From Rhodospirillaceae bacterium (GTDB lineage: Bacteria; Pseudomonadota; Alphaproteobacteria; SP197), in NCBI GenBank assembly GCA_002722885.1, contig PBNE01000006.1:147690-211689 (forward strand): 64,000 nt of DNA. Reading direction: 5' to 3'. Shown in pieces: positions 1 through 64,000 of the stretch. Each line of letters starts with the position of its first letter. The first letter of the stretch is position 1. The position numbers and the translations under genes are program-made. The notes under the pieces were generated by a model. The model saw only the letters and a program-made list of their open reading frames with translations, had not been told where the DNA came from and made no database searches.

Positions 1-66
1 GGTCCAGAGCCCGACTGCGATCAGCATGCATAGAATACCGGAGAGAGCAGCGCTCTTGGGCTTCAA
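1..66 (-). CDS. Partial N-terminus of a second DMT/EamA-type transporter, running off the left edge
   Basis: Reverse complement reads (TTG)KPKSAALSGILCMLIAVGLWT, a typical EamA TM1; the TTG start overlaps the TGA stop of the upstream DMT gene. Confidence 0.5.
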   Translation of the reverse strand, partial: MKPKSAALSGILCMLIAVGLWT

Positions 67-959
67 GGCGAGGGTTTCTCGCGTTTGGATGCGAGCCGTT
101 CGCGATGCACGATGTAGAGCCCGGCTGTGACGATAACCGCAGCACCGATCATCACATCCCGGCTTGGCCATTCACCCCAGATTATCAGACCCAGGATCAC
201 GCCCCAGACCAGGCCGGTATACTCAAACGGCGCCAGAACACTGGGAGGCGCTATGCGAAAGGCCGCCGTCATGGCGTACTGCGCCAGCCCGGCCATGATG
301 CCGACCAGAGCCATGACCGTCACATCTTGCCAGGTCGGTGTGGCCCACGCGAAGCAGACGGCGATGGCGCTCAGGACTGCAAAGGCGACGGCGGTGTAGA
401 TCGACAAGGTGGCAGTGCTGACCACGGCACCCAGACGCCGTGTCATCATCATGCTGGTCGTGAACATGATATTGGAAAACAGCAGCAGGGCCCCGCCTTC
501 GAATGGGATCTGGCCGTCCGGACGCACGATAAAGAGCACGGCGGCGAATCCGGCCAGCACCGCCCCCCAGCGGTGTGGCCCGACCTTTTCCTTCAGCACG
601 AAGGCCGAGGCTGCCGTGATGAAGATGGGAGCCGACATGCCCACGGCAATGGCGTCGGCCAGGGGCATCAGGGGCAGAGCGAAGACAAAGCTGGAGAAAG
701 CGCAGAAGCTGATACAGCCGCGCAGGGTGCAGAGCAGGTGGAGGCGCAGTGGCATAGACTGCACACCTCCCTGACGGCTGGCGATCAGGAAGATGGGGAC
801 GGTTCCGAAGAGACTGCGCCAGAACAGGATCACAAACACTGGATAGGTCGCGGCATACCACTTGGCCGCTGCATCATGAGTCGCCCAGATGCAGACGGCC
901 ATGGTCAGCAGCAGGATGCCCTGGAGCGGCCGGTCCGTCTGATTTTGGGAGCCGGTCAA
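63..959 (-). CDS. DMT family (EamA) transporter
   Basis: 298 aa, about 10 hydrophobic segments, paired EamA repeats. Confidence 0.85.
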   Translation of the reverse strand: MTGSQNQTDRPLQGILLLTMAVCIWATHDAAAKWYAATYPVFVILFWRSLFGTVPIFLIASRQGGVQSMPLRLHLLCTLRGCISFCAFSSFVFALPLMPLADAIAVGMSAPIFITAASAFVLKEKVGPHRWGAVLAGFAAVLFIVRPDGQIPFEGGALLLFSNIMFTTSMMMTRRLGAVVSTATLSIYTAVAFAVLSAIAVCFAWATPTWQDVTVMALVGIMAGLAQYAMTAAFRIAPPSVLAPFEYTGLVWGVILGLIIWGEWPSRDVMIGAAVIVTAGLYIVHRERLASKREKPSP

Positions 960-1657
960 CCGGTCGCTCCGGCGCCATGCTTCCTTCGTTCCTTTTGTGC
1001 GGCCTTCAGAAGATCGTGCATCGGGCCGCGCCTCAGGCCCATGGTTTCCAGGACTGTGACCGTGTTCTCAAGGTACTCGATGCACGGTCCCAGCGGCCCC
1101 TCGGCACAGCCGATGTGGTGGGCCTGGACGTTGAATGGCACACGGTGGCCGTATCGGTAGTAGTCAGGGTTGATGGCAAAGCTTACCGCAGGGACCGTGC
1201 GGTCGCCGAGGTCGGCCTGGACCCAGATCGGGATATAAGCTCCGGCAATCATCTCGCGGCGCCAGATGATCTCGGTTTCGCTGTCGACCTTGCCGGCTTC
1301 GATGCACAGCGCCATGCCACGGCACGAGCCGCCGGCCTCCAGGCCCAGGGTCAGCCCCGGGAGCTCCGGGGTGCCACGGCCGAGATGGGTCCAGAGGTTG
1401 AAGCGGCGGTGCCAGCCGCGCACCAGTGCGGGATGAAAGCCCGCAACCTCGCAGGCCGGGTTCCACATCAGCGAACCGAAACCGAAGACAAAGATGTCGT
1501 CACTGGGTGTGTGGCGCTCCAGCAAGGCATGGCGCGTGGCCTCGCGCTCCTCATCGGTCAGGAGCTGGATCAGGCCCGAGTCCTGGGCAGCCTGCAGGTG
1601 GGGCGAAAGCTCGCCCGAGAGCAGCGTTTCGCGGGAGATGTCGAAGCGTTCGGTCAT
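956..1657 (-). CDS. Gamma-glutamylcyclotransferase (ChaC-like)
   Basis: VFGFGSLMWNP motif, Y-R-G-TPE-PGL pattern; start taken at MTERFD, overlapping the upstream stop (ATGA). Confidence 0.85.
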   Translation of the reverse strand: MTERFDISRETLLSGELSPHLQAAQDSGLIQLLTDEEREATRHALLERHTPSDDIFVFGFGSLMWNPACEVAGFHPALVRGWHRRFNLWTHLGRGTPELPGLTLGLEAGGSCRGMALCIEAGKVDSETEIIWRREMIAGAYIPIWVQADLGDRTVPAVSFAINPDYYRYGHRVPFNVQAHHIGCAEGPLGPCIEYLENTVTVLETMGLRRGPMHDLLKAAQKERRKHGAGATG

Positions 1658-3165
1658 GGTGTGTCGAAAAACGCCTCGTCGGGATCGAAGGGAAACATCG
1701 GCCGCCGCGCGTTGCGGAAGGTGAAGCGGGTGAAGTCCGGCGTGGCCAGTGCCCCGGAATCGCACACGATGACCTTCTCGGCCAGCGGCTCATAGGTCGC
1801 ACGGAAGTGCTGCATCGACTTCAACGCCACGGTTTTCTTCTCACTCGGGTCGATGCCGTGGGCCAGGAATTGCTGCAGATCCGTGATCTGCATGAGGTTC
1901 GAGACCACCAGAATGTCGATGCCGTCGACACGGAACACGGCCGTGGGCCCGAAGCTCTTGGTCACGCCGGCCATCATCGGTCCATCGAAGGTCGTCACGC
2001 CGTCTGTGAGTGAGACGATGTCGCCGGTCAGCAGCAGGGGTGGGCCGCCGAATGCGGGATCGGTCTTGCCGCCCAGATGCAGGGTCATGCGGACGCCGAG
2101 CCCGGCCATGGTCAGATCGGCCGCGGCGGCGGGGTCGTAGAGTGCGCCAAAACAGGCGTTGTCCAGGCGGGCATCCAGCATGGCCGCCAGCAGGTTGGTC
2201 GCATCGCCATAGGCGCCCGCGCCGGGGTTGTCGGCATAGTCGGCGATCACCAGTGGCCTGTTGCGGTAGTTGAAGCTGCGCGCGACCTCGGCCGCCTCGC
2301 CGACACGGAGGTATCGGTTGTTGATGACATGCCGGGCCTCCCAGATGTCGTCCATCAGGTCCTCGGCGATGCCCGTGAAGGCGGGGTCGTCGCCGTCGGC
2401 GGTGACGATCACGCTGGGCCCGACATCAAAGATGTCGGACTGGTTGAAGCCGGCGTTGATCGAGATGTCGAGCAGGCGCGGGTCGCTGGCCATCGCGGCA
2501 TCGGCCTTCGCCCGCAGGCCAATCATGGGTTCGACATCGGTCCGTCCGCCGTCGGCCCCCTGCACCATCGGTCGCCGGGCATAGACGAGCTTCGGCTTGA
2601 TCTCGCCCGCCATGGCACGCTGCAGCAGGTCTCCGGCCTTGCGGGCCCTTTCGCGCATGTCGATGTGGGGGTAGGTCAGATAGCTGCAGACGATCTGGAC
2701 CATCTCGACGAAATCCGGCCCGACATTGGCATGCAGATCGAAGGTGCAGCAGATCGGGATGTCCGGCCCGGCGATGGTGCGCAGGCGGCGTACGATCTCG
2801 GTCTCGGCATCCTCGTGGGATTCGCTCACCATTGCGCCGTGGAGCGCCAGCGCGATGCCGTCGACCGGCCCGGCCTCCTCGAGGCCTGTCGTCATCAGCC
2901 CGACGAAATGTTCGAAGGTCTCGTCGGTGACCAGGCCCAGCGGATTGGCGGCGGCGGCCACGGTGTGGATCTGTTCCCAGCCGTGCGCCTCGGCAACATC
3001 GATGTAGCCGGCCGTTTCGGTGTTAGTGTCCTTGAGGTGCCCGACGATCTCATCGGCACCCCGGCAGCAGATGATGCGCTCGAAGGCCGCCACATCCGTC
3101 TTTACGGTGGCGAAGGTGTTGGTCTCGTGCATGAACTGGGCGGTCAGAACTCGGAACGGCATCAT
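1654..3165 (-). CDS. M81 family metallopeptidase (MlrC-like)
   Basis: 503 aa; FMHETNTF, DLHANVGPDFVEM, ADNPGAGAYGDAT motifs. Confidence 0.9.
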   Translation of the reverse strand: MMPFRVLTAQFMHETNTFATVKTDVAAFERIICCRGADEIVGHLKDTNTETAGYIDVAEAHGWEQIHTVAAAANPLGLVTDETFEHFVGLMTTGLEEAGPVDGIALALHGAMVSESHEDAETEIVRRLRTIAGPDIPICCTFDLHANVGPDFVEMVQIVCSYLTYPHIDMRERARKAGDLLQRAMAGEIKPKLVYARRPMVQGADGGRTDVEPMIGLRAKADAAMASDPRLLDISINAGFNQSDIFDVGPSVIVTADGDDPAFTGIAEDLMDDIWEARHVINNRYLRVGEAAEVARSFNYRNRPLVIADYADNPGAGAYGDATNLLAAMLDARLDNACFGALYDPAAAADLTMAGLGVRMTLHLGGKTDPAFGGPPLLLTGDIVSLTDGVTTFDGPMMAGVTKSFGPTAVFRVDGIDILVVSNLMQITDLQQFLAHGIDPSEKKTVALKSMQHFRATYEPLAEKVIVCDSGALATPDFTRFTFRNARRPMFPFDPDEAFFDTP

Positions 3166-3212
3166 GGCCCTCCTCGGCGCGGGTGGAGGGTGTCACGGAT
3201 CGCGCGGCCGCG

Positions 3213-4121
3213 CTACTTGAGGCTGGCCCAGTACTCCCGGGTGAAGTGCCAGTAGCCGGGGATCAGCGCACCGTGGCGCGGCGTGATCTTGCCAAAGGCC
3301 TTGTGCAGGGCATGGAAAGGCACGGCGGGGAAGAGATGGTGTTCGGTGTGGTAGGACATCTGCCAGGCCAGCCAGCGGATCGGTGCCGTGGTGCGCATGG
3401 TGCGCGTGTTCTGCAGCATGTCCTGGGTGTGGGGCAGCAGCGTGTGTTCGGCCAGCAGATAGAGCCGCAGCGACCATGCACCCAGCACCATTGGCACGAT
3501 CCAGTAGATCAGCGGTGCCCAGCTTCCGGCCCAGATGGCCACGGCGGCGACCAGCCCATAGATCAGAAGGTAGAGCCGCGCTTGGCGCACCATCGCGCGC
3601 CGCGCCGTGTCGTCGGGCACGAAGCCATCGGTGATGCGGCCCATCGCATGCAGCACGATGATGCGCAGCGAGGCATACCAGAACGACTTGAGCCCGGTCA
3701 GATAAAACAGCAACGCGCCCTTCGTGTCGGGCTTCACGTCGACCAGTTCGGGATCGTGGTCCTCAAGATGGGTTTCGCGATGGTGTTCGAAATGAAAGGC
3801 GCGGAACCAGAGCGACGGCAGAAAGCCGATCAGCCCCAGCACCCAGGCTACGCCGTCGTTCAGCCGTTTGCTGGCAAAGGCGGTCCAGTGGATACACTCG
3901 TGATGGGGGCAGAACAGAAAGGTGATCAGGATGCCCAGCACCATCTGGGCCGGGATCATCAGCCACCCGTGATCACGCACCGCCCAGACCAGCACACCCG
4001 CCGCCACAATGGCCGCCACATGGCTGCCAAGCTGCACCAGCCCCTTGGGATCCGACCGCTCCGACATCGCCCTGATCTCGGTGAACGAGCAGATGTCCTT
4101 CCTGGCAACAAACCCTTCCAT
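3213..4121 (-). CDS. Membrane fatty acid desaturase family protein
   Basis: Histidine boxes HECIH, HFEHHRETH, HTEHHLFP. Confidence 0.88.
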   Translation of the reverse strand: MEGFVARKDICSFTEIRAMSERSDPKGLVQLGSHVAAIVAAGVLVWAVRDHGWLMIPAQMVLGILITFLFCPHHECIHWTAFASKRLNDGVAWVLGLIGFLPSLWFRAFHFEHHRETHLEDHDPELVDVKPDTKGALLFYLTGLKSFWYASLRIIVLHAMGRITDGFVPDDTARRAMVRQARLYLLIYGLVAAVAIWAGSWAPLIYWIVPMVLGAWSLRLYLLAEHTLLPHTQDMLQNTRTMRTTAPIRWLAWQMSYHTEHHLFPAVPFHALHKAFGKITPRHGALIPGYWHFTREYWASLK

Positions 4122-4130
4122 GGCAATCTC

Positions 4131-5252
4131 TCAGTTCGACACCATCTCCGGCTCCCCTTCCAGCGCGTAGCGGGTGAAGGTGCGGTTGATGGCGGGCAGG
4201 GGGGCGATCTCGATAATGCCCTGGCCGGGGTCCATGACGATCATGGCGACGGTGGAATAGGCATCGTTGTCGCGGGGCGGGCGGCAGACGGCGTAGGGGG
4301 CGGCGAAGCCGTCGAACAGGGCTGTTTTCACGTCGTCGGGTGTGATCGCGCGGTGGGCCCCGAGATGTTCGGCAACGCGCCAGTCGCGGTAGAGGCTGTC
4401 GGGCGAGTCGGCAAAACCCGTTTCGATGATCTTGGTGCGTGCGACCGGGCCGATCCAGTGGTTCGCGTGAACCAGCAGGCCGTCGTCGGGCATCAGCTGC
4501 CAGGCCTCGTCGGGCGCACATTCGAAATCGATCCCGAAGCCGTCTGTCCTGCCTGCTGTCGAGCAGCTCACCATCATGTTGTTGGAACAGGCCTTGGGCG
4601 TGGTGGCGACGGCCTTCAGGGCATAGGCGAGATGTTGCTCTTCCAGAACGGCGCGGCGAATGAAGGGCAGCGGGATACCGGGTTGGCTGTAGTCGCGGTC
4701 GCACTCCAGATAGTTCGCGGTGATCGCGATGCCGGCCTCGTTAAGCCCGCTGCGGGCCACGCCCCCGGCCTCGGTGAAGGTGAGATAGCGGGGTCCGTTT
4801 CCGGGCGTCACGCGCATCACGATGGCGGTTTCCGAACAGGCCGTGAGCCAGTCCCAGTTCTGGGCGTGGATCAGCCGGCCCGAGGCGCTACGATGCGGCA
4901 GAACGATCACGCCGGTGCATCCGTCCGGCTGTCCATCGGGTGCTGTTTCGAGCCGTGCGCGCGCGACGATCTCGGTACGGGCGTTGATTAGCACTATGTC
5001 TTCGAAAGAGACTCCGGCGCCGTCGGCGATGCCGTGCATTTCCTCGACGATGGCGTCCCCGAAGTGGGAGCAAACCGGAGCGATCTCGGCGACCAAGCGC
5101 TCCAGGTCGGCGCGTGAAAGGCCCAGTGCGTCGAGGCGGCCGCTGTAGAGCGCGACGCTTCGTTCGATCCGCTCGCGGGCCTGCTGCCCGTACTGGCGCC
5201 CGCGTTGGGCCGGGCCGCCCTGGACGTCGATGAACGGAAAGGGTTCGGTCAT
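4131..5252 (-). CDS. C45 family autoproteolytic acyltransferase/hydrolase
   Basis: GCTGVIV nucleophile region, HAQNWDW motif; start taken at MTEPFPFIDVQGG. Confidence 0.8.
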   Translation of the reverse strand: MTEPFPFIDVQGGPAQRGRQYGQQARERIERSVALYSGRLDALGLSRADLERLVAEIAPVCSHFGDAIVEEMHGIADGAGVSFEDIVLINARTEIVARARLETAPDGQPDGCTGVIVLPHRSASGRLIHAQNWDWLTACSETAIVMRVTPGNGPRYLTFTEAGGVARSGLNEAGIAITANYLECDRDYSQPGIPLPFIRRAVLEEQHLAYALKAVATTPKACSNNMMVSCSTAGRTDGFGIDFECAPDEAWQLMPDDGLLVHANHWIGPVARTKIIETGFADSPDSLYRDWRVAEHLGAHRAITPDDVKTALFDGFAAPYAVCRPPRDNDAYSTVAMIVMDPGQGIIEIAPLPAINRTFTRYALEGEPEMVSN

Positions 5253-5259
5253 GGCTGAG

Positions 5260-5679
5260 CTACTGCACAGTTTCGTAGTAGAGATCGCTGTCGCCATCGT
5301 AGCGCGGGATGCCCCAGATCAAAACGTAACCATCGCGCACCTTGTAGACGGTCAATCCAGTCGTGGCCGCCACAGCCCGGACGACAGTAGCGCTTGAGGT
5401 AGAACATGTGGACCTCGTCGTCATGACCGGTGTCGATCATCGAAGTGAAGCCGATGCGCACACATCGAGCTTGCCCTGGTTGGCTTCGATCTCGGCACAG
5501 GGATTGAAGGGCACGAAGCCTGCCCAGTCCGCGCCCTCGTCGGGCACCAGGGCGTTGAGCTCGTCGAGCACGGCCGTGGGCAGGTTGCCCAGGGCGTCGG
5601 TCGGTCCCGCAGTGGCGGTCACGGGTGCCAGCAAGCTGAGGGCAAGGGCTGCGGCGGCCATCGTGATCGTTGCTTTCAT
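5260..5679 (-). pseudogene. Small secreted protein of unknown function, reading frame interrupted
   Basis: Signal peptide MKATITMAAAALALSLLAPVTATAG; protein-like sequence moves from frame A (..EANQGKLDV) to frame B (RIGFTSMIDTGHDDEVHMFYLKRY) and back to frame A (GLTVYKVRDGYVLIWGIPRYDGDSDLYYETVQ*). Confidence 0.6.
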
Positions 5680-5763
5680 CGTGTCATCCCTGGTGCGAAC
5701 CACCGCATGGTAACGCATGCACGATGGCTTTGTCGCCTTGCCGGGCGAGGCTATAAACGCACC

Positions 5764-6642
5764 ATGGTCGATCTCACCTCACCTCTCTATCCCGGCATCA
5801 CGGTGCGAGCCCCCAGGGGATTTATCTGGCCCGATGGTGCGTCCTGCGGCGTGACGCTGGCCTGGCATGTCGATGGCGAGGCCGGGCCCATGGCCTCGGA
5901 CCGAAACGCCGTGAATCACATCGCGGCGATCTCCGAGGCGGCCTACGGTGTGACCACGGCGATGCCGCGCATCCTGGCCCTGCACCGCGATCTCGAGATC
6001 CCCGGCACCTTCTTTGTGCCGGCCCATGTCGCAGAACGGCATCCGGTGATGATCGAAGCAATCTTGCGGGACGGCCACGAGGTCGCCCACCACGGTTACA
6101 TGCACGAAAACGTCTTTGCGCTCGATGACACCGATGAACGCGCCGTGTTCGAGCACGGCTCAGTCATTCTGGAGCGTCTCACCGGCAAAGCTCCGCGCGG
6201 CTGGAGCGCGCCGGCCTGGGGCGTGAAGGCGCACACGCTGGAACTGATGGCTGAGCTCGGCATAACCTATGACGCCAGCCTGATGGAACACGACACACCG
6301 CAGATCATCGAGACCCGGTGCGGTGATCTGGTCGAACTTCCGATCTCCATGGTGCTCGACGACTGGGCGCTGTTCGGCTCGTCGCTCTACTGGGGCGGCC
6401 ATGTCGCGCTCTCCAGCGCCGAAGAGGCCGAGACCATCTGGCGTGAGGAGTTCGACGGCCTGCACCGCTACGGTGGGCTCTTTCACACCACCCTTCACCC
6501 CAACCTGATGGGCCGGCCCGGCCGGCTAGTCATGCTGGAACGCCTGTTCCGTCATTTGCGTGGGTTGGATGATGTGTGGTGGGGCACCTGCGAACAGCTC
6601 GCCGACCATGTGCTCGCTCTTGAGGAGGCGAACCAGTCTTGA
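5764..6642 (+). CDS. Polysaccharide deacetylase (NodB) family protein
   Basis: FVPAHVAERHP, DGHEVAHHGYMHE, SAPAWGVKAHTLELMAELGITYDAS motifs. Confidence 0.85.
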   Translation: MVDLTSPLYPGITVRAPRGFIWPDGASCGVTLAWHVDGEAGPMASDRNAVNHIAAISEAAYGVTTAMPRILALHRDLEIPGTFFVPAHVAERHPVMIEAILRDGHEVAHHGYMHENVFALDDTDERAVFEHGSVILERLTGKAPRGWSAPAWGVKAHTLELMAELGITYDASLMEHDTPQIIETRCGDLVELPISMVLDDWALFGSSLYWGGHVALSSAEEAETIWREEFDGLHRYGGLFHTTLHPNLMGRPGRLVMLERLFRHLRGLDDVWWGTCEQLADHVLALEEANQS

Positions 6643-7085
6643 ACGACCTGATTGATTTTTTGGTGGTGGCCCGGCGTGAGACCTATGCCATCCCGCACGG
6701 CACGGCGGTGGGTGACGGCACCGAGCAGATGATCTTCGATCAAGGGCCGTGGCGTTACCGCGACCGCTATGCCGGCCGGAATCCCTATGGCGGGCACGAG
6801 ATCGTCTGGCGCGACGGCGTGGTGGTGTGGATGAAGAACTACATCGCCGAGGTGTTGTCGGACATCAGGCCACTGGAGGAGATCTACGCCTTCCAGCGTG
6901 AGGTGCTGGGCCAGCCCGATCCCGAACACCTGATGCGTGGCCCAGCCTCCTATGTCAGCGGGCCCTACAGTTATGCCAACACGGTGGAGGGCGATCTTGC
7001 GCGCTTCCAAGGCGAGGAGGCGATCGCGTGGCAGGACACGCCGGTCTACCGCATGATCTTCCACGGCAGCCTGATCGGTCAGTAG
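6639..7085 (+). CDS. DUF5680-like domain protein
   Basis: 148 aa; RRETYA...WRYRDRYAG.NPYGGHEIVWRDGVVVWMKNY; ATGA-type overlap with upstream gene. Confidence 0.6.
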   Translation: MNDLIDFLVVARRETYAIPHGTAVGDGTEQMIFDQGPWRYRDRYAGRNPYGGHEIVWRDGVVVWMKNYIAEVLSDIRPLEEIYAFQREVLGQPDPEHLMRGPASYVSGPYSYANTVEGDLARFQGEEAIAWQDTPVYRMIFHGSLIGQ

Positions 7086-7088
7086 GCG

Positions 7089-7985
7089 CTACATGAAGCG
7101 ATCGCAGACGACGTCGTCATAGGCCGGTTCGCAGTCGATCATGCCGAAGGCGGCGTAGGTCGCGAGGTTGCGGCGCCAGCGGTCGGGGTCGGTGGTCACG
7201 CAATGGGCAAGGCCACGGTCACCGGCGATCAGCGGTGCCATCAGCTTCAGAATGTCGGCATTCTCGGCAGGATCGTCATGCTCATCGGAGTGGGCGGCGA
7301 CCATTGCAGCTGTTCGCTCAGGCTCGGCCATGGCGCGCTGCCAGCCTTTCTTGCAGGCATCCACGAAGCCCGGCAGCACATCCGCATGTTCGGCAATCAC
7401 GGCATCGGTCGTGAACATCATCTGCGCCCAGGGGTGCAGCCGGTGATGACGGATCGGAATCAGGCGGGTGGCGATGCCGCGCCGAGCCAGCGTGTGGGGT
7501 TCTGTCGTGGTATAGCCCTGCACGGCGTCGAAGGTGCCCTCGGCGAGCTGCTCAAGTGTCCATCCGGCGACGGTGGTTTCGGCCGTTGCCGGGTCGATGC
7601 CGTGGAGTGACAGCACGGTTTCCAGAAGATGGATACCGTCGCGATGCATGGCGATGCGACGGCCCGGAACATCATTGAGGCTACTGATGCCGCTGTCGGG
7701 CAGGGTGATGATCTGGATCGGTGAATCCTGCATGGTCGCGCCGATGGCTTTCACGCCCTTTCCCGCCACGGCGGCGCGAACGATCAGGTTGTCCTCCATG
7801 CAGCCGGCGCAGAGGCCGCCGCCCAGCACGAGATCGACGGTGATGGTCTCGGGATTCTCACGGGGCGAGACCAGGGTGATATCAAGCCCCGCGTCGGCAA
7901 ACAGGCCTTCCTCGCGGGCCCACAGCAGGCCTGCGAACTGGCAGTTGAGGTCCCAGTCGAGAAAGAACGAAAACGGAGTCATCAC
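7089..7985 (-). CDS. ABC transporter substrate-binding protein, NMT1/THI5-like
   Basis: FFLDWDLNCQFAGLLWAREEGLFADAGLDITL motif. Confidence 0.8.
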   Translation of the reverse strand: MMTPFSFFLDWDLNCQFAGLLWAREEGLFADAGLDITLVSPRENPETITVDLVLGGGLCAGCMEDNLIVRAAVAGKGVKAIGATMQDSPIQIITLPDSGISSLNDVPGRRIAMHRDGIHLLETVLSLHGIDPATAETTVAGWTLEQLAEGTFDAVQGYTTTEPHTLARRGIATRLIPIRHHRLHPWAQMMFTTDAVIAEHADVLPGFVDACKKGWQRAMAEPERTAAMVAAHSDEHDDPAENADILKLMAPLIAGDRGLAHCVTTDPDRWRRNLATYAAFGMIDCEPAYDDVVCDRFM

Positions 7986-8000
7986 GGGGCCACCGTGCGA

Positions 8001-8366
8001 TCAGTCGGTCACAGGGTCGAAGTAGAGCGCCAGGAACTCGAAATCGTCGGTGGGCTGGCCGAAGTAGTCCCAGTGGTCGGCCCGAAAGGCGTCTAGGCTC
8101 ACCGCACCGGAGGCAGCGGGATCGCGGCGCCACAGGGCCTCGGGGATCGCACCCCAGGTCGCCAGTTCGATTGCGGTGATGCGCACACGGCAGCGCGGCA
8201 CGAGGTTGCGGTCGTAGACGGTGTAGGTCGCGCCGCAGTGAAGGGCGGTGTTGTGCGCGTCGAGCCCTTCGCTCCATTCCAGGGGGCGGACCGTCGCGGT
8301 CTTCGAGCCGCCGATGATCTGGTCGATCAGCGTGGCGTCGTTCCACTGCATGCGATGATCGGTCAT
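8001..8366 (-). CDS. ASCH domain-like protein
   Basis: 121 aa; GGSKTATVRPLEW and C-terminal DAFRADHWDYFG. Confidence 0.6.
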   Translation of the reverse strand: MTDHRMQWNDATLIDQIIGGSKTATVRPLEWSEGLDAHNTALHCGATYTVYDRNLVPRCRVRITAIELATWGAIPEALWRRDPAASGAVSLDAFRADHWDYFGQPTDDFEFLALYFDPVTD

Positions 8367-8372
8367 GGCGGC

Positions 8373-10613
8373 TCAGAAGGGTGCGGGATCGCAGAACCGC
8401 CGGATCACATTGGACGTCAGAACGGCTATGGTGTTCTGGAAGTTGTTGCAGGGAAGGGCCGAGACATAGGTGATGGAGCCGGTCGCAAAGACCGCGCCGC
8501 CTTGGGCAGTCTCGAAGAACATCATGTCAGCGCGAATCTGCGGGTTGATCGAGCCATGGATGCGCGGGTGCATGTGGCCGATCTCCTCGTTGACCAGAAG
8601 CACGGTGTCGGAGTGGTCGAAGCTCGAAGCCACCACCAGCGCATGGGGAGGCGTACCCCGTTCGGGGTTGGCGCAGTCAAGCTCCCAGCCTGCCGCGCCG
8701 CCGCCCAACAGCCCGGTGTCGCCCACGAGATCGCCGTCGATGCCCTCGAACATCCAGGCGGCACGCGGGTCACGGCCCTGCTTGGTGATCCGGTAGGGAC
8801 TCGACCAGTCAAAGCCTTGGGCGATGAAGCCATTGCCGACGAGCTTGTTGGGCGCCCGCCCGGCATGCCACCACAGGCCGCCCATCTCGCCGGTGAAACT
8901 CATGTAGTATTCGCCGGGTTCGGCAATCCACGAGCGGGAACCGTCCTCGGCTCGGCGCATCTCGATCACACCGGGTTTGTCGGGATTATAGGCGACACGC
9001 CAGTAGAAGCCGTTGCCGCCCATATACATCAGCCGTCCGCCCTGGCCGGTGAACGCCTCATAGGCATCGAGCATCCGGGTCGAGGTGTACTCGGGATGGC
9101 TCATGGTCATCACGCAGGGCCACTGCTTCAGCAGATCGACGCCTTCGCGGTCGATGTCCTCATCGGTGATCATGTCGTAGGCGATGTCTTCATGCTCCAG
9201 CCAGGCGATCAGGTGCATGTCGGCGGAAAGCTGCCAGAGCGAGTTGTGCGTCGGTGAGAAGTTTACGACCGGGCGAAGGCGCGAGCTGTAGTGCGGGCCC
9301 GACCCATCCGCGTGCAGGCCATACATCGACATGCCGATCTCGGGATGATCGTTCTGATACAAATCGTCGGGTCCCATGCGGGCGACGCGGTTGAACTGGA
9401 AGTCGTAGCCGGGATCGAACGTTTCATCGATGTTGGCATAGGCGAGATAGCTGGCATCGGGCATCACGACGCAGAGCGGTGCAGTGGTCTCGCCTTTCCG
9501 AGGCCGCACGACAAAGGGCACAAACTCGGCCACGCTGCCCTCACGCTCCAGCTTCGCTGCATAGAGGCCGCTGCGGACATCAGCTGGAAGGGTGGCCTCG
9601 ATGTCGGTCTCCCAGCCGCAGTCGTAGATCGCGTCTTCCACGACATAAAGCGCACCCCACTGTTCCGGGGCATCGGTCCAGCGATGTTGCGTCGTGTCCC
9701 AGTTGTGGCCGGTCTTGGCGCGCATCGGCAGGTTGACGGCTTCGCCATCGATGCCGTTGCCAGAGATATCGGCCAAGCGGTCGGTTGAGATGTCGATCGA
9801 AAAATCCCAGGCAATCACCACGCGGTCTTTCAGGCCCTCGGGCATGGGGCCTGTGGTCAGGGCCATAACTTCATCGTCGCCGAGCAGGCCGTGGCTGACG
9901 ACCGGCCGTTCCAGCTTGCCGTTGACATGGCCGCCCGGGAACCAGGGCGTGATGTTGTCGCGGTGGTTGTAGGCGCCCGCCATGAAGGCCGCGGTGTGAT
10001 TGTGCGGCGAGGCCACGGTCGAACCATCGGCGGTGGCCTCACAGCGCTCAGGGAGCGTGGCGTGAGGTTGGATCATCCGCTGGACGATGCGCAGCTCCTT
10101 CGTGTCGGCATCATAGCTGCCGGCCAGCAGATACCACTGGCGTGCGATCAGGGGCTCCGGTGCGGCGACGCGGGCGGTGGTGTGGTCGTTGCCGTCGCCG
10201 ATGAAGAAACAGGCATGGCCGTCGCCGTTGGTGAAGAGGCCCCAGCCGTGTTCGGTCGACTCGTCGAACTTGGAAACGATGGATTTCCAAGGCCGCTCCG
10301 GAGTCGTCGGCCAGAACAGGATCTGGACCGTGAAACTCTCCAGCGTCTCGAAGGCCGCATGATGCGGGGCGATGCCGTGAGAGCCGGGGAAGATGCGCTG
10401 GTGCCGCGCCGGGTAACGGCCGTTGGCGGCAAGGTCGACGGTTTCGTCGCGGTAACCGGGGCCGGCGGGTTGATTATCGCCCGACAGCAGGCGCACGATG
10501 GTGGCCCCGAACTGATCGGGCCCGCCCTCGTCGCAATTGACCCTAATGGCGATGGTATCGCCGGGTTCCACCGAGATCTTGTCGGCATAAGCGCCCAGTG
10601 TCTTGACCTGCAT
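8373..10613 (-). CDS. N,N-dimethylformamidase large (beta) subunit-like protein with LamG-like region
   Basis: 746 aa; LWQLSADMHLIAWLEHEDIAYDMITDEDIDREG.DLL and TMSHPEYTSTRMLDAYEAFTGQGGRLMYMGGNGFYWR motifs. Confidence 0.8.
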   Translation of the reverse strand: MQVKTLGAYADKISVEPGDTIAIRVNCDEGGPDQFGATIVRLLSGDNQPAGPGYRDETVDLAANGRYPARHQRIFPGSHGIAPHHAAFETLESFTVQILFWPTTPERPWKSIVSKFDESTEHGWGLFTNGDGHACFFIGDGNDHTTARVAAPEPLIARQWYLLAGSYDADTKELRIVQRMIQPHATLPERCEATADGSTVASPHNHTAAFMAGAYNHRDNITPWFPGGHVNGKLERPVVSHGLLGDDEVMALTTGPMPEGLKDRVVIAWDFSIDISTDRLADISGNGIDGEAVNLPMRAKTGHNWDTTQHRWTDAPEQWGALYVVEDAIYDCGWETDIEATLPADVRSGLYAAKLEREGSVAEFVPFVVRPRKGETTAPLCVVMPDASYLAYANIDETFDPGYDFQFNRVARMGPDDLYQNDHPEIGMSMYGLHADGSGPHYSSRLRPVVNFSPTHNSLWQLSADMHLIAWLEHEDIAYDMITDEDIDREGVDLLKQWPCVMTMSHPEYTSTRMLDAYEAFTGQGGRLMYMGGNGFYWRVAYNPDKPGVIEMRRAEDGSRSWIAEPGEYYMSFTGEMGGLWWHAGRAPNKLVGNGFIAQGFDWSSPYRITKQGRDPRAAWMFEGIDGDLVGDTGLLGGGAAGWELDCANPERGTPPHALVVASSFDHSDTVLLVNEEIGHMHPRIHGSINPQIRADMMFFETAQGGAVFATGSITYVSALPCNNFQNTIAVLTSNVIRRFCDPAPF

Positions 10614-10778
10614 GATTCGTCCCCTCTGTCTGTCTCAGACTGCGACAGAGGCGAACGCCGTTCAACTCCGGGCACACGCGTTTGGCGCCCCGGATAACCA
10701 TTTCTCATGTCTGGCATGACTGAGCCTCGCTTGCCCCTCCAGTAGGCCCGCTCTACAGCAGATGTGGGGAGCACAACC

Positions 10779-11921
10779 ATGTCGGAGAAGATGCCCGTCC
10801 GGGCGATGTCGATCTGCGTGATGAGCACTGTGTCCGTCACCGTGACCATGGGCATCACGCTGCCCTTCCTCGCGCTGGTGCTCGACGGTTGGGGTGTCGA
10901 TCCCTGGATCAACGGGCTGAGTGCCGCATCCCAGATGATCGCCGTTCTGTTTCTGGCAATCTTCGGCCCGCGCTTTATGGCGCGCTTCGGCACCAAGAAG
11001 GTGATCGGCTTCGGTCTGGCTGGCGTGGCGGTTTCGCTTATTCTGTTGCCAATTTTCCCGAATGTCTGGCTATGGTTTCCGATCCGCTTCCTGCTCGGCT
11101 TTTCGTCTGAGATGGTCTGGACCGCGGGCGACGTCTGGATCAACCAGCTTGCGCCTGAGAAGAAGCGCGGTCGCATCATCGGGCTGACCGGGTTCTTCCA
11201 GCACGGCGGCTTTGCCGTCGGGCCAATTCTTCTCGCATTCCTGGGAACAGAGACCTGGGTGCCGCTCTACATCGGCATCGGCATCGTGCTGATGGGGCTT
11301 CTGCCGCTGGGTCTGACCGGTCCTGCCGCGACCTTCGCTGGCCACGAGGCCTCGGCGCGCATTCTGCATTTCCTCAAGGTTGCACCAGGCCTGATGATCG
11401 CGGGTTTTATGTTCGGTCTGATCGACAGCGCCACGCTGTCGCTGTTGCCGGTCTACGGCCTGCGCAAGGATCTGAGTTCTGAGCTGGCTGAAGCCATGCT
11501 CAGCATCTTCGTGATTGGCGCCATGATGGGTCAGATTCCCATGGGCGTCCTGGCCGAGCGCTTCGGTGCGCGGAAGCTCATCCTGTGTGGTGCGTGTCTG
11601 TCGCTGGTCTGCATGCTGGCGATGCCCTGGACCATCACACACTCGGTCCTGATCTTTCCGATTCTGGCCCTGCTCGGCGCCGGGCTGGGAACCTTCTACA
11701 CCGTCGCGCTGGTCGATATGGGTAGCCGGTTCAAGGGTGGCGCCCTGATCGGCGTGACAACGAGCTTCATGTTCCTGTGGGCGACCGGCAGTGTGATCGG
11801 GCCCGGCATCTCCGGCATTGCCATCGAGCTAGGCGGCCCCGACGCCATGCCGCTGACCGGCGCCGTGCTGACACTAGCCTTCATCGGTCTTCTGATCTGG
11901 CGCATTCGCAAGGAAGGCTAG
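10779..11921 (+). CDS. MFS transporter
   Basis: 12-TM pattern; FGPRFMARFGTKKVIG loop; start taken at MSEKMPVRAMS. Confidence 0.85.
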   Translation: MSEKMPVRAMSICVMSTVSVTVTMGITLPFLALVLDGWGVDPWINGLSAASQMIAVLFLAIFGPRFMARFGTKKVIGFGLAGVAVSLILLPIFPNVWLWFPIRFLLGFSSEMVWTAGDVWINQLAPEKKRGRIIGLTGFFQHGGFAVGPILLAFLGTETWVPLYIGIGIVLMGLLPLGLTGPAATFAGHEASARILHFLKVAPGLMIAGFMFGLIDSATLSLLPVYGLRKDLSSELAEAMLSIFVIGAMMGQIPMGVLAERFGARKLILCGACLSLVCMLAMPWTITHSVLIFPILALLGAGLGTFYTVALVDMGSRFKGGALIGVTTSFMFLWATGSVIGPGISGIAIELGGPDAMPLTGAVLTLAFIGLLIWRIRKEG

Positions 11922-11943
11922 ATCGTTACCAGAGCGTTGAGAG

Positions 11944-12924
11944 ATGGACGCAGACATCACACCAGCCCAGCGTCGCCGTGGCCTCATCGCGTGCATCGCG
12001 GCGAGCATGACCGTTACCCTGACGATGGGTCTGACATTGCCGTTCATGGCGAACTAGCTTGAGAACCAGAATGTCCCAGGCTGGCTGAACGGGCTCAGCG
12101 CCTCGGTCCAGATGATGGCCGTGTTGTTTCTGGTTCCCTTTGCGCTGCGCCTGATGAAGCGGTTCGGTCTGCTGCCGGTCGTCGCCACGGGCATCGTCGG
12201 CATGGCCCTCAGTCTCGCGCTGATCCCGCTTTTTCCCAATGCCTGGCTCTTGTTCCCGATCCGCTTCCTGCTCGGATTCTGCGGCGAGCTGGTGTTCACC
12301 GCAGGCGACGTCTGGCTCAATCAGCTGGCAGAGGAGAAGAACTGCGGCAAGACGCTCGCCATCGCCGGGGTATTCCAGCATGCCGGCTTTGCGATCGGAT
12401 CTCTGGTCATCGGGCTCGTCGGCACGAAGAGCTGGATGGCGCTCTACATCGGGATGGCGGCTGTCACCCTGGGTCTGATCCCACTTTGCTTCGGTCGTGG
12501 CACCGGCCAGGCGATCGAGGGTGAGCACCGCGCGCGCATTTTCTACTTCTTCCGCGTCGCGCCGGTCCTGATGGTGGCGGGCCTGATGTTCGGATTGATC
12601 GATGAATTCATTCTGGCGCTGCTGATGCTTCTGGTGCTGCCCTTCATCGTGACGAACAGCGTGCTCAGCACGCTGTTCGTCACGATGGGTGAACGGTTCA
12701 AGGGCGGTGAGCTGGTCGATATCACCACGAGCTTCATGTTCCTTTAGGCCTTCGGCGCCTTTGTAGCGCCCGGCATGTCGGGGCTGGCGATGGAGTTTGG
12801 CGGACCCGATGGCATGCCGGTGCTCGCTGCGCTGTTGAGTGTGTTGTTCCTCGCTCTGCTGATCCACGAAACCCGCAAGGCTGCCAGAGCAGCCGGTCAG
12901 CCTGCCTCAAAGGCGGCTGACTAG
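11944..12924 (+). pseudogene. MFS transporter pseudogene, tandem paralog of the upstream gene
   Basis: One continuous frame with two internal TAG codons (12055-12057, 12745-12747) and missing middle helices relative to 10779..11921. Confidence 0.85.
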
Positions 12925-14237
12925 AGACCCGAGCGCGCCATGTAGGCCCGGTTCAACGGGCTGGCCGGTTTGCGGGCGAAACGCTCGGCGGTGAGCGCCT
13001 GGGCCGTGCTGCGGTCGCCGGCGGCAAGGGCTGCCTCCAGCAGGGTCAGTCCGATCACATCGCGCTGTGCGTGGCTGCCGCCCATGACCTGGGTGCTGTA
13101 ACGTACGGGCACCAATGCGGCGATAGCGTCACCATAGCGTTTCTGGGCGAAGGCTTGGATTCCCCGGCACACGGGCAGGCCCACGGCACGGGTGGCAAAG
13201 GCGTTGGAGTCCTTGCCTTTGGCCACAGCCTCGAGCTTGAGCAACAGGTCAGCCTGGCCCTGTTCGTCGCCACAGGCGGCCAGGGTCATCATCGCGTGCA
13301 TGTCCGAGAAGGCAAAGACACTATCGTCGACGCGATCCTGCCAATAGGGCAGCAGCTCGTCCCACCGGCTCGTGACGTCGACCTCGAAGAGCGTCAGGCG
13401 CCAGAGCAGGGCGGCGCAGTCGCGCATGTCGCTGACATAATCGTCCTTGGGCTGGAACATCGCGGAGTCATAAAGGCTCAGAGCCTCGGCATAGTCGCCC
13501 GCCTCGACATGCAGAAGCGTGGTGTGCCACGTGTTGTGGACCGCAAACACACCGTCCTTCCAGTGGTCCCAGGTGCGGTTCATCCAGTCCATGCCGTCGT
13601 GCAGGCGGCCTTCCATCTCGTAGACATGGGCTACGGCATGCACGGCCCAGGCGTCGCGGTTGTCGGTCTCCCAAGCATAGATGCCACGCTCTTCGGCACG
13701 CGGGTAATCGCCGTCCTCTTCCAGCACAAAAGCGTCCATGCCCGTGATGAAGCTGAAGCCGGGAACGCCGGCATCCCAGAACGGCAGAACCCGCGCAATG
13801 CGATCGCGCATCTGGCGTGTGTCGCCCAGCAGGAAGTCGACAAAATGTGCGGCGTGCAGCGCATAGGTATCGCGCGGATAAGCAGCCAGCACATGATCGT
13901 AGCATGCCTGAGTGCCGGGCCAGTCGCCCCGGTACCAGGCATTCAGGGCCGCGATATGGCCCCGCTCGCGATCGTTGGCGCGCGGCGCCAGGCCGTTCAG
14001 GGTCTCGAGCCGTTCGGCAACCTTCGGCCGGTTGCGGCCGTCGGTGGCCATAAGGTTGCCGGCGGCATGGAAGCAGTGGCCCATGATGAAGTCGGCGTCG
14101 GCCTCCAGCGCGGCATCGACATGCGGATAGGGGTCTTCGTTGAAGGTCTGGAAGAGATCCAGCGCGCGCTCCCAGACCGCCAGGGCGTCGGCGTTGTCGG
14201 TGGAATGGGGGCAGCCGTGTTCGTCGACCAGACTCAT
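12921..14237 (-). CDS. Tetratricopeptide repeat protein 38 (TTC38) family protein
   Basis: 438 aa; HAVAHVYEMEGR..DGMDWM, NTWHTTLLHVEAGDYAEAL. Confidence 0.8.
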   Translation of the reverse strand: MSLVDEHGCPHSTDNADALAVWERALDLFQTFNEDPYPHVDAALEADADFIMGHCFHAAGNLMATDGRNRPKVAERLETLNGLAPRANDRERGHIAALNAWYRGDWPGTQACYDHVLAAYPRDTYALHAAHFVDFLLGDTRQMRDRIARVLPFWDAGVPGFSFITGMDAFVLEEDGDYPRAEERGIYAWETDNRDAWAVHAVAHVYEMEGRLHDGMDWMNRTWDHWKDGVFAVHNTWHTTLLHVEAGDYAEALSLYDSAMFQPKDDYVSDMRDCAALLWRLTLFEVDVTSRWDELLPYWQDRVDDSVFAFSDMHAMMTLAACGDEQGQADLLLKLEAVAKGKDSNAFATRAVGLPVCRGIQAFAQKRYGDAIAALVPVRYSTQVMGGSHAQRDVIGLTLLEAALAAGDRSTAQALTAERFARKPASPLNRAYMARSGL

Positions 14238-15040
14238 GGGGCGGGCTTTCCGTCGACCAGGATGGTACCGACACGTTCGGGGTAGAAGCAGAGGTATCCG
14301 CCGATCCGGCGGACCTCATCGACGGGTTCGGGGTAGTACCAGACCACGTCCTCGATCGTCACCCCACCCGCCGTTATGTGATGATAGCTGGCGGTGCCCT
14401 TGTAGGGATAGCCGGTCCTGAGTTCAGACGGGAACAGGGCCGCCGCTGCGACATCCTCACGCGGAATGTAATAGCGCGGCCGGTCTCCGGTCTCGAACAG
14501 AAACCGGGCCCTTGTCGTCCTCGCGATCGTTTCGCCCCCGGCAATGACTTCGACCGGGCGGTGACTTTCCACGATGTCGATCCTGACGTGGGGATCGCGG
14601 GCGTGGATGAAGACCTCTTCGTCTTCCTCGTGCCAGCGATCGAGTTGATTCCAGTAGAAGGCGAGCCAGCCGGAGATCGCGGCGGCCTCGTCATAGGGTG
14701 CTTCATAGCTCCACACCGCGTTCTCCGCCTCGCGGCCGTCGGCGCGGAGCGTGTAGTAGCTGGTATGGCCCTTGAACGGACAAAGGGTGCTGTGATCGGT
14801 AAGGTTCATCAGCGTCATGTCGGCATCGTCGCGCGGCACATAATAGAGTGCGATGTGGCCGGTCTCGCACATCACCACCGCATTCTGTATGTCGAACACC
14901 GTGTGTCCGGCAAAGCTGGCGCGTATGCGCTTGGCACAGGGCACCAGAACGATGCGGTAGTCGGGGTCGTTCTGGTAGCCGGGCGCGGGGCCCGCACGGG
15001 TCCCGGGTGCGTGACGTTCGGCTGCAGGCGCGGTATCCAC
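14234..15040 (-). CDS. DUF427 domain protein with two tandem domains
   Basis: Two copies of the pattern: CPFKGHTSYYTLRADG..ENAVWSYEAP and YPYKGTASYHHITAGG..EDVVWYYPEP. Confidence 0.85.
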   Translation of the reverse strand: MDTAPAAERHAPGTRAGPAPGYQNDPDYRIVLVPCAKRIRASFAGHTVFDIQNAVVMCETGHIALYYVPRDDADMTLMNLTDHSTLCPFKGHTSYYTLRADGREAENAVWSYEAPYDEAAAISGWLAFYWNQLDRWHEEDEEVFIHARDPHVRIDIVESHRPVEVIAGGETIARTTRARFLFETGDRPRYYIPREDVAAAALFPSELRTGYPYKGTASYHHITAGGVTIEDVVWYYPEPVDEVRRIGGYLCFYPERVGTILVDGKPAP

Positions 15041-15109
15041 ACGTTCTCTCCGGCGGTGGTGTCGGTCTATGCTTACACTGCCTGACCCAGACCATTAAGG
15101 AACAAGACC

Positions 15110-16111
15110 ATGAGCGAAGACGACAGCGGTGTTCCCGACGCACGACGGAAAGCCTGGGGCGCCGTCTACAAGCCCCGTTACTCCGGTGTGGCCACCTTCA
15201 TGCGCCAGGACCTGCGCGAAGACCCGGAGACCTGGGACGGGATCGAGATCGGCCTGATCGGCGTGCCCTTCGACGGCGGTGTCACAAACCGCCCCGGTGC
15301 GCGCCACGGCCCGCGGGCCCTGCGCGACATGTCGACGCTGATGGGGCGCATCAATCATCACACCAAGGCGCGTCCCTACGACTGGGTGGTCAGCGCCGAC
15401 CTGGGCGATGTCATGATCGAGGGCGTCTATGAGCTCGATCGTGCCATCGACGACATTGAGAACTTCTACGCCAAGGTGGTGGCGGCCGGCATCATGCCGT
15501 TGACCGGCGGTGGCGATCATTCGATCACCCTGCCGATCATGCGCGCCATGTCTAAGCACATGGGCGAGCCAGTCGGCCTGATTCATTTCGACGCCCATTG
15601 TGATACCGGCCCGGAGCTCTTCGGCCACAAGCATCACCATGGCGGCCCGTTCAAGGTGGCCGTGGAGGACGGTGTTCTCGATCCCACACGCACAATACAG
15701 ATCGGCATCCGTGGTCCGGCCGAAGCCCTTTGGGACTTCAGCTATTCCAGCGGCATGACCGTGATCCACATCGAAGAGCTCTATGCCATGGGCATCGACG
15801 CTGCGATCGAACAGGCGCGCAAGGTCGTGGGAGACGGTCCGACCTATGTCAGCTTTGATGTCGACGGCATGGACCCGGTCTATGCGCCGGGCACGGGCAC
15901 TCCGGAGGTCGGCGGCTTCACGAGTTATGAAGCCCAGCAGATGCTGCGCGGTCTGCGTGGTATCAACATCGTCGGCGGCGACCTTGTCGAGGTTTCCCCG
16001 CCCTTCGACACGGCGGGCATCACGGCGCTCAACGGCATCCAGATGATGTGGGAGATTCTCTGTCTGATGGCTGAGAAGATCGGCGGAGAAAAGGGACGGC
16101 TGGACGATTAG
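15110..16111 (+). CDS. Agmatinase / ureohydrolase family
   Basis: GGDHSITLPI, HFDAHCDTG, SFDVDGMDP manganese-binding motifs. Confidence 0.9.
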   Translation: MSEDDSGVPDARRKAWGAVYKPRYSGVATFMRQDLREDPETWDGIEIGLIGVPFDGGVTNRPGARHGPRALRDMSTLMGRINHHTKARPYDWVVSADLGDVMIEGVYELDRAIDDIENFYAKVVAAGIMPLTGGGDHSITLPIMRAMSKHMGEPVGLIHFDAHCDTGPELFGHKHHHGGPFKVAVEDGVLDPTRTIQIGIRGPAEALWDFSYSSGMTVIHIEELYAMGIDAAIEQARKVVGDGPTYVSFDVDGMDPVYAPGTGTPEVGGFTSYEAQQMLRGLRGINIVGGDLVEVSPPFDTAGITALNGIQMMWEILCLMAEKIGGEKGRLDD

Positions 16112-16764
16112 TCCAGTTCGTCGTGGCTCACGGTCCACGGCTCCGCAGCACCATCGGCACACCAGGCACGCATGGCAGGCGGCGTCATCATAGCGTCAAC
16201 GTAGGCCTGTGAGACGGCATCGAGTCCGACCTCGTAGGTTACGAAGCGGCTGACGACGGTCGCATACATCGTATCGGCGGCACAGAACGCGCCGAACAGG
16301 AAGTCTCCGCCGGAGCCGTGACCGGTCCGGCAGGTGTTCCAGCGTTACTGCACACGGGCGATGTCCTTGAGGCAGCCGTCGGTGCGGCTGCGACCGGGCA
16401 GGCGCTTGCGAGTATTCATTGGCATGGCGTCACCCAGCGCGCCAAAGCCACCGTGCATCTCGTTGGCCGCGCTGCGGGCGACCGCGCGGGTCGCGAGATC
16501 GGCGGGCCAGACACCGGCATCGGGGTGCCGGTCATGGAGATATTCCATGATCGCCATGGTCTCCCAGACCGTGAGGTCGCCATCGACCAGGCACGGCACC
16601 TTCTTCGACGGCGAGACCTCGGCAATGGCCGCGTCCCAGTTCTCGTCGAACAGCGGGATCGGGCGTTCGTCGAAATCGAGGCCCAGAACCTTCATCAGAA
16701 TCCAGGGGTGCAGGGACCAGGACGAGTAGTTTTTGTTGCCGATGATCAGAAGAGGCGTGGTTAT
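16108..16764 (-). pseudogene. Glutathione S-transferase pseudogene
   Basis: Reverse strand reads (ATA)TTPLLIIGNKNYSSWSLHPWILMKVLG...CLKDIARVQ*RWNTCR...VSHDELD* in a single frame; no ATG start and an internal TAA. Confidence 0.8.
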
Positions 16765-17816
16765 GAAGGGGTGCCCAGTTCAACAGGAGGACGCGCCAGA
16801 TCCTCACGGATCAGGCGCTGGAAGAAGATGGTGCCGGGCTCCTTCTCTTCGGAGAGTTTGCCTGAGGTGTAAAGACCTGCGTCGAGGTTCTTCTGGACGC
16901 GTTCACACACGCCCATGTCCTCGGCAATCACGGTACGGGAATCGGCGACATAGTCATCGCCGAACTTTTCGTCGCCCTGCGGGACCCAGTAATAGGACTG
17001 GATGCGGACACGCCCTGAGCCGAGTGCTTCGACCTGTTCGACGTTGATCGCACGATCGGAGAAGTGCAGCAGCACGGCCGGGAACTTGTAGACCCAGAGC
17101 CCGTTGCCGGCACGAACATCACCGTCACCGTTGTAGCCGATGTCGAAACCGACGAAGCCACCGTTTTTGTAGGCCCGGATGTCGGCCGATGCGACGGCCT
17201 TGTTGAGGCCCTGATGCACAAAGGGCAGGTGATAACCCTCGCAGGAGTTGTCGCCATAGGCCTTCCAGTCGCAGGCGCCTTCGTAGGTCGTCAGCGAATG
17301 GAAGGTGAAATCGGGGATGGAGGGGTAGGGGTGGCTGAGCGTCGCGATGTCGCCCATCCAGGCATCGAGCGGTGGAGCCTCGGGGTCGAGGCAGATGAAT
17401 AGCAGGCCACGCCAGGTGTCGACCCGCACCGGGAACAGGCCGAACTTCGACTTGTCGAGGACGCCACTTTCGGGAAAGCCGGGTGCCGTGCGCAGGCTGC
17501 CGTCGAAGCCGTACATCCAGCCGTGATAAAGGCAACGCAGGGTCTGACAATGACCGCCTTCGTCATCGAACAGCGGGCCGGCGCGATGGCGGCAGACATT
17601 GTGGAAGGCACGCAACCCGCCATCGCGGTCGAGCACGGCAAAGACCGACCAGCCCGCGACATTGCCGGTGACATAGTCGCCAGGTTTGGCGAGCTGTTCG
17701 GCGCGGCCGATCAGGTGCCAGTGGCGTGCAAAGATATGGCGACGTTCCTTCTGGAACATCTCAGGCTCGCGGTACCAGGCGGCGGGCAGGGTATCGATCA
17801 GAGAGGTGGCGGTCAT
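16761..17816 (-). CDS. Rieske-type ring-hydroxylating oxygenase alpha subunit
   Basis: Rieske CRHRAG...CLYHGW and mononuclear-iron region CEGYHLPFVH. Confidence 0.88.
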   Translation of the reverse strand: MTATSLIDTLPAAWYREPEMFQKERRHIFARHWHLIGRAEQLAKPGDYVTGNVAGWSVFAVLDRDGGLRAFHNVCRHRAGPLFDDEGGHCQTLRCLYHGWMYGFDGSLRTAPGFPESGVLDKSKFGLFPVRVDTWRGLLFICLDPEAPPLDAWMGDIATLSHPYPSIPDFTFHSLTTYEGACDWKAYGDNSCEGYHLPFVHQGLNKAVASADIRAYKNGGFVGFDIGYNGDGDVRAGNGLWVYKFPAVLLHFSDRAINVEQVEALGSGRVRIQSYYWVPQGDEKFGDDYVADSRTVIAEDMGVCERVQKNLDAGLYTSGKLSEEKEPGTIFFQRLIREDLARPPVELGTPS

Positions 17817-17925
17817 GGCGGCTCCTTGGCGTCTTCGTCGCCGACCTCGGGCTTGGGATCAAGAGCGGAATTGTTTTGTAATATTTCATGCGTAATATAA
17901 AGGCGAATCGGAACAGGAGAAGCCG

Positions 17926-18534
17926 TTGCCCAAGGTTGTCGATCATGATGTCCGCCGTGAACAGGTCGCCGAAGCCACTTGGCGTGTCATCGGTCGTGAC
18001 GGCCTCGACGGCGCGACCTTGCGTGAGATCGCGCGGGAGGCGGGCTTCAGCACGGGCGTGATCCAGCACTACTTTCTCGATCGCGATGACCTCCTGGCCT
18101 TTGCGGCCGGGCAAATCGCCGAGCGTGCCGGCCAGGGCATCGCGCAGGCCCAATCCGAGCTTGCGCCTGGTCTGGTGCGATTGCGGGCGATGATGCTGAT
18201 CCTGGTTCCACGGGACCTCGAGTCAGCCCGGGTCTCGGCCCTGCTCAGCTTCTGGGCCCGTTCCGCCATCGATCCCGTGCACAACGCCATTCACAACCAG
18301 GCCTATGATGCGTTGCGGCGGACGGTGCGGATTGAAGTCGTCGCCGCGCAGGAAGCCGGCCAGATCGATGATCGGAGAGATCCCGCCGACATCGCTGACA
18401 GCCTGATCGCCTTTGGTGACGGCCTCTGCGTCCGCAGCACACTTGAACCCACCGCCTTTCCAGAAGACCGGCGTGAGCAGCTTATCGAAGGCATGCTCAT
18501 CGCTCTGGCCCCATCCCGGAGGACAGACTCATGA
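17926..18534 (+). CDS. TetR family regulator (BetI-like)
   Basis: N-terminal HTH EATWRVIGRDGLDGATLREIAREAGFSTGVIQHYFLDRDDLL. Confidence 0.85.
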   Translation: MPKVVDHDVRREQVAEATWRVIGRDGLDGATLREIAREAGFSTGVIQHYFLDRDDLLAFAAGQIAERAGQGIAQAQSELAPGLVRLRAMMLILVPRDLESARVSALLSFWARSAIDPVHNAIHNQAYDALRRTVRIEVVAAQEAGQIDDRRDPADIADSLIAFGDGLCVRSTLEPTAFPEDRREQLIEGMLIALAPSRRTDS

Positions 18535-19736
18535 GTGTGACCCAGACATGGTCGCTCGACGATTTCATCAGCGGCGAACAGATCCGGCGGCTGCGCCTGC
18601 CGGCGAACGAGGCTGAGGGGCTTCCAGGCAGGGTTTATGCCGACCCCGCGTTTTTCGAGCTCGAGCGCAGGCAACTCTTTCCCCGGGGCTGGATGGCCAT
18701 TGCCTTCGAATCGGATGTGCCGGAACCCGGCGATGCCGTGCCGATCGAAATCGCTGGCTGGAACTTCATCGTGGCGCGCAACCGCAATGGTGACGTGAAG
18801 GTGTTCCACAACATCTGCCGCCATCGCACGATGACTGTGCTGCGCGAACCCTGCACCAAGGCCCAGACCCTGCAGTGCGGATGGCACGGCTGGACCTATG
18901 ACCTCAACGGCCGCCTGATCGCGACGCCAGACCTCGGCGGTATGGACGAGGCGACCGGCAAGACCAGCGCGGAACAGCCGGGCATCGAAAAGGCCGGGCT
19001 CGGGCTCCGTGAGGTCCGCAGCGAGACTTGGATGCACTTCATCTTCGTCAACATCGACGGCCAGGCCGAACCCTTCGGGACCTTTATCCAACCGGTTCTG
19101 GACAGGATTCCCGACCATGATCTCTCGCAGGTGAAGTTCTCAGGGCTCACGACCCAGGCGCAGTTCGACGGCAACTGGAAGCTCGCGATGGAAACCGGCT
19201 GCGAGGATTATCACCTGCCCTGGGTGCATCCACAGGTCGGCCCGCGCAGTGGTGTCTTCCGGGGCGAGCGTGGCGGCAACACCTATGTTTCGATTGCCAG
19301 CCGTCGCGCGCCCAGCGGCGATGGCCGAACGTCGGCCAACCTGCGGCGCTTTCCCCATCTGGAAGGTTTTGACGACAGCGACGGACTCGGCCCGGAGATC
19401 ATTCTGTTTTTCATCGTGCCCAACGCCATCATCTCGTTCCTGCACGACCATGTCGTGACCAACATCTACAACCCCGTGACCCACGACCGTACGCCCAGCC
19501 GACGCGCTTTCCATTTCCTGGGTGACAACGCGACCGATCCGAGGCTTCAGGGCGTCCGCGAGGGAGTCCGCGATGCCTGGGTGGCCCTGGGTGAACAGGA
19601 CTTCCCCCTGGTCCGCGAGGTCCAGAGCAAACAGGCCCAGCGTGACGAACTCGGCCTTGAAACGCGCTTCTCCGCCTATTGGGAAAGCGCTGTTCACCAC
19701 TTCCAGAATGTCGTTGTGGACCGCCTGACAGCCTGA
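18531..19736 (+). CDS. Rieske-type ring-hydroxylating oxygenase alpha subunit (second copy)
   Basis: CRHRTM...CGWHGWTYDLNG and CEDYHLPWVHP. Confidence 0.88.
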   Translation: MSVTQTWSLDDFISGEQIRRLRLPANEAEGLPGRVYADPAFFELERRQLFPRGWMAIAFESDVPEPGDAVPIEIAGWNFIVARNRNGDVKVFHNICRHRTMTVLREPCTKAQTLQCGWHGWTYDLNGRLIATPDLGGMDEATGKTSAEQPGIEKAGLGLREVRSETWMHFIFVNIDGQAEPFGTFIQPVLDRIPDHDLSQVKFSGLTTQAQFDGNWKLAMETGCEDYHLPWVHPQVGPRSGVFRGERGGNTYVSIASRRAPSGDGRTSANLRRFPHLEGFDDSDGLGPEIILFFIVPNAIISFLHDHVVTNIYNPVTHDRTPSRRAFHFLGDNATDPRLQGVREGVRDAWVALGEQDFPLVREVQSKQAQRDELGLETRFSAYWESAVHHFQNVVVDRLTA

Positions 19737-19744
19737 ACGTCACC

Positions 19745-20590
19745 TTACTCCGGCGGGGTGATCACGCTGCGCTGTTCGCCCAGACCGTCGATCCCGAGGC
19801 TGACCACATCGCCTTCCTTCAGGAAGACCTTGGGATCACGACCGACGCCGACGCCGGCAGGCGTGCCGGTGAGCACGATGTCGCCGGGCTCAAGGGTCAT
19901 GAACTGGCTCACGAAGTGAACCAGGTGGGCAACACCGAAGATCATGTTGGCGGTGGAGCCGTCCTGCATGCGTTCGCCGTTGACATCAAGCCAGAGGCGC
20001 AGGTTCTGGGGATCGGGAATCTCGTCGGCTGTGACGAACCAGGGCCCGAGCGGGCAGTAGGTGTCGCCGGACTTGCCGAGAATCCACTGGCCCGTTCCCT
20101 TGGCCTGGAACTTCCGCTCCGAGACGTCGTTGGCCACGCAATAGCCGGCGACATGTTCCAGCGCTTCGGCCTCGTCGACATACTTCGTGCGCTTGCCGAT
20201 CACGGCGGCCAGTTCGACCTCCCAGTCGGTGTGACGGCTGTTGCGCAGCAACACGATCGCATCGTTTGGCCCGCTCAGGCAGGTGTTCGGTTTGAAGAAC
20301 GCGATAGGCTCTTCGGGCGGGGTGTTGCCGGTTTCCTTCGCATGATCGGTGTAGTTGAGGCCTATGCACACGATCTTGCGGATACCCCCGACAGGCATGC
20401 CGAAACGAACATCTTCCTCAACCGCCGGCAGAGATTCCGGGCGGATCGAACGGATGCGGTCCAGTGTCTGCTCCTGAAGGGCCGGCCCTCGGATGTCCTG
20501 AACATGACCCTTGAGGTCGCGCAGAATACCGTCGTCATCGATCATGCCGGGACGCTCGTGGCCCTGCTCTCCGTATCTGACAAGTTTCAC
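19745..20590 (-). CDS. Fumarylacetoacetate hydrolase family protein
   Basis: CIGLNYTDHAKETG, EVELAAVIGK, PGDIVLTGTPAGVG. Confidence 0.92.
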   Translation of the reverse strand: MKLVRYGEQGHERPGMIDDDGILRDLKGHVQDIRGPALQEQTLDRIRSIRPESLPAVEEDVRFGMPVGGIRKIVCIGLNYTDHAKETGNTPPEEPIAFFKPNTCLSGPNDAIVLLRNSRHTDWEVELAAVIGKRTKYVDEAEALEHVAGYCVANDVSERKFQAKGTGQWILGKSGDTYCPLGPWFVTADEIPDPQNLRLWLDVNGERMQDGSTANMIFGVAHLVHFVSQFMTLEPGDIVLTGTPAGVGVGRDPKVFLKEGDVVSLGIDGLGEQRSVITPPE

Positions 20591-20612
20591 GCTGGTGCCC
20601 CCGCACTGATTT

Positions 20613-21374
20613 TCAGGTTGTCAGGCCGCCGTCGACATTGATGGTCTGGCCCGTGATGTAATCGGCTCCCGCAGAGAGGAATAGGATCGCCTCGCCGTAG
20701 TCAACCGGCGTGCCGATCCGCTGCAGTGGAATTGCACGGTCGAACCCGGCATCCTGACTGGGAAAGCGGCACATCCAGGCTGAATCAACGGCGCCGGGTG
20801 CAATAGCATTCACACGCACGACGGGCGCCAGCGCGCGGGCCCATTCCTTGGTCAGGTTCACCAACCCCGCTTTGGTGGCGCAGTAGACAGAGCTCGAGCC
20901 CCCGTTGCCGTGAGCGGAGATCGAAGCCGTGTTGACGATCGCCCCGCCGGATTCGCGCAAGGCGTTGGCCGCAGCCTTGGTGCAGCGGTAGGGGCCGATC
21001 AGGTTGACGTTCAGAAGCAGATTCCAGAAGTCTTCGTCCTGCCGCTCAAAGTCGCTGGGCGGAATCGGTTGCGGTGTCCCGGGGGTGCCTGCGTTGTTAA
21101 TCAGGAAGTCGAGCCCACCCATGTCGTCGATCGCCCGTCTCATCATGTGTGGTGTATCCTCGGCATCGCCGACATTGCCCGGAGCCGCGACGACGGCGTG
21201 ACCTTCGGCGCTCAACTCGGCGATCACCTCAGGCAGTCGCGGAGACGATGGCAGGTCGTTGATGGCCACCGTCGCGCCGCAACGCAGAAAGGCCTTCACG
21301 GCCCCAAGCCCGATACCCGATGCGCCACCGGTCACGAGGGCCTTCTTCCCGGTCAGATCGTAACTTGCCAACAT
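20613..21374 (-). CDS. SDR family oxidoreductase
   Basis: TGGASGIGLGAVKAF, NNAGTPG, YCATKAGLVNLTKEWA; start taken at MLASYDLTGKK. Confidence 0.9.
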   Translation of the reverse strand: MLASYDLTGKKALVTGGASGIGLGAVKAFLRCGATVAINDLPSSPRLPEVIAELSAEGHAVVAAPGNVGDAEDTPHMMRRAIDDMGGLDFLINNAGTPGTPQPIPPSDFERQDEDFWNLLLNVNLIGPYRCTKAAANALRESGGAIVNTASISAHGNGGSSSVYCATKAGLVNLTKEWARALAPVVRVNAIAPGAVDSAWMCRFPSQDAGFDRAIPLQRIGTPVDYGEAILFLSAGADYITGQTINVDGGLTT

Positions 21375-21396
21375 GTTGTGTCTCCTGTGGAGGGGT

Positions 21397-22923
21397 TCAG
21401 GTTTCGGTTTCGTGGCGCCGTGCCAGGGCGTCAAGCAGACGGACGCCCACGCCGGTGGGCCCTCTGGGGCAGAGGGGTTTGTCGTCGTAGTTCATTTCCT
21501 TGCCCGCGATGTCGAGATGGGCCCAGGGCAGGCCGTCGGCAAAACGGGAGAGGAGCTGGGCGGCGTGCGCACAGTCGCCCGTTTCGATCTCTTCGGCGGT
21601 CTGGCGCAGATCGGCGATGTCGGAACCGAGATTCGCCTCGTACTCGTCATCCAGCGGCATGCGCCAGATCTTCTCACCGGTTTCGCCGGAGGCCGCGAGA
21701 AGGTCGGAAGCCAGCGTGTCATCAGTCGAATAGAGGCCGGTGTAGACCAGACCCAGCCCGGCCATGATGGCGTAGGTCAGGGTCGCAAGGTCCACCATCA
21801 GGCGCGGCTTGTAGGTGCGCGCGGTGAACCACAGGGCGTCGGACAGCACCATCCGTCCTTCGGCATCGGTATCGACCACCTCGATGGTCCAGCCGGCCAT
21901 GGTCTTGACCACGTCGCCCGGACGGTAGGCCTTGCTGCCCAGCATGTTTTCCGCGAGCCCAAGGATGCCAACGGCGTTCACCTTAGCCTTGCGCCCGGCC
22001 AGCGCACGCATCGCGCCGGTGACGGCGGCGGCGCCGGCCATGTCGCCCTTCATCTCTTCCATGCCCTTGGCGGACTTGAGCGTGATGCCGCCGGAATCGA
22101 AGGTCATGCCCTTGCCGACAAAGGCCAGCGGTACGGCATCGGGATCATCGGCCCCGTTCCAGCGCATGATCGCCAGGCGCGGTTCGTTGGCACTGCCCTG
22201 GGCCACCGCCAGCATGGCACCCATGCCGTGGGCCTCAAGCCCCTCAGGCCCCAGAGCTTCGATGGTGACACCCATTGAGGTTAGTGCTTCGAGCTCGTCG
22301 ACGAAGGTTTTCGGTGACAGAAGATTGGCCGGCTCGGCGAAGAGGTCGCGTGCCCACAACACACCTGCAGACACATGCAGGAGGTCGTCGTTCCAGAGCG
22401 CGGTCGCGTCGCCGTCGGGGTCATGGATCGTGACAGAGGCGATGGCGCCGTCATCGTCATCCAGAGGCCGGGTACGCAGTCGTTCGTGCCGGTAGCCGCG
22501 CAGACGCAGGCCCAGCGCCAGATGCGCCAGACCTGCCGACGCGCCGTTCGGATGTCGCAGCGCAACGGTGAACGATGCACCGCTTCCGTTATAGGCTGCG
22601 GCGAGTGAGCCGCCGAGCGATTCCCAGCCATGATGGTCCAGGGAATCAGTTCCGCCCAGACCGATCAGGCAAAGCCTGTCAGCATCGGTCCCCTTTGGGG
22701 CGGCCAGCTCGTGAAGTTGTCCGCGCTCACCGGTGAATCGCGTGTTGCCTGCCAACTTTTCAAGGACACCTATTACAGCCGCCTGCAGCGCGGCATTCGA
22801 TGCAGCAGGCTGTCGATCGGAGGTTACGCCGACCACGAGCACGTCCGATTTTTGTGGGACTTCCTTCGAGAACGAAACCTTCACGCCCGACACCTCACCT
22901 TTCTGGCGCTGACCATATCTCAA
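21397..22923 (-). CDS. pepA: Leucyl aminopeptidase (M17); start uncertain
   Basis: FVGKGMTFDSGGITLK and VVDTDAEGRMVLSDAL signature. Confidence 0.92.
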   Translation of the reverse strand: MRYGQRQKGEVSGVKVSFSKEVPQKSDVLVVGVTSDRQPAASNAALQAAVIGVLEKLAGNTRFTGERGQLHELAAPKGTDADRLCLIGLGGTDSLDHHGWESLGGSLAAAYNGSGASFTVALRHPNGASAGLAHLALGLRLRGYRHERLRTRPLDDDDGAIASVTIHDPDGDATALWNDDLLHVSAGVLWARDLFAEPANLLSPKTFVDELEALTSMGVTIEALGPEGLEAHGMGAMLAVAQGSANEPRLAIMRWNGADDPDAVPLAFVGKGMTFDSGGITLKSAKGMEEMKGDMAGAAAVTGAMRALAGRKAKVNAVGILGLAENMLGSKAYRPGDVVKTMAGWTIEVVDTDAEGRMVLSDALWFTARTYKPRLMVDLATLTYAIMAGLGLVYTGLYSTDDTLASDLLAASGETGEKIWRMPLDDEYEANLGSDIADLRQTAEEIETGDCAHAAQLLSRFADGLPWAHLDIAGKEMNYDDKPLCPRGPTGVGVRLLDALARRHETET

Positions 22924-22938
22924 GTCTTCACCCGCCCG

Positions 22939-25026
22939 CTAGCGGCCTTCAGAGCGCCAGGCGGCGGCCAGGCCGCCCACAAAGAGCACCAGGGCCAGCC
23001 ACGCGGGCATCAGGGCCAAGGTGTCGATGCCGCGCACGAGGTAGCGGCCGTGGTCGATCACGCCGATCCAGCCGTTGCCGCTGAGATCGCGATCCGGTGA
23101 GACACGTCGGACCGTGGGAAGCGGATCATAGTTCAGCCACGAGATGCTGCCGCCGCTCTGCCCCACGATGGAAGCAAGATTGTCTTCCGTGGCGCGAGGG
23201 TCACGCCATTCCAACGGATTGAGTTCACCAACCGTCACCACCGTGCTGAGTTCACCATCGCTGATCTGGTAGAGGCCCGCTTCGGCGACCGGCAAATCAA
23301 TACCGGCGCGTCCGGGCAGCCCCGGGGTCAGGTCGACCTCTTCGGTTTCCATCGAAGGCGAGGTGACCGAGATGGTATGGACGCTGTCTTCCATACTTTG
23401 CCGCACGATCGAGATCTGGTTGCCGACCGCAACGGCGCGCAGAGCGTTTTCCTCAAGATCGGGTTCCTTCATCAGCCAGTGCGCCAGGCGACGCAGCAAT
23501 TCCTGGCTCGGACCCCCACCATCGTAGCCCCGCGACCACAGCCAGAGGTGGTCTGAAAGAAGCTCGGCAACCCGGCCTTCGCCGACGCGCTGGACGACCA
23601 AAAGAGGCTGATCCTCCAGCCCGTCGAGCAGGACATCGCCTGTCTTCGCGTCGGCAGAAACCTGCCGGAACCACTGTCCCCAGGGTGGGATTTCGTTCTG
23701 GATGCCTTCCAGGTCGGCCGTGACGGGATGGCGGAGGCCGTCCTCGGTGGGCAACACGTTGAAGCCCTGTTCGATGATGTCGCCATTGGGCAGGGCCGGC
23801 ATCAGGTCGCCCAGAATTGTAGTGTGAAGCCCCAGAGGGGTGGCAAAATCGGGGCCGGCCGAGACCATCATCGCGCCGCCTTCAAGGACGTAGTTGGCGA
23901 TGTTCTGGAGATAGATCTCCGGGATCACGCCACGCTTGCGATAGCGATCGAACACGATGAGGTCGAAGTCGTGGAGCTTGGCCTCGAACAGCTCACGGAC
24001 CGGAAACGAGATCAGCGAGAGCTCGCGGATAGGCGTGCCGTCCTGCTTCTCGGGCGGCCGCAGAATCGTGAAATGGACCAGCTCGACCGAGGGGTCGGCC
24101 TTGAGCGTGTTGCGCCAGACCCGCTCGCCGGTGTGAACCTCGCCTGAGATCAGCAGAACCTTGAGATTCTCCCGCACGCCGTTGACGGCAAACACTGCGG
24201 AATTGTTGGCCTCGGTGAGCTCGTTGTCGCGCGGTTCAACCTCCAGCCTGACCACGGAAAGACCGGCACGGTCGGGCAGGAAGCGCATCTCGTAGCGCTC
24301 ACCGATCGGCACATTATGAGTTGCCGGATCGCCGGTGGGCGGTGTCATGGTCACCCGCACTGTGCCGCTGGAGGCACCGCTGTCGTGGACCCGGAACACG
24401 ATGGTGACGATCTGGTCAACGATGCCGTAGCGCGGTGCCTCGATCAGCTCCAGGCGGCGATCGACTTCCTGACGGGCACCGGTCAGCAAGGCATGCATGG
24501 GCGCTTCGATGCCAACCGATGCAAGATCCTCGGGCACATCGTGCACGGCGCCGTCGGTCACCATGACAACACCGGAGATCGCATTGCGCGGCACATCGGC
24601 CAGTGCGCGGCGGATGGCGCCGAACAGGCGCGTGCCGGAACCCGGCAGAGCTCCTTCGCCGGCTGCCTCGGCCGGGTCGATCTCGGCAATCCGGACATCG
24701 AGGTTCGCCAAGCGTCCGAATCGCTCCCGCAGGGCCTCCATGGCGGCTTCTGTTGTCTCTGTGCGCCCCTCGACCGTTTGGCTGGAGGATTTGTCGACCA
24801 AGATCAAGGCGACATCGGGCAGAGCTTCGCGTTGCTCCTCGACCAGCGAGGGATTGGCCATCGCCAGCACCATTGCGCCCAGTGTGAAACAGCGCCAGAA
24901 GGTTCCCGGAGCGCGGCGGACGAAGCCGTAGGCAACCAGCGCCAGCGCGACCACACCGAAGGCGATGATCAGCCACAGCGGCAGCAGCGGCGACAGGACG
25001 ATATCGGTGACGGTGGTGGCGCTCAT
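22939..25026 (-). CDS. Large membrane protein of the MoxR operon (VWA/glutamine-amidotransferase-like)
   Basis: N-terminal TMs, VALILVDKSSSQTVEGRTE, C-terminal TM; 4 nt overlap with the upstream DUF4159 gene. Confidence 0.7.
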   Translation of the reverse strand: MSATTVTDIVLSPLLPLWLIIAFGVVALALVAYGFVRRAPGTFWRCFTLGAMVLAMANPSLVEEQREALPDVALILVDKSSSQTVEGRTETTEAAMEALRERFGRLANLDVRIAEIDPAEAAGEGALPGSGTRLFGAIRRALADVPRNAISGVVMVTDGAVHDVPEDLASVGIEAPMHALLTGARQEVDRRLELIEAPRYGIVDQIVTIVFRVHDSGASSGTVRVTMTPPTGDPATHNVPIGERYEMRFLPDRAGLSVVRLEVEPRDNELTEANNSAVFAVNGVRENLKVLLISGEVHTGERVWRNTLKADPSVELVHFTILRPPEKQDGTPIRELSLISFPVRELFEAKLHDFDLIVFDRYRKRGVIPEIYLQNIANYVLEGGAMMVSAGPDFATPLGLHTTILGDLMPALPNGDIIEQGFNVLPTEDGLRHPVTADLEGIQNEIPPWGQWFRQVSADAKTGDVLLDGLEDQPLLVVQRVGEGRVAELLSDHLWLWSRGYDGGGPSQELLRRLAHWLMKEPDLEENALRAVAVGNQISIVRQSMEDSVHTISVTSPSMETEEVDLTPGLPGRAGIDLPVAEAGLYQISDGELSTVVTVGELNPLEWRDPRATEDNLASIVGQSGGSISWLNYDPLPTVRRVSPDRDLSGNGWIGVIDHGRYLVRGIDTLALMPAWLALVLFVGGLAAAWRSEGR

Positions 25027-27749
25027 TGTCCGATCCGCTCCAGGATCGTGGGCAGATGAACGGCGTCAGCCTTGTAGTTGCCGGTCATGGCGTACATCGC
25101 AAGATTGACGCCGAACCGGAATGCCATCTCGCGCTGGCGCTCGCCGCCCGGGACCACAGCGTAGAGCGGCTGAAGCTGATCGTTGAGCGCCCATGCCGAG
25201 ACCCAGTCGTTGCTGCCGATCAGAATGGCCGAGACTCCGTCGTTGGGTCCCCCGTGATCCCGTTCGACCCAGACTGAACCCCCATCCCAACGTCCCGGGA
25301 AGCCGGACAAGATGTAGTAGGACTGCGTCAGAACGTGGCCGCTCGGCACACGCACGAGAGCGGGAATGTTTAGCCCGCCGAGCAGCTCGGGAAGCCTCGC
25401 AGCGTTCGGGCCGGTTCCGGTCACCCCATCCATCTCGGCTTCGGCATCACGCGTGTCGACGACCAGAATGCCGCCGGCTGCGAGGTAGTCATCCAGCTTC
25501 GCCTTGGCCGCGGCTGAAGGTACGGGCTGTTCTTCGGTGATCGCCCAGTAGACCATGGGGTAAAGGATCAGATCGTCGGTCTCCAACTCCACGCCGACCG
25601 GCTCGCCGGGTTCGACCGAGGTACGGGCAGTGAGGATCATGCACAGCCCACGCAAGCCGGCATAGGAGATCCTGTCGACCTGACTGTCACCGGTCATCAC
25701 ATAGGCGAAGCGGACCTCCAGCGCGGCCACCGGGATGCCGTCTTCGGTATAGGCCTCGTCTTGCGCCTGCGCCCGGTCGGGTGCGAGCAGGACGAAAAGG
25801 AGCGGGATTGTAGCCAGGCGTGTTCCGGTGCCGAACCCGGGAACCAGCCCGCGCAGCGCCATGCTGGCGTAAATCTCGACCAGCGCCAGAATAGCCGCCA
25901 AGGCGTAGATGAAGGGCCTGAGGTCGATTTCCTCGCCGCGCTCGAAACCGGTCTGTGTCACTTCGGCGGGCAGCTGCAACGCCTCCGGTTCCGGGATCGC
26001 CGAACCGAGGTTGAGTGTGCGCCGCAGGTCGAGTGTGCCATAGACACCTGGAGGCATTTCGGGCCCTGGCGTGGCCTCGGCGAAGCCGTTGGCAGGAATC
26101 GCAGTGGCGGTCGCCGGCGGTGGCGCCAGAACGCCGAAACCGGTCAGCGTCTGAATCGCCGGCAGCGGCTGCTCACCGAGCTCTGCTCCGGCGCCCTGAG
26201 ACAGATCGACCAATCTCTCCATCATGCCTGCAAACAGGCCGGAAATCGGCAGGTTGGTCCACTGTGTGTTGGCCGACGTGTGCACAAGAACCAGCCAGCC
26301 GTCGCCACGCTTGTCCATCGTGACCAGCGGTGTGCCATCCTCTAGCCGCGCCCATGTCTTGTTCGTCAGATCGACCGAGGGTTCGGCCAGAACCTGACGG
26401 TCGATCAGGACGTCCGGCGGCGGCTCTAACCCGGCGAAGGGAGAGGTGTGGTCAAAAGGCGCGATGCGCTGTGCGCTCGACCAGCTCATGGCACCACCGA
26501 GTGCCCGGTCCCGGCCACGGATATCGACCGGTACCAGGTCGTCGCTCGCCTGCGAGAAGGCGGGACCGGCGAATCGGATCAGAATGCCGCCGCCGTCCAT
26601 CCATTCTTCCAGGGCCGGACGGTCGGTATCTGGGACGATGCCGACATCGGCCAGGATAATGACCGCTGGCGGGTTCTGGAGCAGAAGCTCCAGCGAGCCC
26701 GATCGGGTTTCGGCAGCCGATTCCAGGGCGCGTCCGATATAGTAGATCGGTGACAACAGAGGTTGCTGGCTTTCCAGATCGCCGCCAGCGACCAAGCCGA
26801 CCGGCGGCCTTCGCCAGCGATTGTCCAGCAAGACCACAGCAGCGGCCGTGGATTCGTTTTCGATTTCGAGCTCGGCGATCCGGTTGCGCATTTCCGTCGG
26901 TACGGTCAATGCGGCCTCCGCACGGGCCTCGCCTTCCTCGAAGACCAGCGCTTGGCGGGCGACAAGATTGCCCTCCTCGTCGTTGGCGGCGACCCAGATA
27001 TGGCGCGCGGGACTGGTACCGGCGCGCAGAGCCTCCAGAACCAGTACACCGTCCTCTTCCCGGGGTGCCAACAGGGCCAGAGCCGGCATCGATTGCAGAT
27101 TGGACATGATGGTGAGGTCGCCGAGGCCTTCGAGGGTCTCCAGGAACACGCTGTCGCCATCAGTCGCGACCCCATCGCTCAACCAGAAGACCTGGCTCAC
27201 CGAGTCGAGATCCTGCAGGGCCTCCGCTGCGGCCGCTCGGTCCACGGGCCATGGCGCGGGAAGCATGGCGCTCAGCAGGCCCGTGGCGTCCTGTGGTGTC
27301 ATCAGGCCCGTATGGCTCATCGTGGCATTGCTGTCGCGTGGTGCGGTGGTCATCAACACAATCGACCGGTCCTGCCGCTCGGCTAGACCGATGAGGTTGC
27401 GCACAGCGGCGACACGGTCGGGCCAGTCGCGCGCGGCGGCCCAGCCGTCGTCGACCACGACCAGCATGTTGCCGGGCGCCAGCGTTCGGTGCGACGGATT
27501 GATCAGGGGATGGGCAACCGCGAGGATCAACAGAGCGACCAGCGTGATGCGCAGCAGAATTAGCCACAGCGGAGTTGATTCCGCGGCGCGGCGATCGGTG
27601 TCGAGCCCGAACAGCAGGCGGGTTGCCGGGAACGGCACCTTGCGCGGCATCGGCGGCACCACCTTGAGTAGCCACCACAACAGCGGCACCAGCACGAGCG
27701 CGATCAGCGCCCATGGCACCAGAAAGGCAAGGGGTCCCAGTGTAGCCAC
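25023..27749 (-). CDS. BatA-type N-terminus plus DUF4159 domain protein
   Basis: PWALIALVLVPLLWWLLKVVPPMPRKVPFPATRLL N-terminus; C-terminal EVRFAYVMTGD...SYAGLRGL. Confidence 0.8.
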   Translation of the reverse strand: MATLGPLAFLVPWALIALVLVPLLWWLLKVVPPMPRKVPFPATRLLFGLDTDRRAAESTPLWLILLRITLVALLILAVAHPLINPSHRTLAPGNMLVVVDDGWAAARDWPDRVAAVRNLIGLAERQDRSIVLMTTAPRDSNATMSHTGLMTPQDATGLLSAMLPAPWPVDRAAAAEALQDLDSVSQVFWLSDGVATDGDSVFLETLEGLGDLTIMSNLQSMPALALLAPREEDGVLVLEALRAGTSPARHIWVAANDEEGNLVARQALVFEEGEARAEAALTVPTEMRNRIAELEIENESTAAAVVLLDNRWRRPPVGLVAGGDLESQQPLLSPIYYIGRALESAAETRSGSLELLLQNPPAVIILADVGIVPDTDRPALEEWMDGGGILIRFAGPAFSQASDDLVPVDIRGRDRALGGAMSWSSAQRIAPFDHTSPFAGLEPPPDVLIDRQVLAEPSVDLTNKTWARLEDGTPLVTMDKRGDGWLVLVHTSANTQWTNLPISGLFAGMMERLVDLSQGAGAELGEQPLPAIQTLTGFGVLAPPPATATAIPANGFAEATPGPEMPPGVYGTLDLRRTLNLGSAIPEPEALQLPAEVTQTGFERGEEIDLRPFIYALAAILALVEIYASMALRGLVPGFGTGTRLATIPLLFVLLAPDRAQAQDEAYTEDGIPVAALEVRFAYVMTGDSQVDRISYAGLRGLCMILTARTSVEPGEPVGVELETDDLILYPMVYWAITEEQPVPSAAAKAKLDDYLAAGGILVVDTRDAEAEMDGVTGTGPNAARLPELLGGLNIPALVRVPSGHVLTQSYYILSGFPGRWDGGSVWVERDHGGPNDGVSAILIGSNDWVSAWALNDQLQPLYAVVPGGERQREMAFRFGVNLAMYAMTGNYKADAVHLPTILERIGQ

Positions 27750-27751
27750 GA

Positions 27752-28633
27752 TCAGGTCACCTGGCCGGCAAGGTCGACGTAGAGCGGCAACAGTGCTGCC
27801 TGGGGTGCGCCGTCGGTGTGATGGGTCGTGAAGCTCCAGCCCATCGTGCGGGTCAGCCTTGCCAGTGCCTCTCGGTGTGCGTTCAGGCGGTGCACATAGT
27901 CGCTGCGCAAAGCCTCGGCACGGCTCGCCAGCATGATGCCTTCACTTTCAAGGCCATCGAACAGGATGCGCCCGGCATAGGGCAGGGTCTCCTCGGCAGG
28001 ATCGAGAACCTGGACCAGATGGGCGATGACGCCGGAGCCGGCGAAGTGTTTTATCATGGTTTCAAGCTGATCGAGTGGTTCCAGGAAATCTCCGACCAGC
28101 ACGAGCTGCGCATGCTTGGGAAGAATCTCCAGGGGCGGCAGACTGGAAGGTTCATCACCGTCTTCGTGGGTCAGGCGTGTCGCGAACCGTGTCAGCGCTG
28201 CGCTGCCCGTGCGTGGCCGACGGTCGGTGCCCAGCAGTGCGATGTTCTCGTCACCGCGCACCAGGAGAACAGCCAGCGCCATCAGGATCAGCTGTGCCCG
28301 CTCGAGCTTGGTTGTGTCGGAGAGACGAGAACCAAAACGCATGGAGGCTGAAGCATCGGCCCAAAGCCAGACACTCTCGGCCGCCTCCCACTCGGTCTCG
28401 CGGACATAGAGACGCGTCGACTTTGCCGAGGCGCGCCAATCAATCATGGTTGCGGCGTCGCCTCGCTCGTAGCGGCGAAACTGCCAGAACGTCTCACCCG
28501 GCCCGACACGGCGCCGGCCGTGCACGCCTTGCGCGACGATCGCCGCAACCTGCTCGGCCTTGACCAGCAGGGGTGGGAGATGGGCGACGAGTTGCTCGGC
28601 GCGCCGCCTGAAACTGACGGCGGTTTCAGCCAC
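27752..28633 (-). CDS. DUF58 domain protein
   Basis: GRRRVGPGETFWQFRRYERGDAATMIDWRASAKSTRLYVRETE. Confidence 0.9.
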   Translation of the reverse strand: MAETAVSFRRRAEQLVAHLPPLLVKAEQVAAIVAQGVHGRRRVGPGETFWQFRRYERGDAATMIDWRASAKSTRLYVRETEWEAAESVWLWADASASMRFGSRLSDTTKLERAQLILMALAVLLVRGDENIALLGTDRRPRTGSAALTRFATRLTHEDGDEPSSLPPLEILPKHAQLVLVGDFLEPLDQLETMIKHFAGSGVIAHLVQVLDPAEETLPYAGRILFDGLESEGIMLASRAEALRSDYVHRLNAHREALARLTRTMGWSFTTHHTDGAPQAALLPLYVDLAGQVT

Positions 28634-28666
28634 GGTCAGGCCACCGATGAGAAGGTGACGGAGCCA

Positions 28667-29668
28667 TCAGGCAAGTGGTGCTTTCAGTCTCTGGATGACC
28701 TGGTCGACGGTGACGCCGTCTGCACGCGCGGCGAAGGTCAGGGCCATGCGGTGGCGCAGGACCGGGCCCGCAAGAGCCACGACGTCGTCGATCGACGGTG
28801 CGAAGCGACCATCGAGCAGAGCGCGTGCGCGAACAGCCAGCATCAAGGCCTGGCTGGCGCGTGGGCCGGGTCCCCAGGCAATCTGCGTGTTGCCGTCTTC
28901 GGTCGCGGGGCGTCCAGAGCGAACCAGAGAGAGGATGGCTTCGACCACGCTCTCACCAACCGGGATTCGGCGGACCAGCTTTTGGGCGTCCATCAGTTCG
29001 TCACCATCGAGGATCTGGCCGGGCTGTTCTTCTTCGGCGCTGGTTGTGACCACCAGCATTTCACGTTCGGCATCGCGATTCGGATAGTCGACATCGACTT
29101 CCATCAGAAAGCGGTCCAGCTGAGCCTCGGGCAGAGGATAGGTGCCTTCCAGCTCAAGCGGGTTCTGGGTCGCCAGAACGTGGAACGGCTCGGGCAGGGG
29201 GTGGCGTGTGCCGGCGACCGACACGGCCCGCTCCTGCATGGCCTGCAACAGAGCTGACTGGGTGCGCGGGCTGGCCCGGTTGATTTCGTCAGCCATCAGA
29301 AGCTGACAGAAGACAGGCCCCTGAATGAAACGGAAGGCGCGACGCCCGGCATCGGATTCTTCAAGCACTTCGGAGCCCAGGATGTCGGCGGGCATGAGGT
29401 CGGGGGTGAACTGGACCCGCTTGTCCTGCAGGCCCATGACGGTGCCGATGGTTTCGACCAGTTTGGTCTTGCCCAATCCCGGCACGCCGATGAGCAGGGC
29501 ATGGCCGCCGGCCAGCAGCGTGATCATGGTCTGCTCGACAACGGCGTCCTGGCCGAAAATGACCTTGCCGACGACCTGGCGCGCTTCGGCGAGCCTGGCG
29601 CCGACACGGTCGATTTCGGCAGTCAGCGCGGAGGCGTCCTGCAACGGATTGTTCTGATTTTCGGCCAT
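28667..29668 (-). CDS. MoxR family AAA+ ATPase
   Basis: Walker A GVPGLGKTK, Walker B LLMADEINRA, VLATQNPLELEGTYPLPEAQLDRF. Confidence 0.93.
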   Translation of the reverse strand: MAENQNNPLQDASALTAEIDRVGARLAEARQVVGKVIFGQDAVVEQTMITLLAGGHALLIGVPGLGKTKLVETIGTVMGLQDKRVQFTPDLMPADILGSEVLEESDAGRRAFRFIQGPVFCQLLMADEINRASPRTQSALLQAMQERAVSVAGTRHPLPEPFHVLATQNPLELEGTYPLPEAQLDRFLMEVDVDYPNRDAEREMLVVTTSAEEEQPGQILDGDELMDAQKLVRRIPVGESVVEAILSLVRSGRPATEDGNTQIAWGPGPRASQALMLAVRARALLDGRFAPSIDDVVALAGPVLRHRMALTFAARADGVTVDQVIQRLKAPLA

Positions 29669-29736
29669 GTGTCTCCCCGAGGAGGTGTTCGTGCGTATAT
29701 TAGTGTTCGTTTGACAATACGGTATCACGCCCTGCC

Positions 29737-30267
29737 ATGACCGCTACAAATGCCCGTGAGGATCAAAAGGTCCATGAACTGCTTACGGGCGCGATCGACA
29801 TCCGGATTGCCCGCGACGGCACCTGGTATCACGAGGGTGGTGCTATCCGCCGCAAGCCAATGGTCAAGCTATTTGCCGGCATACTGCGGCGCGACGATGA
29901 CGGATCGTTCTGTCTTCAGACTCCCTATGAAAAGCGAACCATCATTGTCGAAGACGCGCCCTTTGTTGCCGTCGAAGCTATGGTTTCGAGGGCTGAGGAA
30001 GGTCAGGCGGTTCGCTTTCGCACCAATGTCGACGACGAGGTCACTGCCGGGCCCGATCACCCTATCCGCGTCGAAATCGATGCCGAGACCGGCGAGCCCT
30101 CGCCCTATGTGCTGGTGCGCGAGGGCTTGGAGGCACTGATTGCCCGGTCCGTCTATTACGATCTTGTCGGGCACGGCAGAACGGACACACGGGATGGCCG
30201 TGAGGTCTTGGGCATCGATTCGGGGGGTTGCTTCTTTGTCCTGGGCGAGATTGCCGATGACGCGTGA
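29737..30267 (+). CDS. DUF1285 domain protein
   Basis: IDIRIARDGTWYHEGGAIRRKPMVKLFAGIL...VARSVYYDLV pattern. Confidence 0.8.
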   Translation: MTATNAREDQKVHELLTGAIDIRIARDGTWYHEGGAIRRKPMVKLFAGILRRDDDGSFCLQTPYEKRTIIVEDAPFVAVEAMVSRAEEGQAVRFRTNVDDEVTAGPDHPIRVEIDAETGEPSPYVLVREGLEALIARSVYYDLVGHGRTDTRDGREVLGIDSGGCFFVLGEIADDA

Positions 30268-30841
30268 CGAGGTCCTGCGTGCGCTGGAGGCGATGGCGCC
30301 ACCGGTGATCGAGCCGCCGCTTTCGGACTGGGAAGAGGGTGAGGCGCACCGCCGCGCTGCCGTTCTGGTGCCTTTGGTCGATCATGACGATGGTCTCACT
30401 GTCATTTTCGGTCAGCGCTCCAAGGCATTGCGTCGACACGCCGGCGAGGTCGCCTTTCCGGGCGGCCGGATCGAGGAGGGAGAGGATGAAATCGGAGCAG
30501 CCTTGCGCGAAGCCGAGGAAGAGGTCGGGCTGAGGCCGGAACAGGTCCGGATCGTCGCCCGGCTGGACACCCACAGGGCGGGCTCGGGTTTCGCGATGGC
30601 GCCTCACGTCGGACTGGTCGGACCGCCAGTAGACCTGGTGCCCGACGGTGTGGAGATAGAAGAAGCCTTCGAGGTGCCGCTGTCCTTCCTTCTGGATCCC
30701 GACAACCATCGGCGTGAAAGCCTGTTCTGGCGGGGTGCTGACCGCTGGTACAGTGTCTTCGAATACGGCCCCCGCTACATCTGGGGAGCCACGGCCACGG
30801 TTCTGGTTAACCTTCTGCAAGTCCTGCGCGGAGAACGCTGA
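30257..30841 (+). CDS. Nudix hydrolase, CoA pyrophosphatase type
   Basis: HAGEVAFPGGRIEEGEDEIGAALREAEEEVGL Nudix box. Confidence 0.9.
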   Translation: MTRDEVLRALEAMAPPVIEPPLSDWEEGEAHRRAAVLVPLVDHDDGLTVIFGQRSKALRRHAGEVAFPGGRIEEGEDEIGAALREAEEEVGLRPEQVRIVARLDTHRAGSGFAMAPHVGLVGPPVDLVPDGVEIEEAFEVPLSFLLDPDNHRRESLFWRGADRWYSVFEYGPRYIWGATATVLVNLLQVLRGER

Positions 30842-31116
30842 TGCGTTATCTGTTGCCTGTCCTTCTGATTGCGATACCGCTGATCAGCTACCTCATCTGG
30901 TATGCGCAGGCCCGCCGCAAGGCGGAGCTGCGTGAGGAAGGTGAGTTGCCGGCCTGGCGTGATGCTCCCTGGACATGGATTGTCGTCGGAACGGCCGCAG
31001 TGCTGTCGCTGGCACTGATTGGCCTTGCGTTCGATACTGGTGGTGATCCGCGCGGCACCTATGTGCCTGCTCATGTCGAGGATGATGAGGTGATCCCGGG
31101 TTATGTCGAAGATTGA
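30841..31116 (+). CDS. DUF6111-like small membrane protein
   Basis: 91 aa, two TMs, GTYVPAHVEDDEVIPGYVED end; sits between Nudix and CCA transferase genes. Confidence 0.65.
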   Translation: MRYLLPVLLIAIPLISYLIWYAQARRKAELREEGELPAWRDAPWTWIVVGTAAVLSLALIGLAFDTGGDPRGTYVPAHVEDDEVIPGYVED

Positions 31117-32332
31117 CGACAAGTTGATTGATGTCGGTGCCGTACCAGCGCTCTCCGGTGATGCAGCCCGTGCTGTTGTGGCCGCACTGACGCGTGATGG
31201 AGCCGATGTCCGATTTGTTGGCGGCTGTGTTCGCGATCTTCTCCTCGGCGAGCCGTTGAGTGATGTCGACCTGGCGACGCCGGATCGACCAGAGACCATT
31301 GTCGCGCTGCTCGAAGCTGGAGATATCAAGGCCGTTCCCACCGGCCTGAAACACGGCACCGTCACGGCTGTAGCGAAAGGTGTGCCCTTTGAAATCACCA
31401 CACTCAGAATCGATGTCGAAACCGACGGACGTCATGCCGAGGTTGCGTTCACTGATGACTGGGAGGCTGATGCGGCCCGCCGAGATTTCACAATTAACGC
31501 CATGAGCCTGACGCCCGATGGTTCGCTGTTTGACTATTTCGAAGGCCGCTGCGATCTCGCGCGACAGTGCGTCCGATTTGTCGGCAATGCGAGGACCCGG
31601 ATCAGCGAAGACTATCTCCGGGTCCTGCGTTTCTTCCGCTTCCTCGCCCAATTGCCGGCCGCACAACCCGACGAAGCTGCGGTCGATGCCTGCCGCGAAG
31701 CTGCGGGACGGCTCGGCGGGCTCTCGGCCGAACGGATCCAGGCCGAACTCCTGAAGCTCCTGAAGGCTAGAAACCCGGTTCCCGCCATCGAGCTGATGCG
31801 CGGCACCGGCGTGCTCGAAGCCATGCTGCCGGAGGCCGGATCGTCTGTGGACCTGATGGCGCTGTCGGGCATCGATGATGGTGATCCCGTCCGGCGCCTG
31901 GCAGCATTGGCTCCTGACGGTGGTGCGGCTATTGCGCACCGGCTCAAAATGTCGAACGACGACAAGGCGCGCCTGTCTCAGCTTTCACCGCCGGCTCTGT
32001 CGCTGGATGTTGCAGCTACGGCACAGGATGTGCGCCAAGTAATCTACGATATCGGTTCGGCGCGCGTCCGGGACATGATTCTCCTCGGCTGGTCAGCGGA
32101 CCGCGAGGGTCGTGCCGCTGCCTGGCGCGCTATGATGGAGGTCGTGAACGCTTGGGAGAGTCCCGAACTCCCGATCAAGGGTGCCGATGCGGTCTCGCTC
32201 GGATTGAAAAGCGGCCCTGACGTCGGCGAAGCTCTCAGGGCGGTCGAACGCTGGTGGCGCAGTCAGGACTTCCAACCGGATCGCGAGGTCTGCATGGCGG
32301 TCCTGCGTCATCATCTCGGATCCGTGCGATGA
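31103..32332 (+). CDS. CCA tRNA nucleotidyltransferase / poly(A) polymerase family
   Basis: VRFVGGCVRDLLLGEPLSDVDLATP, RRDFTINAMSL. Confidence 0.93.
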   Translation: MSKIDDKLIDVGAVPALSGDAARAVVAALTRDGADVRFVGGCVRDLLLGEPLSDVDLATPDRPETIVALLEAGDIKAVPTGLKHGTVTAVAKGVPFEITTLRIDVETDGRHAEVAFTDDWEADAARRDFTINAMSLTPDGSLFDYFEGRCDLARQCVRFVGNARTRISEDYLRVLRFFRFLAQLPAAQPDEAAVDACREAAGRLGGLSAERIQAELLKLLKARNPVPAIELMRGTGVLEAMLPEAGSSVDLMALSGIDDGDPVRRLAALAPDGGAAIAHRLKMSNDDKARLSQLSPPALSLDVAATAQDVRQVIYDIGSARVRDMILLGWSADREGRAAAWRAMMEVVNAWESPELPIKGADAVSLGLKSGPDVGEALRAVERWWRSQDFQPDREVCMAVLRHHLGSVR

Positions 32333-32727
32333 AACTGTCGTCAAGCCGTGCTATGCAACATCCCATGACAATGTCGTCTGGCCTGAGCCGCCTTGTGGCT
32401 CTCTGGCTTGCCGTGGTTCTCGTCACGGCACCGATGAGTGCGCACGCGCTGGCTCCGGGAGCTGACGACGATCACACCATCTACGCGATTCTCTCACAGA
32501 CGTGCCTCGACCTCGAGGACACCACGACAGGCAAGGCTGATCCGGTATCGCAGCACATCACCTGCACGGGGTGTGTGCCCGGCTGCTGCGCCAGTGTTCA
32601 GGCACAGGGGTCGTGGCATCGGATGGACGTGGTTGCCTGGAAGCAACGCGCGCCGACCGTCGAGTCGACCCGCCGTGACGGTGCATCGCACAACCAGCAT
32701 CAGGCCCGCTCTCCCCCCGACGTCTGA
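32329..32727 (+). CDS. Small Cys-rich secreted protein (DUF2946-like)
   Basis: Signal-like N-terminus; ITCTGCVPGCCASVQ; ATGA overlap with the CCA transferase gene. Confidence 0.55.
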   Translation: MKLSSSRAMQHPMTMSSGLSRLVALWLAVVLVTAPMSAHALAPGADDDHTIYAILSQTCLDLEDTTTGKADPVSQHITCTGCVPGCCASVQAQGSWHRMDVVAWKQRAPTVESTRRDGASHNQHQARSPPDV

Positions 32728-32776
32728 TCGAATTCCCGATGTTTCGATCTCGATGTCTGGACCTGGAGTGTTTGCC

Positions 32777-33328
32777 ATGCGCCCTGCGCCGCAGTTTGTC
32801 GCGTTCCTGAGTTTTGTTGCCCTTGCCGTGGTTGTGACCGCGCAGGCGCACGAGACGACCCACAATAATCTCTATTTCATCCATCCTTGGATTGCCGAGC
32901 CGCCACCCGGCGTTTCGACGGTCGCCGGCTACGTCGTGATCGACAACGACGGCGACGCGGCAGAGCGGTTGATCGCCGTGTCTGCCCCCTTTGCCGAGAA
33001 GGCAGAGCTGCACAGCTCGTCGTTCAACGACGAAGGCATCATGACGATGCGTGAGGTCGAGCAGGGCCTCGAGGTTGAAGCCGGCGGCAGCGTTTATCTC
33101 GAGCCCGGCGGCTATCACATCATGTTGTTTGGTGTGGAAGAGACCCTTGTCTCTGGTGACCTCCATATGCTCACACTCACGTTCGAACATGCGGGTGAAG
33201 CCGAGGTCGAGTTTGTCATTCAGAAGCGGGATGAGCCGTCAGGGCACGGCGATGCCATCGATGATGAAGGCGGGATGACGATGGATCACGACACGTCGAT
33301 GGACATGGACCATGGAGACGATTCATGA
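32777..33328 (+). CDS. Copper chaperone PCu(A)C family
   Basis: Signal peptide; AELHSSSFNDEGIMTMREVEQGLEVEAGGSVYLEPGGYHIMLFG; Met/His-rich tail. Confidence 0.88.
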   Translation: MRPAPQFVAFLSFVALAVVVTAQAHETTHNNLYFIHPWIAEPPPGVSTVAGYVVIDNDGDAAERLIAVSAPFAEKAELHSSSFNDEGIMTMREVEQGLEVEAGGSVYLEPGGYHIMLFGVEETLVSGDLHMLTLTFEHAGEAEVEFVIQKRDEPSGHGDAIDDEGGMTMDHDTSMDMDHGDDS

Positions 33329-33927
33329 AACTCCGGAACATCACGATCGGGTTTGCCGCCGCGGCAACAATTGCAGTGACGGCCATGGCGGTGATGGAAC
33401 TGCAGCGACGCCAGGCCTTTGAAGCGGTCCAGAACATGCCGATCGATATCGGTGGCCCGTTCACGATGACGGCCCACGACGGTACACCGGTGACTGAGGA
33501 ATCACTCAAGGGTCGCCGCGCATTGATCTTTTTCGGCTTTACCTTTTGTCCTGATGTCTGCCCAACCACACTCAACGAGGTGGCGGCCTGGCTCGACGAG
33601 CTCGGTGAAGATGGCGAGCTGATTGACCCCTACTTCGTCAGCGTCGATCCGGCACGCGACACGCCCGAACGCATGGCCGAATACGCCGGATACTTCTCAC
33701 CGCGGATCACGGGCCTCGTCGGAACAGAAGAGCAGCTCGCCGCGATGGCGTCGTCCTATAAGGTCTACTATGCGCGCATCGACCTCGATGATGGCGATTA
33801 CCTGATGGATCACAGCGCGGCGGTTTACCTGATGGACGGCGATGGCAGGTTTTATGACGCCATCACGCACACCGCCACCTTCGAAGAGGCTGTGGCCAAG
33901 CTTCGCTTGCTGGTCGAGAACGGCTAA
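33325..33927 (+). CDS. SCO1/SenC family protein
   Basis: FFGFTFCPDVCPTTLNE CxxxC motif; VDPARDTPERM. Confidence 0.93.
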   Translation: MKLRNITIGFAAAATIAVTAMAVMELQRRQAFEAVQNMPIDIGGPFTMTAHDGTPVTEESLKGRRALIFFGFTFCPDVCPTTLNEVAAWLDELGEDGELIDPYFVSVDPARDTPERMAEYAGYFSPRITGLVGTEEQLAAMASSYKVYYARIDLDDGDYLMDHSAAVYLMDGDGRFYDAITHTATFEEAVAKLRLLVENG

Positions 33928-33974
33928 CGTTGGAAGGTCAAGAGGCCCGCTCGGGCCGGGATCAGGGATAGCAG

Positions 33975-34895
33975 GTGCCCGAGCCGACACCTCATACGGC
34001 CGCGCGCGAGGCTGCCGACGTTCAGCGCAACAATCTGCATGGCGCCGCTTTTGCGGTGGCCGCCACGATCGGTTTCACCATTGTCTCGGTTCTGGTGAAG
34101 TCTCTGGGCGATACCGGCATGGATGTCTTTCAGACGGTTGTGGTGCGCGCGGTGGTCGGCCTCACCATACTCTCACCGTTGTTCTGGCGCGCCCGCCTCT
34201 TGCCCTGGCGCACCCAGCATCTGCCGATCCACATTATCCGAGCCGTGTTGGGCGGGACCGCCGTGCTCACCGGCTACTACGCCTTCATGCGGTTGCCGCT
34301 GGCCGAGGTGACGGCGATCAGTTTCACCGTGCCGCTGTTCGTGACCGTGTCGGCCGCCCTGTTCCTAAATGAGGGTGTGGGCTGGCGACGCTGGTTGGCA
34401 ACCACCGTCGGTTTCGGCGGTGTACTCGTGGTCGCGCGTCCGTTCGACGGTTCACCGGAACTCGCCACCTTGCTCGCCGTGGCCATGGCGTTGTGCATCG
34501 CCTTTTCGGTGGTGCTGCTGAAACGCTTTCCCGCCCGGGAAAGTCAGCTCACCATGTTGTTTTTTTTTCTTGTCGTTTCGGGCCTGATGGCATTGCCCCA
34601 TTGCCTTGCCGGGTGGCAGGAACCCACGACCGAACAATGGCTCCTGCTCCTGGGAATCGGCGTGGTGGGTCTGGTATCCCAGGCTGCGATCATCCGGGCC
34701 TTCCGCATCGGTGAAGCCAGTTTTGTGGCCCCGTTCGACTACGTCAGACTGTTGTTTGCCGGGATTGCCGGCGTGATCTTCTTTGCTGAGCTGCCCGACA
34801 TCTGGACCTATGCCGGGTCGGCCCTGATCATCGGCTCGACGCTTTACATCGCGCGCCGCGAAGCGCGTCTGGCCAGGGCCGCCAATCAGTCCTGA
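33975..34895 (+). CDS. DMT family transporter
   Basis: EamA repeats; PLAEVTAISFTVPLFVTVSAALFLNE. Confidence 0.88.
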   Translation: MPEPTPHTAAREAADVQRNNLHGAAFAVAATIGFTIVSVLVKSLGDTGMDVFQTVVVRAVVGLTILSPLFWRARLLPWRTQHLPIHIIRAVLGGTAVLTGYYAFMRLPLAEVTAISFTVPLFVTVSAALFLNEGVGWRRWLATTVGFGGVLVVARPFDGSPELATLLAVAMALCIAFSVVLLKRFPARESQLTMLFFFLVVSGLMALPHCLAGWQEPTTEQWLLLLGIGVVGLVSQAAIIRAFRIGEASFVAPFDYVRLLFAGIAGVIFFAELPDIWTYAGSALIIGSTLYIARREARLARAANQS

Positions 34896-35740
34896 TTGGC
34901 CTTTCCCTCGACTTCAAGGCGGGCCCAGATTTCCTCGATCCAGCCTTTGATCACAAGACCCTCTTCCCAGCGGTCACTGAGTTCCCAGCCGTCCTTGTCG
35001 GTGATGGCATAGGGCGGTGGACCCAGCTCGATCAGGAAGTTCAGCGTGGCGTCAGGCGCCTCGCGATAGCGCCATTTCCGGATGCCGTCCTCCCACCACT
35101 GGCGGAAGCGGGTCACCCAGCCCTGCTGCTGCGGGAAGTCGAGCTGAATCTGGACCTGCTCGCGGCTGGCCACACGCCCTTGGAAGGCGACGGAACGGTC
35201 CAGGACCTGCTGGATCCAGTGTTCGTCGCGGGTCGGGATGGGCCAGGTAAACTCGCGTGCCACCACGAAGTGGGAAAGGTCGGCGCAGACCTTCATCTCC
35301 GGCACAGCTTCCATAAGCTGCAGCGTGTAGAGCATGTCGGTCGTGATGCAGTCGCGATGGGTTTCGATCATGCAGGGCATGCCGGCCTGATCGGCCATCT
35401 CGAGCCAGCGTTTGATGATGTCGGCACCTTCGGCCACCGTCATGGGATACATCTGCCCGATCACATTGAGGTGCCGGGCGCCCAGCTCCATCGCCATGTC
35501 GATATCGCTCTGGAAGCCCTCGACCGACTTCGGGAAGGCACAGGCCGTGCAGGCCAGTCCCGCCTTTGAGAGCAGCTTCTGGGCCTTGCGCGCACCGTCG
35601 GTCACGCCGGTCAAGAGGTCCATGCCGGCGTAGCCCGCATCCTTGAGCATCTCGACCTGCTCCTCGATGGGCCATTCGTGACCATCGGGCCGGCGGCGCT
35701 CCATGCCCCAGATCGACTGAAAGACTTCAAGCTTCTGCAT
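34886..35740 (-). CDS. Sugar phosphate isomerase/epimerase family TIM barrel
   Basis: EEQVEMLKDAGYAGMDL..., MIETHRDC, VCADLSHF. Confidence 0.75.
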   Translation of the reverse strand: MQKLEVFQSIWGMERRRPDGHEWPIEEQVEMLKDAGYAGMDLLTGVTDGARKAQKLLSKAGLACTACAFPKSVEGFQSDIDMAMELGARHLNVIGQMYPMTVAEGADIIKRWLEMADQAGMPCMIETHRDCITTDMLYTLQLMEAVPEMKVCADLSHFVVAREFTWPIPTRDEHWIQQVLDRSVAFQGRVASREQVQIQLDFPQQQGWVTRFRQWWEDGIRKWRYREAPDATLNFLIELGPPPYAITDKDGWELSDRWEEGLVIKGWIEEIWARLEVEGKANQD

Positions 35741-35752
35741 GGTTCGCTCCTC

Positions 35753-36622
35753 TTAAGGCCACTTTGCTTCGGGCGGCAGGGACATCAGGATGGCGTCAGT
35801 GTTGCCGCCGGTCATTAATCCGAATTGGGTGCCGCGATCGTAGACCAGATTGAATTCGGCGTATTGACCTCTGTAGACCAACTGTTCTTCCCTCTGTTCA
35901 TCCGTCCATTCCCTCGCCATGTGGCGGCGCACCAGTTCCGGGTAGATCGTTCGAAACGTCTCGCCGACATCCCGTGTGAATGCGAACGAAGCATCGTCGG
36001 CATCGATGTAGTCATAGAAGATGCCGCCAACGCCGCGCGCGATGTTGCGGTGTTTGATAAAGAAGTAGTCGTCGGCCCATTCTTTGAAGCGCGGATAGTC
36101 ACCGCATTCGTGGCGCTTGCAGCAGGCTTCAAAGGCGCCGTGAAAATCCGCCGTGTCCTGATCGACAGGCAGCGGTGGATTGAGATCGGCGCCACCGCCG
36201 AACCACGATTTCCCGGCTGTCGCAATGTGGCGGGTGTTCATGTGGACGGCCGGCACCAGCGGCGAATGCATATGGGCGACCAGAGAGACGCCGGAAGCCC
36301 AGAAGCGGCCGTCATCTGCCTCCGTGCCGGGAATCTCGCCGCGAAACTTGTCCGAGAATTCACCCCAGACAGTCGAAACATTGACACCGACCTTTTCGAA
36401 CACACGTCCCCTCATGACCGCCATAACGCCACCACCGCCTTCAGGACGATCCCAGGCGGTGCGCTCGAAACGGCCGGCAGGGCGATCGTCGAGCGGGCCG
36501 GCATGGTCGTCTTCGATGGCTTCGAAGGCATCGCATATGGAATTGCGGAGTGTTTCGAACCAGGCGCTCGCCTGGTCACGGCGTTCTGGGTTGCCGGGCA
36601 GATTGTCGGATGTGTCTGTCAT
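35753..36622 (-). CDS. hemF: Oxygen-dependent coproporphyrinogen III oxidase
   Basis: [38 protein letters not shown] signatures. Confidence 0.95.
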
Positions 36623-37101
36623 AAGAAATCGGTCTCCGGGGTGGCAGCAATCTCGCTGAAAGCACCGCTCTGGCGCAAGGCTTCGCTCATTGTCATGGCT
36701 GTGGCCATGGCAACATTGATCGAGCGCAAGCCCGGCGCCATCGGAATGGTCACGCGGAGGTCGGCGCGGGCGTGGACAAGGTCGGGCACCCCGGCGCTTT
36801 CACGCCCGAACAGAAAGACGTCATCCGACAGAAGAGAGCTGGAATAGAGGCTTGTCGCTCCCTTGGTCGTGAGAAGAACCAGGCGTCGGTTTCCGGTGGT
36901 CTCCAGGAACTGTTCCCAACTGTCGTGGCGTGTCAGATCGAGATGGTCGGTGTAGTCCATCAGAGCGCGCCGGAACCGGGTGTCGCCGAGCTGGAAGCCG
37001 GCGGGTTCAATGATATCCACAGAAACGCCCAGACAGGCCGCAAGGCGCAAAATCGTGCCGGTGTTCTGCGGAATATCCGGTTGATAGAGGGCAATTCGCA
37101 T
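36619..37101 (-). CDS. trmL: tRNA (cytidine(34)-2'-O)-methyltransferase
   Basis: [55 protein letters not shown] motifs. Confidence 0.92.
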
Positions 37102-37267
37102 GTTCCTTGTTTCCCAGTCGTTTCGGACCCTTGCACGGCACCGAACGGCAGTATATTCATGCCCCGCCTTCGGGTTTTCCAAGGCGTCAGCGGGTTTGTG
37201 GGGACTGTCCTTCGGGATGGTGGATGCCATGGACCGGGAATTACAACAACGCAGAGGTCTCCCTGCC

Positions 37268-37792
37268 ATGGCGGAGAACAGAGTTGGCGCGCATGAAGAA
37301 ACCCGGCGCGACTTCCTTTATGTGGCGACTGGCGCTGTCGCGGCCGTTGGTGCAGCCTGCGTGGCCTGGCCTTTAATCGATCAGATGAACCCGTCGGCCG
37401 ACGTGCTGGCGTTGTCGTCGACCGAAGTGGACCTGACGCCGGTTCCGGTTGGTCAGCAGATCACCGTGAATTGGCGCGGCAAGCCGGTCTTCATTCGTCA
37501 CCGGACGGAGAGTGACATCGAAGAGGCGCGCGCCGTGCCGCTGGAAGATCTCAAGGATCCTCAGACCGACGAAGAACGTACCGAGCGTCCTGAATGGCTG
37601 GTCATGGTGGGCGTTTGCACCCATCTGGGCTGTGTACCCCTGGCCGATGCCGGTGACTACCACGGCTGGTTCTGCCCCTGTCACGGCTCGCACTATGATA
37701 CCTCCGGACGTATCCGGAAGGGTCCGGCACCCGAGAATCTGACCATTCCCGGCTATGCCTTCACCGACGACACCACCGTTGTCGTAGGCTGA
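37268..37792 (+). CDS. petA: Ubiquinol-cytochrome c reductase iron-sulfur subunit
   Basis: Tat-like [11 protein letters not shown]; Rieske CTHLGCVP...CPCHGSHYD. Confidence 0.95.
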
Positions 37793-37806
37793 GGGAGAGA
37801 GCGCCC

Positions 37807-39054
37807 ATGGAAAAAATCCTGAACATCGGCGTGGTTCGCTGGTTCGACAACCGGCTTCCGGTTCTCAGCTTCGCCAACGAACATCTCATGGTGTACCCGG
37901 CCCCGCGTAACCTGAATTACGCGTGGAACTTCGGTTCGTTGGCCGGCCTTGCCCTGATGATCCAGATCGTCACCGGTATCGTTCTGGCGATGCACTACAC
38001 ACCCAGCACCGAAGCCGCCTTCGACAGCGTTGAGCGCATCATGCGTGACGTGAACTACGGCTGGCTGATCCGCTACATGCACGCCAACGGTGCGTCCTTC
38101 TTCTTCATCGTTGTCTATCTCCACGTTTTCCGAGGCCTCTACTACGGCTCCTACAAGGCGCCGCGCGAGGTGCTCTGGTGGATCGGACTGGTGATCCTTC
38201 TTGCCATGATGGGCACAGCCTTCATGGGTTATGTGCTGCCTTGGGGCCAGATGAGCTTCTGGGGTGCCACCGTGATCACCAACCTGTTCTCGGCCATCCC
38301 CATCATCGGGACGCCGATTGTTGAATGGCTGTGGGGTGGCTTCGCGGTCGACAATCCCACGCTGAACCGCTTTTATGCCCTGCACTATCTGCTGCCGTTC
38401 GTGATTGCCGGCCTGGTCGTGCTGCACCTGTGGGCGCTGCACCACAAGAAGTCGAACAACCCGCTGGGCATCGACTACAAGGGACCGCAGGATTTCATCC
38501 CGTTCCATCCCTACTACACGATCAAGGATGCGTTCGGTGCGGGCATTTTCCTGATCTTCTTCGCGGTCTTCCTGTTCTACGCGCCCAACTACATGGGTCA
38601 TCCGGACAACTACATTCCGGCTGACCCGCTGAAGACCCCGGCCCACATCGTGCCGGAATGGTACTTCCTGCCGTTCTACGCGATCCTTCGCGCCATCCCC
38701 GACAAACTGGGTGGTGTCATCGCGATGGGCCTGTCGATCGGCATTCTGTTCCTGCTGCCCTGGCTCGATACCTCGCGGATCCGTTCGGCGACTTTCCGGC
38801 CCGTGTTCAAGTGGTTCTACTGGATCATGGTGCTCGACATGCTGATCCTGGGTTATGTCGGTTCGCAGCCTGCTGAAGGCGTGTGGATCATCATCGGACA
38901 GCTGGCTACAGCTTACTACTTCATCCACTTCCTGATCCTGCTGCCTGTCATTGGCTGGTTCGAGAAGCCCAAGCCCTTGCCCGACAGCATTGCCAAACCG
39001 GTGTTGTCCGGCGGGCTCGGCGTGGCAAATGCCGCCGCAAACGACAAGGCGTGA
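37807..39054 (+). CDS. petB: Cytochrome b of the bc1 complex
   Basis: [35 protein letters not shown]. Confidence 0.97.
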
Positions 39055-39065
39055 GGAGAGACGCG

Positions 39066-39824
39066 ATGAACCGTATCCTCCCTGCCATCCTTGCCCTGCT
39101 CCTGGCCGCTCCGACGACCGCACTGGCTGCAGGCAACGCGCACGAGCCTGAGTCACACAACTGGTCGTGGGACGGCATCTTTGGAACCTATGACCGAGAG
39201 CAGCTTCAGGGCGGTCTTGAGATCTTCCTGGGTCAGTGCATCAACTGCCACAGCCTGAAGTATGTCCACTTCCGCGATCTCATGCAGCTTGGACTTACCG
39301 AAGAAGAGGCGAAGGCCCTGGCCGAAGGCTATGAGGTTGCTGGTGAACCGGACGAGTGGGGCGATCCCACCACCCGTCCTGCCAAGCTCTTCGATCCGAT
39401 TCCGTCGCCCTACCGCAACGACACGGAAGCGCGTGCTCTGAACAACGGAGCATTGCCGCCCGATCTGTCGCTGATGGCCAAGGCACGCAAGGACGGTTCG
39501 AACTATCTCGCATCGCTGCTCGAAGATGAGGAGTACAATACTGGCGAGACCAGCGACGGCGGTCTCTATCACAACCAGTATTTTTCGGGCGGTCTGATTG
39601 CCATGGCGCCGCCGCTCTATCCGGGACTGCTGATTGATGACGAAGGCAACGACGTCCCGGTTGCCGAGATGGCAGAAGACATCGCGGCCTTCCTGACCTG
39701 GGCGGCCGAGCCGCGCATGGAAGACCGCAAGGCGATGGGCCTGAAGGTTCTGCTGTTCCTTCTGGTTCTGACCGGCCTCTTCTACGTCTGCAAGCGCAAG
39801 ATCTGGGCGAACGTCGAGCACTGA
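39066..39824 (+). CDS. petC: Cytochrome c1
   Basis: Signal peptide; CINCHSLKYVHFRDL heme motif; PPDLSLMAKAR; MAPPLYPG; C-terminal TM. Confidence 0.95.
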   Translation: MNRILPAILALLLAAPTTALAAGNAHEPESHNWSWDGIFGTYDREQLQGGLEIFLGQCINCHSLKYVHFRDLMQLGLTEEEAKALAEGYEVAGEPDEWGDPTTRPAKLFDPIPSPYRNDTEARALNNGALPPDLSLMAKARKDGSNYLASLLEDEEYNTGETSDGGLYHNQYFSGGLIAMAPPLYPGLLIDDEGNDVPVAEMAEDIAAFLTWAAEPRMEDRKAMGLKVLLFLLVLTGLFYVCKRKIWANVEH

Positions 39825-39854
39825 CCTCGCTTTCCTTCTGGCGGGGGCACCGCG

Positions 39855-40727
39855 ATGACTGAAACGGTTCTGGGTGTCCTTGGGGGCAGCGGTGTCTATG
39901 ATATAGACGGCCTGGCCGATGCGCGCTGGGTCACGGTGGAAACGCCCTGGGGTGCGCCATCGGACCAGTTTCTCGAAGGCTCACTCGACGGCCAGCGGAT
40001 TGTGTTCCTGCCGCGTCACGGACGCGGCCACCTGATCTCGCCCACGGGCATTAACGCGCGCGCCAACATCGATGCGATGAAACGCATGGGGGTGACTGAT
40101 CTGATTTCGGTCGCGGCCGTGGGTTCTTTTCGGGAAGACCTTTCGCCCGGCACCTTTGTGATCTGCGATCAGTATGTCGACCGGACCAACAGCCGGGAAC
40201 GCAGCTTCTTCGGCGAGGGCTGTGTGGCCCATGTGTCGTTAGGCCATCCGGCCTGTGACCGTCTCGCCGATCGCGTGGCTGAGGCGGGCAAGGACGCCGA
40301 GATCGCGATGGTGCATGGCGGAACCTACCTCTGTATCGAAGGACCGCAGTTCTCGACCCTGGCCGAATCAAATCTCTACCGCTCCTGGGGGATGGACGTG
40401 ATCGGAATGACGGCAATGCCCGAGGTACGCCTCGCTCGCGAGGCGGAGATCTGTTACCTCACGGTCGCCATGGTGACCGACTACGACTGCTGGCACGAAG
40501 ACCACGGCGCGGTCACCGTCGAGCAGATTGTCGCGGTTCTGCACGTCAATGCCGACAACGCCCGCAAGCTGGTCAGGGCGCTGGCTCCGCGCGTCGGTGG
40601 ACGCGACCATCCCTGCGATAGGGGCTGTGACCGCTCTCTCGACTATGCCTTGATCACCCAGACGGACCATCGCGATCCGGCGCTGTTGAACAAGCTCGAT
40701 GCCGTTGCAGGTCGGGTGCTTGGATAG
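39855..40727 (+). CDS. mtnP: S-methyl-5'-thioadenosine phosphorylase
   Basis: [48 protein letters not shown]. Confidence 0.94.
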
Positions 40728-40731
40728 AGTG

Positions 40732-41259
40732 ATGGACCTCAAAAGCCTGATTCGCACCATTCCGGACTATCCCCACGAAGGGATCATGTTCCGAGACATC
40801 ACGACCCTGTTCGGTGACGCACGGGGGTTCCGCCGCACGGTTGATGAGCTGGTTCAGCCCTATGCCGGATACAAGATCGATGCGGTGGCGGGAATCGAGG
40901 CCCGTGGCTTCATTCTGGGTGGCGCCGTTGCACATCAGCTATCCGTCTCGTTCATTCCGATCCGCAAGAAGGGCAAACTGCCCTGGAGGACCATCGGTGC
41001 CGACTATGAGCTTGAGTACGGAACCGACCGCGTCGAGATCCACGAAGATGCGATTGCCCCGCGCGCACGCATCCTGCTTGTCGACGATCTGATCGCGACC
41101 GGGGGTACCACAGCTGCTGGGATCGAGTTGCTCCGTCGGACCGGCGCTGAGGTTGTGGGCTGTTCCTTCGTCATCGAGCTACCGGATCTCAATGGCGCTA
41201 CGGTTCTCGACAAGCTTGGTGTGCCGTTTCACGCATTGGTCCAGTTCGAGGGGACCTGA
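40732..41259 (+). CDS. apt: Adenine phosphoribosyltransferase
   Basis: [24 protein letters not shown] loop [16 protein letters not shown]. Confidence 0.95.
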
Positions 41260-41260
41260 C

Positions 41261-42115
41261 ATGGCTGACGCCATCGCAGGCATCGACCATCTCCTGATCG
41301 ACAGTTCCGATCTGGAAGCTGACCGTACGGTCTGGGAGCGTCTCGGTTTCACCATGACGCCACGTGGGCGTCATCCCCAGTGGGGAACCGGCAACTACTG
41401 CACCATGTTCAATCAGGGTTATCTGGAACTGATCGGTGTCGTTGATGCCGCTGAGTTTGCTGCCAACGCGTCCCGACGGGGCTCGCGGAAGCAGGGTCCG
41501 GGGTTGTCGGCCATCGCCTTTGCCACGGCAGACGCTTATGCCGCGCGCGACACTCTGGTCGAGGCAGGCATTGCTGCTGACAGCACCAAGGATCTCTCGC
41601 GCCTGCTGGAGGGCGACGAAGGCACCACCGAGCCCCGGTTCGACATCCTTCATCTTCCGCCGGACGCGACTCCGGCCACCCCGATGTTCCTGTGTCGGCA
41701 TCGCACACCTGACCTCGTGCGTCGGCCCGGCTGGATGGATCACGCCAATGGCGTCACAGCGATTCTCTCCGTGACCGTGCCGGTGAGCGATCCCTTGGCC
41801 ATGGTGAGCCATCATGAGCGGCTTGTGGGTCCGTCAGCGGTCGCGGTGACTGATGAAATTGTCACGCTCCATCTGGGCCATGAAACGGTCATGCTTGCAC
41901 GGCACGACGACCTTCTGGCGCTTTATCCCGAACTTGTCCCGGAAACCGATGATGGTGCGTGTCCGGCCGTGGTGACTCTGTCCGTCGCGGACCTAGAGGC
42001 GACAACGGCCTATCTCCGCGGCGCCTCCGTCCCGGTTGTCCGTGATGCGCGGGCGGTGATGGTCGCTGCCGAAGACGCCTGTGGCATCGCGATGGTGTTC
42101 GAACAGGCGCCCTGA
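41261..42115 (+). CDS. VOC family (glyoxalase-like) protein
   Basis: IDHLLIDSSDLEADRTVWERLGFTMTPRGRHPQWGTGNYCTMF. Confidence 0.8.
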   Translation: MADAIAGIDHLLIDSSDLEADRTVWERLGFTMTPRGRHPQWGTGNYCTMFNQGYLELIGVVDAAEFAANASRRGSRKQGPGLSAIAFATADAYAARDTLVEAGIAADSTKDLSRLLEGDEGTTEPRFDILHLPPDATPATPMFLCRHRTPDLVRRPGWMDHANGVTAILSVTVPVSDPLAMVSHHERLVGPSAVAVTDEIVTLHLGHETVMLARHDDLLALYPELVPETDDGACPAVVTLSVADLEATTAYLRGASVPVVRDARAVMVAAEDACGIAMVFEQAP

Positions 42116-43165
42116 ACCTCTCGATCGTGAGGTCTGGTTGTTCTGCGCGTCGGCCTCATCGGCGACGTGCCTGGCCGCTGAACCTGCAATGGCATTGCGT
42201 TCCTCGCTCGTGAGCGGGCGATCAAGATTCTCTTCTCCGATCCTGACCGTGACCTCTCGGTTGGCGAACTTGATTCCGTTCTCCGCGAACAGCTCGCGGA
42301 TCTTGGCAAAGACGACGCGTCGCAACATCCACTGATCATCGGGTCGGGTCATGAACTTGATCGACATGATCTGAGCTGAATCTTCCATCTGGACCACGCC
42401 CTGGGACTTCAGACGCTGCAGGAACTGCGGTACAAGCTCTGGATCTTCCAAAAGCTTCTGCCCGAGCTTCTTGTTCAACTTGCGGGCCTTTTCGGCATCG
42501 GTGTCATAGGTCAGCCGCAGGGGCAGCATCATAATCGCCCAGTCACGGGACAAGTTGGTGACGTGACCGATGTCGCCGAAAGGCACGGTGTTCAACGGGC
42601 CCCGGTGATGGCGCAACTGCATGGATCGCACAGAAATCTTCTCCAGAGTGCCGTTGATGCTGCCGATGTCGATGTACTCACCCTTGCGGAAGGCGCCGTC
42701 GATCAGGAAGAACACGCCCGAGACGATGTCCTTGACCAGGGTCTGGGCGCCGAAACCCACCGCGAGACCCACGACGCTCGCGCCGGCCAGGAGCGGCAGA
42801 ACATTGACGCCCAGTTCGCGGGACACCCAAATGGCATCTTCACTGGGCAGGACAAACTGGCCGCCCTGGCTCATGCGTCGGGTGACAGCCTCGACCACGG
42901 CGGGCGTGCCATAGCCGGCTGTGCTCGACATGTCGCCCTGGTTGAAGTCGACATAACTGTGGCCGTCGATGTCAGTGAAGTGGGCGCCACTGCCCTTATC
43001 GACGTAGATGGTCGCGTGGTGGGTCAGCCTCCGCATCCAGGCCATCGGCACGCCAGAGGGCATGACCTCTGTAGCTTCCTCGACCAGCTTGGCCGAACGG
43101 GGACGGGATTGACTGAATCGTGCGTTTTCCCGCGCGATCAGCTCGGCAATGGTACTTCTGTTCAT
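41993..43165 (-). CDS. Chimeric ORF: N-terminal class-III aminotransferase fragment fused to MscS channel C-terminal domain
   Basis: NRSTIAELIARENARF...SEDAIWVSREL (GSA-like aminotransferase N-terminus) continues directly into GVNVLPLLAGASVVGLAVGFGAQTLVKDIVSGVFFLIDGAFRKGEYI (MscS); TM1-2 of MscS and the aminotransferase core are absent. Confidence 0.75.
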   Translation of the reverse strand: MNRSTIAELIARENARFSQSRPRSAKLVEEATEVMPSGVPMAWMRRLTHHATIYVDKGSGAHFTDIDGHSYVDFNQGDMSSTAGYGTPAVVEAVTRRMSQGGQFVLPSEDAIWVSRELGVNVLPLLAGASVVGLAVGFGAQTLVKDIVSGVFFLIDGAFRKGEYIDIGSINGTLEKISVRSMQLRHHRGPLNTVPFGDIGHVTNLSRDWAIMMLPLRLTYDTDAEKARKLNKKLGQKLLEDPELVPQFLQRLKSQGVVQMEDSAQIMSIKFMTRPDDQWMLRRVVFAKIRELFAENGIKFANREVTVRIGEENLDRPLTSEERNAIAGSAARHVADEADAQNNQTSRSRGSGRLFEHHRDATGVFGSDHHRPRITDNRDGGAAEIGRCRL

Positions 43166-43376
43166 GGAACAAACTCCTTCGCCTGACGCCATAAGGGCGT
43201 CATGTCGGAGACCCTGTGATCTCCAAGGGGACAGGAAGAGCCGGAGGCAGCCGGACTCGTCGAGGAAGCGATTAGAGAGTCGCCGTGAACACGATGGTCA
43301 GCATAAATCCTGTCCGGTGACGTTGTGCCCCTGTCCTGATGGCGCGCGGGGGTCGGGAGCGTCAACCGGTCGGGCC

Positions 43377-43921
43377 GTGAGCTTTCGCGAACGCTACCTC
43401 AATCGACACATGCTGCTGGAACTGGGCCCGGCGGCGGTGTTCTTCGTGGCGAACCATGTCAGCGATCTGATGACCGCGACCGCGGTTGTGATGGCGGCCA
43501 CCGTTCTGACGACTGTTCTGGGTTTTGTCTCGCGGCACTCGGTGCCCGTTCTGCCCCTTGTCACCCTGGCGCTGGTTCTGATCCTGGGCGGCGCAACACT
43601 GGTCTTCCATGTCGAGCTCTTCATCAAGATCAAGTCGACGATCGGAGGCCTGTTGTTCGCAGCAGCGCTCGTTTTCGGACTCTTTTTGGAGCGTTCGCTG
43701 CTCGAACGAGCGCTGGGTTATCAGGTCTTTCTCACTAGGGAAGGCTGGCTTGTCCTGACCTGGCGCTCGTCACGGCTGTGATCAACGAGATGGCGTGGCG
43801 GACGCTGTCGACCGACGCCTGGGTCACGGTGGAGACGATCGAAACACCGGCGTCGATCGTCTGCTACATCCTGATCACGCGTCTGACCGCGCCACGCTAC
43901 TGGAACGGACCCGATCCCTGA
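43377..43921 (+). pseudogene. Septation protein A / inner membrane-spanning protein YciB-like, frame-disrupted
   Basis: MLLELGPAAVFFVAN...LFIKIKSTIGGLLFAA...REGWLVLTWR in one frame, then ALVTAVINEMAWRTLSTDAWVTVETIETPA...RYWNGPDP* in another. Confidence 0.7.
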
Positions 43922-43931
43922 ACCCTCGTGT

Positions 43932-45032
43932 CTAGACGTTGAAGCGGAACAGCAGGACGTCGCCGTCTTTGACGCGATAGTCGCGGCCTTCCTGGCGCAT
44001 GCGTCCGGCCTGCTTGGCACCCTGTTCACCGCTATGGCTGACGTAGTCGTCGAATCCGATGGTCTCGGCACAGATGAATCCGCGCTCGAAATCGGTGTGG
44101 ATCTCGCCGGCGGCCTGCGGTGCCGTCGAACCATCCCTCACGGTCCATGCCCGGGCTTCTTTAGGACCGGCGGTGAAGAAGGTGATGAGCCCCAGCAACC
44201 GGTAGGCCGCGCGGATCACCCGGTTCAGACCGGGCTCCGAAAGACCGAGATCTTCCAGGAAGACGGCCTTGTCCTCGGCCTCTTCAATTTCGGCAAGCTC
44301 CGATTCGATGCGCGCGGAGATCACAACCGCCTGGGCACCTTCTTGTGCCGCCCGCTCGGCCACCTTCGCCGTGAGCGCGTTGCCGTCGGCGGCTTCGCCT
44401 TCATCAACGTTGCAGACGTAGAGCACCGGCTTGGATGTCAGAAGCTGGAGCATGGCAAAGCGTTTGGCCTCGTCGGCCGAAACCTCAATGCTGCGCACCG
44501 GCTGGCCCTCGCGAAGCGCTTCCATCGCCCGTTGTATGATCGGCAGGTCGGCCTTGGCGTCACGATCGCCGCCGGTGGCGCGTTTGGCGGAAGCGTCTGC
44601 GCGTTTCTCAAGGCTTTCGAGGTCCGACAGCATCAGCTCTGTGTCGATCGTGTCGATGTCGCGCAAGGGGTCGACGGAGCCTTCGACGTGGCTAATGTTA
44701 CCGCTCTCGAAACAACGCACGAGATGGATGACAGCATCGACCTCCCGAATATTGGCGAGGAACTGATTGCCCAGGCCTTCGCCCTGGCTGGCGCCACGGA
44801 CCAGACCGGCGATGTCGACAAACTCAATGCTGTTCCACACCACTTTCTGTGGTGTGACGATACCGGCAATGGTCTCCAGCCGCTCATCAGGCACGCTGAC
44901 ACGGCCGATGTTAGGGTCGACCGTGCAGAATGGGAAATTGCCAACCTGCGCAGCTCCGGTTGCCGTGAGCGCGTTGAAAAGGGTCGACTTGCCGACATTG
45001 GGCAGGCCCACGATGCCGCATCGAATGCCCAT
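43932..45032 (-). CDS. ychF: Redox-regulated ATPase YchF (OBG family GTPase-like)
   Basis: MGIRCGIVGLPNVGKSTLFNALT; GLVRGASQGEGLGNQFLANIREVDAVIHLVRCFE; TGS-domain end VSHSGEQGAKQAGRMRQEGRDYRVKDGDVLLFRFNV. Confidence 0.96.
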   Translation of the reverse strand: MGIRCGIVGLPNVGKSTLFNALTATGAAQVGNFPFCTVDPNIGRVSVPDERLETIAGIVTPQKVVWNSIEFVDIAGLVRGASQGEGLGNQFLANIREVDAVIHLVRCFESGNISHVEGSVDPLRDIDTIDTELMLSDLESLEKRADASAKRATGGDRDAKADLPIIQRAMEALREGQPVRSIEVSADEAKRFAMLQLLTSKPVLYVCNVDEGEAADGNALTAKVAERAAQEGAQAVVISARIESELAEIEEAEDKAVFLEDLGLSEPGLNRVIRAAYRLLGLITFFTAGPKEARAWTVRDGSTAPQAAGEIHTDFERGFICAETIGFDDYVSHSGEQGAKQAGRMRQEGRDYRVKDGDVLLFRFNV

Positions 45033-45637
45033 CAGGTTTCTCCTTCGGTCTTTCTGGTCTTGTCCTCGGGCGGGCGCAACAGGAACGCGATCCGGGTCTG
45101 GAACTTGTCGTCCGCACCTTCGGCCAGAAAAGGTGCAGCATCGGCAATGGCATCCAGCAGGTCGGAAAGCCAACCCTGATCGCTGGGGCCGAAGTTGCCC
45201 AGAACATGGCTGATCACCCGCTCCTTGCTGCCGGGGTGGCCCACACCGATACGGACGCGATGGTAATCCGGCCCGAGGTGGTCATGGGTGCTGCGGATGC
45301 CGTTGTGGCCCGCATGACCGCCACCGAACTTGGTGCGCACCTTGCCGGGTACCAGATCGATCTCGTCGTAGAGCACGGTCACATCATCGCCGGTTAGTTT
45401 GTAGAAGCGCGCAGCTTCGCCGAGCGATTGGCCCGACCGGTTCATGTAGGTCAGGGGTTTCAGAAGCAGTGTCTTGCGGCCGCCCAGAACGCCCTCGGCA
45501 GCTTCGCCCTGAAACCGACGTCGCCAGGCGCCGAAGTTGTACACTTCGGCAATGCGCTCGACCGCCATGAAGCCGATGTTGTGGCGCTGCCGAGCGTGTT
45601 CAGCGCCCGGATTGCCCAAACCTGCGAGAAGAAACAT
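45032..45637 (-). CDS. pth: Aminoacyl-tRNA hydrolase
   Basis: GLGNPGAEHARQRHNIGFMAVE; FGGGHAGHNGIRS. Confidence 0.95.
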   Translation of the reverse strand: MFLLAGLGNPGAEHARQRHNIGFMAVERIAEVYNFGAWRRRFQGEAAEGVLGGRKTLLLKPLTYMNRSGQSLGEAARFYKLTGDDVTVLYDEIDLVPGKVRTKFGGGHAGHNGIRSTHDHLGPDYHRVRIGVGHPGSKERVISHVLGNFGPSDQGWLSDLLDAIADAAPFLAEGADDKFQTRIAFLLRPPEDKTRKTEGET

Positions 45638-45667
45638 CGATCAGGCCGATCCGAGACCGGCGAGGCG

Positions 45668-45780
45668 TCAGGACTCGTCGCCCTCGTCGCCACTCTCGTC
45701 GCCGCCGGCATCTTCGTCGGTACCCTCGACGCCCTCGCTCTCGACATCCTCACCTTCTTCGCCTGGCTCGACTTCTTCCT
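45668..45780. repeat. Low-complexity TCGTCG/CTCGTCGCC-rich tract encoding the acidic L25 tail
   Basis: tcgtcgccctcgtcgccactctcgtcgccgccggcatcttcgtcgg; encodes EEGEDVESEGVEGTDEDAGGDESGDEGDES. Confidence 0.7.
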
Positions 45781-46348
45781 GAACAGTCGGGGCCGCGATG
45801 GTGGCAATGGTGAAGTCGCGGTCATCGATGGTCGGTGTCACACCATCGGGCAGTGCAACAGAGTTTATGTGCACGCTGTCGCCGATGTCGAGGCCGGCAA
45901 GGTCAATCTCGAGCGCCTCGGGAATGGCGTTGGCTGGGCACATGCACTCGACCTCGTGCCGAACGATGTTCAGCACGCCGCCGCGCGACAGACCTTTGCA
46001 ATCCTCTTCATTGAGGAAGGTCACAGGCACGTTCACCGCGATCGTGGCGTTGGCCTTCACCGCCAGGAAATCGACATGCATGATGCTGTCGTTAACCGGA
46101 TGGAGCTGCAGGTCACGGGCGAGTACATCGAGGGACTTGTCTCCGACCTTCAGCTTGTAGAGCTGCGCGAAGAAGCTTGTCTGATGGGCTTCGCGAACGA
46201 GCACATCCCGCGGGATCTCGATCATGATGTTGTCCTGATCGGCACCGTAAACAATGCCGGGGATCATGCCGCCGCGCCGCGACGCACGGGCAGCACCCGT
46301 TCCTGACGTCTCGCGCAGTTCAGCCGAAATGGTGGCCTGGTCAGCCAT
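45668..46348 (-). CDS. rplY: 50S ribosomal protein L25/general stress protein Ctc
   Basis: RGGMIPGIVYG; LHPVNDSIMHVDFLAV; acidic C-terminal tail. Confidence 0.93.
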   Translation of the reverse strand: MADQATISAELRETSGTGAARASRRGGMIPGIVYGADQDNIMIEIPRDVLVREAHQTSFFAQLYKLKVGDKSLDVLARDLQLHPVNDSIMHVDFLAVKANATIAVNVPVTFLNEEDCKGLSRGGVLNIVRHEVECMCPANAIPEALEIDLAGLDIGDSVHINSVALPDGVTPTIDDRDFTIATIAAPTVQEEVEPGEEGEDVESEGVEGTDEDAGGDESGDEGDES

Positions 46349-46380
46349 CGCCTTCTACTCCTTGCAGGTTTTCGCGGGCT

Positions 46381-47313
46381 TCAGTCAAAAAGGCTCGAAA
46401 CAGAGCTCTCTTCACTGATGCGACGGACCGCATCCGCTATGAGGGACGCGACCGACAACACGCGAATCTTATCCGCGACCCGTACGGCTTCCGTCGGCTG
46501 GATCGAATCGGTAATGGTCAGACTGTCCATCACCGAAGCCTCGATCCGGCCCACCGCTCCACCGGACAAGACGCCGTGGACGATATGAGCGTCGACACGT
46601 GTCGCGCCCCCATCCTTCAGAGCCTTGGCCGCATTGCAGAGCGTGCCGCCGGAATCGACAATATCGTCGACCAAAATACAGCGCCGACCCTCGACATCGC
46701 CAATGATGTTCATGACTTCCGAGACGCCGGCGCGTTCGCGGCGCTTATCCACAATCGCAAGGTCCGCGTCAAGTCGCTTCGCGATCTGTCTGGCCCGGAA
46801 AACGCCGCCCACATCAGGTGAAACGATGGTCAAACCGTCGCCGTTCAGGTTTTCCCGAATGTCGTCGACGATCAGCGGCGCTGCATAGAGGTTGTCGACG
46901 GGAATATCAAAGAAACCCTGAATCTGGCCGGCATGGAGATCCATGGTCAAGACCCGGTTCGCACCGGCTTCGGTGATCAGGTTTGCGACAAGTTTGGCCG
47001 AAATCGGGGTCCGCGACCCCACCTTGCGATCCTGCCGCGCATAGCCGTAGTAGGGGATCACGGCGGTAACGCGGCGTGCGGAGGCGCGACGTAGTGCATC
47101 AATCGTGATCAGCAGTTCCATGAGGTGGTCGTTGGCCGGATAGGAGGTCGACTGGGTCACGAAGACGTCCTCACCACGGACATTTTCGTGGATCTCGACA
47201 AAGACCTCCATGTCACTGAACCGGCGCACACTGGCATTTGCCAGTTCAATGCCGAGAACAGCCGCCATGGCTTCCGCAAGCGGCCGATTGCTGTTGCCTG
47301 ATACCAGCTTCAT
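46381..47313 (-). CDS. prs: Ribose-phosphate pyrophosphokinase
   Basis: [43 protein letters not shown]. Confidence 0.97.
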
Positions 47314-47326
47314 GTGATGCCCCGCA

Positions 47327-47378
47327 GCGCTCCCGAACCCAGCTGGGAGCGCCGGACTCTTAACAAAGGGGTTCGGGA
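47327..47378 (-). promoter_or_regulatory. Two overlapping inverted repeats in the prs 5' leader (possible alternative stems)
   Basis: 47331-47340 tcccgaaccc pairs with 47369-47378 gggttcggga; 47327-47334 gcgctccc pairs with 47345-47352 gggagcgc; arms overlap at 47331-47334. Confidence 0.5.
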
Positions 47379-47409
47379 CTGTAAACGACCGGCCGGTGGG
47401 TTGTGGGGA

Positions 47410-48585
47410 TCAACTGGCCGCCCACGCCCTACGGCGCCGCCTCAGCCACCCGATGAGGGCAAACGGCAAAATCAAGGCGGAGAGAATTGCCAGGGCCGCC
47501 GGCAGGCCCTCCGGCCCTGCAGTATCCATCGCCTCGCCCACAATCGAGGGGCCGAAGAAGCCGCCCAGGTTCCACATCAGCGTGAAGCTTGCCGTGGCTG
47601 AGGCCAGAGCCGCACCCCGGAATCCTTCACCCAACAGCGCCAAGGCAATGGCGTAGATCGATGCGGCGATGCCACCCAGCAGAAAGATGTAGATGAAGTC
47701 GACCGTCGGAACGACCAGAGCCTGGCCCATCACGACGAACAACATCAGACAAAGCAGGACCATCAGAGAGCCGAGAAGAGCGCGATCGATCTTGTCCGCC
47801 AGCCAACCGGCAAGATAGGGCAGCACGATGCCGCCCAGGTTGAAGACGATCAGGAGGTCGAGTGTTCGCTCCAGCTCCAGCCCGAGCTCCAGGCCGTAGA
47901 TCGGGATGAAGGTCTGAACGCTGACGAAGATGATCGCGAAAGCCGCGTTCAGGAAAATCGCCAAGGGGGCCATCCGGAAACTGGCGACAAAGCCCGCCAG
48001 CCCAAGGCTGTGGCCTGCGAGATCGAGCTTCGGGCCATCGCGCAAAACGAACAACAGCGGGAGCGCGGCGGCAGCGACAACACCGGCCAGAACCAGAAAC
48101 GGCAAGGCGCCGTGGATACCGACGACGTCAACGATCTTGATGCCAATCATGGTGCCCAAACCCAGGGCTGCGCTGTAGATCGCCAGCTCCCGGCCGCGAC
48201 TCTTTTCCTCGGCGATCTCGTTGATCCAGGTTTCGCCGGCGATCCAGAGAACGCTGCCCGCCGCGCCGATTACCAGACGCAAGGCCAGCCATGGCCAGTA
48301 TCCCGGAAACACGATGCACAGCAGCACGGCTGTAACCTTGGTTACCGTCATCGCCAGCATCACGTTGACCGCCCCAAAACGGGTGACAAGCAAGGGCGCG
48401 AACCAGGCGACCAGGAATACGCCGCCGGACTGGGCCGATGTGCTGTAGCCGATCATGGCGTCGGACAAGCCCATCTCATGCAGCCGGGTCGAGAACATCG
48501 GGAAGGTGAAACCGAACACCATGGCCGAAATCGCCATGGATGCGGTGACCGCCGCGAGAGAACGGACTCGAAGGCTCAGGTTCAT
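47410..48585 (-). CDS. MFS transporter
   Basis: 12-TM; WIAGETWINEIAEEKSRGRELAIYS. Confidence 0.85.
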   Translation of the reverse strand: MNLSLRVRSLAAVTASMAISAMVFGFTFPMFSTRLHEMGLSDAMIGYSTSAQSGGVFLVAWFAPLLVTRFGAVNVMLAMTVTKVTAVLLCIVFPGYWPWLALRLVIGAAGSVLWIAGETWINEIAEEKSRGRELAIYSAALGLGTMIGIKIVDVVGIHGALPFLVLAGVVAAAALPLLFVLRDGPKLDLAGHSLGLAGFVASFRMAPLAIFLNAAFAIIFVSVQTFIPIYGLELGLELERTLDLLIVFNLGGIVLPYLAGWLADKIDRALLGSLMVLLCLMLFVVMGQALVVPTVDFIYIFLLGGIAASIYAIALALLGEGFRGAALASATASFTLMWNLGGFFGPSIVGEAMDTAGPEGLPAALAILSALILPFALIGWLRRRRRAWAAS

Positions 48586-49739
48586 GTCGCTCGGCTGCGT
48601 CCTCGTATCAGGGCGAACAGGATCGCCACGACGTAGCAGACAGCGAGAGTCCAGGGCAGACCGCCGGCTCCTGTTTTTTCCATGGCAAAACCGACAACAA
48701 AGGGGCCCGCGACAAGGCCGGCATTGAAGGTGATCTGAAACACCGTGGTGGCCGCGCCAAGATCAGCGCCACGAAAGCGTGCTCCAAGCATAATGAGTCC
48801 CAGCGTGTAGAGGCTCATCATCCCAGTCCCCAGGATCGCGGCATACGGCCAACGCCATAGAGGATCGGAGATGGCCGGATTCATCACTGCGAACATGATA
48901 ACCATGAAAATGAGCACGATACCTGCCAGAGCCCGATGGTTGACTCTGTCGGCCAGCCAGCCCACGGGATACTGCAGAATCCCGCCCACGCTCAGCAGAA
49001 CGAGGAGCAGATAGGCGTCATCCGGGGTGAGGCCGAGGTCGTGGACGTAGATCGCCACGAAGGTTGACAGTGAACCGAAGGTGATAGCGACCAGGAGATT
49101 AACCACCATCGGCGTCGGCGCGACGAGGAAGATTCGGAACAGGCTGTGCGATGTTTCGCCCTGGAACGGCAGCGACACGTTCACGGCGGGGGAGATGACC
49201 ATGAGGCAGATAACCGACAGGCCAGCCATCACCAGAAAGGGTGTCCAGCCGGCATGGCCGATGACAAAAATCAGCCCGAACCCGGCCATTGTACCGACCG
49301 CACCCGCCATGCCGTAGATCGCAAGATTGCGGCCGCGCGAGGTGTCGTCGCTCACCTGGTTGACCCAGGCCTCGCCCGAGATCCACAAAACGCCGAGAGA
49401 CATCCCGATAAGCAGCCGCATGATCAGCCAGAACCAGGCGTTCTCAAAGAGTGGGCAGAGCAACATAAAGACGATTGTGGCGACGAAGCCGACGACCATG
49501 GGCTGGGCAGCTCCGAATCGCCGCAGCAGTCTGGGCGTCAGGGGAGCAATAGCCAGGAGAGCAACCGACTGGGCTGCGGTGTTGATCCCGATGACGAGCT
49601 CGGAGTGACCCATGGCGTCCAGGCGGGTCGCAAACAGGGGCAGCGTGAGGCTGTAGATCGCCGCAGTTACGCCCATGGCCACGATCGTGGCGGCGAGACT
49701 ACGGAATCTCTCGTCAGAAGTAAGAACGCGTTCTGTCAT
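48582..49739 (-). CDS. MFS transporter
   Basis: 12-TM; WISGEAWVNQVSDDTSRGRNLAIYG; 4 nt overlap with the downstream MFS gene. Confidence 0.85.
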   Translation of the reverse strand: MTERVLTSDERFRSLAATIVAMGVTAAIYSLTLPLFATRLDAMGHSELVIGINTAAQSVALLAIAPLTPRLLRRFGAAQPMVVGFVATIVFMLLCPLFENAWFWLIMRLLIGMSLGVLWISGEAWVNQVSDDTSRGRNLAIYGMAGAVGTMAGFGLIFVIGHAGWTPFLVMAGLSVICLMVISPAVNVSLPFQGETSHSLFRIFLVAPTPMVVNLLVAITFGSLSTFVAIYVHDLGLTPDDAYLLLVLLSVGGILQYPVGWLADRVNHRALAGIVLIFMVIMFAVMNPAISDPLWRWPYAAILGTGMMSLYTLGLIMLGARFRGADLGAATTVFQITFNAGLVAGPFVVGFAMEKTGAGGLPWTLAVCYVVAILFALIRGRSRAT

Positions 49740-49874
49740 GTGAATCGAACAGCATTGGACAATCCTCTCTAGCAGAGGGTTCCGGGGTTCGATAGCACCA
49801 TCCTCAGATCATGATACAGCTCGCCATCAGCCCCAGGATCATCATCATGACGAAGATGATGAGATAGGGCACCG

Positions 49875-51029
49875 TCAGCGCACCACGAGGTTGAGTGGGG
49901 CACGGTGCAGCGGCTCGCAGCCGGTCTGAGTCACGGCGACGCTGCGGCCCAGGGCCATGCCATGGTCGTTGTCACTGTTGGCCAGGATCATGTGCAGGAA
50001 GAAGGTCATGTTCGCGCCGATTTCGACCGGATTGCCGTGGAAGAACATGGGCCAGTCCATCCAGTTCGGCGGGAAGGTCGAACCCATCGAGTAGCCGCAG
50101 GCATTGAGTCGGTGGTCAGTAAACCCGTGATCTTCCATGACGCGGGCATGGGAATCGAACACGTCGCCCATTGTCGCACCGGGGCGAATCGTCTCCTCAC
50201 AGGCAGCCAGGGCTTCCCTGCAGGCGTCATACATTGCGAGATGCTCGGCATCGGGATCGCCGGTCAGGATCGTGAACATCTGGGCCGTGTGGTAGTGGCG
50301 GTAGGACGAAGCGTACTCCAGCATCAACTGGTCCCTGGTTTCGAGGTGATGACGGCCGGTGTGATAGCGCACCAGCAGGGCCGAGGGACCGGATCCCGCA
50401 ACCCAGTGTGATGCCGGATAGTCGCCATCGCCGGAAAAGACCGCACCTTGCATGGCCGCAAGCACGTCACCGACAAACACACCAGGTGCGGTCGTGTCGC
50501 GGCCGGCCTTGTGAGCCGCATCGCCCAGCTCGGCGGAGTTCTTCATGAATGCGAGTTCTGCGGGACTCTTCACAAGGCGCAGTCGACTGACGAGATCCGA
50601 GGCGTCTTCAAGCCTGCAAAAATCATCGAGTTGTGGCTTCAGGCGCTCCCAATGTGAGGCGTTGAGACCGCAGGCATCGAGTTCGATGCCGACCCGTTTG
50701 CCTGCAAGGCCCATCTCGTCGGCCAGATCCCTCAGTTCGCGATAGGGGTCGGCCGTGTCGGTGTCGACCCAGATACGTATGTCTTCCAGCGTCGAGGTGT
50801 ATCGGGCCTGCCGCAGATCCGGTGAGCGCGTAAGTAGAGCCATCCTGCCGTCGCCGGTCAGGACCATCGCCTGGAACATGACGAAGCCCATCGTGTCGTA
50901 ACCGGTGAGGTAATACATGCTCTCCTGGCGGAACATCAGCAGGCCGTCCAACCCGCTCTCGTCCATGGACGCAAGCGCGCGTTGGATGCGCGTGTCGTAC
51001 TCCTGCCGTGCGAAATGAAGCACCATCAC
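49875..51029 (-). CDS. M24 family (Xaa-Pro peptidase/creatinase-like) protein
   Basis: Creatinase N-domain LDGLLMFRQESMYYLTGYDT; pita-bread end CGYSMGSTFPPNWMD. Confidence 0.82.
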   Translation of the reverse strand: MMVLHFARQEYDTRIQRALASMDESGLDGLLMFRQESMYYLTGYDTMGFVMFQAMVLTGDGRMALLTRSPDLRQARYTSTLEDIRIWVDTDTADPYRELRDLADEMGLAGKRVGIELDACGLNASHWERLKPQLDDFCRLEDASDLVSRLRLVKSPAELAFMKNSAELGDAAHKAGRDTTAPGVFVGDVLAAMQGAVFSGDGDYPASHWVAGSGPSALLVRYHTGRHHLETRDQLMLEYASSYRHYHTAQMFTILTGDPDAEHLAMYDACREALAACEETIRPGATMGDVFDSHARVMEDHGFTDHRLNACGYSMGSTFPPNWMDWPMFFHGNPVEIGANMTFFLHMILANSDNDHGMALGRSVAVTQTGCEPLHRAPLNLVVR

Positions 51030-51118
51030 TGATCCCCTCTGTCCCAGGGGGTATCATGGCAAAGGGAGAGGCCGGGCTCCAGCCCTGAACGCCGATCAGA
51101 CGGTCAGTCCTTTGGCGA

Positions 51119-52048
51119 TCAGCCCATGGAGAACTGTATCCAGATGAAGCCGACATAGGTCAGCAGGAAGACGGCACCGATCGTGCGGCCAATCCGGCGC
51201 GCCACGACCAGGGCGATAAAGCAGCCGGTCAGCGCCAACATGGCGCTCATGGGGAAGGTCACGTCCATGCCGGTGGTCCGTACAGGCGTGATCATGGCCG
51301 CGATACCCAGGGCCCCGAGGAGATTGAAGAGGTTGCTGCCCAGAACATTGCCGATCGCGACCGATGGCCGCCCGCGGAACGCGGCTACGGCCGAGGCTGC
51401 CAGTTCCGGCAGGGAGGAACCCACCGCGACAATTGTCACGCCGATCACAGCTTCGGACACCCCGAACTCGCGGGCAATGTCGACCGCACCGCGCACAAGA
51501 AGGTCCGCACCCAGCACCAGACCCGCCAGGCCGACAACAGCAAAAATGAGGGCGCGGGGTGTACTGCAGACCGACTCCTCTTCCACACCGTCGTCGTCAA
51601 GAGTGTTTTCGCCACCACAACACCAGGTCAGCGCGAGATAGCCCAACAGAGCCAGGACCATGACAAGGCCGTGCCAGAAGCGAAGCTCGCCGAACGAGGC
51701 CATGAGCACCACCATGGCCGTGGCGATCAGGACAATGAAGGCCTCCTTCTGTCCTGCCCCGACCTTCAGAATGATCGGCGTCACCAGCGCCGCTGATCCT
51801 ACAATCAGGAGAATGTTGGCAATGTTGCTGCCGATGACATTGCCCAGGGCAAGATCGGTGTGGCCCAGCAGCGCCGATTCGGCGCTCACGAGCAATTCGG
51901 GCGCTGACGTGCCGAAGCCAACTAGCACGACTCCGACCGCAATCTCGGAGACGCCCAAGCGCCGTGCCAGAGCCACACTTCCGCGAACCAGGGCTTCACC
52001 GCTGATAAAAAGCAGAACCAGACCCGAAATCGTCAGGAATAAAGGCAT
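51119..52048 (-). CDS. Calcium/sodium antiporter (CaCA, YrbG-like)
   Basis: GFGTSAPELLVSAESALLGHTDLALGNVIGSNIANILL and VAVGSSLPELAASAVAAFRGRPSVAIGNVLGSNLFNLL alpha-repeats. Confidence 0.93.
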   Translation of the reverse strand: MPLFLTISGLVLLFISGEALVRGSVALARRLGVSEIAVGVVLVGFGTSAPELLVSAESALLGHTDLALGNVIGSNIANILLIVGSAALVTPIILKVGAGQKEAFIVLIATAMVVLMASFGELRFWHGLVMVLALLGYLALTWCCGGENTLDDDGVEEESVCSTPRALIFAVVGLAGLVLGADLLVRGAVDIAREFGVSEAVIGVTIVAVGSSLPELAASAVAAFRGRPSVAIGNVLGSNLFNLLGALGIAAMITPVRTTGMDVTFPMSAMLALTGCFIALVVARRIGRTIGAVFLLTYVGFIWIQFSMG

Positions 52049-52121
52049 AAACTGTAGCGACCGCCCGCAACAATCCTATCTAACTGGCGTGTGTTGTAAC
52101 TGATTTGAAGGGGCAAGGCGC

Positions 52122-53287
52122 ATGTTGCGCGAGTTTTTGCGTCTGGAAAGTGCTGCCGGCATCATTCTGATGGCAGCGGCACTGATCGCAATCATCGCGG
52201 ACAACTCACCCCTCGCTCCGACATACGACCTCTTGCTCAACACCCCGGTGAGCCTGTCAATTGGCACGTTTGAGCTTGCCAAACCACTGATCCTTTGGAT
52301 CAACGACGGTCTCATGGCCGTGTTTTTTTCCTCATCGGGTTGGAACTGAAACGTGAACTGCGTGTGGGTGAGCTTTCGACCCGCGATCAGGCGCTTCTGC
52401 CGGTCATTGCCGCCATAGGCGGCATGACAGCGCCGGCCCTGATTTATGTCGCCATCAACAGTCCGGACCCGGAGGCGCTTCGGGCCTGGGCGGTTCCTAC
52501 GGCAACCGACATCGCGTTTGCGCTGGGTATCCTGGCGTTGCTGGGTCCCCGGGTTCCGCTTGCCCTGAAGGTTTTTCTTTCAGCGCTTGCCATTATCGAC
52601 GATCTCGGCGCGATTCTGATCATTGCCTTGTTCTACACGGCGAATCTTTCTGTCTGGTCTCTGGCCTTCGCGGCGGCTGCCATTGCGGGCCTTGCTGTCC
52701 TGAACATGCTCAACGTGACCCGGATCGCACCCTACATTCTGATCGGGATCGTGCTTTGGGTGTGTGTTCTGAAGTCCGGCGTGCATGCCACGCTGGCCGG
52801 GGTGGTTCTGGCGTTCTTCATTCCGATGCACGGTCGCAAGGAAGAAGAGCCATCACCCCTGCGTGAACTTGAGCACAAGCTCCATCCCTGGGTGGCGTTT
52901 CTCGTGCTGCCAATCTTCGGTTTCGCGAATGCGGGTGTGCATCTGGGAGACTTCGGAATCGATTCCATGACATCAGGGATTCCGCTCGGTATTACCCTGG
53001 GCCTCTTCGTTGGCAAGCAGCTCGGCGTCTTCGGCCTGGTCTGGCTGGCCGTCAAAGCCGGAATCTTTCGTCTACCGGACGATCTCGACATGCGGATGAT
53101 CTATGGCGTGAGTCTGCTCACCGGCGTTGGATTCACGATGAGCTTGTTCATCGGTGGTCTCGCCTTCAGCGAACCCGCTCAGCTGTCCCTTTTGAAGGTC
53201 GGTGTTCTGACCGGATCGGTGTTCTCCGGCGTGGCTGGCTACTGTGTGCTCCGCTGGGCCTTCAGCAGTCGCCCTCAGCCAGCATAA
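52122..53287 (+). pseudogene. nhaA: Na+/H+ antiporter NhaA, reading frame split at a T7 run
   Basis: MLREFLRLESAAGIILM...WINDGLMAVFF then frame change to FLIGLELKRELRVGELSTRDQALLPVIAAIGGMTAPALIYVAIN... Confidence 0.85.
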
Positions 53288-54035
53288 TCGCGGAGATCTG
53301 GCGGCCGTAGTCGCCTTCCTTGCGGTGCACGCTGCGGCGATAGCTGAAGAAACGTGCGTCGTCGGCACAGGTGTCATGGCCGGTCCATGTGCAGGCGCTG
53401 ACACCCTCCTCGCGAAGGCGGTCGAGCAAGTAGCCCGCCAGGTCGAAGCGATGATGATCGGGTCGGTCCGAAGGTATGAAGTAGCAACCGTTAGCCGTGT
53501 TCTTGTCTGTGAAGCGAGCCAGAAACTCCGGACCGACCTCGTAAGACGCCTGTGCGATGCAGGGGCCGATCACGGCCACGATGCTTTTGCGCTGTGCGCC
53601 CAGGCCCTCCATAGCCTCGATCGTGGCATCGGTGACACCCCTGAAGGCGCCGCCCCAGCCGGCGTGGGCTGCGCCGATCACACCGCCGTCGGCGTCGGCA
53701 AACAGGACCGGTGCACAGTCGGCGGTGAGGACACCCAGCAGGATATCGGGTTGATCAGTGACCATCGCATCAGCTTTCCTACCACGGGCATCTTCAGGCT
53801 GTTTCACCTCGATGACATCAGCGCTGTGAATCTGGTGGAGCGTCGACAATCGCTCACTGCCGAGGCCAAATGTCTGGGCCACACGTCGGCGGTTCTCCAA
53901 AACATCATCTGACCTGTCATCAGAGCCCAGGCCGACATTGAGCGATGCGTAGATGCCGCCGCTCACCCCCTTCTGGCGCGTGAAGAAGCCGTGGCGGATA
54001 CCGGACAGGCCTGAGAGCTCGGACGCTTCGATCAT
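53262..54035 (-). CDS. pgeF: Peptidoglycan editing factor / laccase-domain protein
   Basis: HGFFTRQKGVSGGIYASLNVGLGSDD; LTADCAPVLFAD; IGAAHAGWGGAFRGV. Confidence 0.93.
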   Translation of the reverse strand: MIEASELSGLSGIRHGFFTRQKGVSGGIYASLNVGLGSDDRSDDVLENRRRVAQTFGLGSERLSTLHQIHSADVIEVKQPEDARGRKADAMVTDQPDILLGVLTADCAPVLFADADGGVIGAAHAGWGGAFRGVTDATIEAMEGLGAQRKSIVAVIGPCIAQASYEVGPEFLARFTDKNTANGCYFIPSDRPDHHRFDLAGYLLDRLREEGVSACTWTGHDTCADDARFFSYRRSVHRKEGDYGRQISAIMLAEGDC

Positions 54036-55117
54036 GCTTGTGTGCCTCCAAACCCCTCGGGTCTCGGCCAGCCGGGCGCGGTGAGCGCCATGACACGAAA
54101 ATCCCTCCCCATCCCATCCGTGCTGACAAGCCTGTCGACGGCTGTGTCCAACTCGGTCGCTTGCTCCGGCGTCGCCTTCGCCTTGAGTGACCAAGCGCGC
54201 TGGATGATGCCCAGGCGTTGGAGAAACAAGCCCTGGCACACGGGGCCATGGGTAACCGCGCCGGCAGACCTGGTGTGCTGGGCAAAAGCCGAAAAATCGA
54301 CCGCAGATGCGAGGTCGGCCTCACCGGGATTGTCGAACCGGTCGGCGAAGCTGTGACTCCTGACGGCCTGAAAGGTGTCGACGAGCGGCAGGGCATCATC
54401 GGTGAAGTCGATCAGCAAGGCTGCACCACCATGGCGAACGATGTCCTCGGCAATGCGGGCTACTTGGACGTTGCGGCTGGGTGCAGCCTCGGCGACTTGA
54501 CCGGTCTTCCCGTCTGGCAGATCTTCCGTTAGCGAGGCGGTGGCAGGTTCGTCCGACAGGCGGGCCTGCAGCCTGTCATCGACAACGTCAACCATCCTCT
54601 CCCGCCAGCCCTGTGGCGTGGCGACGAGTTGACGGATCGGCAGGGCATCGAAGAACTCGTTGGCGATGACGATCCTGGGGGTGTCACCGGGTACATCTTC
54701 AAGCCTGTCATGCCAATGCACCGCGCGGTCCCCGAGGGTCGCGTTCTGGCGCTTCCGCAGTGTCGGACTCGCTTCGACGAGATGCACGTCGAAGGGGGCA
54801 TGGGCCTTTGTTGCGCTTTCGATGGCGCGCAAGGCATCGGCCATCAGGGTGCCCCGCCCGGGGCCCAGCTCAACCAGCTTTGCCGGGCTGGGTTCGCCGG
54901 CCTGCATCCAGAGCATCAGGGCCCACAGGCCGATCAGCTCGCCGAACATCTGGCTGATTTCAGGGGCGGTAATGAAATCGCCCGGAGCACCAAACGGGTC
55001 GCGTGTTGTGTAGTAGCCGTGCTCTGGGTCCAGCAGGCAGGCGGTCATATAGTCTTCGATCGTCAGGGGGCCATTCTGCGCGATGCGTTCGGCCAGCTTC
55101 ACCGCAAGCGTGTTCAC
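54032..55117 (-). CDS. SAM-dependent methyltransferase, MidA/NDUFAF7 family
   Basis: NGPLTIEDYMTACLLDPEHGYYTTRDPFGAPGDFITAPEISQMFGELIGLW. Confidence 0.93.
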   Translation of the reverse strand: MNTLAVKLAERIAQNGPLTIEDYMTACLLDPEHGYYTTRDPFGAPGDFITAPEISQMFGELIGLWALMLWMQAGEPSPAKLVELGPGRGTLMADALRAIESATKAHAPFDVHLVEASPTLRKRQNATLGDRAVHWHDRLEDVPGDTPRIVIANEFFDALPIRQLVATPQGWRERMVDVVDDRLQARLSDEPATASLTEDLPDGKTGQVAEAAPSRNVQVARIAEDIVRHGGAALLIDFTDDALPLVDTFQAVRSHSFADRFDNPGEADLASAVDFSAFAQHTRSAGAVTHGPVCQGLFLQRLGIIQRAWSLKAKATPEQATELDTAVDRLVSTDGMGRDFRVMALTAPGWPRPEGFGGTQA

Positions 55118-55953
55118 GCCTTCTTGTTTTTCTTGGGCCAGGCTTTGGCCGGGGGCTTGGGCTCAAGCATCGGTTTAGCCCAGACCAAAAGGGCGATGCC
55201 TGCCAGGGTCATCGGAACAGAAAGAAGCTGGCCCATGGTGATGCCCTGCATGATGAAACCGAGATGCGCATCGGGTTCGCGGAAGAACTCTGCGATACTT
55301 CGGGTCACGCCATAGCCGATCAGAAAGAGGCCGGAGATAGCTCCGGGGCGCTGTTTCAGGGGCGTCCGCGACCAGATAAACCAAAGAATGACAAACAACA
55401 AAAGACCTTCCAGACCCGCCTCATAGAGCTGGCTGGGGTGGCGCGGCGTTTCGGGATCGCGCGGGAACAGCATGGCCCAAGGGACGTCGCTGGGCCTGCC
55501 GAAAAGCTCGCCATTGATGAAGTTGGCCAGCCTGCCAAACAAGAGCCCGATCGGGGCCACGCAGGCGATGATGTCACCCAGGGCCAGCATCGGCACTTTG
55601 CGTTGCCTGGCAAAGAGGACGACTATCAGCGCCACGCCCAGCATACCGCCATGGAACGACATGCCGCCCTGCCAGACATAGAGGGCTTCAGCGGGATGAG
55701 CGAGGAAGTAGTCGGCCTGGTAGAAAACGACGTAGCCCAGACGACCGCCCAGAACGATGCCCAGGGTCGCCCACAGCAGGAAATCGTCCAGCATCTTGCG
55801 CGAAATGCTGCCGGGTGAGGTGTCGGAGAGCTTCAGGGCGTATCGCCAGCCCAGCAGGATCCCTGCGATGTAGGCCAGAGCGTACCAGCGAATGGCAAAG
55901 GGGCCGATTTCAACCAGCGTGGGATCGATCGAAGGGAAGGCGATGACGTACAT
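55114..55953 (-). CDS. lgt: Prolipoprotein diacylglyceryl transferase
   Basis: IRWYALAYIAGILLGWRYA; GGRLGYVVFY; GRLANFINGELFGRPSDVPWAMLFP. Confidence 0.96.
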   Translation of the reverse strand: MYVIAFPSIDPTLVEIGPFAIRWYALAYIAGILLGWRYALKLSDTSPGSISRKMLDDFLLWATLGIVLGGRLGYVVFYQADYFLAHPAEALYVWQGGMSFHGGMLGVALIVVLFARQRKVPMLALGDIIACVAPIGLLFGRLANFINGELFGRPSDVPWAMLFPRDPETPRHPSQLYEAGLEGLLLFVILWFIWSRTPLKQRPGAISGLFLIGYGVTRSIAEFFREPDAHLGFIMQGITMGQLLSVPMTLAGIALLVWAKPMLEPKPPAKAWPKKNKKA

Positions 55954-56083
55954 CCGTGAAGGCCCGGTGTGATGGCGGGACCATATGGTGCAGTCCGGCA
56001 GGCGTCCACTGTTGCGCCTGCCACAAATCGTCGCCATATCGCGTCTGTGGCGTCACACACGACGCAAGTGAAGGAGATCTGCA

Positions 56084-56467
56084 ATGCAGACCGACAACAA
56101 GTTTCTGGACGACATGGTCAAGATGATGTCCGGCGCGATGAGCGCTGCCGGCGGTATGAAGGATGAGGTCGAGGCGAGGATGCGTCAGAACATGGAAGGG
56201 TTCTTCACCCGCATGGACTTTGTCCGCCGTGAGGAGTTCGAGGTCGTGCGCGACATGACTGCTCTGGCCCGCCAGGAAAATGAGCGCCTGGCTGCCCGCG
56301 TGGCCGAGCTTGAAGCGCAATTGTCCGGCAAGGCTAAGGCTCCAAAAGCCAGGGCGGCCAAGGCTGCACCGGCCAAGAAAGCTGGCGTCAAGAAGGCCCC
56401 GGCCAAGAATGCGTATGCGAAGAAGCCGATACCCAAGAAGCCCGCAGCGAAGAAGTCTTCGAGCTAA
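56084..56467 (+). CDS. UbiK-family accessory factor (BMFP domain) with Lys/Ala-rich tail
   Basis: Short helical core ending REEFEVVRDMTALARQENERLAARVAELEAQL; KKAPAKKAGVKK-type tail. Confidence 0.8.
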   Translation: MQTDNKFLDDMVKMMSGAMSAAGGMKDEVEARMRQNMEGFFTRMDFVRREEFEVVRDMTALARQENERLAARVAELEAQLSGKAKAPKARAAKAAPAKKAGVKKAPAKNAYAKKPIPKKPAAKKSSS

Positions 56468-56525
56468 CGGAGACGACGTGCGCATGCCTTGCCACAGCCC
56501 GGTGGCTTTGGCAGGGTGAGGCGAT

Positions 56526-57089
56526 ATGAGCCGGGTCCGTACCCGGATGATCGCTGCCCCGTGCGCCCGATTTGGTGAACCAGCCTTGACCGACCTTCAG
56601 GAACACGACGACGCACCGGACCAACACCCGTTGGATCCGATCCAGCGCTTTCTGGCCTACAACGGCTGGGATCATGAACGCGTCAACGACAACGAGCTGA
56701 CCGTCGAAATCGGTGGTCGCTGGTGCGCGTACCGCATCTGGTTCGGCTGGGAAGGTGAACTGCAGTCGGTGATGATGTCGTGCGCCTTCGACATGCGTGT
56801 GCCCGAAAAGAAGCTCACGGCTGTCCATTCGCTTCTGGCCTATGTGAACGAACGGCTCTGGGTCGGTCATTTCGACGTCTTTACCGATGAGTCCGTGCCC
56901 ACCTACAGGCACGCTCTGCTGCTGGGCGGTCAGGACTTCCCGCACGACGAACAGCTCGCCGACCTCCTGGACATCACGATCTCGGAGTGTGAGCGCTTCT
57001 ACCCAGCGTTCCAATACGTGATCCGGGGCGGCAAATCAGCCTCCGAAGCTGTTCAGGCGGCGATCATCGATCCGATCGGCGAGGCCTGA
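56526..57089 (+). CDS. YbjN domain protein
   Basis: DPIQRFLAYNGWDHERVNDNELTVEIGGRWCAYRIWFGWEGELQSVMMSCAFD. Confidence 0.85.
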   Translation: MSRVRTRMIAAPCARFGEPALTDLQEHDDAPDQHPLDPIQRFLAYNGWDHERVNDNELTVEIGGRWCAYRIWFGWEGELQSVMMSCAFDMRVPEKKLTAVHSLLAYVNERLWVGHFDVFTDESVPTYRHALLLGGQDFPHDEQLADLLDITISECERFYPAFQYVIRGGKSASEAVQAAIIDPIGEA

Positions 57090-57092
57090 GCG

Positions 57093-57914
57093 ATGGCTGA
57101 CGCGACCCCCATCCTCCTGGTCGGGTGTGGCAAGATGGGCGGTGCCATGTTGGCTGGCTGGCTTGATCAGGGCATCGAACCGTCTGCCGTCGTGGCCGTC
57201 GAACCTTCCGACACCCTGGCCGCTGAGCTTCGCAGCTGCCACGGAATCACTGTGGCGTCAGGCGCTGTCGACATTCCCGGGGGATTCGTGCCCTCCACCG
57301 TCATCTTCGCGGTGAAGCCGCAGATGATGGATGATGCGGTGCCCGACTATGCGGGATTCGTCGAATCCGGTGCACTTGTGCTTTCGATTGCCGCAGGCAA
57401 GACGATTGGCTACTTCGAAGATCACTTTTGCGCATCCAGCGCTGTCGTACGCACCATGCCGAACACGCCGGCTGCCGTGGGACGCGGGATCACGGCGTTG
57501 GTGGCAAACAGCCATGTATCGTCTGAGCAGAAGGCCGCTGCGGAATCCCTTCTGACGGCTGTGGGCGAGACGGTCTGGCTCGATGATGAGGCCATGATGG
57601 ATGCGGTGACAGCGGTGTCCGGTGGCGGCCCGGCCTATGTCTTCCTGCTGATCGAATCCATGACCAACGCCGGCGTTGCTGCCGGATTGCCGCTGGATGT
57701 ATCGGCACGTCTGGCGCATGCCACAGTCACTGGCGCGGGCGAACTCGCACGCCAGGCCGACGAACCGCCGTCTCAGCTTCGCCAGAACGTCACGAGCCCC
57801 GGCGGAACAACCCTGGAAGCGCTCAACGTTCTGATGGCCGAGGACGGCATGCAGGATCTGTTCGACCGGGCCATAGCAGCGGCGACACGACGGTCCCGCG
57901 AATTGGCGGGTTGA
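57093..57914 (+). CDS. proC: Pyrroline-5-carboxylate reductase
   Basis: ILLVGCGKMGGAMLAGWL; VRTMPNTPAAVGRGITAL; VTSPGGTTLEAL. Confidence 0.95.
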   Translation: MADATPILLVGCGKMGGAMLAGWLDQGIEPSAVVAVEPSDTLAAELRSCHGITVASGAVDIPGGFVPSTVIFAVKPQMMDDAVPDYAGFVESGALVLSIAAGKTIGYFEDHFCASSAVVRTMPNTPAAVGRGITALVANSHVSSEQKAAAESLLTAVGETVWLDDEAMMDAVTAVSGGGPAYVFLLIESMTNAGVAAGLPLDVSARLAHATVTGAGELARQADEPPSQLRQNVTSPGGTTLEALNVLMAEDGMQDLFDRAIAAATRRSRELAG

Positions 57915-57962
57915 ACCGGGCCGGCGATTTCCGAGGGGGCGCAACCGAACGAGAGAGTCCTG

Positions 57963-58586
57963 ATGGCCAAGAAGACCGACATACCGAAAAAGGCGCTTGA
58001 GGCAGCCCTGGATCTGGCCGCGACCGTGGGGTGGCGCGATGTCACCATGCGCGACATTGCAGATCAGGCCGGCGTCTCGCTGGTTGAGTTGCGCGATGCT
58101 TATGGTTCGAAGGAGGCCCTCGTCGACGCCTTTGTCGCCGGGATCGATGCGGAGGTTCTGGCCGGGGACAACGCTGATCTGGCTGATGAATCGGTCAGGG
58201 ACCGCCTGTTCGATGTGATGATGCGCCGCTTCGATGCGTTATCCCCCCACAAACAGGCCGTAGGCTCCATCGTGATGGCGGCAACCTGCGAGCCCGGCGC
58301 CGCTCTGGCCGGAGCCTGTCGCCTAGTCGGATCCATGCGCTGGATGCTCGAGGCTGCGGGGGTCGACAGCTCCGGGTTGGCCGGACGTCTCAGGGCCAAG
58401 GGGCTGACTGCGATCCATGTCGACGTCATGCTGACCTGGATGAAAGACGACAGCGAGGACATGGCCGCAACGATGGCTGCGCTCGACAAGCGCCTGGATC
58501 AGGCCGAGCAGATGATGAACTCGTTGTGCCGTTTCGCGCGTGCCTCGCGGGCGTCCGGTCCCGAAGATGCCGGCGAGGCGGCATGA
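57963..58586 (+). CDS. TetR family transcriptional regulator
   Basis: [46 protein letters not shown]. Confidence 0.82.
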
Positions 58587-58936
58587 GCAACGACGATCAG
58601 TCACCTCTGACGTTTGATGAGTTTCTGAGGGTCGACATTCGCGTCGGGACCATCGTCCGTGCCGAAGAGTTTCCGGAGGCACGCAAGCCGGCATTCAAGC
58701 TCTGGATCGACTTCGGTGACGAGATCGGAACGCGCAAAACATCAGCCCAGATCACCAGGCACTACGATCTTGAGACCTTGCCGGGCCGGCAGGTCGCTGC
58801 CGTCGTGAACTTCCCGCCACGGCAGATCGGACCCGTGATGTCGGAAGTTCTCACGCTGGGTTTTCCCGATGAGGACGGTGAAGTGGTGCTATTGGCGCCG
58901 GGTCACAAGGTGCCGAACGGTGGACGTCTCTACTAG
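58583..58936 (+). CDS. tRNA-binding domain protein (CsaA-like)
   Basis: [45 protein letters not shown]. Confidence 0.88.
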
Positions 58937-60234
58937 ACCGGCAGCATAATCCTGCTGCGCAAGCCGCCAGAGGGCGACTCACCCAGCGTGATATCGCCGC
59001 CATGACTTCGCACGATGTCGCGAGCGATGGTGAGGCCCAGGCCGCCGCCTCCGCGATTGGGGTCACGTGACGTATCGAGGCGTACGAATGGCTGGAATGC
59101 TTCATTTCGTTGATCCTCGGGAATGCCTGGACCGTCGTCGTCGATGGTGATGGTAATCGCCGAGGCCGAGGATTCGGCTGCGATTGCGACCGCGGTGCCG
59201 TAGCGGCAGGCGTTGTCCATGAGATTCGTCAGACAGCGCTTCAGGGCATTTGGCCGGCCCATGAAGACGATGGCGCCGGTGAGGCTCAGATCGACCTCCG
59301 CTGGGGCACTGTCGGCCACATCACGCAGGATCAGCGCGAGATCCATATCCTGAGGCTGTTCCTCGCCTTCGCCGCGTGCGAAGGCGAGATAAACCTCGAT
59401 CATGTGTTCCATGTCCTCGATGTCGGATTTCAGGCTGGCGACATCGTCGTTGTCTCCCAGTAACGCCAGCTCCAGCTTCATCCGCGTCAGCGGTGTCCTG
59501 AGATCGTGGCTCACGCCCGCCAGCATCAAGGTACGCTGTTCGAGCTGGCGCTGAATGCGCTCGCGCATGGACAGGAATGCCTGAGACGCCTGTCTGACTT
59601 CACGCGCTCCTGAGGCCTTGAACTCAACATCCACAACGCCTTTGCCGAAGCTGTCGGCTGCCCTTGCCAGCCTGCGGATCGGGCGGATTTGCTGGCGCAC
59701 GAAATAGGCTGCGATCAGAGCCAGGACAAACGACGTTCCGATCATCCAGAAGACAAAGATGGCTGTGGTCCGGCTGCGCATGTTGCGCATCGGAACATAG
59801 ACATCCAGCACGCCGTCCTGAAGCTGGACACTGATCAGTGCGCGGTCGTCCGGGGCTTCCGTGTCGATGATGTGTGGCAGACGCACACGCTGGTCCATGG
59901 CCTGGTTCAACAGGCGCTCCACACGGCTGTGGCCGGGTTCCGGCAGCGGATCCGGTAGAGAGGTCTCGGCGTGGAAGCGGGCGTCGAGGCCCAGTGGAAC
60001 ACGGCTCAGGCGGATCACCAGGCTGCGCTGGTCTTCGACATCGTAGCTATTCATCATCCAGATCAGCGTCGCGATGTCGCCTGCTACGGCATTGGTCAGG
60101 TGGCGCGTCACATTTTCCCAGTGACGTTCGTAGAACACGATGGCCAGCACGATCTGAAGCACCACCATGGGCGTCAGCACGATCAGCAGAGACCGACCGA
60201 AGATCGAGCGTGGAAGGAACTGTTTGAAGCGCAC
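58933..60234 (-). CDS. Sensor histidine kinase, EnvZ-like
   Basis: H-box [20 protein letters not shown] box [43 protein letters not shown]. Confidence 0.93.
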
Positions 60235-60246
60235 GGGCTGTCGTTC

Positions 60247-60975
60247 TCAGATGCGCCGCGCCAGCAGTTTCAGGCCGCGGTTGAAGGTCAGACGCAGACG
60301 GATACGGTCAAAGCCGTGCCGCTCGAGCATGGTGCGGATGTTGCCGGGCGAAAAGTAGAGCTTGTGATCCGGTGCACCAAAATCGCGCCAGGACGAAGTC
60401 GGCCCCTTGCCTTCATACTCGCGTAGGGCTGGTGTGGTCAGGAAGAAGGCTGCACCCGGAACCATCACCTGCCGGATACGATCGAGGAACGCGTTTGTTT
60501 CGACGACATGTTCGATCACTTCGGAGCAATAAACCCCATGGAAGCTTTCGGGCTCAAGGCCGACCTCTTCAAAGGCACCGGTCAGGAATGTTCCGGCGGG
60601 GTAGCGACGTGATGCCTCGTCCGCCAGAACCGGATTGATCTCGATACCGGTGGCGTCCAGCCCCACTTCGACTCCGGCAGCAACCAGGCAGCCGATGTTC
60701 GAACCGACATCGAGCAGACGCGGCCCCGGCATGTGGCGCTTGAGCTTGCGCACACGTTTGCGCGACCGCCGCATCTTGCTGTCGAGCTTCTTGAGATAGC
60801 CGTCGATGTAGGACTGACCGACTTCGGGGCTCTGAACCTCAACGGCCTCATCGAAACTCGGCATCGGGGAAAGCCAGGCGAAGCTGCATGCAGGGCACTT
60901 GACCCAGCGATGCGGCGGCTGTTCGACCAGAAGCCCGGCGTCGGTGCAGCCGCAAACCTGGCAGGGGTCACTCAT
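60247..60975 (-). CDS. Class I SAM-dependent methyltransferase with N-terminal zinc-ribbon-like motif
   Basis: CQVCGC...KCPACSFAW; LLDVGSNIGCLVAAGVEVGLDATGIEINP; SEVIEHV. Confidence 0.88.
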   Translation of the reverse strand: MSDPCQVCGCTDAGLLVEQPPHRWVKCPACSFAWLSPMPSFDEAVEVQSPEVGQSYIDGYLKKLDSKMRRSRKRVRKLKRHMPGPRLLDVGSNIGCLVAAGVEVGLDATGIEINPVLADEASRRYPAGTFLTGAFEEVGLEPESFHGVYCSEVIEHVVETNAFLDRIRQVMVPGAAFFLTTPALREYEGKGPTSSWRDFGAPDHKLYFSPGNIRTMLERHGFDRIRLRLTFNRGLKLLARRI

Positions 60976-61658
60976 GGTGTGTTCTCCGTCCGCAAGACAT
61001 AACCCTCACCCCAGACTGTCTGGAGATAGCGGGGTGCGCGCGCCTCGTCCTCGATTTTGCGCCTCAATCGGGTGACCTGCACGTCGATGGTCCGTTCACC
61101 AGACCCGCTCTGCTGCGACAGCCGCATGCGCGAAACGGTGGTGCCGGGATTGTGCGCAAACACCCGCAACAGCGCTGCTTCGCGAGATGTCAGAGGCACT
61201 ACTTCGCCGTCGCGCGTCAGTTCCATTCGTTCGACATCGAAGCGAAAGGGACCGAACTGGGCCACCGCGGCGGGTGGCCCTGCCGTGGCGTTGCGACGAA
61301 GGACACTGCGGATGCGCAGGACAAGCTCGCGCGGTTCGAACGGTTTGGGCATGTAGTCGTCCGCACCGCTCTCAAGTCCGGCAATACGGTCGTCGCCTTC
61401 ACCACGCGCGGTCAACATGATCACCGGAACGCCGGCGCGATCGCGGATGCGTTGCGTGAAGCTCATGCCATCCTCTCCAGGCATCATGACATCGACGATC
61501 ATCAGATCGAAGGAAAGGCTCTGGAGTTTGGCTTCGGCATCGGCGGCGTCCTCGGCTGTGCTGACCAGAAAACCGTTTTCCATCAGGTACTTCTGGAGGA
61601 GCTGGCGAAGGCGCCGATCGTCATCGACGATCAGGATATGAGGATCGCCCGGGTTCAT
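60972..61658 (-). CDS. Response regulator, OmpR-like
   Basis: ILIVDDDRRLRQLLQKYL; LMIVDVMMPGEDG; winged-helix C-terminus RTIDVQVTRLRRKIE. Confidence 0.95.
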   Translation of the reverse strand: MNPGDPHILIVDDDRRLRQLLQKYLMENGFLVSTAEDAADAEAKLQSLSFDLMIVDVMMPGEDGMSFTQRIRDRAGVPVIMLTARGEGDDRIAGLESGADDYMPKPFEPRELVLRIRSVLRRNATAGPPAAVAQFGPFRFDVERMELTRDGEVVPLTSREAALLRVFAHNPGTTVSRMRLSQQSGSGERTIDVQVTRLRRKIEDEARAPRYLQTVWGEGYVLRTENTP

Positions 61659-62149
61659 GTACGTGGTCTCGGCCGGGCCAGACGCTCCCGGTCTTCATCA
61701 TCCACCATGCCGGTCAGGACGCGGCGGTAACCGGCGACCGCCTCGGCACCGGCTTCCCGGTATGTGCGGGCGATGCGAGCTCGCTGATCTTCCGTCAGGC
61801 ACGCTTCGAGATCAGCGCCGGTTTCGGTGAGATAGAGCAGACGGTGTCGGCGATCCTCCACACCCTGCCGTTGGTCGATGAAGCCCTTGTTCACGAGCTG
61901 GCGCAGGACCCGCGCCAGGCTTTGTTTGGTAATTTTCAGGATCGCCAGCAATTCCTTGACGGTGATGCCGGGATGGCGACCGACAAAGTAGATCACCCGG
62001 TGGTGGGCGCGGCCGAAGCCGTATTCGGCCAGAATCGCATCAGGCCTGGCGGTAAAATCGCGATAGGCAAAAAACAGCATCTCGATACCCTCGCGCAGTT
62101 CATCGTCGCGAAGGAAGAGTGGATTGGGTCCGGGATTTACGTCAGCCAT
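61655..62149 (-). CDS. MarR family transcriptional regulator
   Basis: YFVGRHPGITVKELLAILKITKQSLARVLRQLVNKGFIDQRQGVEDRRHRLLYLTETG. Confidence 0.92.
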   Translation of the reverse strand: MADVNPGPNPLFLRDDELREGIEMLFFAYRDFTARPDAILAEYGFGRAHHRVIYFVGRHPGITVKELLAILKITKQSLARVLRQLVNKGFIDQRQGVEDRRHRLLYLTETGADLEACLTEDQRARIARTYREAGAEAVAGYRRVLTGMVDDEDRERLARPRPRT

Positions 62150-62168
62150 ATTGACATATATGCCTCCC

Positions 62169-62189
62169 ACTGTTACCCAACGCAACAGT
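62169..62189. promoter_or_regulatory. Inverted repeat ACTGTT-N9-AACAGT, candidate MarR operator
   Basis: actgttacccaacgcaacagt in the intergenic region between the divergent marR and ilvE genes; a second IR catat-tgacat-atatg overlaps the marR start at 62147-62162. Confidence 0.5.
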
Positions 62190-62263
62190 TTTGAGTTCCT
62201 GAACGCGCTAAGGCGCCGTGTTCACCATGCGACTCGATGCCGACGTCGCAACGGAGACCCACC

Positions 62264-63142
62264 ATGGCTGATCTGATCCCTTTTGACGACCGTGACGGCA
62301 AGATCTGGTTCGATGGCAAGCTCATCGACTGGCGCGACGCTCAGGTTCATGTCCTGACCCATGGCTTGCATTACGCCAGCAGCGTGTTTGAAGGTGAACG
62401 CAGTTATGGCGGCACGATCTACAAGGCACGTGAGCATGGCGAGCGGCTGTTCCGGTCCGCAGAGATCCTGGGGTTCGAGATTCCTTGGTCCTATGAAGTT
62501 CTCGAAAAGGCACGCTATGACGTGATGGCCGCCAACGGCATTGTCGACGGATACATCCGGCCGGTTGCCTGGCGTGGCAGCGAGATGATGGGTGTCTCGG
62601 CTCAGCATAACACGATCCATGTCGCAATCGCGGCCTGGGACTGGCCCAGCTACTTCTCGCCGGAAGCCAAGATGCGCGGAATTCGCCTCGCGATCTCGGA
62701 CTGGAAGCGCCCGTCGCCCGAATCGGCGCCAGTTCATTCCAAGGCCGCCGGTCTCTACATGATCTGCACCCTGTCCAAGCACAAGGCGGAGCAGGAAGGC
62801 TACGATGACGCAATGATGTACGATCATCGCGGATTTCTGGCCGAAGCGACGGGGGCGAATATGTTCCTTGCGATCGACGGCAAGCTCCACACGCCCACCG
62901 CCGACTGTTTCCTCAATGGTCTGACCCGTCAGACCGTGATGGACCTCGCCCGGCGACGCGGCATCGAAGTCGTCGAACGGCACATGACCGATGAGGACCT
63001 TGCCAAGGCCAATGAAGTCTTCATCACCGGTACGGCCGCAGAGGTCACCCCTGTCGGTCAGATCGGTGAGCACCACTTCCAGCCGGGCCGTGTCTGCCAG
63101 CAGATGCTGGAAGACTTCAACGCTGAGGTGCGCGGCGGCTGA
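62264..63142 (+). CDS. ilvE: Branched-chain amino acid aminotransferase (class IV)
   Basis: THGLHYASSVFEGERSYGGTIYKAREHGERLFRSAEIL; FITGTAAEVTPVGQIG. Confidence 0.93.
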   Translation: MADLIPFDDRDGKIWFDGKLIDWRDAQVHVLTHGLHYASSVFEGERSYGGTIYKAREHGERLFRSAEILGFEIPWSYEVLEKARYDVMAANGIVDGYIRPVAWRGSEMMGVSAQHNTIHVAIAAWDWPSYFSPEAKMRGIRLAISDWKRPSPESAPVHSKAAGLYMICTLSKHKAEQEGYDDAMMYDHRGFLAEATGANMFLAIDGKLHTPTADCFLNGLTRQTVMDLARRRGIEVVERHMTDEDLAKANEVFITGTAAEVTPVGQIGEHHFQPGRVCQQMLEDFNAEVRGG

Positions 63143-63148
63143 CCGCGG

Positions 63149-63598
63149 TCATTCTTTCCATTTCGCGGTAGCGTCGTCATCGCTGGTTCGGGCTTCAACC
63201 CAGGTCTCGCCATCCGGCGTCGATTCGAGCTTCCAGAAGGGTGCACCGGTCTTCAGCCAGTCGATCAGAAACGCGCATGACTCCAACGCGGCCGCGCGGT
63301 GAGCGGATGCCGTCAGCACCATCACGATCTGGTCGCCAGTCTCCAGCCTGCCGTAGCGGTGGATGATCATGCTGGCTTCCAGGGGCCAACGGCGATGGGC
63401 TTCCTCGTCGATTTCGACCAACATCTTTTCGGTCATGCCGGGATAATGCTCCAGGGTCATGGAGCTATCGCCGCTGCCTCCGGCCATGTCCCGCACCAGG
63501 CCCACAAAGCTTGCAACACCGCCGATCCCGGTGTTGCCCTCTGTCAGCGCCGCCATTTCGGCACCAACATCGAAGTCCTCTCGCTGGACCCGGATCAC
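63149..63598 (-). CDS. moaE: Molybdopterin synthase catalytic subunit
   Basis: GGVASFVGLVRD; LEHYPGMTEKML; HRYGRLETGDQIVMVLTASAHRAAALES; PFWKLE. Confidence 0.95.
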   Translation of the reverse strand: MIRVQREDFDVGAEMAALTEGNTGIGGVASFVGLVRDMAGGSGDSSMTLEHYPGMTEKMLVEIDEEAHRRWPLEASMIIHRYGRLETGDQIVMVLTASAHRAAALESCAFLIDWLKTGAPFWKLESTPDGETWVEARTSDDDATAKWKE

Positions 63599-63604
63599 GG
63601 CCGA

Positions 63605-63856
63605 TCAGCCGCCGGTGACGGGCGGGAAGAGGGCGACCTCGTCACCATCACTGATGGGTGTCTCCGGCTTGGCATAGGTCTGGTTGACCGCAACCCGGAT
63701 GATTGCTTCGTCCTGTAGGGCCACGGCATAGCCGCCACCACGTCCCTTCAGCCAGGTCATGAGTCCGGTCACGTCGGTCACGCCGTCAGGCAGGGAAACC
63801 TCTTCCGAATCTGTCCCTATCTTCTGCTTGAGCCATGCAAAATAAAGCAGCTTCAC
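63605..63856 (-). CDS. moaD: Molybdopterin synthase sulfur carrier subunit (GTG start)
   Basis: VKLLYFAWLKQKIGTDSEEVSLP; C-terminal ISDGDEVALFPPVTGG. Confidence 0.95.
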   Translation of the reverse strand: MKLLYFAWLKQKIGTDSEEVSLPDGVTDVTGLMTWLKGRGGGYAVALQDEAIIRVAVNQTYAKPETPISDGDEVALFPPVTGG

Positions 63857-64000
63857 CCGATCACCTCACTGAATGGCAGGACCTCGATCATCGCGCCTTT
63901 TTCGAGTTGCGTCATGTCTTCAGGCAGCTCAGCGAGGCCATCGGTGTCGACGAGCGACGAGAGGATTCCCGCACCCTCACGCTCGAAGGCATGAGCCTCA
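63853..64000 (-). CDS. moeA: Partial C-terminus of molybdopterin molybdenumtransferase, runs off the right edge
   Basis: Reverse strand reads EAHAFEREGAGILSSLVDTDGLAELPEDMTQLEKGAMIEVLPFSEVIG*. Confidence 0.8.
   Translation of the reverse strand, partial: EAHAFEREGAGILSSLVDTDGLAELPEDMTQLEKGAMIEVLPFSEVIG

Follow-up and report, generated by a model that had tools for sequence, protein, structure and literature searches.

An in-frame aminotransferase–MscS chimeric reading frame in a Rhodospirillaceae bacterium, most likely a relic of a recent deletion between short repeats

Class III aminotransferases of the PRK07046 type, which are glutamate-1-semialdehyde aminomutase-like (PF00202; solved structures 5ykr and 5ykt), have a full fold with a PLP-binding lysine, and large MscS channels of the YbiO-like type (PRK11465; PF00924 and PF21082; solved structures 7a46 and 9go3) combine a pore helix, a beta domain and a C-terminal domain with further membrane segments, the outer helices TM1-2 of MscS being described as the tension sensor (PMC7378837). 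In bacterial deletions between short direct repeats, the intervening DNA is lost and a single repeat copy remains, and segments lost in this way have been described as products of illegitimate recombination at short homologies (PMC2884548). A 64,000-nt stretch of DNA from Rhodospirillaceae bacterium (GCA_002722885.1, contig PBNE01000006.1, positions 147,690–211,689 of the forward strand; hereafter the window) contains a reading frame in which the start of such an aminotransferase is joined to the end of such a channel. The features of the locus are given below, with the sister genome G002 as the reference for the separate genes.

41993–43165, minus strand: chimeric ORF of 390 codons from the ATG at 43165, with Pfam and NCBIfam domain matches
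42809–43165, minus strand: aminotransferase remnant, residues 1–119 of a 446-aa class III aminotransferase, with the start and a GGAG ribosome-binding-like stretch kept
42809–42817, minus strand: junction, GAACTGGGC, 9 bp common to codons 117–119 of the G002 aminotransferase gene and codons 550–552 of the G002 MscS gene
42158–42817, minus strand: MscS remnant, residues 550–769 of a 775-aa YbiO-like channel, which span the pore helix TM3, the beta domain and the C-terminal alpha/beta domain
41993–42157, minus strand: C-terminal tail, 54 codons and stop
41261–42115, plus strand: VOC/glyoxalase-like gene, intact, with synteny kept in G002, G009 and G003
43377–43912, plus strand: yciB (septation protein A-like), frameshifted near 43767–43774
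43932–45032, minus strand: ychF GTPase gene, intact and syntenic

The frame is uninterrupted over 41993–43192 and could be read as 399 aa from an ATG at 43192 or as 390 aa from the ATG at 43165, of which the latter is the better start because it coincides in the alignment with residue 1 of the intact aminotransferase homologue and has the GGAG stretch before it. HMM libraries and PDB sequences split the product cleanly, with aminotransferase to about residue 127 and MscS over about 123–320 of the 399-aa form. In the same numbering, the NCBIfam transaminase model PRK07046 covered residues 9–127 (E 3.9e-32) and the mechanosensitive channel model PRK11465 residues 123–316 (E 9e-35). Within Pfam, Aminotran_3 matched residues 58–108 of the chimera slightly below its gathering score (E 1.9e-6), and MS_channel_2nd/3rd matched residues 151–309 (E 3.6e-14 and 1.6e-6), with PF00924 and PF21082 above cut-off. 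The N-terminal part was 72% identical to residues 1–119 of the aminotransferase in G002 and 75% identical to those in G005, and the MscS part was 83% identical to residues 550–769 of the G002 channel. A chance open frame is ruled out, since the halves are 72–83% identical to two separate intact genes of a sister genome.

Comparison with nine other genomes of the same genus located both of these genes in an unfused state. G002 contained an intact aminotransferase gene (446 aa, L117 7181–8521) and an intact MscS gene (775 aa, L117 8581–10908) on the same strand and about 60 bp apart, with yciB, ychF, pth, rplY and prs beyond the aminotransferase gene and VOC, apt, mtnP, cytc1 and cytb beyond the MscS gene, in an order identical to that of the window. 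The G002 ychF appeared to be frameshifted near codon 234, with matches in two frames (L117 5931–6045), possibly a sequencing error in that draft. G005 encoded an intact aminotransferase followed by MscS residues 1–548 up to the contig end, and a G009 contig starting inside MscS encoded the MscS C-terminus followed by VOC. Both contigs (C36 of G005, L119 1; C504 of G009, L118 1) break inside MscS at no more than about 100 bp from where the window has its junction, roughly two codons ahead of it in G005 and roughly 33 in G009; the conserved pore helix may tangle the assembly there, or strains may vary at this point. The aminotransferase gene of G004, G010 and G015 adjoined ychF or VOC/apt, and no MscS was found between them; apart from the window, MscS was seen at this locus in G002, G005 and G009 only.

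The two halves meet in nine shared bases, because aminotransferase residues 1–119 (43165–42809) and MscS residues 550–769 (42817–42158) overlap in GAACTGGGC, which encodes Glu-Leu-Gly in both parent genes. Its two G002 copies, at L117 7529–7537 in the aminotransferase gene and 10228–10236 in the MscS gene, are 2,699 bp apart and lie exactly at the breakpoints of the window, which itself keeps one copy at the junction, as expected of a short-repeat deletion. Repeats of at least 9 bp between the two G002 genes amounted to only 21 pairs (12 with matching codon phase) among approximately 3.1 million position pairs, and we estimate that a random junction would land on such a pair, each having up to ten equivalent positions, with a probability of about 7e-5, that is, less than one in a thousand. 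The copies in relatives differed by one base in the G005 aminotransferase gene and by two in the G009 MscS gene. We infer that the repeat existed in the window's own ancestor, the ancestral state being represented by the sister genome G002 and not by the same species.

Because both G002 genes are intact, adjacent and share the 9-bp repeat at the junction, a short-repeat deletion is the simplest origin of the chimera, and a recent loss of approximately 2.7 kb between adjacent intact genes, leaving an in-frame and most likely non-functional relic, very probably explains the locus. In the ancestor, a YbiO-like MscS gene would have lain downstream of a class III aminotransferase gene on the same strand, both of them intact, and a deletion of about 2.7 kb between the two GAACTGGGC copies would have produced one in-frame ORF, with replication slippage or end joining at the short homology as the likely route. 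The locus resembles described deletions in its 9-bp repeat at the breakpoints, its single remaining copy and the absence of the intervening DNA (PMC2884548); unlike them, both breakpoints are coding and in the same codon phase, and the remnant stays open. The original prediction had placed an aminotransferase-III::MscS chimeric gene at 41993–43165, which the Pfam/NCBIfam split and the separate intact genes of G002 now support; its in-frame junction, expected near 42815, was located at the Glu-Leu-Gly codons 42817–42809, and the microhomology-mediated deletion that it proposed at an (E/R)EL(G) stretch agrees with the adjacent intact genes and the repeat common to both breakpoints. The two comparisons that it recommended gave separate intact genes in the same synteny (G002) and, for the halves taken separately, a match of each to its own intact gene, with the same fusion in no relative.

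The fusion was absent from 15 other genomes of the family (16 including its own), from 387 genomes of the class and from 96 relatives' genomes, and none of the best 80 loci in a GTDB-wide scan had the fusion or an aminotransferase beside MscS. Matches to query 11–211 in G001, G004, G006, G007 and the own genome's C13 were rejected as fusions, since each proved to be an intact aminotransferase whose alignment was carried across the junction by weak similarity. A literature search for aminotransferase–MscS fusions and for chimeric genes made by deletion returned nothing to the point.

The lost DNA, about 2.7 kb altogether, takes in the last ~327 codons of the aminotransferase gene, everything between the two genes and the first ~549 MscS codons. 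On the aminotransferase side, residues 1–119 of 446 fit the N-terminal sequence of the PF00202 family, as the PRK07046 match indicates, and the full fold is missing together with the GKNVAGG motif of the G002 enzyme, assigned from the family as the PLP-lysine motif. On the MscS side, the pore helix TM3, beta domain and C-terminal domain are present, whereas the TM1–TM2 tension sensor is gone. Of the nine hydrophobic segments in the G002 channel, eight fall in the lost part, so that the pore helix is the only one in the chimera. Loss of the PLP-lysine core and of MscS TM1-2, as first proposed from the sequence, is thus supported. With no PLP lysine, and with the pore helix as its sole MscS membrane helix, the product would be expected to have neither parent activity.

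The age of the deletion was approached through selection on the retained codons. On the window's branch, omega was 0.17 (95% 0.07–0.37) for the aminotransferase part and 0.096 (0.05–0.17) for the MscS part, both within the range of the flanking intact genes (0.03–0.21), although synonymous distances near or above 1 make these values rough. In relative-rate counts the aminotransferase half was not clearly accelerated, and the MscS part had a mild surplus of window-specific changes when set against G002 (9–20 vs 3–7, depending on the outgroup), which was mostly not seen against G009; thus, no clear accelerated evolution of the kind that would mark an old pseudogene was found in omega or in these counts. 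The retained codons of both halves still bear the mark of purifying selection, and the deletion is therefore probably recent; use of the product would be a less likely reason. Most simply, almost all of the divergence would predate the deletion. The relatives' MscS stop codon is missing in the window, where the frame reads on into the convergently oriented VOC gene at its 3′ end, and the first few codons of the tail may be the counterpart of the relatives' final MscS residues. The missing stop codon may be decay or an older difference and, like the mild MscS rate excess, is a weak sign of decay.

Among the three outcomes initially offered for the chimera, the decayed or non-functional fusion is favoured, as a recent one, over an assembly chimera and a soluble fusion. 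An assembly chimera, by which the organism would have both genes intact and the contig would skip 2.7 kb, is improbable. The genome is a draft of 23 contigs with 8.66% contamination, the adjacent yciB is frameshifted, and the region may assemble poorly, as contigs of G005 and G009 end close to the junction position; but the identity at the junction is only about 9–11 bp, and usual assembly k-mer lengths far exceed this. Moreover, the skipped parts were found nowhere else in the own genome, either as a close copy or as a second intact allele, the nearest paralogues being a more distant aminotransferase on C13 (46%) and a more distant MscS on C14 (26%). The reading frame is preserved across the junction, and other genes over ~24–50 kb of the window comparable with relatives otherwise looked unbroken.

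It is less probable still that the chimera is expressed and kept as a new protein under selection, with the aminotransferase segment replacing the MscS membrane domain on the pore helix and cytoplasmic cage to give a soluble or single-helix MscS-like oligomer that would serve as a scaffold or a dominant-negative partner. The open frame, the native start with its ribosome-binding-like stretch, the low omega of both halves and the confidently modelled C-terminal MscS domain would fit such use, but the open frame and low omega fit a very recent deletion as well; no relative searched carries the fusion, the product has lost the catalytic core and keeps a single hydrophobic segment, and in G003 the aminotransferase of this locus has decayed on its own. 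An AlphaFold model (mean pLDDT 58.9) was confident over the first ~33 residues and the MscS alpha/beta domain at about 211–300 (pLDDT 92–97) and poor over aminotransferase residues 38–107 and the pore helix/beta domain at 135–206 (pLDDT <50), which is weak evidence because the alignment was shallow and each of its rows covered one half only. The idea that the N-terminal part simply extends a normal MscS, which would have overturned the fusion call, had nothing found in its favour and is almost certainly wrong, since MscS relatives have a membrane N-terminus of their own (775 aa in G002) and the first 119 residues of the chimera are 72–75% identical to a separate aminotransferase gene.

A recent deletion relic would make this locus a clear example of a chimeric reading frame that seems to have arisen in one step by short-repeat deletion, with the ancestral arrangement kept in a sister genome. 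It is also a warning that domain-fusion calls from single draft genomes, here of an aminotransferase with a channel, may reflect fresh relics instead of functional links.

The locus itself appears to be dispensable in the genus, as G003 has no MscS here and its aminotransferase gene is broken. On a 905-kb contig of that genome, the syntenic place is occupied by an aminotransferase pseudogene (L136 6354–7100) that directly abuts VOC, with a frameshift near residue 30, an internal loss and an end near residue 263. The window's yciB, which is intact in G002, G005 and G003, has a net deletion of 16 nt relative to G002, and its remainder lies in another frame. Taken together, the decay in G003 and the yciB frameshift favour erosion over gain of function. 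Beside the aminotransferase locus of G010, apt and VOC were each matched twice (L122 794–6090), forming two apt–VOC pairs in opposite orientation, a duplication.
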